Translations under genes and position numbers: made by a program | Notes under the pieces: model-generated | What the model was told of the DNA's origin: nothing | Seen by the model: the letters and a program-made list of their open reading frames with translations, nothing else | Database searches by the model: none | NCBI RefSeq assembly: GCF_000024545.1 | Contig: NC_013947.1 | Location: 1,798,001 to 1,862,000 of the forward strand | Origin: Stackebrandtia nassauensis DSM 44728 | GTDB taxonomy: Bacteria; Actinomycetota; Actinomycetes; Mycobacteriales; Micromonosporaceae | DNA: 64,000 bases | Direction of reading: 5' to 3' | In this document: positions 1 to 64,000 of the stretch, piece after piece | How the letters are laid out: each line of letters begins with the position of its first letter | How positions within the stretch are numbered: the stretch's first letter is position 1

Positions 1-658
1 CCGGGAATTCCGCGGTGCGCACCTCCATGACGAGTCCGTCGCGGGTCGCGCTGAACGACTTCTCCATGTCGCTCGACTTCACCGCACCGACGTCCCAACC
101 CGCCCCGGGCAGCCGGTCGCGCGCTTCGTCGAGACGGGCGTAGCCGTCCTTCTTGTGCTCCACCTCGTACGCCAGCCGGCCAGCGTGGTAGCCGTCCCCG
201 TCGGCGATCGCGAACAGCGAGTCGATCGGCTCGCCCTCCATGTTTATCCAGCCGAACAGGTCCCGGTGCCGGTAGTCGTAGACGTCGGTGCCCATCTCCG
301 GCACCGCCTGCCGGGCGAGTTGATCCGCCGCCGCTCCGTCGGGCAGGTCCACCGCGGTGTTCCACGCGGCGATCGAGCCCCCGATCGCCCCCAGCGTCGC
401 GACGAACACCGCCACGAACACCCCGACCACGGCGGCCGGGATGCTGCCCGCTGACAGGTGTTTACGCAGCCCGCCGAACACCACGTCGGCGCGCTGGCCC
501 GCGGTGGGACGGTCGCGTCCGTCAGAAGCGTCCATAAGGGTCGTCAGCATCTCCTCGCCGCGCTGCTTCCGGTACCAGGCCGGGTAAGCGCGCAGCAGTC
601 GCCGGAATCGTTCTTCCACAGCCTTGTCCACGCTCGGGTTCTCCTCGGCATAGGTCAT
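1..658 (-). CDS. Membrane protein downstream of PadR regulator (3' end cut by window edge)
   Basis: The readable 219 residues begin MTYAEENPSVDKAVEERF. An N-terminal basic, aromatic segment (RRLLRAYPAWYRKQRGEEML, about residues 19-38) is typical of actinobacterial membrane proteins paired with PadR repressors. One hydrophobic segment follows (AAVVGVFVAVFVATLGAIGG, about 75-94), then an extracytoplasmic-looking region; more may lie beyond the window. The ATG overlaps the PadR stop codon as ATGA, so the two are translationally coupled. Precise function unknown; by analogy with such pairs it is probably the membrane effector controlled by the PadR protein. Confidence 0.8.
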   Translation of the reverse strand, partial: MTYAEENPSVDKAVEERFRRLLRAYPAWYRKQRGEEMLTTLMDASDGRDRPTAGQRADVVFGGLRKHLSAGSIPAAVVGVFVAVFVATLGAIGGSIAAWNTAVDLPDGAAADQLARQAVPEMGTDVYDYRHRDLFGWINMEGEPIDSLFAIADGDGYHAGRLAYEVEHKKDGYARLDEARDRLPGAGWDVGAVKSSDMEKSFSATRDGLVMEVRTAEFP

Positions 659-981
659 GACGGCGACCACCCCAGCTCGCCGGTGCCCAGGCGCCGCAAC
701 GCCGTCTCGGCATGGCCGCGTTGTTGCTCGGCGGCGGTGGCCAGCTGGGCGCGGCCGTGGTCGGTGAGCCGGTAGTACCGCCGCAGCCGCCCCGAGGTGA
801 TCTCCTCCCGGTCGACCTCGATCAGTTCGTCTTCCGACAGCCGGTCGAGGGCGGCGTACAGGGTGCTGGTGCGCAGCTTCACCTGGCCGTTGGACAGTTT
901 CTCGACGTCGCGCATGATGCCGTACCCGTGAGCGGGTGCCTCGGCCAGCGCGGTGAGGATCATGAACACAGAATCTCGCAT
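655..981 (-). CDS. PadR family transcriptional regulator
   Basis: 108 residues starting MRDSVFMILTALAE. It shows the PadR winged helix: HGYGI near residue 18, the recognition helix region STLYAALDRL near 40, and the wing RRYYRLTDHG near 68. It is a short PadR with only a brief C-terminal helix for dimerisation. An upstream in-frame extension of 22 residues exists but falls in the AT-rich palindromic promoter, so the start at MRDS is preferred. It heads an operon with the membrane protein after it. Expected to repress its own operon; the ligand is unknown. Confidence 0.9.
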   Translation of the reverse strand: MRDSVFMILTALAEAPAHGYGIMRDVEKLSNGQVKLRTSTLYAALDRLSEDELIEVDREEITSGRLRRYYRLTDHGRAQLATAAEQQRGHAETALRRLGTGELGWSPS

Positions 982-985
982 GAGA

Positions 986-1013
986 TGGAATATACCCGTT
1001 AATGGAATATTCC
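986..1013. promoter_or_regulatory. Probable PadR operator/promoter
   Basis: An AT-rich island just upstream of the PadR start holds two direct copies of TGGAATAT (986-993 and 1003-1010), 17 bp apart. The second lies in the perfect palindrome GGAATATTCC (1004-1013). The position a few bases before the start codon suggests an autoregulatory operator overlapping the promoter. Binding is inferred. Confidence 0.45.
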
Positions 1014-1028
1014 CGCAACCGCCCACCG

Positions 1029-1667
1029 CTACCGGGGTCGCCGCCACCGGTCATTGGCCGCGTGCCGCACCGCGAGCTCCTCGGCCCGGGCCGCGTCCCG
1101 CTGTGCCACCGCCGCGTACAACTCCTCGTGCTCGTTCGCGACCCCGAGCAGGTCATCGTGCTGCCCCAGCAACCACCGCATCCGGCTGCGCAGGGTCTGC
1201 TCCAACTCACTGAGCAACTCGTTGGCGGCCAACGAGACCACGGTCTGATGAAAATCGGCGGCGGCCCGCCGCGCCGCCACGGCGTCCCCGTCGCGCGCGG
1301 CGGCCAACTCGGCGTCCAGGTCCGCCCGCAACCGGTCCAGCCCCGCCTTGCTCCGCCGCTCGGCGGCCAACCGAAACGCCAGCACCTCCAGGGCCGACCG
1401 CACCTCACCCAGATCCGCGATGTCCGACGGCGTGAACTCCCGCACCACCGCCCAGGTACGCGGCCGCTGAACCACCAGCCCCTCACCCACGAGCGTCTTG
1501 AGCGCGTCCCGGATCGGCAACCGGCTCACCCCCAACTCGGCCCCGAGCTCCCGCTCGACCAGCCGACTGCCGGGCGCGCGAACACCGTCGAGAATGTCGT
1601 CCCGCAACTGACGCGTGACACGCTCCGATTCGGGCTCGAAGCCCTCAGACCCTGGCATGGACGACAT
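1029..1667 (-). CDS. GntR family transcriptional regulator (FCD/FadR-type)
   Basis: 212 residues. The N-terminal winged helix (about 12-75) includes LGAELGVSRLPIRDALKTLV. The helical C-terminal part (about 85-205) fits an FCD ligand-binding domain, with the region around ADFHQTVVSLAANELL matching the conserved second half. Start chosen at MSSMPGSEG; a second ATG three codons later (1658) is equally possible. The codon at 1665-1667 lies inside the 11-bp dyad CGACATTGTCG (1662-1672), a likely autoregulatory site. It is divergent from the methyltransferase at 1746, which it may control; the ligand cannot be told. Confidence 0.85.
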   Translation of the reverse strand: MSSMPGSEGFEPESERVTRQLRDDILDGVRAPGSRLVERELGAELGVSRLPIRDALKTLVGEGLVVQRPRTWAVVREFTPSDIADLGEVRSALEVLAFRLAAERRSKAGLDRLRADLDAELAAARDGDAVAARRAAADFHQTVVSLAANELLSELEQTLRSRMRWLLGQHDDLLGVANEHEELYAAVAQRDAARAEELAVRHAANDRWRRPR

Positions 1668-1672
1668 TGTCG
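1662..1672. promoter_or_regulatory. Inverted repeat at GntR start (possible operator)
   Basis: CGACA-T-TGTCG is a perfect 11-bp dyad covering the putative start codon of the GntR gene, in the gap shared with the divergent methyltransferase. The symmetry is seen directly; the regulatory role is inferred. Confidence 0.3.
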
Positions 1673-1745
1673 CATCGCGTGACGCCTGGGACGCGGTGGC
1701 GACGACTACCGTCACAGGGGTAGCTCTTCCAAGGGTGGACGCGTC

Positions 1746-2366
1746 ATGAGTGACAGAGACAAGGCCTTGCGGGTGTGGGAGAAGTTCGCGCCCCGGTACG
1801 ACCGGACCATGCGGTTCTTCGAGCGGTGGCAGTTCGGTGGCGGGCGGGAGTGGGTGTGTTCGCGGACCCGGGGCGAGGTACTGGAGGTCGCGATCGGGAC
1901 GGGGCTGAACCTGCCGCACTATCCCGACGGGGTGCGACTGACCGGTGTGGACTTCAGCCCCGCGATGTTGGCGCGGGCACGGGTGCGCGCTGGGGAATTG
2001 GGTGTGGCGGTGGAGTTGCGGGAGGCCGACGCCCAGGCGCTGCCGTTCGAGGACGGTTCGTTCGACACTGTGCTGTGCGCGTTGTCGTTGTGCGGTATCC
2101 CGGACAACGAGGCGGCGATCGGGGAGATGTACCGGGTGCTGCGGCCCGGTGGGCGGTTGTTGTTGCTGGACCACATCGGGTCCTCGTGGCCGCCGATCTG
2201 GTTGGTGCAGCGGTTGTTGGAGTTCGTGACCGTTCGCGGGGCGGGGGAGTATCAGACGCGGCGTCAGTTGCCGTTGGTGGTGCGGGCGGGGTTCACTGTG
2301 GAGGAGAGCGAGCGGTTGAAGGCCGGGTCGGTGGAACGGGTGGCGGCCACTAAGCCGGGGTCGTGA
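1746..2366 (+). CDS. Class I SAM-dependent methyltransferase
   Basis: 206 residues with the Methyltransf_11 pattern: motif I EVAIGTGLN (47-55), the acidic end of strand 2 VDFSPAML (Asp69), the ADAQALPFEDGSFDTV segment (about 94-109) and MYRVLRPGGRLLLLD (about 128-142). It resembles the small phospholipid or quinone methyltransferase-like group, but the substrate is not predictable. A purine-rich stretch (AAGGGTGG) lies before the ATG. Its last 17 bases overlap the convergent XRE gene. Confidence 0.85.
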   Translation: MSDRDKALRVWEKFAPRYDRTMRFFERWQFGGGREWVCSRTRGEVLEVAIGTGLNLPHYPDGVRLTGVDFSPAMLARARVRAGELGVAVELREADAQALPFEDGSFDTVLCALSLCGIPDNEAAIGEMYRVLRPGGRLLLLDHIGSSWPPIWLVQRLLEFVTVRGAGEYQTRRQLPLVVRAGFTVEESERLKAGSVERVAATKPGS

Positions 2367-3612
2367 GCCGGTTGGTGAGGTGGTGGACGGCGCGGCGGCT
2401 GAAGGCGGAGTCGATGGTGGCGTCGAGGCGTTGGCAGTGCTGGGCCAGGTCGGCGGCCTGGTCGGTGTCGCCGGTGTCGAGGTAGGTGTGGGCCAGCCAG
2501 GTGGTGTACAGGGTGTGTTCGCGGACGTGGTGGGGGTCGCATTGGGACAGTGAGGTGCGCAGCCGCCGTTGGGCCGCTTCGGGTTGGTGGGTGGCGGCTT
2601 CGAAGCGGCCGACGATGATGTCCATCTCGGAGGCTGACAGCCAGTAGAGCCAGCCGGGGTCGGGGCGGGTGTCGTCGCGGGCGGCGAAGTGGTCCTGGGC
2701 CCGGTTCATGGCGTCGAGGGCCGATCGGGTTTCGCCAGCGGCGTTGAGGGCCCAGGCCAGTCGCGCGTGGACCATGGCGAGCATGCGGGGCGTGGGCGCG
2801 TCGAGCCGTCGCAGACCGGCCAGCGCGGAGCGGGCCACCAGGACGGCTTCGGCGGCGTCGCCGTTGGTCTCGGTGAGGTGGTAGGCGAGCGCGGAGGTGA
2901 GCTCGGCGCCGAGTTCGGGCAGGTCGGCGGCGTGGGCGGCGGCGATGCCGCTGAGGTAGTAGCCGGTGGCGCGAGCCGGGTCTGCGGCGTCGGCCGTGGA
3001 CCATCCACACAGCTGACTCAGTTCCGCGAGGGCAGCGAGCAGCTGGCGTCCGATGTGGTCGGTGTATCGGGTGGTGGACAGCAGCTCGGCGGTGACGGCC
3101 AGTTCGCGCTGGATCGTGTGGTGCAGGTCGCCTCCGGCGACGATGTCGTCGGCCGTGCGCAGGTAGTCGGTGCGGGCCCGGATCCGGGCGATGGTCGCGG
3201 AGCCGATGGCGGGGCGGTGGTGGTCGCGGATCCGGGTGGCCAGCCAGCTCCACTCCGCAGGCGGCGGCGTGACGAGCCAGGCGTGGGCGGCGTGGCCGGG
3301 GGTGTCGGTGGCCGGTTGCGCGCCGCGCAGGCCGGTCGCGAGCGCTTCCAGGCGGCGACGGTTCCAGGACGGTGGCACGGATTCGGACGGGGCGGCGGGT
3401 TCGGGGTCGGCGGCGGGGGTGAGCAGGGCGGTGAGTTCCTCGACGGGCAGGCCCAGTTCCTCGGCCAGGGCCCGGCGGACGTGCGGGTACGGGATGGCCA
3501 GGCCGCGTTCCCAACGGGCGACGCTGGAGACGTTGACGCCGAGCCGCTGGGCGAGGGTCTCCTGCGTGTGGCCCCGGGCGCGCCGCCGCGCCGCCAGTTC
3601 ACCGCGTCTCAC
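2350..3612 (-). CDS. XRE-family regulator with helical C-terminal domain
   Basis: 420 residues, GTG start. The first 60 residues form a Cro/C1-type HTH (ARRRARGHTQETLAQRLGV, then SSVARWERG). The remainder is Ala/Leu/Arg-rich and helical, consistent with degenerate TPR repeats as in many actinobacterial XRE-TPR regulators. The region at about 65-90 is a Pro-rich linker. Convergent with and overlapping the methyltransferase; divergent from the HAD gene. Possible peptide- or protein-sensing regulator; target unknown. Confidence 0.85.
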   Translation of the reverse strand: MRRGELAARRRARGHTQETLAQRLGVNVSSVARWERGLAIPYPHVRRALAEELGLPVEELTALLTPAADPEPAAPSESVPPSWNRRRLEALATGLRGAQPATDTPGHAAHAWLVTPPPAEWSWLATRIRDHHRPAIGSATIARIRARTDYLRTADDIVAGGDLHHTIQRELAVTAELLSTTRYTDHIGRQLLAALAELSQLCGWSTADAADPARATGYYLSGIAAAHAADLPELGAELTSALAYHLTETNGDAAEAVLVARSALAGLRRLDAPTPRMLAMVHARLAWALNAAGETRSALDAMNRAQDHFAARDDTRPDPGWLYWLSASEMDIIVGRFEAATHQPEAAQRRLRTSLSQCDPHHVREHTLYTTWLAHTYLDTGDTDQAADLAQHCQRLDATIDSAFSRRAVHHLTNRLTTPA

Positions 3613-3718
3613 AGTCTCACCTGCCGTTCCTCGCCGCCCAGCCTAACCGGGCGGATGACGGGTAGTTGACGGGTGAACGCCCTGGTGGCGGTGGCACGGG
3701 CGGGATTGACTGGCGGGC

Positions 3719-4378
3719 ATGGCAATCACGCATGTCGTGTGGGACTGGAACGGAACCCTGTTCGACGACGCCCGCGCGCTGATCGACACCACCATCGAGG
3801 TCTTCGCCGAGCTCGGCCTGCCCGCGGTGACCGTGGAGCGGTATCAGGCGGTGCACACCCAGCCGATCGACGAGTTCTATCGCAGGTTGCTGGGCGGGCT
3901 CGTGGACGGGGAGCTGCTGCGGCGGATCCACGCGCGGTTCGAGGTGGCATACGCCCGGCGCCGTCCGGGGCTGGCCCTGACCGCCGACACGGTCGCGGCG
4001 CTGGAGTCGGTCGAGGCCAGCGGCCTGTCGCAGTCGGTGTTGTCGATGCACCCGCACGACCGGCTCACCGCGCTGGTGGAGCGGTTCGGTATCGCTGGGC
4101 GATTCGTCCGCGTCGACGGGCAGCGCGGCGCCGACGCCGGGTTCAAGGCCGCGCACCTGGCCGGACATCTGGAGCGGCTCGGGTTGAGTGGCGAACGGGT
4201 GCTGGTCGTCGGGGACAGTGTGGACGATGCCGCCGCTTCCGAGGACGTGGGCGCGCGGTGCGTGCTGTACCGCAGCGGCCTGCACAGCGTCGAGGCGTTG
4301 CGGCGAGCAGATGTTCCGATCGCCGACACCCTGCGCGAGGCACTGACGCTGGGGCTGCGGAAGGCCGGGGCGGTATGA
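3719..4378 (+). CDS. HAD family hydrolase (phosphoglycolate phosphatase-like)
   Basis: 219 residues. Motif I is VVWDWNGTLFDD: Asp9 is the nucleophile, and the usual second Asp is Asn11, a variant common in actinobacterial members. Motif II is the Ser in SQSVLSMH (about 100-108), and motif IV is VLVVGDSVDDAAAS (about 161-174) with the two metal-binding Asp. Probably a soluble small-molecule phosphatase. The stop codon overlaps the next start as ATGA, coupling it to the MFS transporter. Confidence 0.88.
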   Translation: MAITHVVWDWNGTLFDDARALIDTTIEVFAELGLPAVTVERYQAVHTQPIDEFYRRLLGGLVDGELLRRIHARFEVAYARRRPGLALTADTVAALESVEASGLSQSVLSMHPHDRLTALVERFGIAGRFVRVDGQRGADAGFKAAHLAGHLERLGLSGERVLVVGDSVDDAAASEDVGARCVLYRSGLHSVEALRRADVPIADTLREALTLGLRKAGAV

Positions 4379-5565
4379 CGACGCGAACCGCCTCGCCCGT
4401 CGGCGAGATCCTGCGGTCCCGGCATGTGCTGCGGCTGTTGAGCTCGTGTCTGGTCGGCAGGCTCCCGACCGGCATGGCGGCGCTGGCGATCATCCTGTGG
4501 GTACGGTCGCACGGCGGCGACTACCGGCTGGCCGGACTGCTGGCCGCGCTGTACGCCGTCAGTGTCGCGGTGTGCGGGCCGATCATGGGTCGGCTCATCG
4601 ACCGGACCCGGCAGGCGCCGTTCCTGGTGGGCGGGGCGGTGGTCGCCGGTGCGGCCTTCGTCGCCCTGTCCATGGTGGACCCGGTTACGGCGCCCGCGAC
4701 CGCCGGCTTCGTCGCCGTGGTCGCCGGAGCCGCCACGCCACAACTGGAACCGTGCCTGCGGGTGCTGTGGGAGGACGTGACCTCCGGCGAACGGCAGGTG
4801 CGCGCGGCCTACGCCCTGGACGCCGCCACGCAGGAGCTGATCTTCGTGTGCGGGCCGGTCGTGGTGCTCGCGGCGGTGGGGCTGGCCGGGACGTCGGCGG
4901 GACTGATCGCCGCGGCGGTCGTCGGCCTGGCGGGCACGCTGTGGTTCGCCAGCGCGGCACCGGCTCGGGCGTGGCGGGGCAGCCCGGTCGCGCGGCACTG
5001 GGCCGGGCCGCTGCGGTCCGGGAACCTGGTGCGGTTGTTCGTCGCGTTGGTGTGCATGGGTTGTGCCGTGGGCGCGTTCACCGTGGGTGTCACCGCCCGC
5101 GCCGACGGGCTCGGGACACCGGGGGCGGCGGGCTGGCTGCTGGCTCTCAACGCGGTGGGGGCGTTGGCGAGTGGACTGGCTTACACCAATGTGGGCGTCG
5201 CGCGGCGAGACGACCGGCGGCTGGCGCTGGCCATGGTCGTGATGGCGCTGGCGTACCTGCCGCTGCTGTTCGCCGACGGCCTGGTGCCGCTCGCGGTGCT
5301 GGCGTTCGTATGCGGCGCTCCGCTGCCGGTGGCGCTGACCTCGTCGTTCGCGCTGGTCGCGCGGATCGCGCCGCCGGGGACGCTGACCGAGTCGCACGCG
5401 TGGATGATCACCTCGTTCGGGGTCGGCTACGCCGCGGGGACCGGCCTGGCGGGGACGGTCGTGGACGCGATCGACACGCCGACGGCGTTCCTGCTGGCCA
5501 CGGTGGCGGCGGCGGTCAGTGCCCTGTGGACGGTTCCCCGGCTGCTGCCGAGGCGGGCCGACTAG
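4375..5565 (+). CDS. MFS transporter
   Basis: 396 residues starting MTTRTASPVGEILRSRHVLRLL. About 12 hydrophobic segments are visible, with the MFS loop 2-3 motif as GPIMGRLIDRTRQAP near residue 65. It lacks the long central loop of drug/H+ antiporters and looks like a generic actinobacterial MFS_1 protein. Translationally coupled to the HAD gene, suggesting one transcript. Substrate unknown. It ends tail-to-tail with the following gene, the two stop codons overlapping. Confidence 0.87.
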   Translation: MTTRTASPVGEILRSRHVLRLLSSCLVGRLPTGMAALAIILWVRSHGGDYRLAGLLAALYAVSVAVCGPIMGRLIDRTRQAPFLVGGAVVAGAAFVALSMVDPVTAPATAGFVAVVAGAATPQLEPCLRVLWEDVTSGERQVRAAYALDAATQELIFVCGPVVVLAAVGLAGTSAGLIAAAVVGLAGTLWFASAAPARAWRGSPVARHWAGPLRSGNLVRLFVALVCMGCAVGAFTVGVTARADGLGTPGAAGWLLALNAVGALASGLAYTNVGVARRDDRRLALAMVVMALAYLPLLFADGLVPLAVLAFVCGAPLPVALTSSFALVARIAPPGTLTESHAWMITSFGVGYAAGTGLAGTVVDAIDTPTAFLLATVAAAVSALWTVPRLLPRRAD

Positions 5566-6188
5566 TTCTCGATCGTGGTCAGCCAGCGCGCGAACGGATC
5601 GGCGGGGTCCTCGTCGTCCATTTCGGTGGGAGTGGCGATGTCGAGTCCGGTGCGCGGGACGGTGACGCCGTACTCGGTGACCAGCCAGCGGCGGTAGGAC
5701 GAGTCGGCGCTCACCGGGTGGCCGTCCTCGTCGGACGGTGGCTCGTCCCAATCCTCAGACCAGCACAGTTCGTCGTAGCCGATGGCCAACAGCCGCAGGA
5801 AGTCGAGCGGCTCGCGGCCCAGCAGGCACACCGTCGTCGACCCCGAACCCGAACCCATGTGGACGATGCGCTGGCCGCCGTCGTCGTCGAGCCAGAACGC
5901 CGCCATCGAGCCCTCGGCGCCGGTGATCGCGAAGACGCACAGCCGCTGGATCACGGCCCGGTCCTCGGTGCCCAGCCAGTGTTCGAGGAGTTCGGTGCCG
6001 TCGGCCCGGAACTCGATGCCGGTGGTCGCGGCCTGCTCGCCCGGCATGGCCAGCCAGCCGGAGGTCCGGCCGTTGTGGAGGCTGGTGTTGCCGTTGGCGG
6101 TGATCCAGTCGTAGAGGTGCTGGAACTCGGCGGGGATGCTCATGCCGGGACACAGGACGTCGGTCAGTTCCCGGATCAGGCTGTTCAC
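5562..6188 (-). CDS. SUKH/SMI1-KNR4-like protein
   Basis: 208 residues, GTG start (VNSLIRELTDVLCPG) with AAGGAA about 7 bases upstream. The acidic composition, Trp-rich segments, and a block ending GREPLDFLRLLAIGYDELCW (about 130-149) followed by an acidic tail match SMI1/KNR4 (SUKH) proteins, many of which are immunity proteins to polymorphic toxins. It sits 16 bp after the DUF1963-like gene. No toxin gene is next to the pair here. Assignment is by pattern, so moderate. Confidence 0.6.
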   Translation of the reverse strand: MNSLIRELTDVLCPGMSIPAEFQHLYDWITANGNTSLHNGRTSGWLAMPGEQAATTGIEFRADGTELLEHWLGTEDRAVIQRLCVFAITGAEGSMAAFWLDDDGGQRIVHMGSGSGSTTVCLLGREPLDFLRLLAIGYDELCWSEDWDEPPSDEDGHPVSADSSYRRWLVTEYGVTVPRTGLDIATPTEMDDEDPADPFARWLTTIEN

Positions 6189-6204
6189 ATGGTTTCCTTC
6201 GCGG

Positions 6205-6990
6205 TCAACTACAGCTCCAGTGGAAGTCGACATCGTCGAACCTGCGGGCCGCCAGGTCCTCGCGGGTGATCGTCCACAGTGATGTGCCGACGTCGCCCCA
6301 GCCGATCCCGGCGGCGGAGTCGGTGTCGATCTGGGCCAGCAGCAGCGGCAGGGTGGTGTCGGTGCGGGGGCCGTCGGGTCCGGGAACCTCGACGGGGGTC
6401 GAACTGGGGGCGAAGTCGGCGGCGTACTGGATGTCGCGGCCGTAGCCGCCGACCCGGTGACTGGGGATCGGGGTCTTGTCGACCAGGTCCCAGAACGCGT
6501 CGTTGTCGAGCACGCCGGTGTCATCGTCGCCGAGGTCGGCTTCGATGGCGTGCAGGTAGGAATGGTCGTAGTCGGGCGAGGTCAGTTCGATCACGGAGGT
6601 CAACGCGACCCGCGTGAACGGCTGCTCGGTCCCGGCCGGGGCCGCGCGGGGCACCGCCGCCGACGCGGCCGGGAAGTACCGGACCCGGCCCAGCGAGCCG
6701 GACGGCCCGTCGCAGAAGAACTCCAGCAGCCCGTCGCCGGGCAGGTCGAAGTCGATGCGCAGCAGGATGGCCAGGTCCAGGCTCATCAGATGGTGCAGCG
6801 GCGCGCCCGCCGCGTCGGTGGGCCACGGTTCGTCGGGCGGCAGCGCCGGGTCGCCGCCCAACCAGCCGACGACGGGGTCGGCGCCGGTGGCGTGTTTGAG
6901 GCGGATCCCCGGGCGCAGCAGGGACAGCCAGCGGTCGGCGATGGGGGCGGGCAACAGGCTGCGGCCGATGTCGACCAGGTTGTCGGTCAT
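6205..6990 (-). CDS. DUF1963 (YwqG-like) protein
   Basis: 261 residues. It contains the family's hallmarks: WLGGDPALPPDEPWP (about 43-57) followed by PLHHLMSLDLAILL and DGLLEFFCDGP (about 87-97), and a C-terminal LLLAQIDTDSAAGIGWGDVG. YwqG/DUF1963 proteins are cytosolic beta proteins of uncertain function, often found near toxin/immunity loci. Probably in one operon with the SUKH-like gene that follows. Confidence 0.75.
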   Translation of the reverse strand: MTDNLVDIGRSLLPAPIADRWLSLLRPGIRLKHATGADPVVGWLGGDPALPPDEPWPTDAAGAPLHHLMSLDLAILLRIDFDLPGDGLLEFFCDGPSGSLGRVRYFPAASAAVPRAAPAGTEQPFTRVALTSVIELTSPDYDHSYLHAIEADLGDDDTGVLDNDAFWDLVDKTPIPSHRVGGYGRDIQYAADFAPSSTPVEVPGPDGPRTDTTLPLLLAQIDTDSAAGIGWGDVGTSLWTITREDLAARRFDDVDFHWSCS

Positions 6991-7012
6991 GACGGGGGCT
7001 TTCGGGGGCGGT

Positions 7013-7564
7013 TCAGCGGGGATCGGTGAGTCGTTCGAGGAGCCGGTTCAGTGACTTGGCGCGGGTTTCGGGAGTACGGGTCTTCAACAGCGGCAGGACG
7101 AGCAGGTACTGGTCGGACTTGCCGAGCTCGCCGAAGGCGGCCGCCGCCGTCGGGTTTCCCGCCAGAGCGGTGGCCACATCGGACGGCACGGTGAACTCGC
7201 TCTGCTTCACGTACGCGGCGTCCCAGCGGCCGTCGGCCTTGGCGGCCTCGATCTCGGCGAACCCGGCCGGGCGCATCCGGCCGGCCGCGATCAGGGACTC
7301 GGCCTTGGCGACGTTGACCTGCGACCAGGAGCTGCGGCGGCGCCGCTTCGAATAGCGCTGCAGGAACGACGCCTCGTCCAGGCCCTTGCGCTGCCCGTCG
7401 ATCCAGCCGAAGCACAGCGCCCCGTCGAGGGCGTCGCCGATGGCGAGCGTCGTCAGCGGCGAGTTCTTCTTCGCGATGCGCAGCCACGCCTCGGTGTGCT
7501 CGCCGTGGTTTCGCTCCAGCCACGCTTCCCACGCGGCCACGTCGGGAAAGTCGAGTATGTCCAT
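7013..7564 (-). CDS. YdeI/OmpD-associated family protein
   Basis: 183 residues starting MDILDFPDVAAWEAWL. The core DALDGALCFGWIDGQRKGLD (about 43-62) followed by the basic cluster QRYSKRRRRSSWSQVN is the family signature. The C-terminal third (LGKSDQYLLVLPLLKTRTPETR) matches the second domain. Family members have been linked to bacteriocin or peptide tolerance, but the biochemistry is unknown. A longer in-frame start exists, but MDIL fits the family length. Confidence 0.8.
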   Translation of the reverse strand: MDILDFPDVAAWEAWLERNHGEHTEAWLRIAKKNSPLTTLAIGDALDGALCFGWIDGQRKGLDEASFLQRYSKRRRRSSWSQVNVAKAESLIAAGRMRPAGFAEIEAAKADGRWDAAYVKQSEFTVPSDVATALAGNPTAAAAFGELGKSDQYLLVLPLLKTRTPETRAKSLNRLLERLTDPR

Positions 7565-7622
7565 GCGTTGTCCTTCCCGCCTATGTGCCTGCGACGACAG
7601 TAGCCGAACACGCACAGTCAAG

Positions 7623-7651
7623 GCCCCCTCTCGCCATTGACGAGAGAGGGC
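7623..7651 (-). terminator. Hairpin terminator after DUF4383 gene
   Basis: On the minus strand an 11-bp stem (7651-7641 with 7633-7623, one G-U pair) closes a 7-base loop, 32 bp after the DUF4383 stop. No U tract follows, as is common in actinobacteria. Confidence 0.55.
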
Positions 7652-7682
7652 GATCCGTGCCCACTAAAGTGGCTTTCAGGCG

Positions 7683-8144
7683 CTAGGGCACCATCTTCTT
7701 GACGTCGGTCTTGCTCTTGCCGCGCAGGAACAATCCGAGGCCGACCATCCCCACTCCGAGGAGCAGGTGCAGCCAGTTGTCGGCGGCGTTGAGGGGCACG
7801 AAGTTGGCCGTGGAGTCGGGGTCGAGCAGCATTCCGTAGACCCACAGCACCACATAGATCGCGCCGCCCGCCACCAGGAACCAGTAGGAGCTGCCGACGT
7901 TGGTCGTGGCCACGGCCAGACCGACGACGCCGAACAGCAGATGGACGACGTTGTGCAGAATCGAGACCTGGAACAGGCCGAGCAGCAGGGCGTGCGACTC
8001 GTGGCCCGCGGTCTCCAGATTGTGGTATTCGGTAGTCAGACCCGGAACGAAACCGGCGATGCCGGCCAACAGGAACACCGCGCCGACGATCGCCGCGGCC
8101 CACTGAATCGGGGTCAGGGTCTTCTTTGTTGTCGTGGTGGCCAT
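7683..8144 (-). CDS. DUF4383 membrane protein
   Basis: 153 residues with four transmembrane segments (about 15-35, 55-78, 83-103, 128-146). The motif HNVVHLLFGVVGL before the third segment and NWLHLLLGVGMVGLG near the end are the duplicated NxxHLLxG pattern of DUF4383. The ATG at 8142-8144 follows a strong GGAGG. Function unknown; such proteins often appear in stress-related actinobacterial loci. Confidence 0.85.
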   Translation of the reverse strand: MATTTTKKTLTPIQWAAAIVGAVFLLAGIAGFVPGLTTEYHNLETAGHESHALLLGLFQVSILHNVVHLLFGVVGLAVATTNVGSSYWFLVAGGAIYVVLWVYGMLLDPDSTANFVPLNAADNWLHLLLGVGMVGLGLFLRGKSKTDVKKMVP

Positions 8145-8311
8145 GAGAACCTCCAAGGGTCTTTTGCGGACACCTATGACTCATCCTTCTCCTTACCCAC
8201 CTGAATAGAACCCAACCAAAGACCCCAAAACGGGTGTGCAAAGGACACTGTGAGGAGCGTGGCCGCGCCCGAGTATTGATCGGGGCCCAGGTGGACCGTA
8301 AGCTGCCGCCC

Positions 8312-9760
8312 ATGGGTGAACGTAAGTGGCGTATCGCGGTTGGTGGCATACACATCGAGAGCTCGACATTCTCGCCGAACCTGGCCGGGCCGAGCGACTT
8401 CGCCGTGACCCGCGGTGATGACCTGCTGAACCGCTACGACAGCCTGCCGGAGTCGGCGCGCTGGCTGCCGCTGGTGCACGCCCGCGCCATGCCCGGCGGT
8501 GCCGTCGAGGCCGCCTTTTACGACGACATCGCCACCGAGTTCCTGGACCGGCTGCGGCGGGCCCACGAGGCCGAGCCGCTGGACGGGGTCTATCTCGACA
8601 TCCACGGCGCCATGAGTGTGGACGGACGCCGCGACGCCGAGGGGCGGCTGGCGGCCGAGGTGCGGCGCGTCGTCGGCCCCGACGTGCTCGTCTCGGCCTC
8701 GATGGACCCGCACGGCAACGTGTCACGCGCCCTTGTGGACAACGTGGATCTGTTGACCTCGCACCGGATGTCGCCGCACGAGGACTGGAAGCTGACGATG
8801 GCGCGGGCACAGTCCAAACTCGTCGAATGTCTGGACGCGGGCGTGCGGCCGCGCCGCGCCTGGGTGACCGTGCCGGTGCTGCTGCCGGGCGAGAAGGCAT
8901 GCACGCGTGACGATCCCGCCAAGCGGCTGTACGGGATGCTCCCGGCGATCGAGGCGTGCGACGGGGTCGTGGACGCCGCGATCTGGATCGGCTACGCGTG
9001 GGCGGACGAGCCGCGCTGCCAGGCCGCCGTGGTGGTCAGCGGCACCGACACCGACCTGATCCAGGCCAAGGCGGCCGAACTGGCGCGCGCCTGGTGGGAC
9101 GCGCGGGCCGAGTTCGACTTCTCCACCCGCGCCACCGACGCCGACACCGCGATCGCCGAGGCGCTGGCCTCGCCGAAGCGGCCGTTCTTCGTGTCCGACT
9201 CCGGCGACAACCCGACCGCCGGTGGCTCCGACGACGTCCCGTACTTCCTGGGCAGGCTGCTGGCCACCCCCGAGCTGGCCACCGGCGAGGCTTCGGCGAT
9301 CTGGGTGAGCGTCGTGGCCCCCGACGCCGTGGTCGCCTGCGCCGAGGCCGGGATCGACGGCGAGGTGGAGTGCGCCGTGGGCGGGGCGCTGGGCTGGGGC
9401 GACACGCTGTCGCTGAAGGGCCGGGTGGTCAACCTGGTCGACGACGCCGACGGCGGCACCATCGCCGTGGTCGTCAGCGGGGGAGTGTCGGCGGTGCTCA
9501 CCAGCCGCCGCAAGGCCTTCCACTACATCGAGGACTTCACCGCCCTGGGACTGGATCCCGCGAAGGTGGACCTGACGGTCGTCAAGATCGGCTATCTGGT
9601 GCCGGACCTGTTCGACGCCGCCGCCGGCTGGGTGCTGGCGTTGAGTCCCGGCGGCGTCGACCAGCACATCGTGCGGCTCGGCCACCGGCACGTCGACCGT
9701 CCGATGTATCCGCTGGATCCCGATATGTCCGACCCGGACCTCACCCCGGTACTCATCTGA
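8312..9760 (+). CDS. M81 family (MlrC-like) metallopeptidase
   Basis: 482 residues. The N-terminal motif AVGGIHIESSTFSP (His14, Glu16), the GVYLDIHGAMSV strand (about 96-107), DPHGNVS (about 132-138) and the C-terminal-domain SDSGDNPTAGGSDDVPYF (about 297-314) are the conserved blocks of the DUF1485/MlrC family, zinc-dependent hydrolases including microcystinase C. Start chosen at MGERKWRIAVGG; an upstream in-frame extension is not conserved in type. The natural substrate is probably a small amide or peptide. Stands alone. Confidence 0.88.
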   Translation: MGERKWRIAVGGIHIESSTFSPNLAGPSDFAVTRGDDLLNRYDSLPESARWLPLVHARAMPGGAVEAAFYDDIATEFLDRLRRAHEAEPLDGVYLDIHGAMSVDGRRDAEGRLAAEVRRVVGPDVLVSASMDPHGNVSRALVDNVDLLTSHRMSPHEDWKLTMARAQSKLVECLDAGVRPRRAWVTVPVLLPGEKACTRDDPAKRLYGMLPAIEACDGVVDAAIWIGYAWADEPRCQAAVVVSGTDTDLIQAKAAELARAWWDARAEFDFSTRATDADTAIAEALASPKRPFFVSDSGDNPTAGGSDDVPYFLGRLLATPELATGEASAIWVSVVAPDAVVACAEAGIDGEVECAVGGALGWGDTLSLKGRVVNLVDDADGGTIAVVVSGGVSAVLTSRRKAFHYIEDFTALGLDPAKVDLTVVKIGYLVPDLFDAAAGWVLALSPGGVDQHIVRLGHRHVDRPMYPLDPDMSDPDLTPVLI

Positions 9761-9836
9761 GTGGTCACGGCCCGGTGAGTCGTCAAGGGACCTATGGCCC
9801 CGGCGGCCGAGTCGCCGACCCCCTAGAGTTCCCGCC

Positions 9837-10688
9837 ATGCCACCACAGCCTTCCGAGGTCGACAGCGACGACACCGCCACCGAACCGCAGTGGCACGACT
9901 ACGTCGAACAGTCGCTGCTGCCGCACTGGCGCCGTCAGGCCGAGGCGGCCTACCGCGCCATCCGGCGGGTCACCCGGGCCGAAGAGGCCACACTGGACTC
10001 ACTGTTGCGGGCGATCGGCGCCGAGGGCGGCGAGGCGGTCCGGTCCCGGCTGGAGCGGGCCCACTTCCCCGACGGCGGTTACGACGCCCTGATCCTGACC
10101 GCGGCCCTCGACAGTGGAGCCGTCCGGATCACCGCGGACTGGGACAGCGCGACGGTGCTCGAGACACCCGACGGGACCGGCTTCGACCCCGGCGTACTGG
10201 CCGGAGCGCTGGCCAAGGCCGACCGCGCCTCGGTGCCTGACGTGCTGGGCGGCCTGACCAAGGCGGGCATCGACCTGGAGCGGGCCAGCGGCGGCACCAC
10301 CGTCGCCGACGCCGACACCGCCCGCGCCAAGGGGGCGCTGGCCAACATGAAACTGGACGGCCGACCGCACGACCTGGTGGTCACCGACGAGGGACTGCTG
10401 TTCCTGGGCTGCCCCAAGGCCACCGACGACGGCGAGAAGCGACTGCGACTGCTGCTCACCGCCGCCGACGGCGTCAAGGGACTGGCGTCCCGCCCCGACG
10501 CCCGCTGGCTGCCCTTCGAGGAGTTCAGCCGGGTCCGCATCCTGAAACACAGTCCGATCCGGGCCATGGTCACGCTGCACGACGGCACCGAGCACGACTT
10601 CGGCTGGAGCTGGGCCGGGGAGCAGATCGGCGCGTCCGACAATCTGCTGGACGAAGTACTGTCCGATATGGCCCAGCGGCTGCGCTGA
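9837..10688 (+). CDS. Uncharacterised protein with PH-like C-terminal region
   Basis: 283 residues, not recognised. The N-terminal half (about 15-110) is helical and charged; the middle is Ala/Asp-rich. The C-terminal 90 residues (from HDLVVTDEGLLFLG, through FEEFSRVRILKHSPIRAMVTLHDGTEHDF, to the last helix) alternate short strands like a PH/GRAM-type fold. No signal peptide or membrane segment. A -10-like TAGAGT at 9824-9829 ends 7 bp before the ATG, predicting a leaderless transcript. Confidence 0.75.
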   Translation: MPPQPSEVDSDDTATEPQWHDYVEQSLLPHWRRQAEAAYRAIRRVTRAEEATLDSLLRAIGAEGGEAVRSRLERAHFPDGGYDALILTAALDSGAVRITADWDSATVLETPDGTGFDPGVLAGALAKADRASVPDVLGGLTKAGIDLERASGGTTVADADTARAKGALANMKLDGRPHDLVVTDEGLLFLGCPKATDDGEKRLRLLLTAADGVKGLASRPDARWLPFEEFSRVRILKHSPIRAMVTLHDGTEHDFGWSWAGEQIGASDNLLDEVLSDMAQRLR

Positions 10689-10694
10689 GGTCCA

Positions 10695-11903
10695 CTACGG
10701 AGTCGTCGCGGCCGAACCGCGCAGTAGCGCCGGATAGTCGGGCAGCTCGACGTTCTCGGCCTGCGAATCGGCGATCTTCAGCATCCACTTCATGAAGGCC
10801 GCCGAGTTGAACATCCGGTTGCGCAGCCAGGGACCGTACTTGCCGCGCGGCGCGAAGAACCGTCCGGCGCCCTCGCCGCCGCGCTGGCATTTGCGCACGT
10901 ACTTGGCGAGACGCTCCTGGTAGGTGGCGAACGCGGCCTGGTGGTCGCCGCCGGACGTCGCCAGTTCCCCGGCGAGCGTGTAAGCGCCCACCATGGAGGT
11001 TCCGGCGCCCATGCCGCCGATCGTGGCGCCGTAGGCGGCGTCGCCCAGAAGCGCCGTCCGCCCCTTCGACCACTGTGGAGTGGTGACCTTGACGATGCCG
11101 TCGAAGTACAGGTCGGTGGCCTCCCGCAGTCCGGCCAGCAGCCGGGGCGCGTGCCAGCCGACACCGGTGAACTGCCGCGCCACGATGTCCTTCTGCTGCC
11201 GCGGGTCGTGGCGGTCGTACTCCAGCGGCGGCGAGGCGAAGAACACGGTCGCGTAGGCACGGGCAGGGTCGGCCGCGTCGGCGGCCACGCCGATGACCTT
11301 GCCGGGGACGTTGTACATGGTCGTGATCGGCGGGGCGTCGAAGTCGTTGCGCAGCGACCAGAACGCGACGTAGTAGTCGAACTGCTTGACGAACTTCGAC
11401 TCCGGTCCCATCGTCAGCCGCCGCACGTTCGAGTGGACGCCGTCGGCGCCGATGACCAGGTCGAACCGGCGCCGCGTCCCGGAGGCGAACTCGACGGCCA
11501 CACCGTCGGCGCGCTGTGTCAGCCGGGTGATCGAGTCGCCGAACAGGTACTCGGTCGAGGAGCGGGTGCGCTCGTACAACAGCCGGGACAGGTCGCCACG
11601 CCGGATCTCGACCTCGCCACCAGCGAACTCGCCCGGCAGCGCCGCCAGCTGCCGTCCGGTCTCGTCGACGAACGAGAACGGGCTGCCCCCGGTGTCGGTG
11701 GCCTGCAGGTCGTCCCAGATGCCCATGCGCGTGAGCACGGTGCGATGGGTCTCGCCACGGAAGTCGACCGGCTGGCCGCCGGTGCGCAGCTCGCGGGCGA
11801 TCTCCACCACGGTCGGTGCGAAACCGTAGCGGGCCAGCCAGTAGGCCAGGGCGGGACCGCCGATTCCGGCGCCGGAGATCAGGACGGTGCGAGGGGTGGT
11901 CAT
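10695..11903 (-). CDS. FAD-dependent monooxygenase (PHBH/UbiH-like)
   Basis: 402 residues. It has the Rossmann GAGIGG motif at residues 11-16, the DG motif IGADGVHSNVRR near 152-163 and the GD motif LLGDAAYGATIGG near 286-298. This is the pattern of group A flavoprotein monooxygenases, related to TetX-like and rifampicin-type enzymes, which hydroxylate aromatic compounds using NAD(P)H and O2. It is divergent from a TetR-type gene with a 12-bp inverted repeat in between, suggesting substrate-inducible detoxification. Confidence 0.88.
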   Translation of the reverse strand: MTTPRTVLISGAGIGGPALAYWLARYGFAPTVVEIARELRTGGQPVDFRGETHRTVLTRMGIWDDLQATDTGGSPFSFVDETGRQLAALPGEFAGGEVEIRRGDLSRLLYERTRSSTEYLFGDSITRLTQRADGVAVEFASGTRRRFDLVIGADGVHSNVRRLTMGPESKFVKQFDYYVAFWSLRNDFDAPPITTMYNVPGKVIGVAADAADPARAYATVFFASPPLEYDRHDPRQQKDIVARQFTGVGWHAPRLLAGLREATDLYFDGIVKVTTPQWSKGRTALLGDAAYGATIGGMGAGTSMVGAYTLAGELATSGGDHQAAFATYQERLAKYVRKCQRGGEGAGRFFAPRGKYGPWLRNRMFNSAAFMKWMLKIADSQAENVELPDYPALLRGSAATTP

Positions 11904-11918
11904 ATCGGTACTCCCAAG

Positions 11919-11964
11919 AAACTGTGTCTAGTGGAAACTAATACGTATACGATAGACACAGTTT
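11919..11964. promoter_or_regulatory. TetR-type operator between monooxygenase and regulator
   Basis: AAACTGTGTCTA (11919-11930) and its exact inverse TAGACACAGTTT (11953-11964) flank an AT-rich 22-bp centre containing TACGTA. Both divergent promoters must lie here; TATGCT at 11965-11970 could be the -10 for the regulator. Symmetry is seen; binding is inferred. Confidence 0.6.
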
Positions 11965-11997
11965 TATGCTGGTGTCAAGTCCGAGACAGGAGCATGT

Positions 11998-13182
11998 GTG
12001 AGCGACAGCGAATCCACCGACGTGACCAGGCAGGCGCGGGCCATGGCGATGCTGTGGGGTGATGAGGCGCGGCCCAGCCGCGGCCCGAAGCCGAGCCTCA
12101 GCCGCGAGCGGATCCTCGCCAGCGCCATCGCGATCGCCGACGCCGAAGGACTGTCCTCAGTGTCCATGCAGCGGGTCGCGGCCGACCTGGGCGTGACGAA
12201 GATGGCGATGTACCGCTACGTGCCCGGCAAGGCCGAGCTGACGCAGCTCATGGTGGATCACGCGATGGGACCGCCGCCCGGCGGCGACGACGCGACCGGC
12301 GACTGGCGTGCCCGGCTCGACCGCTGGGGCAGGCTGCTGTGGGAGCGGTTCGCGGCCCATCCGTGGGTCCTGGGCGCCACCATCGGGCTGCGGCCCATCG
12401 GTCCGTCGGAACTGGGCTGGATGGACGCCGGTGTCGCCACGCTGGCCGATTCCGGGCTCTCGGGCGCCGAACGCCTCGACGCCATCGAACTGGTCTCCGG
12501 GCACCTGCGATCACTGGCGCAGCAGACTCTGTCGGTGGCGCCGACGATGACCGAAGCCGAGTTCCTCGGCCTGCTGGGCACCGCGATGGGCGACAACCCG
12601 GACCGGTTCCCGGCGCTGCGGGCGGCCATGATGGACGGCACCTGGCCGGACGGACGCGACAACGCGCTGGGCTTCGGGCTGGAGCGCATCCTCGACGGCA
12701 TCGCCGTCCTCATCGAACGGCGCGCCGTCTTAGTTCAGGCCCCGAACTCGTCGGGGTCCATGCCCATGCGCCGCCCGGATTCGAGCGCGGCGACCGCGGC
12801 CATGTCCGCCTCGTCGAGGCTGAAGTCGAAGACGTCGATGTTCTCGACGATCCGCGACGGCGTCACCGACTTCGGGATGACGACGTTGCCCAGCTGGATG
12901 TGCCAGCGCAGCACCACCTGGGCGACGGACTTGCCGTGTTTGGCGGCGACCCGCATCAGGCCCGGCTCCACCAACAGCTCGCCGCCCTGCCCGATTGGAC
13001 GCCAGGCTTCGGTGTGGATGCCGTGCGCCGCATGGTATCCACGCAGCTCGGCCTGCGGCAGGTACGGGTGCAGCTCGATCTGGTTCAGCGCCGGGACGAT
13101 CTCGCACTCGGCGGCCAGTCGCTCCAGGTGCGACACGTGGAAGTTGGACACGCCGATGGCGCGGGCCCGCTTGTCGGCGTAG
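11998..13182 (+). CDS. TetR family regulator with run-on C-terminus
   Basis: GTG start (VSDSESTDVTRQ). The HTH is at about residues 37-85 (LSRERILASAIAIADAEGL, then SMQRVAADLGVTKMAMYRYV), followed by a tetracycline-repressor-like C-terminal domain that ends naturally near residue 244 (AVLIERRAV, about 12729). There is no in-frame stop there: the frame stays open for another 150 codons antisense to the aldo/keto reductase. A TAG at 12731-12733 lies in the next frame, so a one-base indel may have removed the original stop. Likely represses the divergent monooxygenase. Confidence 0.65.
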   Translation: MSDSESTDVTRQARAMAMLWGDEARPSRGPKPSLSRERILASAIAIADAEGLSSVSMQRVAADLGVTKMAMYRYVPGKAELTQLMVDHAMGPPPGGDDATGDWRARLDRWGRLLWERFAAHPWVLGATIGLRPIGPSELGWMDAGVATLADSGLSGAERLDAIELVSGHLRSLAQQTLSVAPTMTEAEFLGLLGTAMGDNPDRFPALRAAMMDGTWPDGRDNALGFGLERILDGIAVLIERRAVLVQAPNSSGSMPMRRPDSSAATAAMSASSRLKSKTSMFSTIRDGVTDFGMTTLPSWMCQRSTTWATDLPCLAATRIRPGSTNSSPPCPIGRQASVWMPCAAWYPRSSACGRYGCSSIWFSAGTISHSAASRSRCDTWKLDTPMARARLSA

Positions 13183-13565
13183 ACGCGCTCCAGTGCCTTC
13201 CACGTCTCGACGTACAGGTCCTGGCCGGGAGCGGGCCAGTGGATCAGATACAGGTCCACATAGTCCATGCCGAGCCGGTCGAGGGACGCGTCGAAGGCCT
13301 TCAACGCCGCGTCGAAACCCTGGTCGTTGTTCCACAGTTTCGTGGTGATGAACAGGTCCCCACGGGGGACCCCCGACTCGGCGACCGCCCGCCCGACACC
13401 CTCTTCGTTCTTGTACAGCGACGCGGTGTCGATGCTGCGATAGCCGTTGTCGATGGCCACGACACAGGAACGCCGGGCCTCGTCGTCACTGGCGCGCCAC
13501 ACGCCCAGTCCGAGCTGCGGCATCTCGACGCCGTTGTTCAAGGTGATGTTCGGTGCGCTGGTCAT
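12735..13565 (-). CDS. Aldo/keto reductase
   Basis: 276 residues starting MTSAPNITLNNGVEMPQLGLG. The catalytic tetrad is visible: Asp and Tyr in GYRSIDTASLYKNEEGVG (about 44-61), Lys in ITTKLWN (about 76-82) and His in DLYLIHWP (about 107-114). The NADPH-site region VIPKSVTPSRIVEN (about 228-241) is also present. Resembles 2,5-diketo-gluconate reductase-type AKR5 enzymes. The physiological substrate is not predictable. Transcribed alone; its 3' end overlaps the run-on of the TetR frame. Confidence 0.9.
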   Translation of the reverse strand: MTSAPNITLNNGVEMPQLGLGVWRASDDEARRSCVVAIDNGYRSIDTASLYKNEEGVGRAVAESGVPRGDLFITTKLWNNDQGFDAALKAFDASLDRLGMDYVDLYLIHWPAPGQDLYVETWKALERVYADKRARAIGVSNFHVSHLERLAAECEIVPALNQIELHPYLPQAELRGYHAAHGIHTEAWRPIGQGGELLVEPGLMRVAAKHGKSVAQVVLRWHIQLGNVVIPKSVTPSRIVENIDVFDFSLDEADMAAVAALESGRRMGMDPDEFGA

Positions 13566-13685
13566 CGCGTGCCCGGCCTTCCTGGTCGTCAAGTCACTGA
13601 CGCCAGTAGTCTCGCATCGCGACGCGCCCGGCACGGCGGTTCCGGACGATGGAACCCGTCACACCGGTGCCGACCAGCGGCACGG

Positions 13686-14036
13686 CTAGCCGACCGGACT
13701 GTCCAAAAGCGCCGAAAGCTTGCGCAGGTTGTCGCGCAGCGGCCAGTAGTAGACCCAGGTTCCGCGACGTTCGCAGTCCACCAGCCCGGCGGTGCGCAGC
13801 ACCTTGAGGTGATGCGAGATGGTGGCGCCGGTCAGGTCGAAGGCACCGGTGAGGTCGCAGACGCAGATCTCGTCGGGGGCCGAGGTGATCAGCGACAAGA
13901 GCCGCAGCCGCACCGGGTCGCCGAGCGCCTTGAACATCGCCGACAGTCCGACGGCGCGCTCGTCGTCGAGGGCGGTCTCGGCCAGCGGGGCGCAGCAGGA
14001 GACGGGGATCGGTGCGGTGAGCGTCGGATCGGCCAT
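13686..14036 (-). CDS. arsR: ArsR/SmtB family arsenic-responsive repressor
   Basis: 116 residues. The ArsR metalloid site is present as EICVCDLTGAF with Cys58 and Cys60 at the start of the recognition helix region, plus a second Cys pair, Cys14-Cys15, near the N-terminus. The HTH continues through ATISHHLKVLRTAGLV. Divergent from the arsenite methyltransferase, which it probably represses until As(III) binds. The CxC pair makes arsenite/antimonite more likely than zinc or cadmium. Confidence 0.88.
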   Translation of the reverse strand: MADPTLTAPIPVSCCAPLAETALDDERAVGLSAMFKALGDPVRLRLLSLITSAPDEICVCDLTGAFDLTGATISHHLKVLRTAGLVDCERRGTWVYYWPLRDNLRKLSALLDSPVG

Positions 14037-14045
14037 GCCGCTATT

Positions 14046-14108
14046 TTGACAGCTATCGAATCAGAGTGCTAGCCTCGCCTCAACAGCTGTTTAGACAACC
14101 ATCTAGAT
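14046..14108 (+). promoter_or_regulatory. arsM promoter and ArsR operator
   Basis: TTGACA (14046-14051), 18 bp, then TAGCCT (14070-14075) preceded by TGC form a good extended promoter reading toward arsM. The palindrome ATCTAGAT (14101-14108) just downstream sits where a repressor would block transcription. The promoter is read from the sequence; the operator role is inferred. Confidence 0.55.
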
Positions 14109-14132
14109 AGTGTTTCGTCCGAGGAGAACACC

Positions 14133-14930
14133 ATGACGACCATCGACAACACCAGCTGCTGTGGCCCGACCGCCATCCCCGAGCCCACCGATCCCGTCGC
14201 GCTGCGGGAGCGGGTGCGGGAAAGCTACGCCGCCGCGGCCCGCAAGGTCAACGAGGGCGGCGGAGGCTGCTGTGGCCCCGCCACCACCGACGACCTCGAC
14301 TTCTTCGGCCCCGAGGCCTACGCCGCCGCCGACCGGGACTCACTGCCCGACGCGGCGGTGGCCGCCAGCCTCGGCTGCGGCAACCCGGTCGCGGTCGCCG
14401 ACCTGGCCGAGGGCGAGACCGTGCTGGACCTGGGTTCCGGCGGCGGGATCGACGTACTGCTGTCGGCCAAACGCGTCGGCCCGACGGGCCGGGCCTACGG
14501 GCTCGACATGACCGACGACATGCTGGAGTTGGCCCGCGCCAACGCCAGCAAGGCGGGGGCGACCAACGTGGAGTTCCTCAGGGGCGAGATCGAGGAGGTT
14601 CCGCTGCCGGACGCCAGCGTCGACGTCATCATCTCCAACTGCGTCATCAACCTGTCGACCGACAAACCCGCGGTGTTCGCCGAGATGACGCGGGTGCTGC
14701 GTCCGGGCGGTCGCATCGGCCTCAGCGACGTCGTCGCCGCCGACACCCTGTCGCCGTCCGACCGTGCCGCGCGCGGCGGGCACGTCGGCTGCATCGCCGG
14801 GGCACTGTCCTTCGAGGAGTACCGGGAACAGTTGGCGGCGGCCGGTTTCGGCCAGATCAGCATCACGCCCACCCACGAGGTCACCGACGGCATGCACTCG
14901 GCGATTGTGCGAGCTCACAAACCGTCCTGA
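14133..14930 (+). CDS. arsM: Arsenite S-adenosylmethyltransferase
   Basis: 265 residues. The SAM-binding motif VLDLGSGGGIDVLL is at 97-110. The cysteines expected of ArsM are present: Cys82 (SLGCGNP), Cys170 (SNCVINLS) and Cys220 (HVGCIAG), plus N-terminal Cys9-Cys10 and Cys46-Cys47 pairs typical of actinobacterial members. It methylates As(III) to methylated, partly volatile species. Preceded by GAGGAG and by the ArsR-type operator; the divergent arsR supports the role. Confidence 0.93.
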   Translation: MTTIDNTSCCGPTAIPEPTDPVALRERVRESYAAAARKVNEGGGGCCGPATTDDLDFFGPEAYAAADRDSLPDAAVAASLGCGNPVAVADLAEGETVLDLGSGGGIDVLLSAKRVGPTGRAYGLDMTDDMLELARANASKAGATNVEFLRGEIEEVPLPDASVDVIISNCVINLSTDKPAVFAEMTRVLRPGGRIGLSDVVAADTLSPSDRAARGGHVGCIAGALSFEEYREQLAAAGFGQISITPTHEVTDGMHSAIVRAHKPS

Positions 14931-15057
14931 ATCCGGACCAGCACCGTCAAAACGCCCCGTCCGAAGTACACGGTGTGACCGTCCATGTTCGAAATGGCCC
15001 AAAAATTAAGCGCGAGTTAAGAAGTCGTTCAGTGTACTCAGTATCGTGGTCCGCCGT

Positions 15058-15079
15058 GAGCCCGGAACAACCCGGGCTC
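15058..15079 (+). promoter_or_regulatory. 5'-UTR hairpin before the paralogue array
   Basis: GAGCCCGG and CCGGGCTC form an 8-bp stem with a 6-base loop, 27 bp before the first start codon of the array. No T tract follows, so mRNA protection is as likely as termination. The 175-bp gap upstream (14931-15105) otherwise shows an AT-rich stretch near 15000-15045 that probably contains the promoter. Confidence 0.4.
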
Positions 15080-15105
15080 CATGGCCGACCGCAGAGGACA
15101 CGTCT

Positions 15106-15702
15106 ATGCGCAATCGCAAGTGGAAGATCGCGGCCGGGATCGGTGCCGCCGCACTGATCGTCGGCGGAGTCGCGGGCGTGGCCGGATTGGCCAACGCCGA
15201 CCCGACGGCGAAGTCCACGACCTTCGTGGACGGCTTCGGGAACATCAACGACGACTGGAGCGACAACCACCGCGAGGCCGGAGTCCTGTGCGACGGCTGC
15301 GACAACTCGCAGGGCACCGACCTCGTCCACCTGTGGCAGGCGATTCTGGCCGCCGACGGCTACCTCACCGACGAGCAGATCGACGGCTACTTCGGTCCCG
15401 CGACCGCCAAGGCCACCAAGCAGTGGAAGGCCGATCGCGGCCTGACCGCCAACGGCCGGGTCGGCAACGGTTCCTGGACCCTGGCCGACGACTACCTCGA
15501 GCCGGATCCCGAACTCGGCGATGAGTACCCGATCTACAACGGCGAGACCGACGGCAATGTCCAGTTCGGTCGCGCCACCGACGCCACCGGGGCGTACCGG
15601 ATGAACGTCGTGGTCACCTCCGAGGGCTACGAGATGTTCAACAGTTCCTACGAACAGGGCGTCCAGCTGTTCGAGGAAACCGTCACCTGGACCACCGAAT
15701 AA
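15106..15702 (+). CDS. Secreted peptidoglycan-binding-like CxxC protein, paralogue 1
   Basis: 198 residues. A basic start MRNRKWK and hydrophobic stretch form a signal peptide with probable cleavage after ANA (31). Next comes a conserved block with FVDGFGNINDDW and LCDGCDNS (Cys62, Cys65), then a PG_binding_1-like segment (about 72-131: TDLVHLWQAILAADGYL, IDGYFGPATAKATKQW, NGRVGNGSW). A small C-terminal strand-rich region carries NVQFGRATDATGAYRM. Exported; the CxxC could form a disulfide or bind metal. First of four tandem paralogues; its upstream region holds the array promoter. Confidence 0.87.
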   Translation: MRNRKWKIAAGIGAAALIVGGVAGVAGLANADPTAKSTTFVDGFGNINDDWSDNHREAGVLCDGCDNSQGTDLVHLWQAILAADGYLTDEQIDGYFGPATAKATKQWKADRGLTANGRVGNGSWTLADDYLEPDPELGDEYPIYNGETDGNVQFGRATDATGAYRMNVVVTSEGYEMFNSSYEQGVQLFEETVTWTTE

Positions 15703-15776
15703 CGATCCCTACGCAACTGTGCCGGCGTCACCGCCGGGACATTCCCAGAAAAACCCAACCCTAGGGGCAGAACAGA

Positions 15777-16367
15777 ATGCGCAACCGCAAACGCAAGATC
15801 GCCATGGGCGTCGGCGCCGCCGCGCTGGTCGTCGGTGGTGTCGCGGGCGTGGCCGGAATCGCCTCGGCCGACCCCGGCACCAAGGCCGTCGAGTACGTGG
15901 ACGGCTTCGGCAACGTGAACGACGACTTCAACGACCACCAGCGCGAAGCGGGCGTCCTTTGTGACGGCTGCGAGAACTCCAGCGACACCGACCTGGTGAC
16001 GCTGTGGCAGTCGATCCTGGCCTCCGACGGCTACCTCGGTCTCGACGAGATCGACGGCGACTTCGGCGCCGCCACCGCCGACGCCACCGCCGCCTGGCAG
16101 GGCGACAACGAGCTCGACCCGACCGGTGAGGTCGACCAGGCCACCTGGGCCACCGCCGACGACTACCTGGAACTGGGCGACAACGGCTACGACGTCTTCT
16201 ACCCCGGTGACGAGCAGGGCGGCGTCAACCTGGAACGCGACCCCGACGACGGCACCTACGACCTGCTCGACGTGACCGACCCCGCGGGCGCCACCTACGC
16301 CAACGCGAGCGGCGAAGGCTACATCTGGATCTTCGAAGAGAGCATCAAGCTCACCGCCGCCGAATAG
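15777..16367 (+). CDS. Secreted peptidoglycan-binding-like CxxC protein, paralogue 2
   Basis: 196 residues with the same layout: signal peptide (MRNRKRKIAMGVGAAAL, cleavage near ASA), FVDG-type block as YVDGFGNVNDDF, LCDGCENS, a PG_binding_1-like segment (LWQSILASDGYL, IDGDFGAATADATAAW), then a strand-rich tail. It is preceded by AGGGGCAG. A 70-bp stretch (16095-16164) is identical to paralogue 4. Function is inferred only as a wall-associated or extracellular protein. Confidence 0.87.
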   Translation: MRNRKRKIAMGVGAAALVVGGVAGVAGIASADPGTKAVEYVDGFGNVNDDFNDHQREAGVLCDGCENSSDTDLVTLWQSILASDGYLGLDEIDGDFGAATADATAAWQGDNELDPTGEVDQATWATADDYLELGDNGYDVFYPGDEQGGVNLERDPDDGTYDLLDVTDPAGATYANASGEGYIWIFEESIKLTAAE

Positions 16368-16380
16368 GAGCGAATCACCC

Positions 16381-16977
16381 GTGCGCAATCGCAAGTGGAA
16401 AGTCGCCGTCGGCATCGGTGCCGCGGCGTTGATCGCCGGTGGTGTCGTGGGCGTGGCGGGTTTCGCCAACGCCGAGAACCCGGCGCGGGCGGCCAAGTTC
16501 GTCGACGGTTTCGGCAAGGTCACCGACGACTTCAGTGACCACGCCAAGGAGGTCGGCGCCCTGTGCGACGGCTGCGGCAACTCGCGCGGCACCGACCTGG
16601 TGCTGCTGTGGCAGTCGATCCTGGCCGCCGACGGCTACCTGCCCGGCTCCGAGATCGACGGCTACTTCGGTGACAGGACCGCCGAGGCCACCAAGGAGTG
16701 GCAGTCCGACCACGACCTCGACTCCGACGGTCGGGTCGGCAGCAAGACCTGGGCGGCCGCCGACGACAACATGAATGTGGACAGTGACGGTTCCGTCTAC
16801 TACTTCGGTGGTGACGAGGAACTGGGCGGCTTCCTCACCTTCGCGCGTGACGAGGACAAGGGCAACTACGACCTCATCAGGGTGGGCGTGTACGACGACG
16901 CCTCCTGGGACGACACGAGCGGAAGCAAGTACCTCTACATGTCCAAGGCCAGCAACACTCTGGTCGAAGAGGACTGA
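16381..16977 (+). CDS. Secreted peptidoglycan-binding-like CxxC protein, paralogue 3
   Basis: 198 residues, GTG start 13 bp after paralogue 2 with AGGAG in between, so the two are cotranscribed. Signal peptide MRNRKWKVAVGIGAAAL (cleavage near ANA), KFVDGFGKVTDDF, LCDGCGNS, PGBD-like LWQSILAADGYL and IDGYFGDRTAEATKEW, and a C-terminal part FLTFARDEDKGNYDLI. Somewhat more diverged than 2 and 4. Followed by a strong terminator, closing the first transcript unit. Confidence 0.87.
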   Translation: MRNRKWKVAVGIGAAALIAGGVVGVAGFANAENPARAAKFVDGFGKVTDDFSDHAKEVGALCDGCGNSRGTDLVLLWQSILAADGYLPGSEIDGYFGDRTAEATKEWQSDHDLDSDGRVGSKTWAAADDNMNVDSDGSVYYFGGDEELGGFLTFARDEDKGNYDLIRVGVYDDASWDDTSGSKYLYMSKASNTLVEED

Positions 16978-16995
16978 CGGTCAGACTCCTGTCTG

Positions 16996-17026
16996 GGGCC
17001 CGGCGATTTTTCGCCGGGCCCTTTTT
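16996..17026 (+). terminator. Rho-independent terminator after paralogue 3
   Basis: An 11-bp perfect stem (16996-17006 with 17011-17021), TTTT loop and TTTTT tail. It separates paralogues 1-3 from paralogue 4. Confidence 0.92.
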
Positions 17027-17098
17027 CGCGTAAACCCTTTCCGGGTGTTCTGACGTCTTTATTGCTGAAGGACAACAACAACCCGAGGGGCACAACTG

Positions 17099-17686
17099 AT
17101 GCGCAATCGCAAACTGAAGGTCGCCGTGGGAGTCGGTGCTGTGGCACTGATCGCCGGAGGTGTCGCGGGAATCGCCGGTATCGCCGGTGCCGACCCGACC
17201 AACAAGTCGGTCGAGTTCGTCGACGGTTTCGGGAACATCAACGACGACTGGAATGACCACGAGCGCGAGGCCGACGTCCTTTGTGAGGACTGCGACAACT
17301 CCTCTGGGACCGACCTGGTGGTGCTGTGGCAGTCGGTGCTGGTCGCCGACGGTTACCTGGCATCCGTCGCCGACATCGACGGCGAGTTCGGGGCTGACAC
17401 CGCCGAGGCCACCGCCGAGTGGCAGGGCGACAACGAGCTCGACCCGACCGGTGAGGTCGACCAGGCCACCTGGGCCACCGCCGACGACTTCCTGGAGCCG
17501 GGCGACGACGGCGCGACCGTCTCCTACGTCGGCACCGACGAGGGTTCGGTCCTGTTCACCCGCACCGACGACCTGGACGGCGCCTACGCCCTTCAGTCGG
17601 TGACCAACGGCGACGGCGAAGAGGTCCAGCCCGAGAGCCAGGACGACCGCATCTGGTTGTTCGACAGCACCATCAGCTTCGAGTAG
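17099..17686 (+). CDS. Secreted peptidoglycan-binding-like CxxC protein, paralogue 4
   Basis: 195 residues. Signal peptide MRNRKLKVAVGVGAVAL (cleavage near AGA), FVDGFGNINDDW, but CEDC instead of CDGC, then LWQSVLVADGYL, IDGEFGADTAEATAEW and the tail SVLFTRTDDLDGAYAL. It has its own terminator and lies after the terminator of paralogue 3, so it is transcribed separately or by read-through. The middle of the gene is identical to paralogue 2 over 70 bp. Confidence 0.87.
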   Translation: MRNRKLKVAVGVGAVALIAGGVAGIAGIAGADPTNKSVEFVDGFGNINDDWNDHEREADVLCEDCDNSSGTDLVVLWQSVLVADGYLASVADIDGEFGADTAEATAEWQGDNELDPTGEVDQATWATADDFLEPGDDGATVSYVGTDEGSVLFTRTDDLDGAYALQSVTNGDGEEVQPESQDDRIWLFDSTISFE

Positions 17687-17711
17687 GAAGCGCGAACCAC
17701 CGGGAGAACCT

Positions 17712-17743
17712 CGGGCCCCGCGGAACTCCGCGGGGCCCGTTTC
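17712..17743 (+). terminator. Terminator after paralogue 4
   Basis: A 12-bp perfect GC stem (17712-17723 with 17728-17739), AACT loop, then TTTC. It closes the paralogue array 26 bp after the stop. Confidence 0.85.
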
Positions 17744-17810
17744 GCTGCTCGGATTCAGTACAGACTGAATCCATCGACACTAGACAGGCGGCGGACCTAC
17801 CGTTCCCGTC

Positions 17811-19064
17811 ATGACCGCACCCCCACGCTCCCCGTCGCTGTTCCGCGACCGCCACTTCCGATTCGTCTTCGCCGCCGACAGCGTCAGCAAACTCGGCGTC
17901 CAGGTCAGCTACCTCGTCCTGCCCGTCCTCGCGCTGACCACCCTGGACGCCAGCGCCGCCGAGGTCGGCGTGCTCGGCGCGCTGGGACCGGCGGCCTTCC
18001 TCCTGATCGGACTGCCCGCCGGAGCCTGGCTGGACCGGATCCGGCGCCGCCGGGTCATGATCGCCGCCGACGTCGTGCGCGCCGTCCTGTTCGCCTCGAT
18101 CCCGCTGGCCTGGGCCGCCGACGCCCTCACTCTCGCGCAGCTGTACCTGGTGGCGCTGGCGACCGGCATCGCCACCGTCTTCTTCGACATCGCCGCGATG
18201 AGCTACCTGCCACACCTGGTCGGCCGGGACCGGCTGCTGGCCGCCAACTCCACCCTCCACAGTGTCAACGCGGTCGCCGAGATCTCCGGCCGCGGCCTGG
18301 GTGGCCTGCTGCTGCAACTGGCCACCGCCCCGTTGGCCATCGCGGTCAACTCGCTGACGCTGCTGTGGTCGGCGGTGTTCATCGGCCTGATCCGGCGCCC
18401 CGAACCCCGCCCCGAACCGGTACGGCGACGCCACCTCGGCCGCGAGATGCGCGAGGGCCTGTCCCACGTGTTCGGCCACGGCCACCTGCGGGTCATCGCG
18501 ATCGAGTCCGCGTGGGCGAACGTGTGCCTGCGCGTCATCGTCACGATGATCCCGATCCTGTTCATCGTCGAGCTGGGGCTGCCGGAAGCCTGGCTCGGCG
18601 GGTTCCTGGCGGTGGGCGGCATCGGCGTCTTCGCCGGTTCACTGGCGGCCCGGGGCCTGGGCGCCCGACTCGGCCACGGCCGGGCGCTGTGGATCGTCGG
18701 CGCCACCTGCACGCCCTTCGTGCTGCTGGTGCCGTTCATCGACCGGGGCGCGATGCTGTGGCTCGGCCTGGGCGGCTGGCTGGTGGCGACGTTCAAGGTC
18801 GGCGTCGACGGCGTCCTCAAGACCAGCATCCGGCAGCGCACCACCCCCGATCGCTTGCAGGGCCGCATGAACGGCACCTTCCGGACCCTCATCACCGGGG
18901 CGCTGGCCGTCGGGTCACTCGCGGCGGGGCTGCTGGCCGAGGCCAGCACCGTGCGGGCGGCGCTGTGGGTCGGCTCGGCCGGGCTGGCGCTGGGCTGGCT
19001 GCTGCTGTTCGCCTCACCGCTGCGGACGATGCGGGAACTGCCCACACTGGTCAAAGCCGCGTGA
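17811..19064 (+). CDS. MFS exporter (EntS/MFS_3-like)
   Basis: 417 residues with about 11-12 membrane segments. It begins SLFRDRHFRFVFAADSVSKLG, typical of the transmembrane secretion effector/EntS group, and shows the loop motif GLPAGAWLDRIRRRRVMIAADVVRA (about 65-89). The second half contains RTTPDRLQGRMNGTFRTL, the matching loop motif. Likely exports a small molecule such as a siderophore or antibiotic; no biosynthetic genes adjoin. The upstream sequence suggests a short or absent leader. Confidence 0.85.
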   Translation: MTAPPRSPSLFRDRHFRFVFAADSVSKLGVQVSYLVLPVLALTTLDASAAEVGVLGALGPAAFLLIGLPAGAWLDRIRRRRVMIAADVVRAVLFASIPLAWAADALTLAQLYLVALATGIATVFFDIAAMSYLPHLVGRDRLLAANSTLHSVNAVAEISGRGLGGLLLQLATAPLAIAVNSLTLLWSAVFIGLIRRPEPRPEPVRRRHLGREMREGLSHVFGHGHLRVIAIESAWANVCLRVIVTMIPILFIVELGLPEAWLGGFLAVGGIGVFAGSLAARGLGARLGHGRALWIVGATCTPFVLLVPFIDRGAMLWLGLGGWLVATFKVGVDGVLKTSIRQRTTPDRLQGRMNGTFRTLITGALAVGSLAAGLLAEASTVRAALWVGSAGLALGWLLLFASPLRTMRELPTLVKAA

Positions 19065-19070
19065 CGGCGC

Positions 19071-19736
19071 TCAGCAGCAGCCGTCCTGGCAGGCCTGCTC
19101 CGCGCCGGGGGCGGCGCAGTCGTCGCAAGCCTCGCCCCGCCACGCCTGCACGCCCTCGCGGACGGCGACGGCGGCGATCACCAGGGCCGCGGCGGGATCC
19201 GCCCAGGACCAGCCGAGCACCGCGTTGAGCGTCAGTCCGATGAGGAGCACCGCGGACAGGTACGTGCACAACAGCGTCTGGGTCGAGTCGGCCTCCACAC
19301 TGGCCGACCCCAGCTCGCGGCCGGTGCGGCGCTTGGCCCACACCAACAGCGGCATCACCACCACCGAGACCGCCGCCAACCCGATGCCCACCCCCGAGGG
19401 CTGGGCGGCCTCGCCCACCAGCAGCGAGCGGACCGAGTCGAAGCCGACCCAGGCCGCCAGCGCGAAGAACGACACCGCGATCAGCTTGAGCGCCAAGCGT
19501 TCCCGGGCCTCGGGCAGTGTGGAGCGGAACTGCCAGATCACCACGGTCGCCGAGGAGACCTCGATGCCGGAGTCGATGCCGAAACCGATCAGGGCCGTGG
19601 AGGACGCGACGGCGCCGGCGATGATGGCCACGACGCCCTCGGCGACGTTGTAGCCGACCGTGGCATAGGCCAGCCGCAGACTGCGCCGGTTCAGCCGCTC
19701 GCGTCGCGACGGGGTCAGCGGCGCGAGGGCCGTCAC
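19071..19736 (-). CDS. Cation efflux protein (CDF-like)
   Basis: 221 residues, GTG start overlapping the upstream ArsR stop as GTGA. Five to six membrane segments: the second carries GFGIDSGIEVSS, with the Asp of the CDF transport site, and the fifth the motif VEADSTQTLLCTYLS. The C-terminus lacks the full CDF cytoplasmic domain and instead ends in a Cys-rich tail (GEACDDCAAPGAEQACQDGCC, seven Cys). Coupled to an ArsR-type sensor, so it probably exports a soft metal such as Zn/Cd/Co. Confidence 0.85.
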   Translation of the reverse strand: MTALAPLTPSRRERLNRRSLRLAYATVGYNVAEGVVAIIAGAVASSTALIGFGIDSGIEVSSATVVIWQFRSTLPEARERLALKLIAVSFFALAAWVGFDSVRSLLVGEAAQPSGVGIGLAAVSVVVMPLLVWAKRRTGRELGSASVEADSTQTLLCTYLSAVLLIGLTLNAVLGWSWADPAAALVIAAVAVREGVQAWRGEACDDCAAPGAEQACQDGCC

Positions 19737-20098
19737 GGCGTCTCCACAGTGGCGTCCGTGGGGCACACCGCCACGGCGTGACCGGTCGCGGTCAGCACGC
19801 CCTCGGCGGCGATCAGGAGGTCCATCAGTTCCGGGCGGGTCAGCGAGTAGAACGACTGCCGTCCTTCGGCGCGGGAGTTCACCAGTCCGCAGTCCCGCAG
19901 GCAGGCCAGGTGTTTGGACACCGTGGACTGCGCCAGTCCCAGTCGCTCGGTCAGGTCGACCACGCGGGCCTCGCCGGTGGCGAGGTACTGCACGATCCGC
20001 AGCCGGGTCTCGTCGGACAGCGAGTGGAACAGGGCCGCCGCCGGAGGCACCCCGGCCTCGATCTCGGCGCTCATGCAGGGGACAGAATCAATCGCCAT
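19733..20098 (-). CDS. ArsR/SmtB family metal-sensing repressor
   Basis: 121 residues. The HTH is at about 38-80 (VVDLTERLGLAQSTVSKHLACLRDCGLV), with Cys pairs in ACLRDC at the recognition helix end and another Cys near the C-terminus (AVAVCPT), a CmtR/CadC-like arrangement. The start is chosen at MAIDSVP, whose codon lies in a 16-bp palindrome; MSAEIEAG at 20074 is the alternative and would leave the palindrome upstream. Controls its own operon with the CDF transporter. Confidence 0.85.
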   Translation of the reverse strand: MAIDSVPCMSAEIEAGVPPAAALFHSLSDETRLRIVQYLATGEARVVDLTERLGLAQSTVSKHLACLRDCGLVNSRAEGRQSFYSLTRPELMDLLIAAEGVLTATGHAVAVCPTDATVETP

Positions 20099-20106
20099 AT
20101 GGCGAT
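20091..20106. promoter_or_regulatory. ArsR-type operator
   Basis: ATCGCCATATGGCGAT is a perfect 16-bp palindrome over the predicted start of the ArsR-CDF operon. Perfect symmetry, length and position match a SmtB/ArsR dimer site; the binding protein is inferred. Confidence 0.65.
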
Positions 20107-20143
20107 GATAACGCCTGACTGGAATCAGTTGCTGATGGCACAC

Positions 20144-20196
20144 ATGACGTCATTATTCTTGGGTCTGGCTTGGTGTTGCGTCATTATGATGTCATA
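20144..20196 (+). promoter_or_regulatory. Paired dyads upstream of the P450 gene
   Basis: ATGACGTCAT (20144-20153) and ATGATGTCAT (20186-20195) share the pattern ATGA-YG-TCAT and start exactly 42 bp apart. CGTCATTAT also recurs at 20148-20156 and 20179-20187, 31 bp apart. The region is AT-rich for this genome and lies 40-95 bp before the P450 start. A cooperative operator is inferred. Confidence 0.5.
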
Positions 20197-20238
20197 GTGG
20201 CGGAAGTGAGTTTTCCGTCTCCTGGCAAAGGAACCGAC

Positions 20239-21462
20239 ATGCCTCCATCCCTTCCCGAGGTCTCCGCCCTGGCCGTGGCCCGTTCCGAAACGACGCCGTT
20301 CGATCCCTCCGAGGAGCTGGCCCGGCTGCATCGAGAACAACCCGTGACCCGGGTGGTCTATCCCGACGGCCACGTCGGCTGGCTGGTGACCGGACGCGCG
20401 GCGGCGCGGGCGGTGCTGGCCGACCCCCGGTTCTCCTCCCATATCGAGGTCATGCACCTGCCGGTCGACATGGGTGAGGTGCCGGAGGAGTACGTCTCCG
20501 CCGACGGCACCCTGGCGCCGCCGAAGGCGCCCGGCGAGTTCACCAACATCGACGGGCCCGAGCACGCCCGCTACCGGGGCCTTTTGACCGGCAAGTTCAC
20601 CGTCCGCCGGATGCGGCAGCTGAGCGACCGCGTCGAGCAGTTCACTGAGGATTGTCTGGACGCCATGGAGTTCAAGGGATCCCCGGCCGACCTCGTGGAG
20701 GCGTTCGCCCGGCCGATCCCGGCGATGGTGATCTGCGACCTGCTCGGCGTCCCCTACGAGTCGCGGGAACAGTTCGAGCGCAAGGCCGAGATCGTCGTCG
20801 GCAACGAGGGCAGCCCGCAGGAGGTGTACGAGGCCTTCGGCGAACTACAGCGGTACCTGTCGGGACTGGTGCGGCAGAAGCGGATCGAGGCGACCGACGA
20901 CCTGCTCAGCGATCTGACCACGACCGACCTCACCGACGAGGAGCTGACCAACATCGGCGTGGTGCTGTTGGGCGCGGGGCTCGACACCACCGCGAACATG
21001 CTGGCGCTGGGCACGTTCGCGCTGCTGCGCGAACCCGAACAGCTGGAGGCCTGGCGCTCGGAACCGGAGCTGACCGACTCGGCCGTGGAGGAACTGCTGC
21101 GGTACCTGAGCGTCATCCCGTACACCGTCCGCACCGCCACGACCGACGTCGCGGTGGCGGGGCAGCTGATCAAGGCTGGGGAGTCGGTGACACTGTCCAT
21201 TCAGGCCGTCAACCGCGACCCGGAGCACTTTCCCGAACCCGACCGGCTCGACCTGCGCCGTTCGGCGCGCGGGCACCTGACCTTCGCGCACGGCATCCAC
21301 CAGTGCCTCGGCCAGCAACTGGCCCGGGTGGAGCTGCGGGTGGCCTTCCCGGCGCTGCTGCGGCGGTTCCCCGACCTGCGGCTGGCGGTGCCGCCCGGCG
21401 ACGTGCCACTGCGCGCCGGTGGCTCGATCTACGGTCTGCGACGGTTGCCGGTCACCTGGTGA
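20239..21462 (+). CDS. Cytochrome P450
   Basis: 407 residues. Haem ligand motif FAHGIHQCLGQQLARVEL with the axial Cys near 355; I-helix LLGAGLDTTANM (about 252-263); K-helix ExxR as EELLRYL (about 285-291). The meander and N-terminal tyrosine/DGxxGW region match bacterial class I P450s of the CYP105/107-like type. No transmembrane anchor. Start MPPSLPEV is preceded by AAAGGA. No ferredoxin gene is adjacent, so redox partners come from elsewhere. Probable hydroxylase of a small molecule. Confidence 0.92.
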   Translation: MPPSLPEVSALAVARSETTPFDPSEELARLHREQPVTRVVYPDGHVGWLVTGRAAARAVLADPRFSSHIEVMHLPVDMGEVPEEYVSADGTLAPPKAPGEFTNIDGPEHARYRGLLTGKFTVRRMRQLSDRVEQFTEDCLDAMEFKGSPADLVEAFARPIPAMVICDLLGVPYESREQFERKAEIVVGNEGSPQEVYEAFGELQRYLSGLVRQKRIEATDDLLSDLTTTDLTDEELTNIGVVLLGAGLDTTANMLALGTFALLREPEQLEAWRSEPELTDSAVEELLRYLSVIPYTVRTATTDVAVAGQLIKAGESVTLSIQAVNRDPEHFPEPDRLDLRRSARGHLTFAHGIHQCLGQQLARVELRVAFPALLRRFPDLRLAVPPGDVPLRAGGSIYGLRRLPVTW

Positions 21463-21480
21463 GATGAAGCCAGACTCGTC

Positions 21481-21576
21481 GTGGGCTCGTGGGCTCGTGG
21501 GCTCGTGGGCTCGTGGGCTCGTGGGCTCGTGGGCTCGTGGGCTCGTGGGCTCGTGGGCTCGTGGGCTCGTGGGCTC
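21481..21576. repeat. 12 x 8-bp perfect tandem repeat
   Basis: Twelve uninterrupted copies of GTGGGCTC fill 96 bp between the convergent P450 gene and the membrane-protein gene. Eight bases is not a codon multiple, and no coding frame there looks real. It is a likely variable-number locus. Confidence 0.97.
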
Positions 21577-21586
21577 GGCAGCGTGA

Positions 21587-21616
21587 CGCGGCCGCGAGGG
21601 TGTCCTCGCGGCCGCG
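21587..21616. terminator. Bidirectional hairpin terminator
   Basis: A 13-bp perfect GC stem (21587-21599 with 21604-21616) and GTGT loop between two convergent genes. No T tract on either side. Confidence 0.7.
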
Positions 21617-21632
21617 CCGATCGACTCGTCCG

Positions 21633-22685
21633 TCAGTCCCTTCCGCACACTCCACAGGCGAGCCTGCGGCGGCGGTGGTACGACAGCGCCGCTACGAACA
21701 GCGCCGCACCCCACACCGGCCACAGTGTCTCGGGCATGTTGGTCACCCACTTGTCCTCGACACCCATGACGAAGGCCATCCGGATGTACATGCTGCCCGC
21801 CGAGGTCACCAGCATCGCGACCACGGTCGCCGGGACCACCGCCAGCATCGGTGGGACCCGCTTGCCGCGCAGGCCGATCATCCACCGGGGGAAGACCTCG
21901 CCCCAGCGCTGGATCAGCCCCAGCGTCAGCACCGCGCCCAGCGCGCCCAGGCTCGCCAGCGCCGCGCCCGCGAGCCACAGTCCGTTCTCCTGCCCCTCGC
22001 GGTACCACTCGGCGTCGATGCCGAGCGTGAAGCCCAGCGCCCACAGCCACCGGGTGGTGCAGTAGATCAGCGGGGTCACCACGGCGACGACGACGGCGGG
22101 CTTGCCCCACTGCACCAGCCGCGAGCCGGTGCCGTGTCCGTCGCGACCGCAGTTGCCGCAGGCGTCGGCGGTGCGGCGTTTGTAGGCCAGCGCGGTCAGG
22201 ATCCACGCGATGCCCAGCAGTTGCAGGATCAGCAGGTTGAGGCTGGGCCACTGGTACAGGTCGCCGAAGCCCACGCCCTCGGGCCAGCCGAACAACAGCT
22301 TCGACACGGTGAGTATCGGGGTGTAGGCCACCACGATCAGCGGCCGGTAGTCCTGGATGACGATGGTCAACGCGAAGGCGATGACGAGCGCGGCGGTGAT
22401 GAACGCGATCCGGGCCGGACCGCGACCCACGCCGCGGGTCAGCAGCAGCGCCAGGATCGCGCCGAGCAGTCCCGCCACCGCGAACACCGCGCCCGTCGGT
22501 TCGGGGGTGGCGAAGCCGAGCAGGTTACCGGCGATGGCGTCCCTGCCCGACTCGACCATCGTGGGATCGCCGACACCGAACGGGAACCCGGCGCCGCCGA
22601 GACTCCAGTACAGGCCGAGCACGCCGTAGCCGAACGAGACCAGGGCGGTGAGGTATCCGATCCATTGGGGCCAGTTTCTTCTCAT
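21633..22685 (-). CDS. Polytopic membrane protein with two CGxCGRD motifs
   Basis: 350 residues starting MRRNWPQWIGYLTALVSFGYG. About eight membrane segments are arranged in two halves. Each half ends in a basic stretch followed by a Cys pair: CGNCGRDG (about 178-185) and the C-terminal CGVCGRD. The paired CxxC could bind zinc or form a thiol site at the cytoplasmic face. Not recognised as a named family beyond actinobacterial conserved membrane proteins. Divergent from a histidine kinase, which may regulate it. Confidence 0.8.
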   Translation of the reverse strand: MRRNWPQWIGYLTALVSFGYGVLGLYWSLGGAGFPFGVGDPTMVESGRDAIAGNLLGFATPEPTGAVFAVAGLLGAILALLLTRGVGRGPARIAFITAALVIAFALTIVIQDYRPLIVVAYTPILTVSKLLFGWPEGVGFGDLYQWPSLNLLILQLLGIAWILTALAYKRRTADACGNCGRDGHGTGSRLVQWGKPAVVVAVVTPLIYCTTRWLWALGFTLGIDAEWYREGQENGLWLAGAALASLGALGAVLTLGLIQRWGEVFPRWMIGLRGKRVPPMLAVVPATVVAMLVTSAGSMYIRMAFVMGVEDKWVTNMPETLWPVWGAALFVAALSYHRRRRLACGVCGRD

Positions 22686-22711
22686 GCCCCAAGCCTCGGG
22701 CCCCACGGCCG

Positions 22712-22775
22712 GGACGGCCATATGCCGTCCGGGACAAAACCCGGCCGCTGACGTGGGGTGATGTGCCGATCGGCA
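22712..22775. promoter_or_regulatory. Two dyads between membrane protein and histidine kinase
   Basis: GGACGGC-CATAT-GCCGTCC (22712-22730) and the perfect palindrome TGCCGATCGGCA (22764-22775) lie in the 128-bp divergent gap. CATATGCCG in the first and CGGCATAT after the second are inverted relative to each other. Probable sites for the NarL-type regulator or another dimer. Confidence 0.5.
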
Positions 22776-22813
22776 TATCGCGGTGGCGGCCGAAGCCGCA
22801 TAGGCTCACGGTC

Positions 22814-23971
22814 ATGCGAACCTGGCGGCCAGTGCTCGCGGGGGCCGGAACCCTCGCCTTGATCTTCGGGGTGCTGGTGCTGCCCGCCGATCCGTGGCTG
22901 TTCATGGTGGCGCCGACACTGGGGTGTCTGGTCACGGCGGCGCTTATGGCCAGCTGGCCGCTCAGCCGGGCCTGGGTGCCGCTGGCCTCGGGGCTGGTGG
23001 GCGCGGTGTCCCTGGGCGTCACCGCCGTGATGACGGCGCTGCGGCTCGGCGCCGGCGAACCGAGCCCGGTCGCGCCGACCAGCCTGTGGCTGATGCTGGA
23101 ACCGGCGGTGCTGCTGATCTTCGTGTACCTGCCGGTGCGGTGGTCCCGGCCGTCGGCGGCGGTGTGGACCGGTGGCGCGGCGGGGCTGGGCGTGGCGTTG
23201 AACGTGCAGCGCTACATCACCGACACCAGCTTCGGGGAACGCGTCGCCGCCAGTGCCCTGTGGATGATCTTCGCGGTCGCCACCGGCACGGTCGCCTGGT
23301 ACCTGCGCAGCCTTGCCGAGGCACGCGGCCGGGCCATCGCCGAGGCCCGGCAGACGCAGCGGCTGGAACTGGCCGCCGACCTGCACGACTTCGTCGCCCA
23401 CGACGTCAGCGAGATCGTCGCCCAGGCGCAGGCGGGCCGGATGGTGCTGGCCCCCGACCCCCGGCTGGCCGAGGTCCTGGAACGCATCGAGGTCGCCGGG
23501 CTGCGAGCGCTGGCCTCCATGGACAGAACCGTCCACATGCTTCGCGAGACCGACGGCGCCACCGTCGCCGCCCCCGGCGTGCTGGCCGACCTCGACGAAC
23601 TGGTGTCCCGCTTCGAATCCGCCGGGACCACCGCCGCCCGGCTGGACAACGGCTTCACCGGCTCCGCGCCCCGCGAGATCGCCGCCGTGGCCTACCGGGT
23701 CGTGGTGGAGGCGCTCACCAACGTCCGCCGCCACGCCGCCACCGCCACCCGGGTCACGGTGGCACTGGCCGAACGCGACGATCACCTCGTCGTCACGGTC
23801 ACCGACGACGGCCGCGGCGAGACCACCGCGTCCGACCGGACCTCGGCGGGCACCGGCCTGGCCGGACTGTCCGAACGGGTCACCGCCCTGGGTGGCGACC
23901 TGACCACCGCGACCATCAGGCCGCATGGCTGGCGCCTCACCGCCCGGCTGCCGCTGACCGAAGGAACCTGA
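22814..23971 (+). CDS. Two-component sensor histidine kinase (NarL/DesK type)
   Basis: 385 residues. Four to five membrane segments in the first 165 residues, then HisKA_3 with LAADLHDFVAHDVSEIV (phosphoacceptor His191), and a HATPase_c with EALTNVRRHA (N box), VTDDGRGE (G1) and GTGLAGLSERVTALGG (G2). Start MRTWRPVLAG is preferred over an upstream in-frame one that lies in the dyads. The cognate response regulator follows 5 bp later but is damaged, so this kinase may be orphaned or cross-talk with another regulator. Confidence 0.9.
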   Translation: MRTWRPVLAGAGTLALIFGVLVLPADPWLFMVAPTLGCLVTAALMASWPLSRAWVPLASGLVGAVSLGVTAVMTALRLGAGEPSPVAPTSLWLMLEPAVLLIFVYLPVRWSRPSAAVWTGGAAGLGVALNVQRYITDTSFGERVAASALWMIFAVATGTVAWYLRSLAEARGRAIAEARQTQRLELAADLHDFVAHDVSEIVAQAQAGRMVLAPDPRLAEVLERIEVAGLRALASMDRTVHMLRETDGATVAAPGVLADLDELVSRFESAGTTAARLDNGFTGSAPREIAAVAYRVVVEALTNVRRHAATATRVTVALAERDDHLVVTVTDDGRGETTASDRTSAGTGLAGLSERVTALGGDLTTATIRPHGWRLTARLPLTEGT

Positions 23972-23975
23972 AGCC

Positions 23976-24598
23976 ATGCCGATCCGCGTACTCATCGCCG
24001 ACGACCAGGAGGGCATCCGCAGCGCCTTACGGTGGTGGCCGAGGCCGCCGACGGCAACAGCGCGCTGTCCCAGGCGCGGGCCCTCACACCCGACGTCGTG
24101 CTGGCCGACATCCGGATGCCCGGCATCGACGGCCTCGAACTCACCCGCCGGCTGGCCGGGCCCGAGGTCGCCGACAAGCTGCGCGTCGTCGTGGTCACCA
24201 CCTTCGACCTCGACGAGTACGTCTACTCGGCGCTGCGCGACGGCGCCTGCGGCTACCTCCTCAAACGCTCCGGCCCGACGCTGCTGGTCGAGGCGATCCG
24301 GGCCGCGATGACCGGCGACACCCTCATCAGTCCGCAGATCACGGTGCGGCTGCTGCGCGAGATGATGCGTCCCGAACCGAAGTCCGCCGACACCTCGGTC
24401 CTCAGCGAGCGCGAACTCGAGGTCGTCGCGCTGGTGGCCCAGGGCCTCACCAACGCCGAGATCGCCGAGAAACTGTTCATCAGCGCCGGGACCGCCAAGA
24501 ACCACCTGGCGAACGTGCAGGCCAAACTCGGGGTCGGCAATCGAGTCGGCATCGCCGCCTGGGCCTGGGAGACCGGGGTGCACCGTCCACATCGATAG
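23976..24598 (+). pseudogene. NarL/LuxR response regulator disrupted by a small deletion
   Basis: The first 19 codons read MPIRVLIADDQEGIRSALR, a normal receiver start with the acidic pocket. The protein then continues in another frame from about 24032 (VVAEAADGNSALSQ), with the phospho-Asp in VVLADIRMPG, the VVTTFDLDEYV strand, the conserved Lys in LLKRSG and an intact LuxR HTH (VLSERELEVVALVAQGLTNAEIAEKLF). Compared with the intact regulator at 28959, about 31 bases are missing at 24030, removing helix 1 and shifting frame. A GTG at 24032 could still give an N-truncated product keeping the DNA-binding domain. Confidence 0.75.
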
Positions 24599-24636
24599 AG
24601 TCCACAATGTTAATCGATCTCTCGAAAGGCTCACCA

Positions 24637-25218
24637 ATGCGCAAGTTGTGCTACTTCGTCGGCATCACCGTCGACGGTTTCATCGCCGCCCCCGACGGGG
24701 ACCTCGGCCATTACGACATCACCCCGCCGCTGGTGGAGTTCCTGAGCAGCCAGTACCCCGAGACGCTGCCGACGCCCGCGCGGGCCGCGATGGGCATCGA
24801 CGCGCCGAACCGGCGCTTCGACACCGTCGTGATGGGACGCGGCACCTACGAGCCCGGCATCGCCCAGGGCGTGGCCAGCCCCTACGCCCACCTGCGGCAG
24901 TACGTCGCGTCGAGTTCACTGTCCAGTCCCGACCCGGCGGTCACGGTCGTGTCCGACCCGGTCGCGACGGTGCGGGAACTCAAGAACGAGGAGGGCCTGG
25001 ACATCTGGCTGGCCGGTGGCGGCGGACTGGCCGCGACGCTGATCGACGAGATCGACGAACTCGTCGTCAAGGTCTACCCGGTCGTCGCCGGGGCCGGAAT
25101 CCCGTTGCTGTCCAACGGTTTCAACCCGAAGGCCCTGCGGCTGGCCAACACCGTGGAACTGGAGAGCGGCCACCTCGTCCTCAGCTACGATCTGACAGCC
25201 CCGCGACAGTCCACGTAA
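24637..25218 (+). CDS. Dihydrofolate reductase/RibD C-terminal family protein
   Basis: 193 residues starting MRKLCYFVGITVDGFIAAPDG, the hallmark of the RibD_C/YwjB-like family. FDTVVMGRGTYEPG (about 58-71) and IWLAGGGGLAATLIDEIDELVVKVYPVVAGAGIPLL form the NADPH-binding core. AAAGG lies 8 bp before the ATG, which is why this start is chosen over the one at 24607. A soluble NADPH-dependent reductase of unknown substrate. Confidence 0.88.
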   Translation: MRKLCYFVGITVDGFIAAPDGDLGHYDITPPLVEFLSSQYPETLPTPARAAMGIDAPNRRFDTVVMGRGTYEPGIAQGVASPYAHLRQYVASSSLSSPDPAVTVVSDPVATVRELKNEEGLDIWLAGGGGLAATLIDEIDELVVKVYPVVAGAGIPLLSNGFNPKALRLANTVELESGHLVLSYDLTAPRQST

Positions 25219-25298
25219 GACCCGCCCACCGGGGACTCCGTCCCTCCGAGTCCCGTCTCCCCTCACCCCTTTGCCCACTTGATCCCGAACGGATACCC

Positions 25299-25799
25299 AT
25301 GCGAATCCTCAGCACCATCACCCTGCTCCTTTCCACCCTCAGCGCCGGGCTCATGGCCGGTCTGTTCGCCGGTTTCGCCTACGCGGTGATGCCGGGTCTG
25401 CGCAACAGCGCCGACCGCACCCTCATCGAAGCCATGCAGCGCATCAACGTGGCCATCATCAACCCGGTGTTCATGACCGCGTTCATGGGCGGACTGCTGT
25501 TCACCGTGGGCGCGGTCGCCCTGCACTGGCGCGGCGACCTGCGGCCGGTACTGCCGTGGGTGATCGCGGGCTGCGTCCTGTTCCTGGTCATGTTCGGCGT
25601 CACCAGCGCGGTGAACGTGCCGCTCAACGACGCCCTCGCGCGCGCCGGGGACCCCGACAAGATCGCCGACCTGGCGGCGGTGCGGGAGAGCTTCGAGGCC
25701 CGCTGGATCACCTGGAACATCGTGCGGGCGCTGGCGGCCACCGGTTCGTTCGCCTGCTTCTGCTGGGCGTTGATCGCCCACGGCCGCCACACCGTCTGA
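25299..25799 (+). CDS. DUF1772 membrane protein
   Basis: 166 residues with four membrane segments (about 5-30, 52-75, 82-105, 138-160). AGLFAGFAYAVMPGL near 20-34, NVPLNDALA near 108 and ARWITWNIVRALAATGSFACF near the end fit DUF1772/anthrone oxygenase-like proteins. Function in bacteria is unknown. It ends at a long hairpin shared with the convergent ABC permease. Confidence 0.83.
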   Translation: MRILSTITLLLSTLSAGLMAGLFAGFAYAVMPGLRNSADRTLIEAMQRINVAIINPVFMTAFMGGLLFTVGAVALHWRGDLRPVLPWVIAGCVLFLVMFGVTSAVNVPLNDALARAGDPDKIADLAAVRESFEARWITWNIVRALAATGSFACFCWALIAHGRHTV

Positions 25800-25870
25800 C
25801 CCACCGGACGTCGGCGAGCCCGACGCCACCCGAATCGGACGCCACCCGGCCCGGACTCCACCCAGTTCGA

Positions 25871-25916
25871 CGGACGTCGTGTGGGACCGGCGAAAGCCGA
25901 TCCCACACGACGTCCG
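25871..25916. terminator. Long bidirectional hairpin terminator
   Basis: A 16-bp perfect stem (25871-25886 with 25901-25916) continues, after one C-A mismatch, into CGGC-GAAA-GCCG with a GNRA tetraloop. It stands between convergent genes. Confidence 0.8.
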
Positions 25917-25922
25917 CGGCCC

Positions 25923-26678
25923 TCACGCCTCCCGGCGGCGAGTCACCAGATAACCGCCCAGCAGTGCCGTCGCCACCCAGGCCAGCAGGATGAACGCCGC
26001 GCCGGTGACGTTGTAGTCGACGCTGAAGATGGGGTCGTTGTCGGGGAACATCCGCATCAGCGACTGACCCACCTGGTCGGGCAGGTACTGCGCCAACTCC
26101 TTGACCTTCGGGATGTTGCCGAAACCCTGCGAGTTCAAAAACAGCAGCGGCATCAGGATGCCCAGCGCCCCGATGGAACTGCGCAGTGTCGCCGTCAGTC
26201 CCATCGCGAACAGGCCGATCATCGGCAGGTACAGGCAGGCACCCAGGATCGCCAGCCACAGGGTCTTGTCGTCCAGCGGCGGCGCGTAGTCGCCCAGCGT
26301 CAGTCGCGTCATGACCTGGCTGACCGCCACCGCCAACACCGCGACGCCGGTGAGGATCAGCCCGCCCGCGATGAACTTGGCGGTGAGGAACCGGACCCGG
26401 CCGGGAACCGCGATCAGCGAGGTGCGGATCGTGCCGGTGGAGAACTCGTTGCCCACCAACAGCACCGCGAACACGACCAGGCACATCTGGCTGAGGGTCA
26501 GCGGATAGAAGGCCGCGAACCGCATCGCGGTGTCGTCCTTGACCAGGTCGGAGTTGCGCCAGGCCGCGCCCAGCAGCGCCCCGAGCCCGCCGGTCAGGAC
26601 GATGGTCAGCGGCAGCGTCCAGGCGGTGGCGCGGGTCGAGCGGGCCTTGACCAGCTCGGAACGGATCAGGGCGAGCAT
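25923..26678 (-). CDS. ABC-2 type transporter permease
   Basis: 251 residues with six membrane segments. It starts MLALIRSELVKARSTRATAW and has the conserved NEFSTGTIRTSL after the second segment, typical of ABC-2 permeases of the drug/lantibiotic exporter type. The start overlaps the ATPase stop by one base (TGATG), so the two subunits are cotranslated. Part of an exporter whose substrate is unknown. Confidence 0.9.
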   Translation of the reverse strand: MLALIRSELVKARSTRATAWTLPLTIVLTGGLGALLGAAWRNSDLVKDDTAMRFAAFYPLTLSQMCLVVFAVLLVGNEFSTGTIRTSLIAVPGRVRFLTAKFIAGGLILTGVAVLAVAVSQVMTRLTLGDYAPPLDDKTLWLAILGACLYLPMIGLFAMGLTATLRSSIGALGILMPLLFLNSQGFGNIPKVKELAQYLPDQVGQSLMRMFPDNDPIFSVDYNVTGAAFILLAWVATALLGGYLVTRRREA

Positions 26679-27589
26679 CAGGGGTTCCTTCCGGGGCGGG
26701 CGGCGAATTGCAGGGAGTCGCTGGTCAGTGCCATATAGGCGTCCTCGAGCGTGGTGCGGCGCGGTGCCACCTCGTGCAGGGCGATGCCCTTGCCGGCGGC
26801 CAGGTCGCCGATCGCGGCGACGTCGAGGCCGTTGACCAGCAGTGCGTCGGCCTCGCGGGCGACGGCGGCGCCCTCGGCCTCCAGCACCTGGGCCAGCTCG
26901 TCAGCGCGCGGGGAACGCACCGAGATGCCCCGCTGGAACCGTTCGGCCAGTTCGGATACCGAGGTGTCGGCGATCAGTTTGCCGCGCGCGATGATGATCA
27001 GCCGGTCGGCGGTCAGTTCCATCTCGCTCATCAGGTGGCTGGAGATCAGGATGGTGCGGCCCTCGTCGGCCAGACCCCGGGTCAGCTCCCGGATCCACCG
27101 CACCCCGTCAGGGTCGAGCCCGTTGACCGGTTCGTCCAGGATCAACACGTCCGGGTCACCCAACAGCGCCGCGGCGATGCCGAGCCGCTGCTTCATGCCC
27201 AGCGAGAACTTGCCGACCCGTTTGCGGGCCACCCCGGCCAGGCCCACCTGCTCCAGGACGGCCGAGACCCGCTCGTCGCCGATGCGGTTGGCGTAGGCGA
27301 TGGCACGCAGGTGCGACAGGGCGCTGCGTCCAGGGTGGACGTCACCGGCGTCCAGCAGCGCGCCGACCGAGCGGGTCGGTTCGGACAACCGCGGGTACCG
27401 CTCGCCCTTGACGAGGGCTTCGCCCTCGGTGGCGGCGGCCAGGCCGAGCAGGATGCGCATGGTGGTGGTCTTCCCGGCGCCGTTGGGGCCGAGAAAACCG
27501 GTGACGGAGCCGGGTTCGACCGTGAACGACAGGTCGTCGACGGCGGTCGTGGCCCGGTAACGCTTGACGAGCCCGCGAATGTCGATCAT
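26678..27589 (-). CDS. ABC transporter ATP-binding protein
   Basis: 303 residues starting MIDIRGLVKRYRATTAVDDL. Walker A GPNGAGKTTT (about 38-47), signature FSLGMKQRLGIAAAL (about 132-146), Walker B VLILDEPVNGLDPDG (about 153-167) and the switch His in ISSHLMSEM. The C-terminal 80 residues match DrrA/NodI-type exporters. GGAGG precedes the ATG. Divergent from a histidine kinase/regulator pair that may control it, as in many cell-envelope stress modules. Confidence 0.93.
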   Translation of the reverse strand: MIDIRGLVKRYRATTAVDDLSFTVEPGSVTGFLGPNGAGKTTTMRILLGLAAATEGEALVKGERYPRLSEPTRSVGALLDAGDVHPGRSALSHLRAIAYANRIGDERVSAVLEQVGLAGVARKRVGKFSLGMKQRLGIAAALLGDPDVLILDEPVNGLDPDGVRWIRELTRGLADEGRTILISSHLMSEMELTADRLIIIARGKLIADTSVSELAERFQRGISVRSPRADELAQVLEAEGAAVAREADALLVNGLDVAAIGDLAAGKGIALHEVAPRRTTLEDAYMALTSDSLQFAARPGRNP

Positions 27590-27783
27590 GTGATGCCTCC
27601 GAGGCTGGGGAAATCCATGCCCACAAGCCTCACGATTTCTGGGACCGTCCGCATCGGAGCCGGGGCGGATTCCGTGCCTCGGACCGGGGGATGGCGGTGC
27701 GACGAAGAACCGCGAAACTCCGACCCGGGTATGACCGACCGAGGTCTGATGCCGCATTTGACCTGGAGAGTTACTGTCGTCCC

Positions 27784-28962
27784 ATGCGCAATCCACCCGA
27801 TGACGACGACGGCCCGGCGCCGCTGTTCTCCCGGCGGCTGAGCCGGGGCCAGCTCATCGCGCTGGACTGTGTGGCCGCCGTCGGCTACGTCCTGGCGCTG
27901 CTGCCGTTCAGCTCCCGCACCGGGGCGCCATCGTGGACGGTGCTGCTGTTCGCGGCGGCCACCGGCCTGCCGGTCGCGCTGCGGCGGCTGTGGCCGGTGC
28001 CGGTCTTCGCCGTGGTCCTTTCCGCGTCGGTGACGTCACTGTTCTTCGACGTCCCGCGCGACTCCTTCGTCGCCGCCGGGTTCGCGCTGTACCTGGTGGC
28101 GCTGACGGTGCGGTTCGACCACCGCTGGCTGACCAGCTTCATCGGGGTGGCCACCATCGTGTTCGGGCTGGTGCTGTCGGTGGCGGGCACCGTGTCCGCC
28201 CCGTACGAGGCCGTCGCCTCCGGCCTGCTGGGCTGCGTCGCCCTGGGTATCGCCTGGACGCTGGGCCGGGCGATCCGCGACCGCCGCGCCCAGGCCGACA
28301 AGGCCGCCCGGCGGCTGGCCGCCGAACTGGTCTCGCAGGAACGGCTGCACATCGCCCGGGAACTGCACGACGTGGTGGCGCATTCGATGAGCCTCATCGC
28401 GGTGAAGGCGGCGGTGGCCAACCACGTCGCCGCCAAGCACCCCGACGAGGCGCACAAGGCGCTGACCGTCATCGAGACCACCGCCAAGACCGCGCTGACG
28501 GAGATGCGGCGGCTGCTGGGGGTGCTGCGGTCCGAATCGGAGGAGGCCGCCGAACTGGCCCCGGCGCCCGGCCTGTCCGAACTGCCCGCGCTGGCCCGGC
28601 GGGCGGCGCTGGCCGGGGTGCGGGTCGACATCCGGGCCGACGCGACCGTCAGCGACCTGCCCACCGGCCTGGACCTGTCGGCCTACCGCATCGTCCAGGA
28701 AGCGGTGACCAATGTGGTCAAACACGCGGCACCCGCGAACTGCCACGTCGACGTCAGCCACGTCGACGACCAGCTGCGCATCCGCGTCACCGACGACGGC
28801 CCCGGCGGCCGGGTGCTGCCCGGCGACACGGCCGGACACGGCCTGGTCGGCATGGCCGAACGGGTGGCGATGTACGGCGGCGAGTTCGACGCCGCGCCCC
28901 GGCCCGGCGGCGGCTTCGCCGTCTCGGCGAAGATCCCCTACCCGGCCGAGGTGACCGCATGA
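27784..28962 (+). CDS. Two-component sensor histidine kinase (NarL/DesK type)
   Basis: 392 residues. An acidic N-terminal tail, then four to five membrane segments (about 25-160), HisKA_3 with IARELHDVVAHSMSLIAVKA (phosphoacceptor His near 196), and HATPase_c with QEAVTNVVKHA, VTDDGPGG and GHGLVGMAERVAMYGG. Stop overlaps the response regulator start as ATGA. Probably senses envelope conditions and regulates the divergent ABC exporter. Confidence 0.93.
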   Translation: MRNPPDDDDGPAPLFSRRLSRGQLIALDCVAAVGYVLALLPFSSRTGAPSWTVLLFAAATGLPVALRRLWPVPVFAVVLSASVTSLFFDVPRDSFVAAGFALYLVALTVRFDHRWLTSFIGVATIVFGLVLSVAGTVSAPYEAVASGLLGCVALGIAWTLGRAIRDRRAQADKAARRLAAELVSQERLHIARELHDVVAHSMSLIAVKAAVANHVAAKHPDEAHKALTVIETTAKTALTEMRRLLGVLRSESEEAAELAPAPGLSELPALARRAALAGVRVDIRADATVSDLPTGLDLSAYRIVQEAVTNVVKHAAPANCHVDVSHVDDQLRIRVTDDGPGGRVLPGDTAGHGLVGMAERVAMYGGEFDAAPRPGGGFAVSAKIPYPAEVTA

Positions 28963-29645
28963 CCGAACCGATCTCGGTGCTCGTCGTCGACGACCAGTCG
29001 CTGCTGCGCGGCAGCTTCACCCTCCTCATCGACACCGAGGACGACCTGCGCGTCGTCGGCGAGGCCGGAACCGGGGTGGAGGCGGTGGACGCGGCCCGGC
29101 GGCTGCTGCCCGACGTCGTGCTCATGGACGTGCGGATGCCCGACATGAACGGCATCGAGGCCACCCGCCGCATCTGCGGCGACCCCGCGCTTTCCGGAGT
29201 GCGGGTCCTGATGCTCACCACCTTCGACCTCGACGAATACGTCTACTCCAGCTTGCGCGCCGGCGCCAGCGGCTTCCTGCTAAAGGACGTCCCGCCCACG
29301 CAACTGCTGCACGCCATCCGGGTGGTCGCCAACGGCGAGAGCCTGCTGGCGCCCAGCGTCACCCGGCGGCTGGTGGCCGAGTTCGTCGCCCGCCCACACG
29401 AGTCCACGGTGGCCAGCACCGACCTGGCCGCCGTGACCGAACGGGAGCGCGAGGTCCTGACCCTGGTCGCCAGGGGACTGTCCAATACCGAGATCGCCGA
29501 GCGGCTGCACCTGAGCCTGGCCACCGTCAAGACCCACATCGGGCACCTGCTGCGCAAACTGACGGCCCGGGACCGGGCGCAACTGGTGATCGCCGCCTAC
29601 GAGTCCGGGCTGGTCACCGCGAGCGCCCCGCGCGGCTCGCGGTAA
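28959..29645 (+). CDS. NarL/LuxR response regulator
   Basis: 228 residues. Receiver: VLVVDDQSLLRG (acidic pocket, about 7-18), phospho-Asp in VVLMDVRMPDMNG, MLTTFDLDEYVYSS and FLLKDVPP (conserved Lys). LuxR HTH in the last 65 residues (VTEREREVLTLVARGLSNTEIAERL). Complete, unlike its paralogue near 24 kb. Partner of the kinase immediately upstream. Confidence 0.94.
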   Translation: MTEPISVLVVDDQSLLRGSFTLLIDTEDDLRVVGEAGTGVEAVDAARRLLPDVVLMDVRMPDMNGIEATRRICGDPALSGVRVLMLTTFDLDEYVYSSLRAGASGFLLKDVPPTQLLHAIRVVANGESLLAPSVTRRLVAEFVARPHESTVASTDLAAVTEREREVLTLVARGLSNTEIAERLHLSLATVKTHIGHLLRKLTARDRAQLVIAAYESGLVTASAPRGSR

Positions 29646-29744
29646 CAACACATAGGACGATCCTCGGCGGCGGCGCGGCCCCCGGCATCGACGGAAATCG
29701 TTACGATGTCGCACGGACCGCCACCCGCCCGCGAAAGGACGGCC

Positions 29745-30356
29745 ATGACCCACCCGTACACCTCCCAGCCAGAGGAGGAACGACCGCACGGCTTCTCCTA
29801 CGAGCCCGGCAACGTGGCCCCGGTGACCGGTGCCCCGTATCCGGAGGGGATGGGGTTCTCGACGCCGGTTCAGAAGCCCCGCCGCCCCGGCACTGTCACC
29901 GCCGCGATCGTGCTGCTGTGGGTACTGGCCGGACTAACGATCCTGCTGGCGCTGCTGCTCGGCCTGCTGGTCCTGGTGAGCGCGGTGCAGCCGCCCGAAT
30001 CCCCGGTGGGGGCGCCCAACCTCGTCACCGCCGTGTTCGCCGTCCTGCTGTTGGGCGGCTTCGCGGCACTGATGATGGTCGCGGCGATCCGGCTTCCCAA
30101 GAAGGCCGACTCGGCGCGGGTGATGGCGCTGACCCTGATGGGCTTCTTCGTCTTCAGCAACCTGAGCTACATCGTCCTGGCCATCGGCACCTTCACCAGC
30201 GGCAACTCGCTGGTGATCACCCGCAACGTCGTCGGCGTCTTCGTGTCGCTGCTGCTGGCTGCGATGCCCGCCACCGTGATCGTGTTGCTGTCACTGCGGA
30301 AATCCGTGGCCTGGTTCTATGACAGAAGCGAACCCGAAGGTCCCCGACAGCCGTAA
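29745..30356 (+). CDS. Proline-rich-tailed membrane protein, function unknown
   Basis: 203 residues. The N-terminal 55 residues are polar (TSQPEEERPHGFSYEPG) and probably cytoplasmic. Four membrane segments follow (about 58-82, 92-115, 125-148, 158-182) and a short basic C-terminal tail (SLRKSVAWFYDRS). GAAAGGAC precedes the ATG. No family recognised; the architecture is like small DUF4064/Yip1-type actinobacterial proteins. Confidence 0.75.
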   Translation: MTHPYTSQPEEERPHGFSYEPGNVAPVTGAPYPEGMGFSTPVQKPRRPGTVTAAIVLLWVLAGLTILLALLLGLLVLVSAVQPPESPVGAPNLVTAVFAVLLLGGFAALMMVAAIRLPKKADSARVMALTLMGFFVFSNLSYIVLAIGTFTSGNSLVITRNVVGVFVSLLLAAMPATVIVLLSLRKSVAWFYDRSEPEGPRQP

Positions 30357-30367
30357 GGACGAATCCG

Positions 30368-31312
30368 ATGACCGACATGCGCGTGGTGACACAGGACGAG
30401 CTCGGCGGCCCCGAGGTGCTGCGGCTCGCGACCGCCCCGGTCCCCGAACCCGGCCCCACCGAGATCCTGGTCCGGGTCGAGGCCGCCGGACTCAACCCGG
30501 TCGACACGAAGATCCGCCGAGGCGGCGGTTTCATGGGCGAGCCCCCGTTCACGCTCGGCTGGGACGTGTCCGGCGTCGTCGAGGCGATCGGCCCCGGCGT
30601 GCGCCGCTTCGACGTCGGCGACGAGGTACTCGGCATGCCCGGCTTCCCGCGCAAGGGCCGCGATGGCGCCTACGCCGAATACGTCATCGGCGGCTCCCGC
30701 CAGTTCGCCCACAAACCCGAGGCCCTGACCCACGTCGAGGCCGCCGGACTGTCGCTGGCGGGCCTCACCGCCTGGCAGGCCCTTGTGGACCTCGGCGGCA
30801 TCCGGAAGGGCCACACCGTCCTCATCCACGCGGCCGCCGGGGGAGTGGGACACCTCGCGGTCCAGATCGCCGCCGCCCACGGCGCCCACGTCATCGGCAC
30901 CGCCAGCGCCCCCAAACACGACTTCGTCACGAGCCTCGGCGCCGCCGAGGTCATCGACTACACCGCCGTCGACTTCACCGAGGTCGTCTCCGATATGGAC
31001 ATCATCCTGGACACTGTCGGCGGCGAGTACGGGCCCCGCAGCCTCGACGTCCTCAAACCCGGCGGCGTCTTCGTCCCGCTGCCGTCTCCGCACGACCCCA
31101 AACTCACCGCACTGGCCGCCGAACGCGGCGTCGACGCCCGCCAACTGCTGGTCGAACCCGACCGCGCCGACCTGGAGGCCTTGACGGCCCTGGTGGTCGC
31201 GGGCAAACTGCGCGTCCACGTCGCCAGGAGCTTCCCGCTGGCCGACGTGGTGGAAGCGCACCGGGAACTGGAGACCGGCCGCACCAAGGGCAAACTCGTC
31301 CTGACCGTGTGA
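30368..31312 (+). CDS. NADP-dependent zinc-type alcohol dehydrogenase/quinone oxidoreductase
   Basis: 314 residues of the MDR superfamily. GroES-like N-terminal half with GWDVSGVVEAIGPGVRRFDVGDEV (about 64-87), then the nucleotide-binding AAAGGVGHLAVQIAAAHGA (about 156-174). The structural-zinc cysteines are absent, so it belongs to the zinc-free quinone oxidoreductase-like group. NADPH-dependent reduction of quinones or enones is likely. Follows the membrane protein by 11 bp and may be cotranscribed. Confidence 0.9.
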   Translation: MTDMRVVTQDELGGPEVLRLATAPVPEPGPTEILVRVEAAGLNPVDTKIRRGGGFMGEPPFTLGWDVSGVVEAIGPGVRRFDVGDEVLGMPGFPRKGRDGAYAEYVIGGSRQFAHKPEALTHVEAAGLSLAGLTAWQALVDLGGIRKGHTVLIHAAAGGVGHLAVQIAAAHGAHVIGTASAPKHDFVTSLGAAEVIDYTAVDFTEVVSDMDIILDTVGGEYGPRSLDVLKPGGVFVPLPSPHDPKLTALAAERGVDARQLLVEPDRADLEALTALVVAGKLRVHVARSFPLADVVEAHRELETGRTKGKLVLTV

Positions 31313-31321
31313 GGCGACGAA

Positions 31322-31462
31322 GGTGCCGTCCCTCGCGTCATGGGGGAACACGAAGGACGGCACGCGGTTCGCGCCCGGGGGAAAGGTGGCGTCTATTCTC
31401 CGCGCGAACCGCACACCGGGTAGAAAATGGTGTGCGCGGCACTGTAGCCGCCTCGCGCAAAC
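31322..31462. other. Structured intergenic element, copy 1
   Basis: About 141 nt between two plus-strand genes. Helices seen: P1 31323-31331/31355-31363 (GTGCCGTCC/GGACGGCAC), with an internal extension interrupted by C-A mismatches; P2 31364-31374/31402-31412; P4 31410-31417/31429-31436; P5 31434-31438/31454-31458, then CAAA. Neighbouring helices share bases and so compete. A second copy with the same order lies at 36505-36647. Not matched to any RNA family I know. Confidence 0.6.
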
Positions 31463-31499
31463 GCCGCCGTTGTCACCGGCATCGGTTAGCGTGGCCGCC

Positions 31500-31847
31500 A
31501 TGACGCCTGACGAACTGCGGGAACTGCTGCTGAGTTTCACCGCCTCGGTCGAGGGCCGCCCGTTCACCCGGCACCCCGAGATCACGACGTTCAAGGTCAG
31601 CGGCAAGGTGTTCGCGCTGGCCAGGCTGGACGACAAACCCATGACGGTCATGCTCAAGTGCGATCCGGAGGAGGCGATCCGGCTGCGGCAGGAACACGAC
31701 GCGATCGTCGGCGGCTTCAACAAACGGCACTGGAACTACGTCACGATCGACGGCAGCCTGCCCGACGACCTGATCGAGGAGCTGATCACCGACTCCTACG
31801 ATCTGGTGGTCGCCGGGCTGCCGAAGTCGAAACGGCCGCCGGGCTAG
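31500..31847 (+). CDS. MmcQ/YjbR family protein
   Basis: 115 residues. A small DNA-binding-like fold with the family pattern: TPDELRELLLSF, RPFTRHPEITTFKVSGKVFALARLDD (about 18-44), MTVMLKCDPEEAIRLRQEHDA, and HWNYVTIDGSLPDDLIEELITDSYDLVVAGLPK. The start is the ATG; an in-frame GTG three codons upstream follows a -10-like TTAGCG and could start a leaderless mRNA. Role unknown. It lies directly after structured element copy 1. Confidence 0.88.
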   Translation: MTPDELRELLLSFTASVEGRPFTRHPEITTFKVSGKVFALARLDDKPMTVMLKCDPEEAIRLRQEHDAIVGGFNKRHWNYVTIDGSLPDDLIEELITDSYDLVVAGLPKSKRPPG

Positions 31848-33145
31848 CCGACGTCGAGCTCGTCGTCCTTGGTCTCACGCAGGAAGAAGTACACCGGCAG
31901 CGACACCAACGTCAGAACCACGATGTACCAAGGGAACCAGGAACCGAGTTCGAGACTGGACAGATAGGTGCCCACATAGGGCGCGGTACCGCCGAACAGC
32001 GCGACGGTCAGGGAGTACGGGAAACCGATACCCGCCGCCCGCACCCGGGCCGGGAAGATCTCCACCATCACCGCCGCGGCGATCGCGGTGTACCCGCTGA
32101 GGAACACCATCGCCACCAGCGACACCGACAGCAGGCTGATGAAGCTGGTGTCCACCGCGTTCAACAGCGGAACCGTCAGGATCGCCAGCCCGGCCGAGAA
32201 GGTCAGCAACATCGGTTTGCGTCCGATCCGGTCGGACAGCATCCCGGCCAGCGGTTGCAGCACGATGAAGAACGCCAACGCGATCGTCGAGACCAGCAGC
32301 GCCTTGCTGGGGTCGTACTTCACCGAGGTCTCCGCGTAGGACGGCAGGTACACGGTCCAGGTGTAGTACGAGATCGTTCCCGCGACCGTGATCCCGATGA
32401 TCAGCAGCGACTTGCCGGGGTACCGGGTCAGGAACGAGAACATGTGCGGCCGCTTGACGGTGCCCTCGCGCAGCGCCTGCGCGTCGGGGTGCGTCTCGTG
32501 GGCGCCCTTGCGGATCCACAGACCCACGATGCTGGCGACGGCGCCCACGAGGAACACCACCCGCCAACCCCAGGCCTCCATGTCGGCCTTCGACAGCTGC
32601 GAGGCCATCAGCGCGGCCAGCCCGGCCGCCGCCAACTGCCCGGTCGTCGTCGACACGTACTGGAAACTGGAGAACAGTCCCCGCCTGCCCGGCCCGGCCG
32701 ACTCGACCAGGAACGTCGTCGACGCGGCGAACTCGCCGCCGACCGACAAGCCCTGGATCAACCGCGCCAACACCAACAGGATCGGCGCCAGCACACCCAC
32801 CTGCGCGTACGTCGGGCTGACGGCCAGCAACAGGCCACCGGCACCCATGAGCGTGATCGTCAACGTCAGGGCCGAACGCCTGCCGAACCGGTCGGCGAAC
32901 CAACCCAGCAGCAGACCGCCGACCGGCCGCATGAAGAACCCGACCGCGAAGATCGCGAACGTGTTCAGCAGCGGCACCAGCGGCCCACCGCCCTCGGGGA
33001 AGAACTGGCTGGAGAAGTAGACGGCCAAAAACGAGTAGGCGTACCAGTCGTACCACTCGACCAGGTTGCCGACCGAGGCGGCGGCCAGCTGGCGAGTACG
33101 GCTCATGGGGGCGCCCGCGGGCGCGGGCAGGGGTGGGGCGGTCAT
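31844..33145 (-). CDS. MHS-type MFS transporter (metabolite:H+ symporter)
   Basis: 433 residues, 12 membrane segments. SVGNLVEWYDWYAYSF (about 23-38), GWFADRFGRRSALTL (about 85-99) and LIQGLSVGGEFAASTTFLVESA (about 128-149) are the signature blocks of the metabolite:H+ symporter family (KgtP, ProP, ShiA relatives). Imports a carboxylate or compatible solute; the substrate is not decided. Start at MTAPPLPAPAG, preceded by CAGG; an MSRTRQLAA start is the alternative. Convergent with the MmcQ gene with a 4-bp overlap. Confidence 0.9.
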   Translation of the reverse strand: MTAPPLPAPAGAPMSRTRQLAAASVGNLVEWYDWYAYSFLAVYFSSQFFPEGGGPLVPLLNTFAIFAVGFFMRPVGGLLLGWFADRFGRRSALTLTITLMGAGGLLLAVSPTYAQVGVLAPILLVLARLIQGLSVGGEFAASTTFLVESAGPGRRGLFSSFQYVSTTTGQLAAAGLAALMASQLSKADMEAWGWRVVFLVGAVASIVGLWIRKGAHETHPDAQALREGTVKRPHMFSFLTRYPGKSLLIIGITVAGTISYYTWTVYLPSYAETSVKYDPSKALLVSTIALAFFIVLQPLAGMLSDRIGRKPMLLTFSAGLAILTVPLLNAVDTSFISLLSVSLVAMVFLSGYTAIAAAVMVEIFPARVRAAGIGFPYSLTVALFGGTAPYVGTYLSSLELGSWFPWYIVVLTLVSLPVYFFLRETKDDELDVG

Positions 33146-33297
33146 GGGAACCTGCTTTCGGGCGGGGCAAAGGTCATGAACCGCCACAACCCCACAGCAT
33201 CGGACGTTATTTCACTCCTTACCGATGTCCCGCTGACTGAGATCACCGGTTGCGGCCTGCCGATACTCTCCCCGGGACGCGAGGAGAAGACAGGGAC

Positions 33298-33731
33298 ATG
33301 TTGATGTCTGGCGTGGATCTGGTGGAAGTTCAGCCACCGGGACCGGGAGATCTACTGGGGTGACGAGCTCGCGCCCCTGAAGGCTCCGCGTCACGAGCAT
33401 CGTGGACGACGCGGTGGTGGTGGAGGGCCGTGCGGACTGGGGTGACGGGGTAAAACCGTCCTGAGTGCGGGTCCTCGACCTGTACACCGGTGAGGAGCGA
33501 TTCCGGGCCGGAGCCAGGGTACCGCTGGGACAGGAAGTCAGTGGCAATGGGGTGCAGGCCGCCGAGACGGTGCCCCGCGCGGGTGAGAAGCGATACCTGT
33601 TCGAAGGCAGCGACGTTGACGATCGCTGGCTCAATGACCACGCACTGTCGCTCTTGGACGAGGATCTGCTGCTCGACGTCTACGCCTACGCCGCCGCCGG
33701 CGACGACGGCGAGGAGACAAAATGTCCGTAA
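33298..33731 (+). pseudogene. Decayed gene remnant, family unrecognised
   Basis: An ATG at 33298 with a good GAGGAG upstream opens a frame that stops at 33363. Protein-like sequence then resumes in other frames: HRDREIYWGDELAPLKAP to about 33390, VTSIVDDAVVVEGRADWGDG to a TGA at 33462, and VRVLDLYTGEERFRAGARV through ALSLLDEDLLLDVYAYAA to 33731. The pieces read like a beta-propeller or wall-associated protein (VLDLYTGEERF recalls PQQ-type repeats). At least two frameshifts and one stop separate them. A 718-bp gap would otherwise be empty. Confidence 0.5.
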
Positions 33732-33749
33732 ACGTCCACACGCAACGTT

Positions 33750-33796
33750 ACGCTTGGTAAGCGTTTTCTATCGAGTGTATGCGCGGTATATGCGCG
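33750..33796 (+). promoter_or_regulatory. Repeats upstream of beta-lactamase-like gene
   Basis: ACGCTT-GGT-AAGCGT (33750-33764) is a dyad. TATGCGCG occurs at 33778-33785 and 33789-33796, 11 bp apart, one helical turn. The stretch is AT-rich compared with the surroundings and lies 70-120 bp before the start codon. Confidence 0.4.
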
Positions 33797-33867
33797 TCAC
33801 GTTCGTCGTGTACCTTACGGTTCTCGCTCCCCTATACCCGAAACGTTCATGAACCGCGGAGGTACAT

Positions 33868-34881
33868 GTGACACCGAAGATGAAGCGCCGCGCCCTGCTG
33901 GGGGCCGGCGTTGGCTCGGTTGCCGTCATCGGCGCCGGGCTGGGCGTTCGGCAGGCGTTTGCCGACCCGAGCACCGAGGCGGCCTCGACACCCGCCGATG
34001 CCGCCAAGGCCATCAAGGAAAGCTTCGACTCCGAGACCAAGGCCGTCGGTGGCTGGTGGAACGGTTACATCAGCGTCGCCGACAAGGACGGCAAGCTGAT
34101 CACCGCCGTCGACCAGAAGTCCGACGAGGTGCTGGAGGCGTGGAGCTGCAACAAGGTTCCGGTCGCCATCGCCGTGCTCGACAAGGTCGACCGGGGCGAG
34201 CTGAAGATCGACCAGCTCATTCAGGTCACCGCCGACATCATCGCCGAAGACGGTGACGGCATCTTCCGGCTAGACGACGCCTACCCCAGCCAGGTGACGA
34301 TCGGTCACGTCCTGGCCAACCTGTTGACCATCTCCGACGACACCGCCGTGCGACTGTGCGGCACCGTCGTCCCGGGGCCGGAGATCAACGAGATCCTCAA
34401 GAAGAAGGGTTTCCCCAAGACCCAGGTCGAGCCGAAGCCGGACAACCCGAACCGGTTCTTCCTCGGCAAGACCACCCCCAAGGAGTCGCACGAGATCTGG
34501 CAGCAGCTCATCAAGGGCAAGCTGCTGTCCAAGGAGTCGACCGAGCGGATCCTCAACCTGACCCGCGCACCCGTCGCCTTCACCGACGGCATCCGCCGCA
34601 ACATGTCCTCGGACGAGCGGCTGCGGATCGCCACCAAGGCGGGTTGGCTGAAGGACCAGCGCAACGAGGTCGGCGTCATCTACGACGCCGCGGGCGCCCC
34701 GGTCGTGACCTACACGATCTTCGGTGGCGGGCAGGGCAAGCCGGAGGACTTCGGCGCCACCCACCCGGCCGTTGAGGCGCGCGCCAAGCTGGGCCGCACC
34801 TGGCTGGACCTCATCGACAAGATCGAGGGCGCCAAGAAGCTGAAGACCGAGATCCCGGACTACGAGCCGCAGAACGGCTGA
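33868..34881 (+). CDS. Class A beta-lactamase-like serine hydrolase, exported
   Basis: 337 residues, GTG start with GGAGGT 5 bp upstream. Signal MKRRALLGAGVGSVAVIGAG with twin Arg fits a Tat signal; mature part from about ADPST. The penicilloyl-serine fold motifs are degenerate: SxxK as WSCNK (about 92-96), SDN as SDD (about 156-158) and KTG as KAG (TKAGWL, about 271). The Ser and both Lys are kept, so catalysis is possible, but the Glu166 region is not clear. Could be a beta-lactamase, a D,D-peptidase relative or a non-hydrolytic binder. Confidence 0.8.
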   Translation: MTPKMKRRALLGAGVGSVAVIGAGLGVRQAFADPSTEAASTPADAAKAIKESFDSETKAVGGWWNGYISVADKDGKLITAVDQKSDEVLEAWSCNKVPVAIAVLDKVDRGELKIDQLIQVTADIIAEDGDGIFRLDDAYPSQVTIGHVLANLLTISDDTAVRLCGTVVPGPEINEILKKKGFPKTQVEPKPDNPNRFFLGKTTPKESHEIWQQLIKGKLLSKESTERILNLTRAPVAFTDGIRRNMSSDERLRIATKAGWLKDQRNEVGVIYDAAGAPVVTYTIFGGGQGKPEDFGATHPAVEARAKLGRTWLDLIDKIEGAKKLKTEIPDYEPQNG

Positions 34882-34897
34882 GCCGCGACGCGGTGAG

Positions 34898-34929
34898 CGG
34901 GACGTCCACTTGCGGACGTCCCGTTTTTT
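34898..34929 (+). terminator. Rho-independent terminator
   Basis: A 10-bp perfect stem (34898-34907 with 34914-34923), 6-base loop and TTTTTT, 17 bp after the stop of the beta-lactamase-like gene. Confidence 0.92.
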
Positions 34930-34968
34930 CGCGCGTCGCTGTCACAGGGTTCGGCTACCGTGCCGGGC

Positions 34969-35304
34969 ATGAGCCTGAAGGTCATCAACGTCACCATTAA
35001 CACCACCAACCCGGCCGAGCTCGCGCAGTGGTGGGTCACGGCGCTGGACGGGAAGGTCACCGCCGACTTCGGGGACTTCATCTTCACACAGGCCGGGGAC
35101 ATCGGGCTGGGCTTCCAGAAGGCCGAACCCAACCACCCCAACCGGGTTCACATGGACCTGGCCGCCGACGACCGGGAGGCCGAGGTGAACCGCTTGGTCG
35201 GCATGGGCGCCAAGCGGGTGGCCGACCACGAGGTGCCGGGGATCCAGTGGACGGTCATGAACGACCCGCACGGCAACGAGTTCTGTGTGAGCCAGGGGCA
35301 CTGA
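34969..35304 (+). CDS. VOC family (glyoxalase/bleomycin resistance-like) protein
   Basis: 111 residues, one VOC unit: NVTINTTNPAELAQWW at the N-terminus, VHMDLAADDREAEVNRLVGMGAKRVAD in the centre and TVMNDPHGNEFCVSQ at the end, with His/Glu metal-ligand positions plausible. Dimers of such units bind metal or small hydrophobic ligands. Start ATG after a GTG three codons earlier. Substrate unknown. Confidence 0.87.
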   Translation: MSLKVINVTINTTNPAELAQWWVTALDGKVTADFGDFIFTQAGDIGLGFQKAEPNHPNRVHMDLAADDREAEVNRLVGMGAKRVADHEVPGIQWTVMNDPHGNEFCVSQGH

Positions 35305-35462
35305 GGCTTCGCGGCCGCCTGCTGCCACGAGCTTCAGCGGGACGGACGCTCGCGTCGGTGGCGCGACCGGGCCGGACGGCTGTTCGCATCCGGCCGGTTC
35401 GCGGTCGTTTCGGCCGGAACGAGTGGCGGTCGACGGTGGAATCCTGAGCTAGTTTGGGCGGC

Positions 35463-36185
35463 ATGAATCCTCCCAGCTATGCCGCGCGGATCCGGCCGGT
35501 CATCGATCGGGTCTACACCGGTCTGCGGCGGGCCGCGATGCCCCGGCAGCGCGCGGTGTACGAGAAGTTCGGCGCCACGCCGGGCTTCGAATCGAGCTTC
35601 TACTTCGGACTTCTGGCCCGGCCGATGTCGGCGGCGGGCTTCGCCGCCGCCACGACCTACTCCGGAGCCGACATGACCGGCGAACGGGAACAGGGTGTGG
35701 CCACCGTGGATGACGACGGGAACTGGGGTCTCACCGAGCGGGGACGGGAGTTGGCGCTGGCCGTGCAGTGGGCGGTCGCCGACGGGGCCGAGGAGGCGTG
35801 GGGGCAGACCCCGATCGCGACCATGCCGGGCCTGAGCGTCGTGCCCCGGTTGGCCGAACTCGTCGGGCGGTTGCTGGACGCCGGGCGGGAATCGGGTGGG
35901 CCCGCGTTTCGGGCGCTGACACCGGTCTTCGAACCCGCCGACGCGACCCCGTCGCTGCTGCTGGCCAGCAGGTTGGGGGCGTTGCGGCACCATCGGGGCG
36001 ACGCGCACCGGGCGGCCTGGCAGGGGCGGGGGCTCAGTCTCGACGAACTGCGCGAGCTGTCCGGGGGTGCCCAGCGGCAGGCCATCGAGGACGAGACCGA
36101 TCGGCTCGACGCGCCGATCTACGCGGTTCTGACCGCCGACGAGCGGCTCGAGCTGCTCGCGGGTCTGGGCGCGCTGCCAGGGTAG
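35463..36185 (+). CDS. SCO6745-like helical protein
   Basis: 240 residues, all-helical. The segment GALRHHRGDAHRAAWQGRGLSLDELREL (about 178-205) is the hallmark of SCO6745-type actinobacterial proteins, which carry a degenerate HTH. YEKFGATPGFESSFYFGLLARPMSAAGF near the N-terminus also fits. A -10-like TAGTTT at 35449 ends about 8 bp before the ATG, suggesting a leaderless mRNA. Function unknown. Confidence 0.8.
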   Translation: MNPPSYAARIRPVIDRVYTGLRRAAMPRQRAVYEKFGATPGFESSFYFGLLARPMSAAGFAAATTYSGADMTGEREQGVATVDDDGNWGLTERGRELALAVQWAVADGAEEAWGQTPIATMPGLSVVPRLAELVGRLLDAGRESGGPAFRALTPVFEPADATPSLLLASRLGALRHHRGDAHRAAWQGRGLSLDELRELSGGAQRQAIEDETDRLDAPIYAVLTADERLELLAGLGALPG

Positions 36186-36188
36186 GGG

Positions 36189-36503
36189 ATGGTGGTGTCG
36201 CAGCCTCTGGAGCTACCGGCGGTGTTCCCGGCGCGGATGAACGGGCAGCAGTCGATGGTGATCGTGACCCGGGTGCAGATCAAGTGGCACCCGGCTCCGG
36301 CCGAGTTCTCCGCGAGCCGCATCGACGGCGGGGTCGTGGACATCGCGGCCATCACCGACGTCGGTACCCACGAGTTGGGTGCCAACAAGGTGTTGCGGTT
36401 GACCGCGGCCGGGGTCGTCACCCGGATGCACGCCGCCGCCGACCTCATCGACCGGGTACGGGACTACGTGTGGAAGCCCTCGGGCGACAGCGAGAGTCCA
36501 TAG
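36189..36503 (+). CDS. Small hypothetical protein
   Basis: 104 residues, starting 3 bp after the previous stop. Strand-rich with short hydrophobic runs (QSMVIVTRVQIKW, GGVVDIAAITDVG) and a helical end (MHAAADLIDRVRDYVW). No family recognised. Coding is supported by the gene spacing and third-position GC, but it could be a remnant. Ends 1 bp before structured element copy 2. Confidence 0.5.
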   Translation: MVVSQPLELPAVFPARMNGQQSMVIVTRVQIKWHPAPAEFSASRIDGGVVDIAAITDVGTHELGANKVLRLTAAGVVTRMHAAADLIDRVRDYVWKPSGDSESP

Positions 36504-36504
36504 T

Positions 36505-36647
36505 GGTGCCGCCTTCCGGTCCCGAGGGGAACCGAAAGGCGGCACGCGGTCCGTCTCCTGCGTAGGCGGCCGGAAGGCATGGCCGTCTGGCGGACCGCGC
36601 ACCGGACTGGCCCGGTGCGCGGGGCAGCGTAACCAGCCCGCGCAAAT
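36505..36647. other. Structured intergenic element, copy 2
   Basis: About 143 nt between convergent genes. Same helix order as copy 1: P1 36506-36515/36536-36545 (GTGCCGCCTT/AAGGCGGCAC) with C-A mismatches in its extension; P2 36546-36553/36591-36598; P4 36595-36605/36612-36622; P5 36617-36623/36637-36643, then CAAA. GGGGAAC and CGGCACGCGGT are shared with copy 1, while several pairs differ in a compensatory way. P4 could also serve as terminator for both neighbours. Confidence 0.6.
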
Positions 36648-36659
36648 CGGTGCGACGGT

Positions 36660-37001
36660 TCAGGCGCCGTCGCGGCGCAGCGCGGCCACCGCCGCGTTCG
36701 GGGTCTCGATGACGATGGTGTGGTAACTGTCGATTCGCGACACGATCTCCTCCCGGGGACCCTCGCGCCACTCCCGGCTGGAGTAGAACGCGTCCTCCAG
36801 CCGGTCCCGCTCGGCCAGCGACGCGAACGCCCGCATCAGGTACGCCTCCTCGGCGCCGTCCTCGTCGAACAGCGAAGGTCCATGGTCGACGACGTCGATG
36901 CCGTACTCGGCGAGCATGGGAAGTGCGCGTTCGGCCATGATCCGGACGAAGTCCTCCCGCGTCCCCGGCTTCAATCGATAAGTGCGAATCTCCAGGATCA
37001 T
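36660..37001 (-). CDS. NIPSNAP family protein
   Basis: 113 residues: MILEIRTYRLKPGTREDFVRIMAERALPMLAEYGIDVV, then AYLMRAFASLAERDRLEDAFYSSREW. This is the ferredoxin-like dimeric alpha-beta barrel pattern of NIPSNAP proteins. Biochemical role unknown. It is 13 bp after the WYL regulator gene and probably in its transcript. Confidence 0.88.
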   Translation of the reverse strand: MILEIRTYRLKPGTREDFVRIMAERALPMLAEYGIDVVDHGPSLFDEDGAEEAYLMRAFASLAERDRLEDAFYSSREWREGPREEIVSRIDSYHTIVIETPNAAVAALRRDGA

Positions 37002-37014
37002 CGGACCACAGTAG

Positions 37015-37992
37015 TCACGAGGTCTGACATTCGTACAGCGCGAGCGTCCGGCGGACCGTGTCCGTCAGGCGCTGCCGCAGTTCCACCGGAGCCAGGACCT
37101 CGACCTCGGCACCGAGCTGCAACAGCTGCGTCTCCAACGCGCCCACCGACTCCATCGGGATGGTCGCCGTGACGCGGCCCTCGGCGTCGGCCGAACCGGC
37201 GGCGACCGCCTCGGCGGCGGCCTGACTGAGACAGTGCGGGACCTGTTCGGCGCCCCGCGCGCTCACCCGCACCACCGCCTCGTCGCGGTGCAACTGCGAG
37301 TGGAACTCCTCCAGCCGCTGCCGCCAGTACTGGGCCAGGTCGAAGTCGGACGGTCGCCGGAACCGCTCCTCGGTCAGGTCCAGCGACAGGATCTGTTTCA
37401 CCCGGTACGTGCCGATCCGCGACGAGCCGCGCGCCACCGTGTACCAGCGGCCCGCCTTCAGCACGATCCCGTAAGGCTCCAACGTCCGCTCCACTTCGGT
37501 GGGTTCGCGCCAGCGGCTGTAGCGGACCCGGATGCGGCGCTGTTCCCACACCGCCTGGGCCACCGTCGACAGGAACGGGGAGGAGTCGGCCTCCCGGTAC
37601 CACTGCGCCGCGTCCAGGTGGAACCGTTCCCGCAGTCGCACCGCCCGGTCGCGCAGTTCCTCCGGCAGCGCCGCCTGCAACTTCAGCTGCGCGGTCGCCA
37701 TCGCCGCGCCGATGCCCAGTTCGGCGGCCGAGTCGCCGAGCCCCGCCAGCGACAGCGCCTCGGCCTCGGCGCCGGTCAGGCCGGTCAGCCGGGTGCGGTA
37801 GCCCCCCAGCAGCGTGTACCCGCCCGCGTGCCCGGCCTCGCCGTACAGCGGCACCCCGGCCTCGTGCAGCGCCTCGATGTCGCGGTAGACGGTGCGCACC
37901 GACACCTCCAGCTCCTCGGCGAGCTGGGCGGCGGTGAGACGACCGCGGTTCTGAAGCAACAGCAACAGCGAAAGAATCCGACTCGCTCGCAT
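37015..37992 (-). CDS. WYL-domain transcriptional regulator (YafY/DeoR-like)
   Basis: 325 residues. An N-terminal HTH_11 (RILSLLLLLQNRGRLTAAQLAEELEVSVRTVYRDIEAL, residues 5-42), then a WYL domain (about 135-215: IRVRYSRWREPTEVERTLEPYGIVLKAGRWYTVARGSSRIGTYRV) and a WCX C-terminal segment. Such proteins sense ligands through the WYL pocket, which is written here as GRWYTVAR. A dyad overlaps the region just upstream of its start. Divergent from the DUF1579-like gene. Confidence 0.92.
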   Translation of the reverse strand: MRASRILSLLLLLQNRGRLTAAQLAEELEVSVRTVYRDIEALHEAGVPLYGEAGHAGGYTLLGGYRTRLTGLTGAEAEALSLAGLGDSAAELGIGAAMATAQLKLQAALPEELRDRAVRLRERFHLDAAQWYREADSSPFLSTVAQAVWEQRRIRVRYSRWREPTEVERTLEPYGIVLKAGRWYTVARGSSRIGTYRVKQILSLDLTEERFRRPSDFDLAQYWRQRLEEFHSQLHRDEAVVRVSARGAEQVPHCLSQAAAEAVAAGSADAEGRVTATIPMESVGALETQLLQLGAEVEVLAPVELRQRLTDTVRRTLALYECQTS

Positions 37993-37993
37993 T

Positions 37994-38014
37994 CACTGAC
38001 AATAGATGTCAGTG
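37994..38014. promoter_or_regulatory. Probable WYL-regulator operator
   Basis: CACTGACA (37994-38001) and its exact inverse TGTCAGTG (38007-38014), separated by ATAGA, lie 1 bp upstream of the regulator start in the divergent gap. The position suits control of both directions. Confidence 0.55.
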
Positions 38015-38074
38015 GTGCCCGGTTAGCCTTCGCCCGCGTTTCGACAATGTCCACGAACGGAAAGGCAACCGACG

Positions 38075-38530
38075 ATGAGCAAGGACTTCGACTTCCTCCA
38101 CGGCGAATGGGAGGTGGCGAACCGGCAGCTGACGAAGCACCTGGTCGGCAGCGACGACTGGCGGGAGTTCCCCGCGCGGTCCTCCTGCCGCGCCTTCTTC
38201 GACGGCAGCGGGAACGTCGACGAGATCACCTTCCCGACGCTGGGCTCGTCCGGTTTCACCATCAGCAGCTACGAGCCGAAGGCCGACCGGTGGTCGGTCT
38301 ACTGGATCTCCAGCCGTGACGGGCTCATGGGCCCGCCGGTGAGCGGCGGCTTCAGCGACGGTGTGGGCACGCTCTACGGCGACGACGTCACCGGCGACGG
38401 CAAGCCGGTGCGCTGCCGGTTCCTGTGGACGCGGATCACCCCGACCTCGGCCCGGTGGGAGCAGGCCTACTCCGGCGACGGGGAACAGACCTGGGAGACC
38501 AACTGGATCATGGAGTTCACCCGGCGCTGA
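38075..38530 (+). CDS. DUF1579-like (FABP-fold) protein
   Basis: 151 residues: [20 protein letters not shown] at the start, then strands with [41 protein letters not shown] and [34 protein letters not shown]. This is the FLxGxW lipocalin/heme-nitrobindin-like pattern. AACGGAAAGG before ATG is an acceptable SD. Probably under the divergent WYL regulator. Ends within the 3' end of the sigma factor gene (14-bp overlap). Confidence 0.83.
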
Positions 38531-39737
38531 TTTCGCCACGTCGCGAACTCAGATACGCCCGCTCGGTCGCGTTGGCCGAGCGGGCGATCGCCGCGTCGTA
38601 GGCGGCGCGGGCCTCGTCCCGTCTTCCCAAGCGCCGCAACAGGTCAGCGCGGATCGCGTGGTACAGGTGGTGCTTCTCCAGCGCCAGCCGCTCGACTTCG
38701 GACAGTGCCGCCTCGGCTCCGGCCACTTCGGCCAGCGCGACGGCCCGGTTGAGCGCGACCACCGGGCTGGGCGCGTGCACCGTCAACTGGTCGTACAGGG
38801 TCAGGATCTGCCGCCAGTCGGTGTCGGCGACACTGGACGCATCACTGTGGACGGCGTTGATGGCGGCCTGGATCTGGAACGGACCCGGCCGATCCCGCCG
38901 CAGGCACAACCGGACCAGCCCCTGCCCCTCGGCGACCAGCTCGCGGTCCCACAGCGACCGGTCCTGTTCGGACAGCGGTACCAGTGACCCGTCCGGGCCG
39001 GTGCGCGCGGCCCGCCGCGACCGCGACAGCAGCATCAACGCCAGCAGCCCCACCGCCTCGGGTTCGTCGGGCATGAGCTCCACCAGCAGCCGCCCCAGCC
39101 GGATCGCCTCGACGCACAGGTCGTCGCGGGTCAGGTCGGTGCCGGTCGCGGCGGCGTAACCCTCGTTGAAGATCAGGTACACCACGGTCAGCACCGACCG
39201 CAGCCGGTCGGGCAGGTCGGCGTCGTCGGGAATCCGGTACGGGATGCGGGCGTCGCGGATCTTTCCCTTGGCGCGCACCAGCCGCTGGGCCATCGTCGCC
39301 TCCGACACCAGGAAGGCACGGGCGATGTCGACGGTGGACAGTCCGCCCAGCAACCGCAGCGTCAACGCGATCCGCGCCGCCGGGGCCAGCGCCGGATGGC
39401 AGCAGGTGAAGATGAGGCGCAGCCGGTCGTCGCGCACGGGGCCCTCCGGGGGTGGGGTGTCGGGGGAGTGGACGAGCGCCGCCTGCGCGTGCTTCTCGTC
39501 CCGGACCGATTCGCGTCGCAGCCGGTCGATGGCCCGGTTGCGGGCGGTGGTGATGATCCACCCGGCCGGGCTGGGCGGCAGGCCCGTGTCGGGCCAGCGC
39601 CGCACCGCCTCGGTGAAGGCGTCGGCGACGGCCTCCTCGGCGATGTCGATGTCGCCGAAGACTCCGATGAGGACGGAAACGGCGCGGGCGTGCTCGCGTT
39701 GGAACACGCCCGCGACGTCCACGGGCGGCGTGGTCAC
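38517..39737 (-). CDS. ECF42-type RNA polymerase sigma factor
   Basis: 406 residues. Sigma2 region ([58 protein letters not shown]) and sigma4 region ([37 protein letters not shown]) are followed by a 220-residue helical C-terminal extension with TPR-like repeats ([22 protein letters not shown]). This matches the ECF42 group. The start overlaps the DGPF-domain gene as ATGA, the usual genetic partner. No anti-sigma gene; control is thought to be through the C-terminal extension. Confidence 0.93.
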
Positions 39738-40084
39738 TCGACCTCACCCTGGAACGGCCGCACCTCGATCGGCAGCCCGACGATGCGGGCCAGCTTGCGG
39801 CCCCATTCGAGGGCGGCGTCCAGGTCGGCGGCCCTGATGATGTCGAAGCCGCCGATGTACTCCTTGCCCTCGATGTAGGGGCCGTCGGTGGTGACCAGCT
39901 CGTCGTTCTTGTAGTGCAGGACGGTCGCGGTGCTCGGGTCGTGCAGGCCGTTGCCGAACACCCACGCCCCGGCGTCCCGCATCTCCTGGGCGAGTTCGCC
40001 CAGCTCGGCCATGATCGGGTCGAGCACCTCGGGCGGCGGGATCTCGCCCTGCGGCTGGTACATGGTGAGCAGGTAGTGCTTCAT
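39734..40084 (-). CDS. YCII/DGPF-domain protein, ECF42 partner
   Basis: 116 residues: [22 protein letters not shown], then [36 protein letters not shown], the DGPF/DGPY motif written [10 protein letters not shown]. The family folds like YCII and is the conserved neighbour of ECF42 sigma factors. AAGGAGG lies at optimal distance before the ATG, so expression is likely high. Its exact role in the sigma pathway is not established. Confidence 0.9.
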
Positions 40085-40153
40085 CTCAACCTCCTTGGTC
40101 ACCCTCTACACGAACCACATGGTGCCGTATCGACACCGGCGGCGAGAAGTCTT

Positions 40154-42142
40154 CTACAGACCTCGCACACGCCGCTGCACCCGCAGCATGTACTCGTCCC
40201 GGTGGAGCGGATCGTTGTCGGTACGGGGCCGTGTCGGCACCTCACCGAGCACCCGCCGGTAGTGGTCGAAGGCACCGGCGAACATGCCCTCGCCGCTCGT
40301 CAGCGCGGGAAGCTGCTGCTCCAGTTCGTGCACCCGGGCCGCCGGGATCTCCCCGTCCAGGACGTAGGTGTCGCGGTGGGTGGTGGTCGTGTGGACGACC
40401 GCCCGCAGCCGCGACAGCACCGGCATCACCGCGCCGAAGGTGTCGGTCGGCAGCTCCAGGTCGAAGTGGTGCATCGGCTCGTACACCCGGGTGGTCGCGG
40501 CACGCAACGCGTCCATGAGCACCAGCGGCGTCAGGTTCCGGAAGTCACCGGCGGTGCTGGACAGCGACTTGTCGAACTTCTGGTGCGGCTTGCTCATCCG
40601 GGGGAAGTAGCCCGAGCGGTACAGCGTGACGACGCAGTCGGTCACCCGCCAGCCGTACAGGCCCTCGGCGAGGGTGGTGTACACGGTCTCCTCGATCGCC
40701 TTGATGAACGCCAGCGGCAGTCGCCCCAGCTGCTCGAAGCCCAGCCGGAACTCCACCCCGGAGTCCACCGGCGCCGGTTCCACCAGCAGGCCGATCCCGG
40801 CCAGGAACGGCTTGCCGTACTGGATGGCCTCGTACGCCCGCCCGGTGCCGACCGGCCGTTCGATGTGGATGGTGGACGACTCGCGGAAGTCGACCGCGAC
40901 CCCGAACTCCTCGGCGAGCGTGGCCTCGATGACCTCCTTCTGCACCTCGCCGTACAGCGACACCGAGGTCTCGTCGCGGATGTCGTCACGGCGCAGGTTG
41001 ATCAGCGGGTCCTGTTCGGACAGGATCGTCAGCGCGTCGTGCATCCGTCCCTTGTCGGACTCGGTCACGGGCACCACGACGGTCTCCAGGCTCGGCGGCG
41101 CGAAGTGGTGCTTCGCCCGCACACTCGGCGGGACACCGATCGCGTCACCGATGTTGACCTCGGCCAGTCCGGTCACCAGTGCGATGCGTCCGGCGCCGAC
41201 CGATTCGGCGGCGGAGACCGTGCCGTCGGCGAACAGCCCGAGCCCGGTCACCTTGTCGGACTTGCCGGTGCCGTAACGCACCTTGTCGCGCACCCGCAGC
41301 TGTCCGGCGAAGATCCGCGCGTAGGCGAGCTTCTGGCCCGACGGTCCACGATCGACCTTGAACACGCTGGCCGACACCTCGCCGTCCACGGCGCCGACGG
41401 CCGGCGGCAGCAGCTCGGTGATGCCGCGGCTCAACGCCGCCACTCCCGAGCCGGTCATCGCCGACCCGAAGTACACCGGATGCACCAGCCCCGCCTGGGT
41501 CTGGGCGGCCAGCGACTTCCACACCCGCTCGGGTGCCGGTTCACCGTCTACAAAGGCGGCCAGCAGCTCGTCGTCGTTGACGGTGAGCACATCGGCCAGT
41601 GCCTCGGTGAAACCGTTGTCTCCCAGCTGAAACGGCGTGAACTCCGCGTCGCGGACACCCGGTGCCGACACCGTGCCCATCGCGATGCTCGCGTCGGTCA
41701 GCTTGCGGTGAATATTGTCCAGTGTGGCCTCATAGGCGGCGCCGGAACGGTCGATCTTGTTGACGAAGATCAGCGTCGGCACCCGCAGGCGGCGCAGCGT
41801 GCGCAGCAGCACCCGCGTCTGCGCCTGCACGCCCTCGACGGCAGACACCACCAACACCGCGCCGTCCAGCACACTCAGCACCCGCTCCACCTCGGCGATG
41901 AAGTCCGGGTGGCCGGGCGTGTCGATGAGATTGACGTCCACGCCGTTGAGCGCGAACGACACCACGGCGGATTTGATGGTGATGCCGCGCTGGCGTTCCA
42001 GCGCGAGTGAGTCGGTGTGGGTACTACCGTCGTCGACGCGTCCGACGGCGTCGATGACGCCCGCGTCGTACAGCAGCCGTTCGGTCAGGCTGGTCTTTCC
42101 GGCGTCAACATGGGCGACGATCCCCAGGTTCAGCGATGTCAA
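40154..42142 (-). CDS. TetM/OtrA-like ribosomal protection GTPase
   Basis: 662 residues; TTG start (TTG-ACA-TCG) with AGAGGA 8 bp upstream and an in-frame TGA two codons before it. G motifs: G1 AHVDAGKTS (about 10-18), G2 in RGITIKSA, G3 DTPGHPDF, G4 NKID. Then EF-G-like domains III-V; ISQPRR-type tail regions are replaced by MSKPHQKFDKS and a longer C-terminal loop. Related to TetM/OtrA translational GTPases that remove tetracycline from the ribosome; it could be self-protection or a general function. Confidence 0.92.
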   Translation of the reverse strand: MTSLNLGIVAHVDAGKTSLTERLLYDAGVIDAVGRVDDGSTHTDSLALERQRGITIKSAVVSFALNGVDVNLIDTPGHPDFIAEVERVLSVLDGAVLVVSAVEGVQAQTRVLLRTLRRLRVPTLIFVNKIDRSGAAYEATLDNIHRKLTDASIAMGTVSAPGVRDAEFTPFQLGDNGFTEALADVLTVNDDELLAAFVDGEPAPERVWKSLAAQTQAGLVHPVYFGSAMTGSGVAALSRGITELLPPAVGAVDGEVSASVFKVDRGPSGQKLAYARIFAGQLRVRDKVRYGTGKSDKVTGLGLFADGTVSAAESVGAGRIALVTGLAEVNIGDAIGVPPSVRAKHHFAPPSLETVVVPVTESDKGRMHDALTILSEQDPLINLRRDDIRDETSVSLYGEVQKEVIEATLAEEFGVAVDFRESSTIHIERPVGTGRAYEAIQYGKPFLAGIGLLVEPAPVDSGVEFRLGFEQLGRLPLAFIKAIEETVYTTLAEGLYGWRVTDCVVTLYRSGYFPRMSKPHQKFDKSLSSTAGDFRNLTPLVLMDALRAATTRVYEPMHHFDLELPTDTFGAVMPVLSRLRAVVHTTTTHRDTYVLDGEIPAARVHELEQQLPALTSGEGMFAGAFDHYRRVLGEVPTRPRTDNDPLHRDEYMLRVQRRVRGL

Positions 42143-42203
42143 GCGTCAAGTCCTCTACGTGGGCGGCGATAAGCAGCTGGGTGAACTTGACAGCGGCTCG
42201 CAT
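42105..42203 (-). CDS. Putative 32-aa leader peptide overlapping the tet-type start
   Basis: The frame begins MRAAVKFTQLLIAAHVEDLT and ends at TGA inside the GTPase gene, 38 bp past its TTG start. GAGGAGG stands 5 bp before its ATG, a better SD than that of the GTPase. The GTPase SD (AGAGGA) lies inside this frame, so translating the leader would affect initiation downstream. Coding is inferred from the SD and position only. Confidence 0.4.
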   Translation of the reverse strand: MRAAVKFTQLLIAAHVEDLTLDIAEPGDRRPC

Positions 42204-42278
42204 GTCGGCCTCCTCGTAGACGGATCTGACCTGGGCATTACAACACCGTGGGCGCCGCGCGGCAACCGAATTTCCGCG

Positions 42279-42330
42279 ACGCCTTACCCGGCCTTACCCC
42301 GAGGGCCCCGGGTAAGGCCGGGTAAGGCGT
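42279..42330. promoter_or_regulatory. 21-bp perfect inverted repeat in the tet-type 5' region
   Basis: Arms 42279-42299 and 42310-42330 are exactly complementary; the loop is 10 bases around GGGCCC. Each arm holds two copies of a CCTTACCC-type unit. A second, weaker dyad (CCTAAGG at 42332-42338 with a CCTTAGG near 42376) follows. No T tract. It lies 137 bp before the GTPase start and 106 bp before the 59-aa gene, so it may be an attenuator or an operator for either. Confidence 0.7.
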
Positions 42331-42435
42331 CCTAAGGCCCACAGCCGAGGTGCTTGCCCGATGCACCCCGGGCGCCCTTAGGCCGAAAGTTGGTCTCACA
42401 CCGAACGACGGTGGCAGGTCAACAAGGAGCACACA

Positions 42436-42615
42436 GTGAGTTACGACTACGAAATTGCCAACCAGCGCATCAACTCGATGATCGAGGACGCCAACGCCTT
42501 CCGGCTGGCCCGTCAGGCCCGGGAAACCAAGCCCGTGCGACGTGGTCTCAAGGCGCGGCTGTTCCGCTCGTCACGGGCGCACGGCTCACACCGACGTCTC
42601 GAGCGGCTTATCTGA
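42436..42615 (+). CDS. 59-aa basic small protein upstream of LAL regulator
   Basis: GTG start with AAGGAG 6 bp upstream: MSYDYEIANQRINSMIEDAN, then FRLARQARETKPVRRGLKAR and a very basic end (HRRLERLI). A short acidic helix is followed by an Arg-rich helix, 14 Arg in 59 residues. No hydrophobic segment. It ends 16 bp before the large regulator and is surely in the same transcript. Unrecognised; it could be a peptide partner or nucleic-acid-binding accessory of the regulator. Confidence 0.7.
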   Translation: MSYDYEIANQRINSMIEDANAFRLARQARETKPVRRGLKARLFRSSRAHGSHRRLERLI

Positions 42616-42631
42616 GAGAGGCTGTGTCAGC

Positions 42632-45613
42632 ATGGCGGACATGGCCCGACTTGGAACAGGAATCCCGCTGGTAGCCCGCCGGGCGGAGATGCGCATATTG
42701 AACACGGCATTGGAACGCGCCAGGTCGAAGCGGCCTGGCGCGTTGCTGCTGTCCGGAGACGCGGGCGTCGGCAAGTCCCGCGTCCTGTCGGAGCTGCTCG
42801 ACAAGGCCCGCGAGGACGGCGACCTGGTGTTCGTCGGACGCTGCCTCGACACCGGCGAATCGGCGCTGCCCTACCTGCCGTTCGCCGAGATCAGCGACCA
42901 GATCTTCGAGTACGACCCCGAACTCGTCACCGGCAGCGACGCGCTGCTGCGCCTGATACCCGGCCGTGAACCCGGCGACGGCGGTCGCGGCGGCGAACGC
43001 GACCTCGGCCAGCTGCGGCTGTTCGACGCGCTGCGTTCCGTGATCGACCGGCTGGCCGCCGACAAGACCGTGGTACTGGCCTTCGAGGACCTGCACTGGG
43101 CCGACCGCTCCAGCCGGGAACTGCTCAGCTTCCTGCTGGCCCGACTGACCCAGCAGCGGCTGCTCATCATCGCCACCGTCCGCTCCGACGACCTGCACCG
43201 CCGCCACCCGCTGCGGCCGCTGCTGGCCGAACTGGTGCGGCTGCCGCACGTCGACCGGCTGCACCTGGAGCCCTTCGCCGCCACCGACATCGACGTGTTC
43301 GTCCGCTCGCTGTCCACCGTGGACGTGTCCGAGACCGTGATGCGCGCGATCGCCGAACGCAGCGAGGGCAACGCCTTCCTGGCCGAGGAACTGGTCTCGG
43401 CCGCCACCGCCGACGTCCCCCGGGAACTGGCCGAGGTGCTGCTGGCCCGCGTCGAACGACTCTCGGCCCCGGCACAGAAGGCGATCCGGTTGGCCTCGGT
43501 GATGGGCCGCGACTTCAAGCACCGGCGACTGTCCGCCGTCGCCGATCTGACGCCCGACGAACTCGACCTCGCGCTGCGCGAGGCCGTCGCCCACAACGTC
43601 CTGACCATCGACGAGGCCACCGAGTCCTACTCGTTCCGGCACGCGCTGCTGCACGAGGCCGTCTACCACGACCTGCTGCCCGGTGAACGCTCCCGGCTGC
43701 ACGGCCGGGTCGCCGAGGCGATGAAGACCGAACCCGGCGCCCGGGCCGCCGAACTGGCCCGCCACAGCATGGAAAGCCACGACCTGCCCACCGCCCTGGC
43801 CGCGTCGGTCGCGGCGGCCGAACAGGCCGAGGAGATGGGAGCCCCCGCCGAGGTCCTCATCCACACCGAACGCGCCCTGCAACTGTGGAGCGCCGTCGCC
43901 GAACCCGAGAAGGTCAGCGGCAGCGACGAACTGGAACTGATGGTGTGGTCGGCGTGGGCCGCCGGAGCCTCGGGCGAACCCGACCGGGCCGTGGCCCACA
44001 GCCGCGCCGCCATCGACCTGGCCGACCGGCTCGGCGACGTCGTCCACGCGGCGGAGAAACGCCGTCGGCTCGCGGAGTTCCAGCTGGGTCTGGACGGGCA
44101 ACAGGGCCAGGCCCTCGCCGTGGTGCGGGAAGCCTGGGATTCGATCGCCGACACCGCACCCAGCGCGGGTAAGGCCAGGCTGCACGCCACCATGGCCCGC
44201 GCCTACCGGGCCAACCGCTACCGGGACAAGGCCGCCGAACTGGCCGCGGCCGCCATCGAGACCGCCCAGGCCGCCGCCGCGCTGTCCGACGGCACCGACG
44301 ACAAGGAGCGGTGTCGACTGCTGGCCGCCGAGGCCGACGCGCGCGTCACCCGGGTCATGGCCGCGGACCGCGACACCCACGACGTCGACACCGTCGTCGA
44401 GCGGATCAACGAGGCGGCGGAGCTGGCCCGCAGGGCCGGTTCCTCGGAGATGGAACTGCGGGCCCACTACATGTGCGGCCTGGTGCTGCTGGAGGCCGGA
44501 CGGCTGACCGACGCGCTGGTCCCGATCGACCGGGGTGTGGAACGCGCCGCCGAACTCGGCGTCACCTGGGGCGGGCACGGACTGGAGCTGCGGGTCGTGC
44601 AGGGCATCACCCGCTACATGGCCGGGGACTGGGACGGGGCCGAGGTGGCGACCGAACTCGTCGGCGAGTCGGTGTCCGGCATGGTCGTCACCCGGGTCAC
44701 GGCGGCGGGTCTGCTGGTCAGTGTCGGCCGGGGCCGCTTCGACATCGCCGACCGGCGGGTGGCACACCTGCGGGAGCGCTGGCACCTGGACTTGCAGGTG
44801 CTGACCCTGGTCGGACTCACCGGCACCGAACTGGCGGGACACCACGGCGATCCCGACCGGGCCGCCGCGTTCGCCGAGTGCGCCATCGAACAGCTGGGGC
44901 AGTTCCAGGAGAACCACTTCGCCACCGTTTCGCTGGCCGCGGTGGGCATCGCCGCGTATGCCGATGTCGCCGAGGAGGCCCGGAGCGCGAAGGACACCGC
45001 CGCCGCGTCCGCCGCCGTCGCGGCGGGGGAGCGGCTGGCCGCGGTCGGGCACCGGGTCTTCGACGCGGGCCAGGTCAACTCGGGCACCGTCGGACCCGAG
45101 GGCATCGCCTGGCTGCGGCAGATCGACGCCGAGACCGCCCGGCTGCGCGGCGCCTCCGACCCGGCGCTGTGGCGCGAAGCCGTGGCGGCCTTCGGTTACG
45201 GCGAGATCTACCGGCAGGCCATCGGCCGGTGGCGGCTGGCCGAGGCGCTGCTGGCGGGCGGCAACCGCGCCGACCGGGAGGAAGCCGCCACCCAGTTGGC
45301 GCTGGCCGCCAAGACCGCCGACAAGCTGGACGCCGCGCCGCTGCGCAAGGCCGTGGCCGCGCTGACCCGCCGGGCGAGGCTGCGCGGCGAAGCCTCGGCA
45401 GCCGCCCCGGCCAACGGTCTGCTCACCGACCGCGAACTGGCGGTACTGAAGCTGGTCGCGGTGGGCCACACCAACAAGCAGGTCGGCGCCGAACTGTTCA
45501 TCAGCGACAAGACCGTCAGCGTCCACCTGTCGCGGGTGATGGCCAAACTCGGCGTCACCAGCCGCACCGAGGCCGTCAGCGCCGCCTACACGGCCGGGCT
45601 GCTGGACAGCTGA
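42632..45613 (+). CDS. Large ATP-binding LuxR family (LAL) regulator
   Basis: 993 residues. AAA_16/NACHT-like ATPase: Walker A LSGDAGVGKSRVL (about 39-51), Walker B VVLAFEDLHWAD (about 146-157). A long helical TPR-type region follows (about 370-900), and a C-terminal LuxR HTH: LLTDRELAVLKLVAVGHTNKQVGAELF, then DKTVSVHLSRVMAKLGV. MalT-like signal integration by ATP and inducer binding is expected. Start at MADMARLGTG; the preceding small gene is 16 bp away. Target genes unknown. Confidence 0.93.
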   Translation: MADMARLGTGIPLVARRAEMRILNTALERARSKRPGALLLSGDAGVGKSRVLSELLDKAREDGDLVFVGRCLDTGESALPYLPFAEISDQIFEYDPELVTGSDALLRLIPGREPGDGGRGGERDLGQLRLFDALRSVIDRLAADKTVVLAFEDLHWADRSSRELLSFLLARLTQQRLLIIATVRSDDLHRRHPLRPLLAELVRLPHVDRLHLEPFAATDIDVFVRSLSTVDVSETVMRAIAERSEGNAFLAEELVSAATADVPRELAEVLLARVERLSAPAQKAIRLASVMGRDFKHRRLSAVADLTPDELDLALREAVAHNVLTIDEATESYSFRHALLHEAVYHDLLPGERSRLHGRVAEAMKTEPGARAAELARHSMESHDLPTALAASVAAAEQAEEMGAPAEVLIHTERALQLWSAVAEPEKVSGSDELELMVWSAWAAGASGEPDRAVAHSRAAIDLADRLGDVVHAAEKRRRLAEFQLGLDGQQGQALAVVREAWDSIADTAPSAGKARLHATMARAYRANRYRDKAAELAAAAIETAQAAAALSDGTDDKERCRLLAAEADARVTRVMAADRDTHDVDTVVERINEAAELARRAGSSEMELRAHYMCGLVLLEAGRLTDALVPIDRGVERAAELGVTWGGHGLELRVVQGITRYMAGDWDGAEVATELVGESVSGMVVTRVTAAGLLVSVGRGRFDIADRRVAHLRERWHLDLQVLTLVGLTGTELAGHHGDPDRAAAFAECAIEQLGQFQENHFATVSLAAVGIAAYADVAEEARSAKDTAAASAAVAAGERLAAVGHRVFDAGQVNSGTVGPEGIAWLRQIDAETARLRGASDPALWREAVAAFGYGEIYRQAIGRWRLAEALLAGGNRADREEAATQLALAAKTADKLDAAPLRKAVAALTRRARLRGEASAAAPANGLLTDRELAVLKLVAVGHTNKQVGAELFISDKTVSVHLSRVMAKLGVTSRTEAVSAAYTAGLLDS

Positions 45614-45622
45614 GACCGACGC

Positions 45623-45647
45623 GCTCCGGGGCCCGTCGGGCCCCGGA
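45623..45647 (+). terminator. Hairpin terminator after LAL gene
   Basis: An 11-bp perfect stem CTCCGGGGCCC/GGGCCCCGGAG with GTC loop, 9 bp after the stop. A second stem (GCGCGGGCC 45648-45656 with 45672-45680) follows directly in the proS leader. Confidence 0.75.
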
Positions 45648-45731
45648 GGCGCGGGCCTAGACTCGCCTCGGGGCCCGCGCAGGATCTGCGCACCCGGGCA
45701 TTCCGTTCGACACGACTTCCGAGGTCACCAC

Positions 45732-47420
45732 ATGCGATGGTCCACACTGTACGCTCCGACGCTGCGCGACTTTCCCGCCGAGGCCGAGGCGCCGAGCCAC
45801 CAGCGTCTGGTGCGGGCCGGTTTCATCCGGCAGCTCGCGGCGGGGCACTATTCGCTGCTGCCGCTGGCCATCCGGGTGCGGGCCAAGATCATGGCGGTGA
45901 TCCGCGAGGAACTGGACCGCATCGGGGCCCAGGAGTTCCTGTTGCCCGCGATGCATCCCGCCGAGATCTGGCACGCCAGCGGCCGGTGGGACGTGATGGG
46001 CTCGGAGATGTTCCGGCTGAAGGACCGCAAGGGCGCGCAGCTGGCACTGGGCATGACCCACGAGGAGATCTTCACCTCCATCGCCACCGAGCTGAACTCG
46101 TACAAGCAACTGCCGCAGATCTGGTACCAGTTCCAGACCAAGTTCCGCGACGAACCCCGGCCCAAGGGTGGGCTGTTGCGGGTGCGCGAGTTCACCATGA
46201 AGGACTCCTACAGCTTCGACCTGGACGCCGCCGGACTCGACGCCGCCTTCGACAAGCACCGCGGGGCCTACCTGCGGATCTTCGAGCGGCTCGGCATTCC
46301 CGCCATCCCGGTCGACGCCTCCAGCGGCACCATGGGCGGCAGCGGCTCCACCGAGTTCATGAGCCCGGCACCGTCCGGTGAGGACCTCGTCATGCGTTGC
46401 GGCTGCGGTTACGCCGCCAACGTCGAGACCGCCACCTCCCGGCTGGCACCGGCGCCCGACGAGGACAGCGCCGAGGTGACCCCGTTCGACACCCCCGAGG
46501 TGCGCACCATCGCCGACCTGGCCGAGCGGCACGACGTGGCCGCCGATCGCCAGATCAAGACGCTGGTCTACGTCATCGACGAGACCGTGACCCTGGTACT
46601 GCTGCGCGGCGACCACGAGCTCGTGGAGCAGAAGCTCGTCGACGCCACCGGGGCGGTGAGCCTGCGTCCCGCCGAGCCCGGCGAGATCCACTCCCACCTG
46701 GGCGCGTCGGCCGGAAGCCTTGGCGCCGTTGCCGTCAGTGACCTGCCGATCCTCGCCGACGAGGCGCTGCGCGGCCGGGTCAACATGACCACGGGCGCCA
46801 ACCGCGACGAGGTCCACCTGCGCGGTGTCGACGTCGACCGCGACATCACCGTCGGCCGGTGGCTGGACCTGCGCCGGGCCCAGCCGGGCGAGGCGTGCCC
46901 CGAATGCGGGCAGCCGCTGGAGGAGGTCCGCACGATCGAGGTCGGGCACATCTTCAAGCTGGGCACCAAGTACTCCGAGGTCCTGGACGCCAAGGTCTTG
47001 GATGCCAACGGCAAGGCGGTGCCGGTGGTCATGGGCAGCTACGGCATCGGCGTCGAGCGCGCCATCGCCGCCATCGTCGAGGCCCACCACGACGAGGCGG
47101 GCATCAAGTGGCCGGTCAACGTCGCGCCCTACACCGTCGCCGTGGTCATGATGAGCACAAAGGACGACGAGGTGCGTCAGGCCGCCGAGAACCTGTACCG
47201 GCAGCTGTCCGACACCGACGTCATCCTGGACGACCGCGACGCCCGTCCCGGTGCCAAGCTCACCGACGTCGAACTGGTCGGCATCCCGTTTAGGGTCACG
47301 GTCGGCGCCCGGGGACTGAAGACGGGCAGCGTCGAGATCACCTCGCGGGCCACCGGGGAGACCGAGACCGTGCCGGTGGCCGAGGCCGCCGCGCGGGTGC
47401 GCGACCTGTTGAAGAACTAG
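45732..47420 (+). CDS. proS: Prolyl-tRNA synthetase, bacterial type
   Basis: 562 residues. Class II motifs: motif 1 region AIRVRAKIMAVIREEL with EFLLPAMHPAEIW; motif 2 FRDEPRPKGGLLRVREFTMKDSYSF (about 138-162); motif 3 MGSYGIGVERAIAAIVE (about 435-451). A YbaK/INS editing domain sits between motifs 2 and 3 (about 230-400), with GANRDEVHLRGVDVDRD. C-terminal anticodon-binding domain with VILDDRDARPGAKL. Charges tRNA-Pro; essential housekeeping enzyme. The start follows GAGGTCACCAC. Confidence 0.96.
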   Translation: MRWSTLYAPTLRDFPAEAEAPSHQRLVRAGFIRQLAAGHYSLLPLAIRVRAKIMAVIREELDRIGAQEFLLPAMHPAEIWHASGRWDVMGSEMFRLKDRKGAQLALGMTHEEIFTSIATELNSYKQLPQIWYQFQTKFRDEPRPKGGLLRVREFTMKDSYSFDLDAAGLDAAFDKHRGAYLRIFERLGIPAIPVDASSGTMGGSGSTEFMSPAPSGEDLVMRCGCGYAANVETATSRLAPAPDEDSAEVTPFDTPEVRTIADLAERHDVAADRQIKTLVYVIDETVTLVLLRGDHELVEQKLVDATGAVSLRPAEPGEIHSHLGASAGSLGAVAVSDLPILADEALRGRVNMTTGANRDEVHLRGVDVDRDITVGRWLDLRRAQPGEACPECGQPLEEVRTIEVGHIFKLGTKYSEVLDAKVLDANGKAVPVVMGSYGIGVERAIAAIVEAHHDEAGIKWPVNVAPYTVAVVMMSTKDDEVRQAAENLYRQLSDTDVILDDRDARPGAKLTDVELVGIPFRVTVGARGLKTGSVEITSRATGETETVPVAEAAARVRDLLKN

Positions 47421-47542
47421 GCGCCCGGTTCACCCTCGTCGTCGGCGAGTACGTCCTCGTCCTCGGCGAGCAGTTCGTCCTCGGTGGAGCCCTCGAGCGT
47501 GTCCTCCGGTTCGTAGTCCTCGACCTCGTCGGTGTAGTCCAT
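47417..47542 (-). CDS. 41-aa highly acidic small protein
   Basis: MDYTDEVEDYEPEDTLEGST, then a tail of Asp/Glu/Leu ending GEPGA; 19 of 41 residues are acidic. GGAGGA lies 10 bp before the ATG. The segment YEPEDTLEGS recalls the start of DUF5709-type actinobacterial proteins, but the rest of that family is missing. It could also be a Pup-like disordered tag, but no Gln/Glu C-terminus supports that. Its end overlaps the proS stop. Confidence 0.6.
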   Translation of the reverse strand: MDYTDEVEDYEPEDTLEGSTEDELLAEDEDVLADDEGEPGA

Positions 47543-47681
47543 CGCGATGTTCCTCCGGAGTCTTGTGGGGCAAAGGTTTGAGCCGCGTGCGGCGACTCGA
47601 GGGGCGAGGGTCATCTTATAGGACGACGGCCACCTCGTCGGCGTTGAATTTTCACCTTCCGTTGGCTTTTTCGGTTTCCTT

Positions 47682-47725
47682 CACTTGACAGATCATGTAA
47701 AGTACTTGCTATGATCCGTCAAGTG
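47682..47725 (+). promoter_or_regulatory. 44-bp dyad over promoter of HTH gene
   Basis: CACTTGACAGATCAT (47682-47696) and ATGATCCGTCAAGTG (47711-47725) are inverted copies, 14 of 15 matching, centred on AAGTACTT. TTGACA (47685-47690) and TATGAT (47710-47715) make a promoter with a 19-bp spacer. The -10 covers the first in-frame ATG, so the mRNA probably starts at or near the GTG at 47723. Confidence 0.7.
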
Positions 47726-48202
47726 AGTGTGGAGTTGACCGTCGACGGGCTGGCCGAGCACCTGGTGCGGCTGACCACCAACCGCCTGCTCGACCCGCTG
47801 GCGATCCTGCTGGAGTCCGACGACGCGGTGGCCAAACCCCGCGCCCAGGTCGAACGCGCGGCCCGGGGCTGGGCCGAGGTCATGCTCGGCGGCGACCACC
47901 AGGCCGCCGTCATGCTCGCGGTCCGCTTCAGCGCCATGCTGTTCCCGGCCGACGAACCCGTCGAACCCTCCCGGCAGTGGTGGGCCACCCCGTTGGGCCG
48001 CGTCGTGGCCTGGCGGGTGGGTCACCCGTCGCGGCGCCACGTCCCCTACGAGATCGCCGGAGCCATGCTCGGCATCACCCGCCAGGGCGTCGGCGACCTC
48101 GTCAACCGGAACAAACTCCGCCGCCACCCCGACGGCGGCGTCGACGTCGACTCCATCCGGGCCCGGCTGGCCGCACTCATGACCGACACCCCGAACCCTT
48201 GA
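47723..48202 (+). CDS. HTH protein with excisionase-like C-terminal domain
   Basis: About 159 residues from GTG (VSVELTVDGLAEHLVRL); an in-frame ATG at 47711 lies within the -10 and is unlikely to be used. The N-terminal 90 residues are helical, unrecognised. The end, RHVPYEIAGAMLGITRQGVGDLVNRNKLRRHPDGGVDVDSIRARLAAL (about 110-157), is a MerR/excisionase-type helix-turn-helix. Probably binds the dyad over its own promoter. Followed 10 bp later by the hydrolase gene, which is probably cotranscribed. Confidence 0.75.
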   Translation: MSVELTVDGLAEHLVRLTTNRLLDPLAILLESDDAVAKPRAQVERAARGWAEVMLGGDHQAAVMLAVRFSAMLFPADEPVEPSRQWWATPLGRVVAWRVGHPSRRHVPYEIAGAMLGITRQGVGDLVNRNKLRRHPDGGVDVDSIRARLAALMTDTPNP

Positions 48203-48212
48203 GAGGCACAGC

Positions 48213-49115
48213 ATGTCCGACATGACCATTCACTCCGGATCCGTCCCGATCGCCACCCGCGACCACGGCGGCGACGGCCCGCCCGTCCTGCTGCTGCACG
48301 GCGGCGGCGGAAACCTGCTGGGCTGGCGGGACTTCCCGAACCGGCTGACCCCCGCCCACCGGGTGGTGTCCTTCGACCTGCGCGGCCACGGCCACTCCGG
48401 CGACGGCGACTGGGACACCGCGTCCCTGCTCGCCGACATCCGCGCCGTGGCCGACCACTTCGGATTCGACGAGCCCGCGCTCGTGGGCCATTCGCTGGGC
48501 GGCATGCTGTCCGCGCTGTGGGCCCGGGACAACCCCGGCTGCCCGGCGGCGGTCAGCATCGACGGCCACCGCTCCGCCGCCACCCACGAGCACAACTACG
48601 ACGGCCTCGACCCCGAGACGCTGCGCGCCGACCTGAAGGCCATCACCGAGGTCTTCGACGCCCAGACCGCCGCCCTGGAGCGGCCGGTGCCACCCGAACA
48701 GCTGGAAGCCATGCGCGCCATGCGATCCCCGGACGAAGGCGAGGCTGTTTTCGAAGCCCGGCTTCAGCGTGATCTCGTCGAGCGTGACGGTCAGACCTAC
48801 AGCCGTCTCGGCGCCGACACCGCGCGGCTGCTGCGGGTGATGCCCGAGTTCGTCGACGCCGTCCCGGTGCTGAACGACGTGGCCGTCCCGTTCCTGATGT
48901 TGCTGGCCACTCGCGACTTCCCCGGGCTGCCGCCCCAGTTCGGGCCGCTGATGGCCGCCCACCGGGCCGGACTGCGCCGGGACCTGGCGACGGTGCGCCA
49001 GACCCGGCCCAACCTCGAAGTCACTGAAGTGGACGGCAGCCACGGCATGGTGAGCGAACGGCCGGACGAGGTCGCGGCCCTGGTGCTGGACTTCCTTGCG
49101 CGGGACCGAAACTAG
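48213..49115 (+). CDS. Alpha/beta hydrolase
   Basis: 300 residues. Oxyanion HGGGG (about 27-31), strand 4 VVSFDLRGHGHSGDG (about 51-65), nucleophile elbow LVGHSLGGMLSAL (Ser near 94) and the catalytic His in VDGSHGMVSE (about 274-283). GAGAGGCAC precedes the ATG. A soluble esterase or lipase-like enzyme; substrate unknown. Second gene of the HTH operon. Confidence 0.9.
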   Translation: MSDMTIHSGSVPIATRDHGGDGPPVLLLHGGGGNLLGWRDFPNRLTPAHRVVSFDLRGHGHSGDGDWDTASLLADIRAVADHFGFDEPALVGHSLGGMLSALWARDNPGCPAAVSIDGHRSAATHEHNYDGLDPETLRADLKAITEVFDAQTAALERPVPPEQLEAMRAMRSPDEGEAVFEARLQRDLVERDGQTYSRLGADTARLLRVMPEFVDAVPVLNDVAVPFLMLLATRDFPGLPPQFGPLMAAHRAGLRRDLATVRQTRPNLEVTEVDGSHGMVSERPDEVAALVLDFLARDRN

Positions 49116-49125
49116 CCGCACGGCT

Positions 49126-49161
49126 CGGCGGGGCCGCGCGACACATCGCGCGGCCCCGCCG
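49126..49161. terminator. Bidirectional hairpin terminator
   Basis: A 16-bp perfect stem (49126-49141 with 49146-49161) and CACA loop between convergent genes; no T tract. Confidence 0.8.
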
Positions 49162-49172
49162 TCTCGGTGTCC

Positions 49173-49928
49173 CTACCAGGGCACGACGCCGTCGTTGGTC
49201 AGCAGCCACGGCTCCTCGTCGGAGTGGAACCCACCGTTCGGGCTGTCGGCGCCCAAGAGCGCGACCTTCACCGCGATCGCCGCGCCCTGCTCGGCCGTCC
49301 GGTGTCCACTGTGATCGTTGAGGTCGGTCGCGCAGTACCCGGGGGTGACCACGTTGAACCGGATCGGGGAGTCCCAGAACTCCTTCGCGTAGGACACCGT
49401 GAGCCGGTTCAGCGCCGCCTTGGACGCCGCGTAGATTCCGCCCTGGATATGCCACAGTGGGCCGTTGCGGTGCAGCGCCACCGTGTTGGAACCGACCTCA
49501 CTGGACACGTTCACCACCCGCGCCGCCGCGGAGCGGCGCAGCAACGGCAGCAGCGCGTTGGTCACCCCGAGAACGCCCAGGACGTTGACCTCCAGCACCC
49601 CGCGCGCCGCCGCCACGGTGAGTCCGCTGGTGCTCCAGACCGGTTCGCCCACCCGGGTGATCCCGGCGTTGTTGACCAGGACGTCGAGTCGACCATGTTC
49701 CGCGTCGATACGTTTCGCGGCGGCGGCGATGCTGTCGGCGTCGGTGACCTCCAGCTGGCAGAACCGCGCGTCGATGCCCTCGCCGCGCAGTGTCTCGGCG
49801 GCGGTCTCGCCCCGTTCGGTCGAACGGGCTCCGATCAGGACCGTCAGGCCCGCCGTGCCGAGACCGCGCGCGATCTCGAGACCGATTCCCTTGTTGGCGC
49901 CGGTGATGAGTGCGATGTTGTTCGTCAT
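49173..49928 (-). CDS. Short-chain dehydrogenase/reductase
   Basis: 251 residues starting MTNNIALITGANKGIGLEIA. Cofactor motif TGANKGIG (9-16), NNAG near 87, catalytic Ser in NVSSEVGS (about 143), and YAASKAALNRL (about 166-176) with Tyr and Lys. Arg-containing GARS after strand 2 favours NADP(H). Divergent from an XRE regulator, an arrangement often seen for regulator-controlled SDRs. Substrate unknown. Confidence 0.92.
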   Translation of the reverse strand: MTNNIALITGANKGIGLEIARGLGTAGLTVLIGARSTERGETAAETLRGEGIDARFCQLEVTDADSIAAAAKRIDAEHGRLDVLVNNAGITRVGEPVWSTSGLTVAAARGVLEVNVLGVLGVTNALLPLLRRSAAARVVNVSSEVGSNTVALHRNGPLWHIQGGIYAASKAALNRLTVSYAKEFWDSPIRFNVVTPGYCATDLNDHSGHRTAEQGAAIAVKVALLGADSPNGGFHSDEEPWLLTNDGVVPW

Positions 49929-50031
49929 GCCCGCCACCTTGCGTCCGAATCCGGCCCGCGAACAGAGACCCCCTTAACCTGGTATCGCCGGTACCTGTCT
50001 GAGCCACCGACCTCGCGGCATGCTTGGCGTT

Positions 50032-51249
50032 GTGAACCGCGAAGAACTGGCCGCCTTCCTGAAGATCCGGCGCGGCAGGATCCAGCCCGGCAACGTCGGC
50101 CTGCCCGACGGCACCCGCCGACGCACCCCGGGCCTGCGCCGCCAAGAGGTCGCGCAGCTGGCGGGCATGTCGGTCGACTACTACATCCGGCTCGAACAGG
50201 CCCGCGGGCCGAGGCCGTCCCGGCAGGTCCTCAACGCGCTGGCCCGGGCGCTGATGCTCAACCTCGACGAACGCGCCCACCTGTTCCACCTGGTGGGGGA
50301 GACCCCGGAACCGTCGGCGGCGCCCAGCCGCGACGTCCCCGACGGCATCACCCACCTGCTGGCGGCCATGACCGAGGTCCCCGCCTACATCGTGGACGCC
50401 GGTTACACGGTGCTGGCCGCCAACGCGCTGGCGCGCGCCTTCATGGCCAACCTGCCCCGCGAGAAGTGCACGCGCGGCAACATCGTGCGGGTCATCTTCG
50501 CCCAGGAGAGCGCCGCCCAGCTGTCCGACCCCGACCACCTGCGGTTCGCCCGTTCCTGTGTGGCCGACCTGCGCGCGGCGGCGGCCCGCTACCCCGACGA
50601 CGTCGCGCTGCGCACCCTCATCGACGACCTGCTGCGCACCAGTCCCGAGTTCGGCGAGATCTGGGCCGAACACGAGGTCGAGGTGCGCCGCAACATGTCC
50701 AAACGCATCGACCACCCGCTGGTGGGACCCATCGACGTGGAGTGCCAGGTGCTGCTGGTCCCCGAACGGGACCAGCGGTTGATCCTCTACGTCGCCGAAC
50801 CCGGTTCACCATCCCAGCACGCGATCCAGGAGCTGGCCCGGTTGCATATATCGTTATCCGATGATCAACCCCGATACGGATGTTCCCCCGCCCAGGGGAT
50901 TCACCGAGGAGAAGGCGACGCTGGTGGCCTGCCTGAACTACCTGCGGGATCGGGTGGTCGCCAAGCTTTCCGGGCTCAGCGACGAACAGGCCAGCGACCC
51001 CGGCGTCCCGTCCGGCACCAGCCCGATGGGACTGGTCAAACACCTGACCTCGGCGGAGCTCAACTGGTTCGTGTGGGCTTACACCGCCGAGGCCGAGGAA
51101 CAGTGGGAACACTCGCCGCTGCCCGACGAGCTCGACTCCGTCGACAGTGTCATCGCCGAGTACCGCGCCGCCAACGAACGCTGCGACGCGATCATCGAGG
51201 CGTGCACCGATCTGGGCGCGCCCGGCAAGCAGATCGTCTGGGAGGGTGA
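50032..51249 (+). CDS. XRE regulator (MmyB-like) with run-on C-terminus
   Basis: GTG start (VNREELAAFLKIRRGRIQP). HTH and MmyB N-terminal hallmarks: RRRTPGLRRQEVAQLAGMSVDYYIRLEQARG (about 30-60). The MmyB-type PAS-like domain follows (about 90-265: PAYIVDAGYTVLAANALARAF, IDHPLVGPIDVECQVLLVPERDQRLILYVAEPGSPS). The family normally ends near residue 277 (about 50860). No stop occurs there, so the frame runs a further 130 codons through the DinB gene in another frame. Probably regulates the divergent SDR. Confidence 0.7.
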   Translation: MNREELAAFLKIRRGRIQPGNVGLPDGTRRRTPGLRRQEVAQLAGMSVDYYIRLEQARGPRPSRQVLNALARALMLNLDERAHLFHLVGETPEPSAAPSRDVPDGITHLLAAMTEVPAYIVDAGYTVLAANALARAFMANLPREKCTRGNIVRVIFAQESAAQLSDPDHLRFARSCVADLRAAAARYPDDVALRTLIDDLLRTSPEFGEIWAEHEVEVRRNMSKRIDHPLVGPIDVECQVLLVPERDQRLILYVAEPGSPSQHAIQELARLHISLSDDQPRYGCSPAQGIHRGEGDAGGLPELPAGSGGRQAFRAQRRTGQRPRRPVRHQPDGTGQTPDLGGAQLVRVGLHRRGRGTVGTLAAARRARLRRQCHRRVPRRQRTLRRDHRGVHRSGRARQADRLGG

Positions 51250-51361
51250 GCCCTCGCCGTGTCTGCGCTGGATCCTGGTCCACACCATCGAGGACACCGC
51301 CCGGCACGCCGGACACCTCGACATCCTGCGCGAACGCATCGACGGTTCGATCGGCCGCTGA
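50861..51361 (+). CDS. DinB/DUF664 family protein
   Basis: 166 residues. Four-helix bundle of the DinB superfamily, DUF664 branch: KATLVACLNYLRDRVVAKLSGL, GTSPMGLVKHLTSAELNWFVWAYTA (His of the metal site in KHL), then WILVHTIEDTARHAGHLDILRERIDG with the two further His ligands. Possibly a mycothiol-dependent or metal-binding enzyme. It overlaps the run-on of the XRE frame by 389 bp; the DinB reading looks like the true protein here. Confidence 0.85.
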   Translation: MINPDTDVPPPRGFTEEKATLVACLNYLRDRVVAKLSGLSDEQASDPGVPSGTSPMGLVKHLTSAELNWFVWAYTAEAEEQWEHSPLPDELDSVDSVIAEYRAANERCDAIIEACTDLGAPGKQIVWEGEPSPCLRWILVHTIEDTARHAGHLDILRERIDGSIGR

Positions 51362-51367
51362 GGAGGA

Positions 51368-52228
51368 TCAGCTGCCCGGGTTCGTCGGGAGCTGGAACTC
51401 CTTGCTGCCCGGGTCGTCGGCGATCTGGGGCCGGGCGGGCAGGATCTTGTCCATCTTCGCGTCGATGATGTCGGCGTCCTTGTGCAGAATCTTGGCGAGG
51501 ATGTCCTCCTCCTGGGTCATGCCGGAGTCGAGCGAGCTGAGCTGGTCGTTCATCTGCTCCAAAATGGAGTTCGGGTCGGTGCCGGTGATCGGCCTGGTCC
51601 CGACCTCCGCCGCGGCGATCCCGGCGGCACCGGCCAACATCCCCATACCCAGCGCGAAGGCACCGACGCTGGTGCCCGCGGTGGGGATGGCGGCGGCGAC
51701 CGCCAGGACGGCGCCGATGATCGTTAGCGCCCTGCCGTCGTCGTTCTTGTCCTCGATCTCCATGGCCCGGTTCAACGCGGCGATGGTGTTGTCGGCGATC
51801 GTGATGGCGTCCTTGCGGGACCGGTCCAGGATCTCCTTCGACGCCTGGATCGCCGCGTGCAGTTCGACGACGATCTCCACCTGGTTGGTGACGGTCTTGG
51901 GAAACGGCGTCAGGTAGTTGTCCACGAAGGCCTCGGCGGCGGTGCCCTGCCAGTCCCGCAGGTCGCCCTTGACGGTGTCCATCTTCTCGGTCACCGGGTC
52001 CTCCAGCTGCGACTTGACGCCCTCCAGGTCGGTCAGGATCGATTCCAGCGGCTTGGGGTCGCGCTCGTAGAACGGCTTGTACTGGCCGCCGATCCAGTCG
52101 AGCTCGCCGTAGTAGTCGTCGGGACTCTTGAAGATGCCCCAACCCATGTCGGCCCACAGCTCGGCGGCCATTTCCCGGATCTTCGCCGCCTTGGACTTGA
52201 TGGTCGAGACGTCGTCTTCATAGGACAT
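51368..52228 (-). CDS. WXG-type protein with central hydrophobic region (type VII substrate-like)
   Basis: 286 residues. N-terminal helical domain MSYEDDVSTIKSKAAKIREM, then LRDWQGTAAEAFVDNYLTPF (about 88-107) with the WxG turn as WQG, followed by a helix. A long helical hairpin includes the glycine/alanine-rich hydrophobic stretch IIGAVLAVAAAIPTAGTSVG (about 175-194). The tail is acidic. This resembles the LXG/WXG N-domains of ESX-secreted effectors without a recognisable toxin. AAGGAG before ATG. Last of a three-gene operon. Confidence 0.75.
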   Translation of the reverse strand: MSYEDDVSTIKSKAAKIREMAAELWADMGWGIFKSPDDYYGELDWIGGQYKPFYERDPKPLESILTDLEGVKSQLEDPVTEKMDTVKGDLRDWQGTAAEAFVDNYLTPFPKTVTNQVEIVVELHAAIQASKEILDRSRKDAITIADNTIAALNRAMEIEDKNDDGRALTIIGAVLAVAAAIPTAGTSVGAFALGMGMLAGAAGIAAAEVGTRPITGTDPNSILEQMNDQLSSLDSGMTQEEDILAKILHKDADIIDAKMDKILPARPQIADDPGSKEFQLPTNPGS

Positions 52229-52245
52229 GTCGGCTCCTTGGGATC

Positions 52246-52755
52246 TCAGCGGAACGGTCGGGCGACGTCACTGTCGTCGGGCTTGTCGCCGTCGATCTGG
52301 CCCGGGGTCTTCGAGTCGTCGGGCATGGGCGGCTCCAACCGCCGCCCCGGCGGCTGGTCCAGTTCCTGACTGTCCAGATGCTTCTTGCGCAGCTCGTCCA
52401 GATCGGCGGCCGCACCGGCGTCCTTCTCGGCGAAGTTCTCGCTGACGGTCACCAGCGCCTCGCCGGTGTCGTAGAGGTTGGTGGCGCTCTTGGCCAGCAC
52501 CGTGTTCAGGGTGTCGCGCAGCTCGGTCCAGATCGGATAGACGGTCCCGAGCGGGAACATGGTGTCCTTCATCTGTTCGGCGGGGTCGAAGACCCCGGCG
52601 TTGGAGGTGCGGTCGAAGGCCTGCTCGTCCTTGTCGCCCTCGCCGGTGGCGTGGGTGCCACCGGCCGCGGTCGCGTAGACCTCCGCGACCATCGGCAGGG
52701 ACACCGCCCCGGCCTTCCACAGGTCGTACAGTTCCGCCGCTACGGGATCGGGCAT
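52246..52755 (-). CDS. ESX-associated-like small helical protein
   Basis: 169 residues: LYDLWKAGAVSLPMVAEVYATAA at the N-terminus, IWTELRDTLNTVLAKSATNLYDTGEALVTVSENFAEKDAGAAADL in the centre (about 78-122), a pattern like excreted virulence-factor EspC-type helices, then a Pro/Asp-rich disordered tail. AAGGAG precedes the start; 3 bp from the previous stop. Probably a secretion partner of the WXG protein. No direct family match claimed. Confidence 0.65.
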   Translation of the reverse strand: MPDPVAAELYDLWKAGAVSLPMVAEVYATAAGGTHATGEGDKDEQAFDRTSNAGVFDPAEQMKDTMFPLGTVYPIWTELRDTLNTVLAKSATNLYDTGEALVTVSENFAEKDAGAAADLDELRKKHLDSQELDQPPGRRLEPPMPDDSKTPGQIDGDKPDDSDVARPFR

Positions 52756-52758
52756 GGG

Positions 52759-53292
52759 TCATCGCTCCTTCGAAGTTGGGTTGAGCTCGGCGAACTTCTG
52801 CTCGGCCGCCTTCAGGCGCTCGGCGAGGGTCGACACGATCACCGCGTTGACCTCGGTGGCGAGCCGTTCCTCGACCGGATCGAGGCGGCTGACGGAGCCG
52901 GGACGCAGCCGAAACTCGATCTGGTCGATGCCGCGCCACCGCATCTGCACCACCCGGCCCGGGGAGGTGGACTGGGCGCTGACCTCACCGGCCGCCTCGA
53001 CGAACTCGCGGCGACGTTTCGCCGCCGGGCCGTCGGGCCGCAGTCGCGGGTTCTCGGCCGCCATCGGATCCGAGCCCATGATGCTGGTCAGACCCTTGCG
53101 GTAACCGTTGAAGGCACCACGTACGGCGGCGGTAATCTCGGCGGCCAGCGCCTCCTCGGAGTGCCCGGCGACGCCGTTGTCGGCGAACCGGACCCGGATG
53201 TTTCCCTGACCGTCGGCGGTCGCGGTCACGATGAGTTTCGGTGAGGTGGCGCTGACGGCGAGCCGCCGCGTCTTGTCCAGCAGGGTTTCCAT
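52759..53292 (-). CDS. YbaB/EbfC-like protein, first gene of WXG operon
   Basis: 177 residues. The segment KLIVTATADGQGNIRVRFADNGVAGHSEEALAAEITAAVRGAFNGYRKGL (about 19-68) is the YbaB/EbfC fold pattern. The C-terminal half has WRGIDQIEFRLRPGSVSRLDPVEERLATEVNAVI and a coiled-coil-like end. In actinobacterial ESX-type clusters EbfC-like proteins often precede the secreted WXG proteins. Divergent from the SARP regulator, which may control it. Confidence 0.72.
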   Translation of the reverse strand: METLLDKTRRLAVSATSPKLIVTATADGQGNIRVRFADNGVAGHSEEALAAEITAAVRGAFNGYRKGLTSIMGSDPMAAENPRLRPDGPAAKRRREFVEAAGEVSAQSTSPGRVVQMRWRGIDQIEFRLRPGSVSRLDPVEERLATEVNAVIVSTLAERLKAAEQKFAELNPTSKER

Positions 53293-53418
53293 GGGTGGAC
53301 CTCGTGGGTGGCAAGGACGTTGAAGTGTCTGTACTATGCGTTCTCACCGCTGCTGGAAGGTTGTCGATATGTTGAATTCCGAGGTCAGCGCCCTCGTGCC
53401 GCGCACCGGACAGTAGCC

Positions 53419-56142
53419 ATGGAGATCCGGCTGCTGGGCGCCGTCGAGGCCCGGCACGAGGGCGAACGCATCGACTTCGGACACTCACGGCAACGCGCCG
53501 TGTTGGCGTTGCTCGCGGTCAACCCCAACACGGCGGTCACCGCCGAGCGGCTGATCGACGGCCTGTGGGGCGACGCGCCGCCGCAGCGCGCCCGCCGTAC
53601 CCTGCACAGCTACCTGTCCCGGGTCCGCAAGCTGCTGTCCGTTGCCGCCGACGTCGACATCGAACACCGCCACGGCGGCTACGTCCTGAGCATCCCGCCC
53701 GAGCGGATCGACCTGCATCGGTTCCGGCAGTTGGTGTCCGGCGCCGAGACGGTGGCGCAGTGGGACGAGGCCATGGCACTGTGGACCGGCGATCCCTTCG
53801 ACGGTCTGGACTTCCCCGGCCTGGACGCGCTGTGCGGCGGCCTGGAGATCGAGTGGCTGACCGCCGAACTGGACCGCAACGACGTGCTGCTGCGCCACGG
53901 GCTGCACGCCCGCACGGTGCCCGACCTGCGCGTGCTGGCCGTCCGGTTCCCCTGGGACGAACGCATCGCCGCCCAGCTGATGCTGGCCCTGTACCGGGGC
54001 GGCCGCCAGACCGAGGCACTGGAGCACTACGAACGACTGCGACGGGAACTGGCCGAACGCCTCGGCAGCGACCCGGGCCCGCGACTGCGGGAACTGCACC
54101 GCCAGATCCTCACCGCCGAAGCCGACTCCGAACCCGCCGCAGCGCCGCCCTCGGCGACGGTGCCCCGGCAGTTGCCCGCCGCCCCCCGCCGCTTCGCCGG
54201 TCGCGCCGACGATCTGGAAACCCTCGACGCCACCGGCGATCCGATCGCGGTGGTCACCGGCCCCGGCGGCATCGGCAAGACCTGGCTGGTGCTGCGCTGG
54301 GCCCACGACAACCTGGACCGGTTCCCCGACGGCCAGCTCTACCTCGACCTGCGCGGCTTCGACCCCCACTCGGCGCCGCTGCCGCCCGGCGTCGCGATCC
54401 TCGGTCTGCTGCAGGGACTCGGTGTCAAGGACGACGCCATACCCTCCAACCTGGACGCGCAGATCGGCCTGTACCGCAGCCTGCTGGCCGACAAGCGAAT
54501 GCTGATCGTCCTCGACAACGCCCGCGAGTCCAGCCAGCTCACCCCGCTGCTGCCCGGCGGCTCCACCTGCACCACCCTCATCACCAGCCGCCACGTCCTG
54601 CCCGCGCTGTCGGCCTCCCACGACGCCACCCGGGTCCGGCTCGACGTCATGAAACCCGACGACGCCCACGCCGCCCTGGCCGCCCACCTGGGAGCCAACC
54701 GGCTGGCCTGTGAACCCGCCGTGGCCGCCGAACTCGTCGACCACTGCGGCGGTCTGCCGCTGGCCCTGGGCATCATCGCCGCCCACGGCAACGCCCACCC
54801 CAACTTCCCACTGGAGACGGTCGCGGCCGAACTGCGCGAGGCCACCACCCGTCTGGACACACTGGACTCCGGTGAGCTGTCCTCCAACCTGCGCGCCGTC
54901 TTTGACACCTCCCGCGCCGCCCTCAGCCCCGAGGCCGCCGAGGTCTTCAACCACATCGGACTCATGTCGGCGGGTCGGCTGCGCCTGGAAGCCGTCGCCA
55001 GCGTCGCCGGGCAACCCGTGGACCGCTGCAAGGCCCTGCTGCGGGAACTGGAGGAAGCCCACCTCATCGAGCAGTTCAAGCCGCACCGCTACCGCATGCA
55101 CGACCTCATCCACCTGTACGCCATGGAGGGCGCGCACGCCACCAATCCCGACAGCTCGGCGGCATACGCCCGGCTGGTGGACCACTACCTCTACAGTGCC
55201 CGGTCAGCCGTGGCGCCGCTGGTCACGGGATCCAGTCCCATCACCATGGCCGAACCCGAGCCCGGAGCCGTGGTGCTGTCGTTCACCGACCGGGACGCGG
55301 CCTTCGACTGGTTCGGCGAGGAACACCGCAACCTGCGCGACGCGCAACGCATCGCCGAAGGCCACGGCTGGAGCGACCGGGTCTGGCAGCTGCCGTGGAT
55401 GATGCGGGTCCTGCACCACCTCAGCTTCCACGCCGAGGAGGAGATCGACATGTGGCGGCGCGCCGCGACGGCCACCGCCAACAATCCCGACACCACCGCG
55501 CGCGCCATCGTCCACTGCCAACTCGCCAAGGCACACGTGCTGCACGGCGACCTCGACGAGGTCGTCGGGCACGTCGACATCGCGCTGGCGGTCGCCACGG
55601 ACGAGGCTCCCGTCGCCGTGTTCTCGGGCGTCGCCAACGCCCTGTCGGTGTACGCGCAGAAACAGGGCGACGCCAAGGCGGTCCTGCCGAAGCTGGCCGT
55701 CGCGGAGGCGGCGTTGCGGCGCCGCGGCGACGACTTCGCGTTGGCGGTCGCGTTGAACACCAAGTCAATGGTGCTCAGCGAGCTCGGTGACGTGGACGCC
55801 GCGGTCGCGACCTGCGAGACGGCCCTGGAGCTGATCCGCGGCTCCGAGGAGGACCAGCTGCGGGCGGCCATCCTGGACTCCATCGGGGTCGCGCACCAGG
55901 CGGCCGAACGCCACGACGTGGCGCTGGGGTACTTCCGCGAGTCGCTGGAGCTGTTCACGCGCGGTCCGTCGAAGGCCATCCGGAAGATGCCGCTGGAGAA
56001 CCTTGTGGACACGTACCTGGCGCTGGGGGACCTGGACGGTGCCCGCGAGGCGGGGGAGGAGCTGGTCGCGATCTACCTGAAGGAGCGGCACACCGAGGCG
56101 GTGGATCGGGTCCGGCGAAAGCTGCGGGACCACGCGGTCTGA
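53419..56142 (+). CDS. SARP/AfsR-like regulator (BTAD-NB-ARC-TPR)
   Basis: 907 residues. N-terminal OmpR-type winged helix (MEIRLLGAVEARHEGERIDF to about 95, with LIDGLWGDAPPQRARRTLHSYLSRVRKLL), BTAD helical domain (about 98-245), NB-ARC with P loop VVTGPGGIGKTWLVLRWAHDN (about 278-298) and kinase 2 MLIVLDNARES (about 361-371), and a C-terminal TPR array (about 640-900). This is the AfsR architecture that activates secondary-metabolite or morphogenesis genes. The adjacent divergent WXG operon is a candidate target. The upstream gap is 126 bp. Confidence 0.94.
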   Translation: MEIRLLGAVEARHEGERIDFGHSRQRAVLALLAVNPNTAVTAERLIDGLWGDAPPQRARRTLHSYLSRVRKLLSVAADVDIEHRHGGYVLSIPPERIDLHRFRQLVSGAETVAQWDEAMALWTGDPFDGLDFPGLDALCGGLEIEWLTAELDRNDVLLRHGLHARTVPDLRVLAVRFPWDERIAAQLMLALYRGGRQTEALEHYERLRRELAERLGSDPGPRLRELHRQILTAEADSEPAAAPPSATVPRQLPAAPRRFAGRADDLETLDATGDPIAVVTGPGGIGKTWLVLRWAHDNLDRFPDGQLYLDLRGFDPHSAPLPPGVAILGLLQGLGVKDDAIPSNLDAQIGLYRSLLADKRMLIVLDNARESSQLTPLLPGGSTCTTLITSRHVLPALSASHDATRVRLDVMKPDDAHAALAAHLGANRLACEPAVAAELVDHCGGLPLALGIIAAHGNAHPNFPLETVAAELREATTRLDTLDSGELSSNLRAVFDTSRAALSPEAAEVFNHIGLMSAGRLRLEAVASVAGQPVDRCKALLRELEEAHLIEQFKPHRYRMHDLIHLYAMEGAHATNPDSSAAYARLVDHYLYSARSAVAPLVTGSSPITMAEPEPGAVVLSFTDRDAAFDWFGEEHRNLRDAQRIAEGHGWSDRVWQLPWMMRVLHHLSFHAEEEIDMWRRAATATANNPDTTARAIVHCQLAKAHVLHGDLDEVVGHVDIALAVATDEAPVAVFSGVANALSVYAQKQGDAKAVLPKLAVAEAALRRRGDDFALAVALNTKSMVLSELGDVDAAVATCETALELIRGSEEDQLRAAILDSIGVAHQAAERHDVALGYFRESLELFTRGPSKAIRKMPLENLVDTYLALGDLDGAREAGEELVAIYLKERHTEAVDRVRRKLRDHAV

Positions 56143-56154
56143 GCCGGGGTCGGC

Positions 56155-56501
56155 TCAACGCCGCTCGTCGACCTTGACGCCGTCCTCGACGTATTCCCGC
56201 ACCCGGTCCATCAGGGGGCCTTTGATGTGCTCCTTGTCGATCTCGTCGAGACCGACATTCGTCGTCTCCGCCGCGAATGTGCTGGCCCCGAGGCCCAGGG
56301 TCGTGGAACCGATCAACACCCCCGCCCCGATCGACGCGCCCTTCTTCGCTCCGTCGAGAACGGCGTTCCTGTTCTCGGCGGCGGCGAAGGCGTCGTCCCG
56401 GCGATCAGTTCGCCGACCTCGGCGACGTGCCCGGCCACGGTGGCCACGCGGGCGCACACGGCGGCGCATACGCCAACGCACACGAAATCCGAAGTGGTCA
56501 C
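56155..56501 (-). pseudogene. Frameshifted small gene on the minus strand
   Basis: The last 82 codons read DDAFAAAENRNAVLDGAKKG, then a glycine-rich hydrophobic segment and DEIDKEHIKGPLMDRVREYVEDGVKVDERR, a convincing protein end. The start appears in another frame (VTTSDFVCVGVCAAVCARVA, then GHVAEVGELIAG) from a GTG at 56501. The frames join near 56398, so one indel separates them. Composition resembles the hydrophobic part of the WXG-type protein at 51.4 kb. Its start region overlaps the next gene's upstream DNA. Confidence 0.5.
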
Positions 56502-56569
56502 CCCCCGGCGGTCGTGTCGGGACGGCCACGGCCGTGCCGTTGGTGGCGGCGGCGTGGTTGGATGGGGGA

Positions 56570-58855
56570 GTGGGAGAGTCATCGGGGTCGGGTGACACCG
56601 AGCCGGTAGTCAGTGAGCTCGGGCAGTGGATGCTGGACAGGCACCGCGCCGGGCGCACCGTCGAAGCGCTGTCCATGTTCCGCAAGGCCCGGCAGCGCGG
56701 GATTCCGTTGGAACCGCAGCTGACCGAGCTGCACCGACGCCTGCTGTGCGACGATCCGGCGCTGTCGGGGGACGACGAACCCACCTGGCCCGCGCCCCGG
56801 CAGCTGCCGCCCGCGCCGAGTGACTTCGTCGGCCGCGAGACCGAACTGGCCGAACTGGACGCTCGCGCGTCCGGGCCGGTCATCGGGGTGCACGGCCTGG
56901 CCGGGGTCGGCAAGACGACGCTGGTGCTGCGGTGGGCGCACGGCGTCGCCGCCGGGTTCCGCGACGGACAGTTGTTCGTGGACCTTCGCGGCGGACCGGT
57001 CGGGGAACCGTTGCGGCCCTCGCAGATCCTGGACCGGGCGCTGCGGGCGCTGGGCGTTCCCACCGACGAGATCCCCTCCGATCTGGACCGACGTTCCCGG
57101 CTGTACCTGAGCCTGCTGCGGCAGCGCCGCGTCCTGGTCGTACTGGACAACGCCCGCGACACCGAGCAGGTCGATCCACTGTTGCCGGTCACCGGTTCGA
57201 GCCTGGTCATCGTGACCAGCCGGGAACCGTTGCCGGACATCGATTCCCTGGAACTGGGCGTACCCGGCACCGACCAGGCCGTCGCGCTGCTGCCCTCGGG
57301 GCGGCGCAGTGCCGAACTCGCCGAACAGTGCGCCCGGCTGCCGCTGGCGCTGCGAATGGTCGCCGGGATCCCCGACGTGGCGCTGCGCCCGGCCACCGAA
57401 CCGAAAGCGGCACTGGGGACGGTCCTGGAGGAGGTGTACCGGCGGCTGGGGCCGCGACAGCAGCGGCTGCTGCGGGTCGTGGGCGGTTTCCCGGCCGCCA
57501 CCGCGGGCACCACCGACCTGGCCGTGATGGCGAACCTGCCCGTCGACGAGACCGCGCGACTGCTGGACGAACTGGCCGCGACCGGGCTCATCGAGACCGT
57601 CGGGCCCGGCGGCTGGCGCGGCCACGACCTGGTGCGCGCGTTCGCCCGCGAACAACCGGGGCACAACGATTCCCCGCGCGACGACCTGCGTCGGCTGCTG
57701 GACTGGTACGTGCCCGCCACCTCCCGCGCCAACGCCGTCGCCTTCGGCACCTCGGTCCGCGCCGAGACCGGCGAGGTACGGCCGCCGGAGTTCGCCGACG
57801 CCGCCGAGGCCCTGGAGTGGCTGGACTTCCGGTACCCGAGCCTGCTGGGCGCGATCCGGCAGGGAGCCGGGAACGGCAACCCGGGACCGGCCGCCCACCT
57901 GGCCTCCGACCTGTTCCGGTACTTCTCGGTGCACGGGTACATCGAGGAATGGATGGACGTCACGGCGGTGGCGCTGGACGCCGCCCGCAGCGCCGGCGAC
58001 CGCAAGATCGAGGTCCGGCTGTCGCTGAACCTGGGCTACGCCTGCTGGGACGCCGCCAAAGTGGACGAGGCGCACCGGCACTTCCAGCACGCCCTGGCCG
58101 TGTCGCAGGAACTGCGCGACCGCGACAGCCAGGCCACCGTCCTGGGTGTCCTCACCGGCGTCAACATCACCGTCGGCCGGTACCTGCGGGCCTACGAGTA
58201 CGCCAGCGTCGCCCTGACCATGAGCCAGAGCCTCAACAACCACGTCAGCGAGGCCATCGCCACCGAGAACCTCGGCATCGTGGATCTGTTGCGCGGCAAC
58301 AACGCGCAGGCGATCCGGCTGCTGGAGCGGTCGCTGTCGCTGTACCGGCGGCACAAGGTGCGGCTCATCGAACCCGACGCCCACAGTGAACTCGCCCGGG
58401 CGCTGTTCCGCGACGGGGACCTGGAGAAGGCCGCCTCGCACGCCGAACGCTCGGTGGGCGAGTTCAGCGACATCGGCGACGACAGCGCCGCCGCCTGGGC
58501 CAAGACCCGGCTCGGCCTCATCAACGGCGTCCTCGGCGACCCGGCCGAGGCACTGGACCTGCACCGGCAGGCGCTGCCGGTGATGCTGCGCTCGCCCCGC
58601 AACGAGTACAAGTCCGAGGCCCTCAACAACGCCGGAATCACCTACACCGCCGCGGGCCGTCCCGACTGGGCGCTGGAGTTCCACCACGAGGCGCTGGTCA
58701 ACGCGCAACGCATCAGCTGCCTGTACGAGAAGGCCCGGGCGCTGGACGGCATCGCCGCCGCGCACCGGGCCCAGGGCGAACGCGCCGACGAGTACGCCCA
58801 CCGCGCCCACGAGCTGTACGTGCGACTGGGTGCCGCCGAAGCCCGACGCGGCTGA
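56570..58855 (+). CDS. AfsR-like NB-ARC-TPR protein lacking the DNA-binding domain
   Basis: About 761 residues from GTG (VGESSGSGDTEPVVSELG). Residues 18-65 (LDRHRAGRTVEALSMFRKAR, LEPQLTELHRRLLCDDPAL) match only the last helices of a BTAD domain; the winged helix is missing. NB-ARC follows: GVHGLAGVGKTTLVLRWAHG (about 104-123), RVLVVLDNARDTEQ, SSLVIVTSREPLP. Ends in a long TPR array. It may be a truncated SARP or a STAND signalling protein. The frame is open further upstream to 56174, but that part does not resemble protein. Confidence 0.82.
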   Translation: MGESSGSGDTEPVVSELGQWMLDRHRAGRTVEALSMFRKARQRGIPLEPQLTELHRRLLCDDPALSGDDEPTWPAPRQLPPAPSDFVGRETELAELDARASGPVIGVHGLAGVGKTTLVLRWAHGVAAGFRDGQLFVDLRGGPVGEPLRPSQILDRALRALGVPTDEIPSDLDRRSRLYLSLLRQRRVLVVLDNARDTEQVDPLLPVTGSSLVIVTSREPLPDIDSLELGVPGTDQAVALLPSGRRSAELAEQCARLPLALRMVAGIPDVALRPATEPKAALGTVLEEVYRRLGPRQQRLLRVVGGFPAATAGTTDLAVMANLPVDETARLLDELAATGLIETVGPGGWRGHDLVRAFAREQPGHNDSPRDDLRRLLDWYVPATSRANAVAFGTSVRAETGEVRPPEFADAAEALEWLDFRYPSLLGAIRQGAGNGNPGPAAHLASDLFRYFSVHGYIEEWMDVTAVALDAARSAGDRKIEVRLSLNLGYACWDAAKVDEAHRHFQHALAVSQELRDRDSQATVLGVLTGVNITVGRYLRAYEYASVALTMSQSLNNHVSEAIATENLGIVDLLRGNNAQAIRLLERSLSLYRRHKVRLIEPDAHSELARALFRDGDLEKAASHAERSVGEFSDIGDDSAAAWAKTRLGLINGVLGDPAEALDLHRQALPVMLRSPRNEYKSEALNNAGITYTAAGRPDWALEFHHEALVNAQRISCLYEKARALDGIAAAHRAQGERADEYAHRAHELYVRLGAAEARRG

Positions 58856-58867
58856 CGGCGCTTCTCG

Positions 58868-59359
58868 TCAGGCCCGTCGGACCTCGTAGAGGAAGCAGCC
58901 GTACTCGACGGCCCGCACGTGCACCAGCGCCGTTGCCGGGTCGGCGAACTGCTTCGCCAGCGTATCCTCAATGGACGTCACCGTGGGGTTGTCGTCCTCG
59001 ACGTACACGCCGCCGATGATGCGTCCCTCGGCGTTGTAGGCGCGGCACACCCGCCGCTGCCCCAGCATGCCGGTCGGCACGCCGGGCTCGGCCGGGCCGC
59101 CGCAGTCCTCGGCGTGGATGAACACCGGCCCGAACTCCAGGTACGGCCCGGGCTTGGCGCCGGTCTCGGCCGCCCAGTGCCGCAGCGGCGAGTAGGACAC
59201 GAGGAACAACCGCTCGCCGTCGCGACTGCGCCGCAGGCAGCAGCGCAACGGCTGCTCGGGATCGACGTGTTCCTCCGGCGGGTTCCCGGCGTCGTCGAGT
59301 TCGCGCAGCCGCTCCAGGATGTGCGGCGCGATCGCCGCGATCGTGTAAGTCGAAGTCAT
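58868..59359 (-). CDS. DUF1203 family protein
   Basis: 163 residues: RCCLRRSRDGERLFLVSYSPLRHWAAETGAKPGPYLEFGPVFIHAEDCGG (about 39-88) is the DUF1203 signature (CCLR, GPxEExGPVFIH). It ends HVRAVEYGCFLYEVRRA. Start at MTSTYTIAAIAPHIL. Cytosolic, function unknown. Convergent with the NB-ARC protein, 12 bp apart. Confidence 0.87.
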   Translation of the reverse strand: MTSTYTIAAIAPHILERLRELDDAGNPPEEHVDPEQPLRCCLRRSRDGERLFLVSYSPLRHWAAETGAKPGPYLEFGPVFIHAEDCGGPAEPGVPTGMLGQRRVCRAYNAEGRIIGGVYVEDDNPTVTSIEDTLAKQFADPATALVHVRAVEYGCFLYEVRRA

Positions 59360-59458
59360 ACCCGCAACGCTACGACCGCGTCCGGCCCACGGCTGGCGGA
59401 AAAACGACATGAAGTTGGCCGGGGCCGTGGTGACAGCCCCGGCCGTGCCGAGCCCCGC

Positions 59459-60256
59459 CTAGAACGCCGGGATCGAGTTCGGGAACTTCTTCGCCAGGTA
59501 CTTCTTGACCTCGTCGGAGTTCAACAGCTTGGCCAGTTTCTTGACCTGCTCGTCGTCCTTGTCCTCCTCGCGCACCACCAGGACGTTGGCGTACGGGTTG
59601 TCCTTGCCGTCCTCCAGGATCAGCGCGTCCTTCTTGGGCTTGAGGTCGGCCTCCAGCGCGAAGTTGCCGTTGATGACCGCGAAGTCCACATCGTCCAGCG
59701 AACGCGGCAGCTGCGCGGCCTCCAGCGGGACGATCTTCAGGTCCTTCGGGTTCTCGGCGATGTCCGACTCGGTGGCCTCCAGGCCCGCGCCCTTCTTGAG
59801 CTTCAGCAAACCGTTGGCCTCCAACAGGTGCAGCGCCCGGCCGCCGTTGGTGGCGTCGTTGGGGATGGACACCTCGGAACCGTCCTTCAGGTCCTTGACG
59901 TCCTTGATGGAGCTGGAGTACCCGCCCAGCGGCTCGGTGAACACCTCGGCTACCGACACCAGGTTCGCGTCCTCGGCGGAGTTGTAGTCCTCCAGGAACG
60001 GCACATGCTGGAAGAAGTTCGCGTTGATGTCGCCGTTGGCCAGCGCCGGGTTGGGCTGGCTGTAGTCGGTGAACTCCTTGACCTCGATCGACAGGCCCTC
60101 TTTGTCGGCGAGGTTGTCGTCGATGTACTCCAGCAGCTCACCGTGCGGGGTCGGGGAGGCGCCGACGACGAGCGTGTCGGAGCTGCCCGCGCAGGCGGTC
60201 AACGACGTCGCGGCCAGGGCCCCGGCTATCACCGTCGTGGCTATCGTGCGTTTCAT
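59459..60256 (-). CDS. metQ: Methionine ABC transporter substrate-binding lipoprotein
   Basis: 265 residues. Lipoprotein signal with lipobox LTAC (Cys22). The NlpA/MetQ pattern follows: VVGASPTPHGELLEYI, VKEFTDYSQPNPALANGDINANFFQHVPFLEDYN (about 59-92), SIPNDATNGGRALHLLEANGLL, and NPYANVLVVREEDKDDEQVKKLAKLLNS at the end. Binds methionine outside the membrane. Encoded 74 bp after metI, last gene of metNIQ. Confidence 0.94.
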   Translation of the reverse strand: MKRTIATTVIAGALAATSLTACAGSSDTLVVGASPTPHGELLEYIDDNLADKEGLSIEVKEFTDYSQPNPALANGDINANFFQHVPFLEDYNSAEDANLVSVAEVFTEPLGGYSSSIKDVKDLKDGSEVSIPNDATNGGRALHLLEANGLLKLKKGAGLEATESDIAENPKDLKIVPLEAAQLPRSLDDVDFAVINGNFALEADLKPKKDALILEDGKDNPYANVLVVREEDKDDEQVKKLAKLLNSDEVKKYLAKKFPNSIPAF

Positions 60257-60330
60257 TGTTCTCTCCTTATTCGATCGATTTAGTCAAATTAATGTCGGAC
60301 GTCGCGGAAAGCGGCCGGGCCCCGTGGGGA

Positions 60331-60972
60331 TCAGCGGTGGTCGAGGCGGCGGGCCGTCCGGTCGCCGATGAACTGGAAGATCTGCACCAGCACCACCAGC
60401 AGCACCACCGTGGCGATCATGTAGTCGGTGCGGTAACGCTGGTAGCCGTAGCGGATCGCCAGGTCACCCAGGCCACCGCCACCGATCGCCCCGGCCATCG
60501 CCGAGTACCCGGTCACAGCCACCAGGGTCACGGTCAACCCCCGGATCAGGCCCGGCATGGCCTCGGGGATCAGCACCCGGCGCACGATCCCGGAATGGGT
60601 GGCGCCCATGGAGTCCGCGGCCTCGATCAGGCCCGGGTCCACCGACACCAGCGCCGACTCCACCAGCCTGGCGAAGAACGGGATCGCGGCCACCGCCAGC
60701 GGCACGATCGCCGCCGCGCTGCCGATCGTCGTGCCCACCAGCAGCCGGGTGAACGGCGTGATCGCGACCATCAGGATCACGAACGGCGCCGACCGTCCGA
60801 TGTTGACGATCACGCCCAGGACGCGGTGCGTCGCCGGCCGCGGCCGGGTGCCCTGCGGCCCACTGGCGTACAGCACCACTCCCAGTGGGAGTCCGAACAG
60901 GATGGTCCAGAAGATCGAGGCGCCGACCATCTGGACGGTCTCGATCGTGGCGACGATGAGATCCTCGGTCAT
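60331..60972 (-). CDS. metI: Methionine ABC transporter permease
   Basis: 213 residues, five membrane segments. TIETVQMVGASIFWTILFGLPLGVVL at the start; the EAA coupling loop EAADSMGATHSGIVRRVLIPEAMPGLIRG (about 116-144) is the MetI consensus; GAIGGGGLGDLAIRYGYQRY follows. Starts as ATGA over the metN stop, so the subunits are coupled. Confidence 0.94.
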   Translation of the reverse strand: MTEDLIVATIETVQMVGASIFWTILFGLPLGVVLYASGPQGTRPRPATHRVLGVIVNIGRSAPFVILMVAITPFTRLLVGTTIGSAAAIVPLAVAAIPFFARLVESALVSVDPGLIEAADSMGATHSGIVRRVLIPEAMPGLIRGLTVTLVAVTGYSAMAGAIGGGGLGDLAIRYGYQRYRTDYMIATVVLLVVLVQIFQFIGDRTARRLDHR

Positions 60973-61931
60973 ATCCGACGCACCCCGTATCCCTGCTCGG
61001 AAAGCCAGGCGGCGGCTTTCTCGCTGGCTGCTGACTGGGGCAGCCGCAACCGCAGCCGCCCAACGGTTCCCTGCGCCACGGTGTGCACCGAGGCGTCGGT
61101 GATGGAAGCGTCCACATCGAAGTGCCGCACCAACGCGGCCAGCACCGGCTCGCCCACGGCCGAACCGGTGAACGTCACCTCGACGTTGATCCCGCCGCCC
61201 TCGCCCGGTGCGGCCAGCCGGAACGCCTGATCGGCCAGGTCCGAACCCGGTGTGGCCAGCAGCTCCGCCACTGGCCCGTGCTCGACGACCTTGCCGTCGC
61301 GCATCACCGAGGCCGAGTCGCAGATCCGCGTGATGACGTCCAGCTCATGCGTGATGAGCAGGATCGTCAACCCCAGCGTGTCGCGCAGCTTCACGAACAG
61401 GTCGAGGATCTCCACGGTCGTGCCCGGGTCCAGGGCACTGGTCGCCTCGTCCGACAACAACACGTCGGGACGCAGGGCCAGTGCCCGGGCGATGGCCACC
61501 CGCTGCCGCTGACCACCCGACAGCTGCGCCGGGAACTTGCGCGCCTGATCGGACAGGCCCACCAGCTCCAGCAACTCCGCGACCCGCCGCTGCCGCTCGC
61601 CCCGCTCGACGCGGTGCAGCTTCAGCGGCAGCTCCACGTTCGCGGCGACCGTCCGGTTGTGCAACAGGTGGAAGTGCTGGAACACCATCCCGATGCGGGC
61701 TCTCGCATCCCGCAGTCCGGCGGGCGTGAGCGTCCCCAGGTCTCGCCCGGCGACCGTCACGGTCCCCGAGTCGGGAGGCTCCAGCAGGTTCACCACCCGC
61801 AACAGCGTCGACTTCCCGGCACCGGAACGGCCGAGAACGCCGTGGATCGTGGCCGCGGGCACGTCAAGACTCACGTCATCGACAGCCCGCGTCGAACCGA
61901 AACGTTTAGATACTTTGGACAGAGATATCAC
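60969..61931 (-). CDS. metN: Methionine ABC transporter ATP-binding protein
   Basis: 320 residues, GTG start (GTG-ATA-TCT). Walker A GRSGAGKSTLLRVV (about 34-47), Q loop VFQHFHLL, signature LSGGQRQRVAIARAL (about 138-152), Walker B VLLSDEATSALDP, switch His THELDV. The C-terminal 75 residues are the NIL/ACT-like regulatory domain typical of MetN, which binds methionine for transinhibition. GAGG lies 7 bp before the start and is paired in one of two competing leader hairpins. Confidence 0.94.
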   Translation of the reverse strand: MISLSKVSKRFGSTRAVDDVSLDVPAATIHGVLGRSGAGKSTLLRVVNLLEPPDSGTVTVAGRDLGTLTPAGLRDARARIGMVFQHFHLLHNRTVAANVELPLKLHRVERGERQRRVAELLELVGLSDQARKFPAQLSGGQRQRVAIARALALRPDVLLSDEATSALDPGTTVEILDLFVKLRDTLGLTILLITHELDVITRICDSASVMRDGKVVEHGPVAELLATPGSDLADQAFRLAAPGEGGGINVEVTFTGSAVGEPVLAALVRHFDVDASITDASVHTVAQGTVGRLRLRLPQSAASEKAAAWLSEQGYGVRRI

Positions 61932-61938
61932 AGTCGTG

Positions 61939-62000
61939 CCTCATCTTGCGATGGCATGAGGGAGCCGCTTCGGGGCGCGGCGAAGGAATGGTGGCCCTCA
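61939..62000 (-). promoter_or_regulatory. Competing hairpins controlling the metN ribosome binding site
   Basis: On the minus strand, CCTCAT (61961-61956) can pair with ATGAGG (61944-61939), hiding the GAGG SD of metN. The same strand can instead pair as CCCTCA (61962-61957) with TGAGGG (62000-61995), which begins with the stop codon of the leader peptide. An inner GCCGC/GCGGC stem supports the second form. The structures exclude each other; translation control is inferred. Confidence 0.65.
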
Positions 62001-62051
62001 GCTGGCACACATTCGACAGCACGCGGGCATGCCCGGCATCGCGACGCGCAT
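61998..62051 (-). CDS. Met/Cys-rich leader peptide upstream of metNIQ
   Basis: A 17-codon frame, MRVAMPGMPACCRMCAS, with four Met and three Cys, ending at a TGA inside one arm of the alternative hairpin 67 bp before metN. No strong SD precedes the ATG, but an upstream in-frame GTG/ATG exists. A possible promoter (TTGCGA near 62130, TAGCCT near 62104) lies upstream. The amino acid content fits a sulphur amino acid sensor; translation is not proven. Confidence 0.55.
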   Translation of the reverse strand: MRVAMPGMPACCRMCAS

Positions 62052-62269
62052 GGCGTCGCGGCAGGTCAGGGCACGCACTCGGGTGGTCACAACACGCAGG
62101 CTATCCAGCCCGGCGGACCGGTCGCAACCGATTGTGAACAAGGTCGCCAAGCCCCGGGGCCACCAACCTCCTCCCCACTTTTGACCGTAGACGGGGAGCG
62201 CTGAAGGCGGGCTTAACCTGGCTGAGGCCACGCTGAGCACGACTTAGCAGCCGAGATAGGGTTCGCTGC
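62052..62269. other. Divergent gap between metN leader and M16 protease
   Basis: 218 bp without a convincing gene. It must hold the metNIQ promoter on the minus strand and the M16 promoter on the plus strand. I checked for S-box or SAM-IV style cores on the minus strand and did not see a complete one. Confidence 0.4.
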
Positions 62270-63586
62270 GTGACTTCTCCCCAGCAGGTGGACATTCGCG
62301 CCGCCGCGTTTCCCGTCGAACAGTATCGGCTGTCCAACGGACTGAGGGTGGTACTCAGCCCGGACCGGGGGGTCCCGGTGGTGGCCGTCGCCGTGGTCTA
62401 CGACATCGGCATCAGACTGGAACCGCAGGGCCGCACCGGCTTCGCGCACCTCTTCGAGCACCTGATGTTCCAGGGCTCGGCGAACGTGGCGAAGATGGAG
62501 CACATGAGCTACGTGCAGGGCTCCGGCGGCACCCTCAACGGCTCCACCCACCTGGACTACACCGACTACTACGAGATGCTTCCCTCCAACGCCCTGGAAC
62601 GGGCGCTGTTCCTGGAGGCCGACCGGATGCGCGGCCCGGCCATCACCGAGGAGAACCTCGCCAACCAGGTCGACGTGGTCAAGGAGGAGATCCGGGTCAA
62701 CGTCCTCAACCGCCCCTACGGCGGTTTCCCGTGGCTGAAGCTGCCGCCGGTGATGTTCGATACCTTCCCCAACGCCCACGACGGCTACGGGTCGTTCGCC
62801 GATCTGGAGGCCGCGACCGTCGCCGACGCGCAGTCGTTCTTCGACACCTATTACACCGCGGGCAACGCCGTGCTGACCGTCGCCGGTGACTTCGACGTCG
62901 CCGAGGCCACCGCGATGATCGAGCGGCACTTCGCCGACGTGCCCGGCCGCCCCGCGCCCGCGCACCCCGGGATCGGGGAGCCGGACCTGACGTCCGAGCG
63001 CCGCCACGCCTACACCGACCCGCGGGCCCCGTTGCCCGCGATCGCCGCCGCCTGGCGGGTTCCCGATCCGGTGAAGGACACCAAGGGCTACCTGCCGTAC
63101 GTGGTGCTCGCCGAGCTGTTGACCGACGGCGACGCGTCGCGGTTGGTGGAGCGCATGATCCAGAAGGACCGCACTGCCACGAGCCTGGGCGGGTACGTCG
63201 GGTTCATGGGGGAGCCGTTCGCGGTGCGCGACCCCACGGCGCTGCTGTTCCAGGCGCACCTGCCGCCCGGCGGCGAACCCGAACGGGTTCTGGCTACTGT
63301 GGACGAGGAGTTGCGGCGGCTGGCGTCCGACGGTCTCGCCGAGGGCGAGCTGGAGCGGGTCAAGGCCCGCATCGCCACCCACGTGCTGCGCGAGGACGAC
63401 TCGGTCATGAACCGGGTGCTGCGGCTGGGCACCGCCGCCGCGCTGCACGGCGACGCCGACGTGGCCCGGCAGCTGCCCAGACTGCTCGGTGAGGTCACCG
63501 CCGCCGAGATCACCCAGGCCGCGTCCCTGCTCACGCCGCAGCGTCGCGCCGTCGTCGAAGTCATCGCAGGAGGGGCTCAGCAGTGA
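62270..63586 (+). CDS. M16 family zinc protease, active subunit
   Basis: 438 residues, GTG start. The inverted zinc motif HxxEH is present as FAHLFEHLMFQGS (His61, His65 region) with the distal Glu in VVKEEIRVNVLNRP about 76 residues later. GGTLNGSTHLDYTDYYEMLP and the C-terminal domain with SRLVERMIQKDRTATSLGGYVG complete the MPP/PqqL-like fold. Processes peptides, possibly envelope or secreted. Its stop overlaps the next start as GTGA, so the two form a heterodimer-type pair. Confidence 0.93.
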   Translation: MTSPQQVDIRAAAFPVEQYRLSNGLRVVLSPDRGVPVVAVAVVYDIGIRLEPQGRTGFAHLFEHLMFQGSANVAKMEHMSYVQGSGGTLNGSTHLDYTDYYEMLPSNALERALFLEADRMRGPAITEENLANQVDVVKEEIRVNVLNRPYGGFPWLKLPPVMFDTFPNAHDGYGSFADLEAATVADAQSFFDTYYTAGNAVLTVAGDFDVAEATAMIERHFADVPGRPAPAHPGIGEPDLTSERRHAYTDPRAPLPAIAAAWRVPDPVKDTKGYLPYVVLAELLTDGDASRLVERMIQKDRTATSLGGYVGFMGEPFAVRDPTALLFQAHLPPGGEPERVLATVDEELRRLASDGLAEGELERVKARIATHVLREDDSVMNRVLRLGTAAALHGDADVARQLPRLLGEVTAAEITQAASLLTPQRRAVVEVIAGGAQQ

Positions 63587-64000
63587 CCGTCCACACAGTT
63601 CCCGATCTGGCTCCGGCCACCGAATTCACGCTGCCGGACTGTCACGAGCGCGTCCTGGACAACGGCCTGACGATCCTGGCGATCCGCAGGCCCTCGGTGC
63701 CGCTGGTGGAGGTGCGGCTGCGACTGCCGTTCGCCGAGGCCGACGTCGCCGTGTCCTCGGTGATGGCGCAGACCATCATGTCCGGCACCGCCGACAAGTC
63801 CATCGTCGACATCGCCGCCGAGTTGCAGTCGGTGGGCGGCGGGCTGTCGGCCTCGGTCGACCCCGACCGGTTCCTGTTGGCGGGCAACGCTCTCGTCGAC
63901 GGACTGCCCAGGCTGCTGGCCACCATGTCGGAGGTGCTGCACGGCGCCACCTATCCCGAGGACCAGGTCGACGTCGAGCGCGAGCGGTTGGCCGACCACA
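63583..64000 (+). CDS. M16 family protein, non-catalytic partner (3' end cut by window edge)
   Basis: The readable 139 residues begin MTVHTVPDLAPATEFTLPDC, then VLDNGLTILAIRRPSVPLVEVRLRLPF. At the position of HxxEH the sequence is VMAQTIMSGTADKS, so the zinc site is missing, as in the regulatory subunit of bacterial M16B pairs. GGAGG stands 10 bp before the GTG. Expected to assemble with the preceding protease. The gene continues beyond the window. Confidence 0.88.
   Translation, partial: MTVHTVPDLAPATEFTLPDCHERVLDNGLTILAIRRPSVPLVEVRLRLPFAEADVAVSSVMAQTIMSGTADKSIVDIAAELQSVGGGLSASVDPDRFLLAGNALVDGLPRLLATMSEVLHGATYPEDQVDVERERLADH

Follow-up and report, generated by a model that had tools for sequence, protein, structure and literature searches.

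A Met/Cys leader and a conserved RNA module upstream of metNIQ in Stackebrandtia nassauensis and other actinobacteria: a putative ribosome-sensed attenuator

A short reading frame rich in methionine and cysteine codons precedes metNIQ in Stackebrandtia nassauensis DSM 44728, and raises the question of whether ribosomes translating it control the operon, and through which RNA. The window analyzed is a stretch of 64,000 nucleotides (contig NC_013947.1, positions 1,798,001 to 1,862,000), in which leader, metN, metI and metQ follow each other in this order on the minus strand (Table 1). The metN product scores 300 bits against TIGR02314, below the cut-off of 499.7. The metN Shine-Dalgarno (SD) sequence GAGG (61942-61939) lies 7 nt 5' of the GTG start at 61931. 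Upstream of the leader, on the other strand, resides a gene for an M16 peptidase (62270-63586).

Table 1. Features of the leader region and of the metNIQ operon (coordinates of the window)
Feature	Coordinates	Strand	Remarks
metQ	59459..60256	-	substrate-binding lipoprotein; PF03180 above cut-off, NCBIfam MetQ models below theirs
metI	60331..60972	-	permease; NF008049 above cut-off
metN	60969..61931	-	ATPase with NIL domain; PF00005 and PF09383 above cut-off
metN SD GAGG with GGCAC block	61936..61942	-	AGGCA(C/T) in 4/4 genus members
SD hairpin CCTCAT/ATGAGG and competing CCCTCA	61939..61962	-	in S. nassauensis; not in L009, L010, L011
Hairpin GCCGC-GCCCCGAA-GCGGC	61964..61981	-	stem covaries
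GAGGGC RNA element	61994..61999	-	overlaps leader stop codon
Leader ORF VTTRVRALTCRDAMRVAMPGMPACCRMCAS (metL-type)	61998..62090	-	30 codons and TGA
TGT GCC (last Cys codon and next)	62004..62009	-	complementary to metN SD side 61936-61940; suggestive
CGA ATG codons	62010..62015	-	near-invariant sequence
-10-like TAGCCT	62098..62103	-	ends 7 nt before leader GTG; predicts leaderless mRNA from 62090
-35-like TTGCGA	62122..62127	-	18 nt before -10; assigned by position only

The leader frame and its conservation before metN

The initial annotation had described a Met/Cys leader starting at ATG 62051. The leader is real, and the segment 62051-61998 reads MRVAMPGMPACCRMCAS up to the stop, with four Met and three Cys, its C-terminal end being VAMPGMPACCRMCAS; the start must probably be moved. 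The frame stays open upstream beyond GTG 62090, 39 nt before the ATG, and TAGCCT ends 7 nt ahead of this GTG, so that translation most likely begins at GTG 62090, on a leaderless mRNA, and covers 30 codons. A generic promoter scan returned no sigma-70 site. Among relatives, 119 of the 125 leaders fetched (113/119 distinct) have a T(A/T)NNNT hexamer, most commonly TTTACT, 5-9 nt before an in-frame ATG or GTG that leaves 20 or more codons to the stop, as against 199 of 8627 random ATG or GTG triplets of the same loci (2.3%), these being taken in any frame and with no length condition. A looser rule raises the count to 122/125, three of them through an internal ATG. Three of the six leaders lacking the hexamer (L067, L070, L169) start too near the record end, and three (L062, L141, L150) are truly without. 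The four genus members share a (C/T)TCACA block a short way above the -35 position (62128-62141 in the window, and L009, L010, L011).

By sequence-only criteria a leaderless sORF with a Cys/Met-rich end is not rare by itself, mononucleotide-shuffled windows yielding 2.1 such frames against one in the real window. Given this high chance level, the claim for the leader rests on its place before metN and on its conservation. No leader peptide family model of NCBIfam or Pfam matches it at E up to 1.

A published homologue is metL of Streptomyces lividans TK24 (SLIV_29928), described in the available part of the report as a Met/Cys leader of 29 codons, called leaderless from RNA-seq, which ends in CMCRRMCAF and precedes metNIQ (PMC8079986); the Streptomyces loci analyzed here carry the same leader type. 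The S. nassauensis leader, ending in CCRMCAS, and that of L189, which reads MSTTSDRTPATEATMTPGARCMCRMCAF, both have the C(R)RMCx end directly before metNIQ and are thus metL-type. CCRMC comprises two adjacent Cys plus one, many other leaders having CMCRMC, and a contiguous poly-Cys tract near the stop is absent from the S. nassauensis leader.

MetN was sought in 121 genomes, S. nassauensis included; 42 matched, and 30 loci were taken for analysis. This comparison of the region upstream of metN, proposed in the initial annotation, found the leader frame conserved in relatives: of the 30 loci, for which MetN similarity was the sole selection criterion, 11 have a metL-type leader before metN, and 92 distinct leaders were available for codon counts. 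Over the 30 nt preceding the CGA codon, Cys makes up 18.3% of in-frame codons, vs. 8.9% and 7.1% in the other frames, and Met 9.2%, vs. none in the other two. Cys positions shift between lineages, the residue being kept (e.g., ACMCVRRMCER, CTCRCRMCDR). Together with the in-frame enrichment, this speaks for a sensor that is translated rather than for a motif acting as RNA only.

Among the other 19 metN loci, five (L015, L016, L022, L031, L034) have a Cys-containing frame of another kind, R(R)xxxDY or LTRRRxxD. The leaders of L015 (MRRSIHLIRRRCVDYLLVCSGTC) and L016 resemble that of S. nassauensis in standing before metN, in having Cys near the stop, and in being leaderless by the same promoter test, which both pass; they differ from it in the peptide and in lacking the RNA module described below. 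L021 carries before metN a leaderless Cys/Met-rich ORF, VTAFDAMRMPGRSAGCCCRVRCSMRSS, again without the module, possibly a third leader type. At the two loci of the PAPS-reductase family present in the S. nassauensis genome, no other Cys leader was found within the stretches examined.

A conserved RNA module at the leader stop codon

Three elements, CGAATG, GAGGG and a hairpin with the loop GCCCC(G/A)AA, accompany the leader. Searched in this order, the last as GCGCCCC(G/A)AAGC, they are found in the same 11 of 30 metN loci as the metL-type leader, and in none of the 19 others. This is the pattern-free test of the module. A larger set was obtained with the pattern CTGAGGGN{5,30}GCGCCCCGAAGC, which fixes GAGGG and the loop letters, so that among loci found with it these are invariant by construction. 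The covariance model R1, built mostly from pattern matches, is yet able to accept changes.

The pattern occurs in 28 of 354 family genomes, vs. 2 for a reversed control pattern, and all 28 matches have MetN no more than 500 nt away on their own strand; the S. nassauensis genome holds one copy. In the genome collection at least 117 pattern loci were found, with record titles including Streptomyces, Kitasatospora, Actinomadura and Glycomyces; loci L147-L183 were assigned to lineages by their likeness to named ones. Among the matches listed, 95 have a leader ending at TGA. Ten of these lie in records that end before metN could show; each of the remaining 85 is followed by MetN, at less than 500 nt in 84 cases and at 573 nt in one. 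Another 21 of the 117 matches listed, lacking both leader and adjacent metN, were discarded as chance. The spacer between module and metN ranges from about 60 to about 570 nt.

With 0.01 as the upper limit of E, R1 found matches in 26 of 396 phylum genomes. The matches are strong in 12 (S. nassauensis and 11 members of the Streptomyces-type genus g77), all with MetN downstream. Weak matches (E 1.6e-5 to 0.009), in 14 other phylum genomes and as a second copy in a Streptomyces-type genome, have neither a metL-type leader nor an adjacent metN, and for this reason are likely chance. Within g77, R1 matches 139 of 150 genomes, one having two copies on two contigs, and the leaders match those of the Streptomyces loci; the remaining 11 genomes gave no match at the threshold used.

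Of 117 distinct pattern-found segments, 114 carry the exact CGAATG hexamer at its codon position (115/117 per column), and 116 have it no more than 22 nt from the stop context; it is in frame in the rows inspected. No pairing partner for it was found by eye in the printed sequences. The CGA codon is near-invariant despite having synonyms, and the conservation of CGA ATG is unexplained. CGAATG and GAGGG are separated by 16 nt in 59 rows, 17 nt in 26 and 13 nt in four; spacings of 25-26 nt scored in four more rows are an artefact, the search having matched an earlier CGCATG.

GAGGGY is found in all 93 model matches, which come from 93 sources picked to span lineages and low scores, the last base being C in 86 and T in 7. 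The stop codon is TAG in 27 of them (mostly CTAGAGGG), GAGGG being retained, and in L174, one more of the pattern loci with MetN, the leader stops 4 nt earlier and TGAGGG is still there. Since GAGGG is kept when the stop changes to TAG or moves, it is an RNA signal.

The hairpin loop is GCCCCGAA in 90 of the 93 model matches, the other three being changed outside GCCC, and its stem varies with compensation. Over 49 rows the outer pair is CG in 29, GC in 12, AU in 2, UA in 1, UG in 1, other in 3 and gapped in 1; the next pair is UA in 31, CG in 13, UG in 2 and other in 3. The loop could possibly pair with GAGGGC, as a pseudoknot. GGG(C/U) and GCCC can pair in 49/49 rows, 48 of which were found with the pattern fixing GGG and the loop, and the pairing is kept in 93/93 model matches; three of the four pairs are constant, and the only variation is C to U on one side. 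As the pairs are mostly invariant, and fixed by the search pattern, covariation neither supports nor rejects the pseudoknot.

Rfam 15 has no family matching positions 58000-64000 of the window, where three chance hits fell far below gathering scores, nor any of six representative loci at E up to 1. This is in line with the initial annotation, which favoured control by translation over a SAM riboswitch. A full-text literature search, with most subscription papers outside its coverage, identified by title or abstract start no paper describing the GAGGGYC/GCCCCGAA module, which is apparently new to description.

Further elements are restricted to single lineages. In 10/10 Actinomadura-type loci (L074, L079, L089, L099, L129, L133, L145, L155, L157, L183; seven named Actinomadura, three assigned by likeness) a second sORF of 18 codons, MxFQRHLLSHAPYPPGRA followed by a stop, is located between module and metN. 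It stands 60-82 nt past the metL stop and is conserved at the amino-acid level; the remaining 273 sequences of the 283 scanned lack the motif. The PYPPG end looks like that of an arrest peptide. In 51 of 78 Streptomyces-like loci a TCCGNTATNCGGA inverted repeat resides above the leaderless promoter, from 139-143 nt upstream of the metL stop, and could be where a repressor or activator of metL-metNIQ binds.

Predicted pairings at the metN ribosome binding site

According to the initial annotation, TGAGGG at the leader stop would pair with CCCTCA and free the metN SD, the alternative CCTCAT/ATGAGG hairpin would hide it, and the position of the leader ribosome would choose between the two. The strings are all in place (TGAGGGC 62000-61994, CCCTCA 61962-61957, CCTCAT 61961-61956, ATGAGG 61944-61939), and in S. 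nassauensis the exchange is energetically feasible. When folding was limited to the RNA downstream of the ribosome, with the 3' end 3 or 15 nt inside metN, TGAGGG:CCCTCA had a probability of 0.29-0.98 for the A-site at -15 to -33. At the later positions, -12 up to the stop, it was zero and the SD hairpin reached 0.65-0.82. Mean SD unpairedness changed only from 0.06-0.11 to 0.16-0.32 in these short segments; with 40 nt of metN folded in, the SD was unpaired at 0.11-0.24 at every ribosome position.

The pairing is not conserved in congeners, CCCTCA and ATGAGG being both absent from the spacer of L009, L010 and L011. Nor did 103 leaders show a consistent difference in SD accessibility between stalled and terminated ribosomes: it went up in 8 and down in 1 of 26 loci with compact spacers, up in 1 and down in 16 of 77 with long spacers, where the opposite direction is thus commoner. 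The CCCTCA/ATGAGG switch was hence discarded as a conserved mechanism.

A different closed state, in which a leader Cys codon pairs with the metN SD, is suggested within the genus by the complementarity of GUGUGCC to the SD block AGGCA(C/T). The four genus members are invariant for CGAATGTGTGCC, CTGAGGGC, CGCCGCGCCCCGAAGCGGC and for AGGCA at the metN SD. The block forms 7 pairs in L009 and L010 and 6 contiguous ones, including one wobble, in S. nassauensis; the longest run of L011, also of 6, lies elsewhere (GAATGT:GCATTC). Such a state has been described for mycobacterial Cys leaders, in which stalling reportedly prevents structures that sequester the downstream ribosome binding site.

Outside the genus, GCAC precedes the metN start in 53 of 60 Streptomyces-like and 8 of 9 Actinomadura-type loci, vs. 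14-28% of control windows, and is absent in 21/21 Glycomyces-type loci; loci within one lineage are not independent. Runs of at least 6 pairs are found in 4/4 genus, 9/9 Actinomadura-type and 46/60 Streptomyces-like loci, and in 2/21 Glycomyces-type loci, below control. They argue weakly, because 35-49% of control windows have one. Duplex energies between leader and ribosome binding site do not differ significantly from dinucleotide shuffles (mean z -0.21 in the genus, -1.13 in the family, -0.94 in others), and the duplex was dropped as a statistically supported conserved pair, neither shuffles nor control windows showing it to be one. A long-range helix near metN, UGUCGA..GUGYG:CGCAC.UCGACA, proposed by RNAalifold for 59 Streptomyces-like leaders, was likewise rejected, as it has no compensatory changes. 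In the metN start regions inspected, Glycomyces-type loci (among L040-L060) have no SD-like AGG near the start and feature a recurrent AGCGAAAGCGA block upstream, which suggests another way of initiation at this start.

Proposed ribosome-gated control and its alternatives

Taken together, metNIQ is probably governed by a ribosome-sensed attenuator gated at the leader and the RNA module. The metNIQ mRNA would begin at the leader GUG and the 30-codon ORF would be translated leaderless. A shortage of cysteinyl- (or methionyl-) tRNA would make ribosomes pause on the terminal Cys/Met codons (CCRMC), the paused ribosome would keep the leader 3' end from downstream pairing, and metN would be translated. 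With an ample supply of sulphur amino acids, the ribosome would reach the stop and depart, the downstream fold would form, and metN would be held off. The part gated by the ribosome would be the module by the stop, i.e. CGAAUG, GAGGGYC and the hairpin with the near-invariant loop. The conserved frame, its Cys/Met codons, the leaderless promoter position, the linkage to metN, the covariation of the stem, a metabolically fitting target, the published metL homologue and the leaderless ORFs by which mycobacteria respond to cysteine point to such a device. Against it stand the lack of a common SD unmasking, the mostly reversed effect in long spacers, the non-significant leader:RBS complementarity, the variable spacer, the unexplained CGAATG, and the missing module in 19/30 metN loci and 11/150 g77 genomes. 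Because no common unmasking is seen, and duplexes do not beat shuffles, confidence in ribosome-gated control is moderate, and its output may be either translation or Rho action.

A narrower form of the ribosome-sensed attenuator is offered tentatively, at slightly less than even chances. GAGGGYC might dock into the GCCCCGAA loop to form a small pseudoknot, permitted by a ribosome paused at Cys/Met codons and destroyed by a terminating one; the structure would be an actinobacterial element present in about one copy per genome, placed before metNIQ wherever flank suffices, with a core kept despite changes of the stop.

How the leader ribosome could act otherwise is best seen from the region between module and metN. 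Its C-rich, rut-like stretch might be bared to Rho once leader ribosomes leave, and be shielded by stalled ribosomes or by the pseudoknot. Such ribosome-gated Rho termination is unlikely, and yet several data suit it: a simple consensus scan of 61850-62350 found no intrinsic terminator, hence none between leader and metN as in a classical transcription attenuator; variable spacers fit Rho better than SD masking; Rho has been proposed for mycobacterial cys leaders, in the part of that paper at hand (PMC1262725); and the C/G ratio after the leader is 1.60 in 71 long and 1.75 in 26 compact spacers, vs. 1.19 and 1.06 in controls, about 6-7% of which reach these values. The control windows are mostly coding, however, so that C-richness may be an ordinary intergenic feature. 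The switch of the initial annotation, as the device setting the SD free, is improbable. Its open and closed forms are near isoenergetic (-23.3 vs. -23.4 kcal/mol) and exchange with ribosome position in the short fold; the SD is nevertheless mostly paired even in the open form of the longer one, and TGAGGG is conserved alongside another complement, the GCCC of the hairpin loop.

The two remaining readings take the peptide out of the mechanism. A metabolite-binding RNA, riboswitch-like and overlapping the leader ORF by chance, would agree with the near-invariant loop and GAGGGYC, able to form an H-type pseudoknot, and with an RNA conservation independent of the stop codon; it is rendered distinctly improbable by the very small conserved core, the absence of matches to SAM or other Rfam families, and the enrichment of Cys/Met codons in frame, at positions varying with the lineage. 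That the leader ORF is altogether a chance reading frame, as the counts in shuffled windows would allow, is very improbable, frame and residues being conserved before metN across several actinobacterial lineages, and RNA-seq having been reported, in what is available of the study, for the S. lividans homologue (PMC8079986).

The ribosome-sensed attenuator combines features of known kinds, namely the metabolic target, the leaderless Cys/Met leader and the idea of attenuation, with an RNA module which is apparently the new part. Leaderless polycysteine sORFs of mycobacteria were reportedly described by Canestrari in 2020. The S. nassauensis leader is like them Cys-rich and located before sulphur genes, and is predicted to be leaderless as well. 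It differs in its mixed Met/Cys composition with no long contiguous poly-Cys tract, in its target, metNIQ, and in being followed by a conserved hairpin module. In M. smegmatis, as far as the accessible text of the two reports goes, leaderless ORFs respond to cysteine and ribosome pausing controls the downstream gene (PMC9031893, PMC13236596). Predictions of Mycobacterium Cys leaders and of the LEU pseudoknot date from 2005 (Seliverstov; PMC1262725, available in part). The LEU element before actinobacterial leuA likewise couples an amino-acid-rich leader ORF to a predicted pseudoknot, and differs, by its description, in leucine codons and gene (PMC1262725). The run of leucine codons pairing with the leuA SD, typical of LEU, is not seen here, the leader not being leucine-rich and the gene being metN. 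The available sections of the S. lividans metL paper stress methionines and threonines, call termination unclear, mention downstream hairpins, and contain no mention of the GAGGGYC/GCCCCGAA-loop module, of a role of Cys, or of the spread (PMC8079986).

If the ribosome-sensed attenuator holds true, Streptomyces, Actinomadura, Glycomyces and Stackebrandtia would share one conserved leader that couples methionine uptake to how far the tRNAs for sulphur amino acids are charged. Cysteine-type ribosome sensing would then extend beyond the cysteine genes of mycobacteria to the import of methionine. The RNA module has a sharp definition, and is open to direct test in laboratory Streptomyces.
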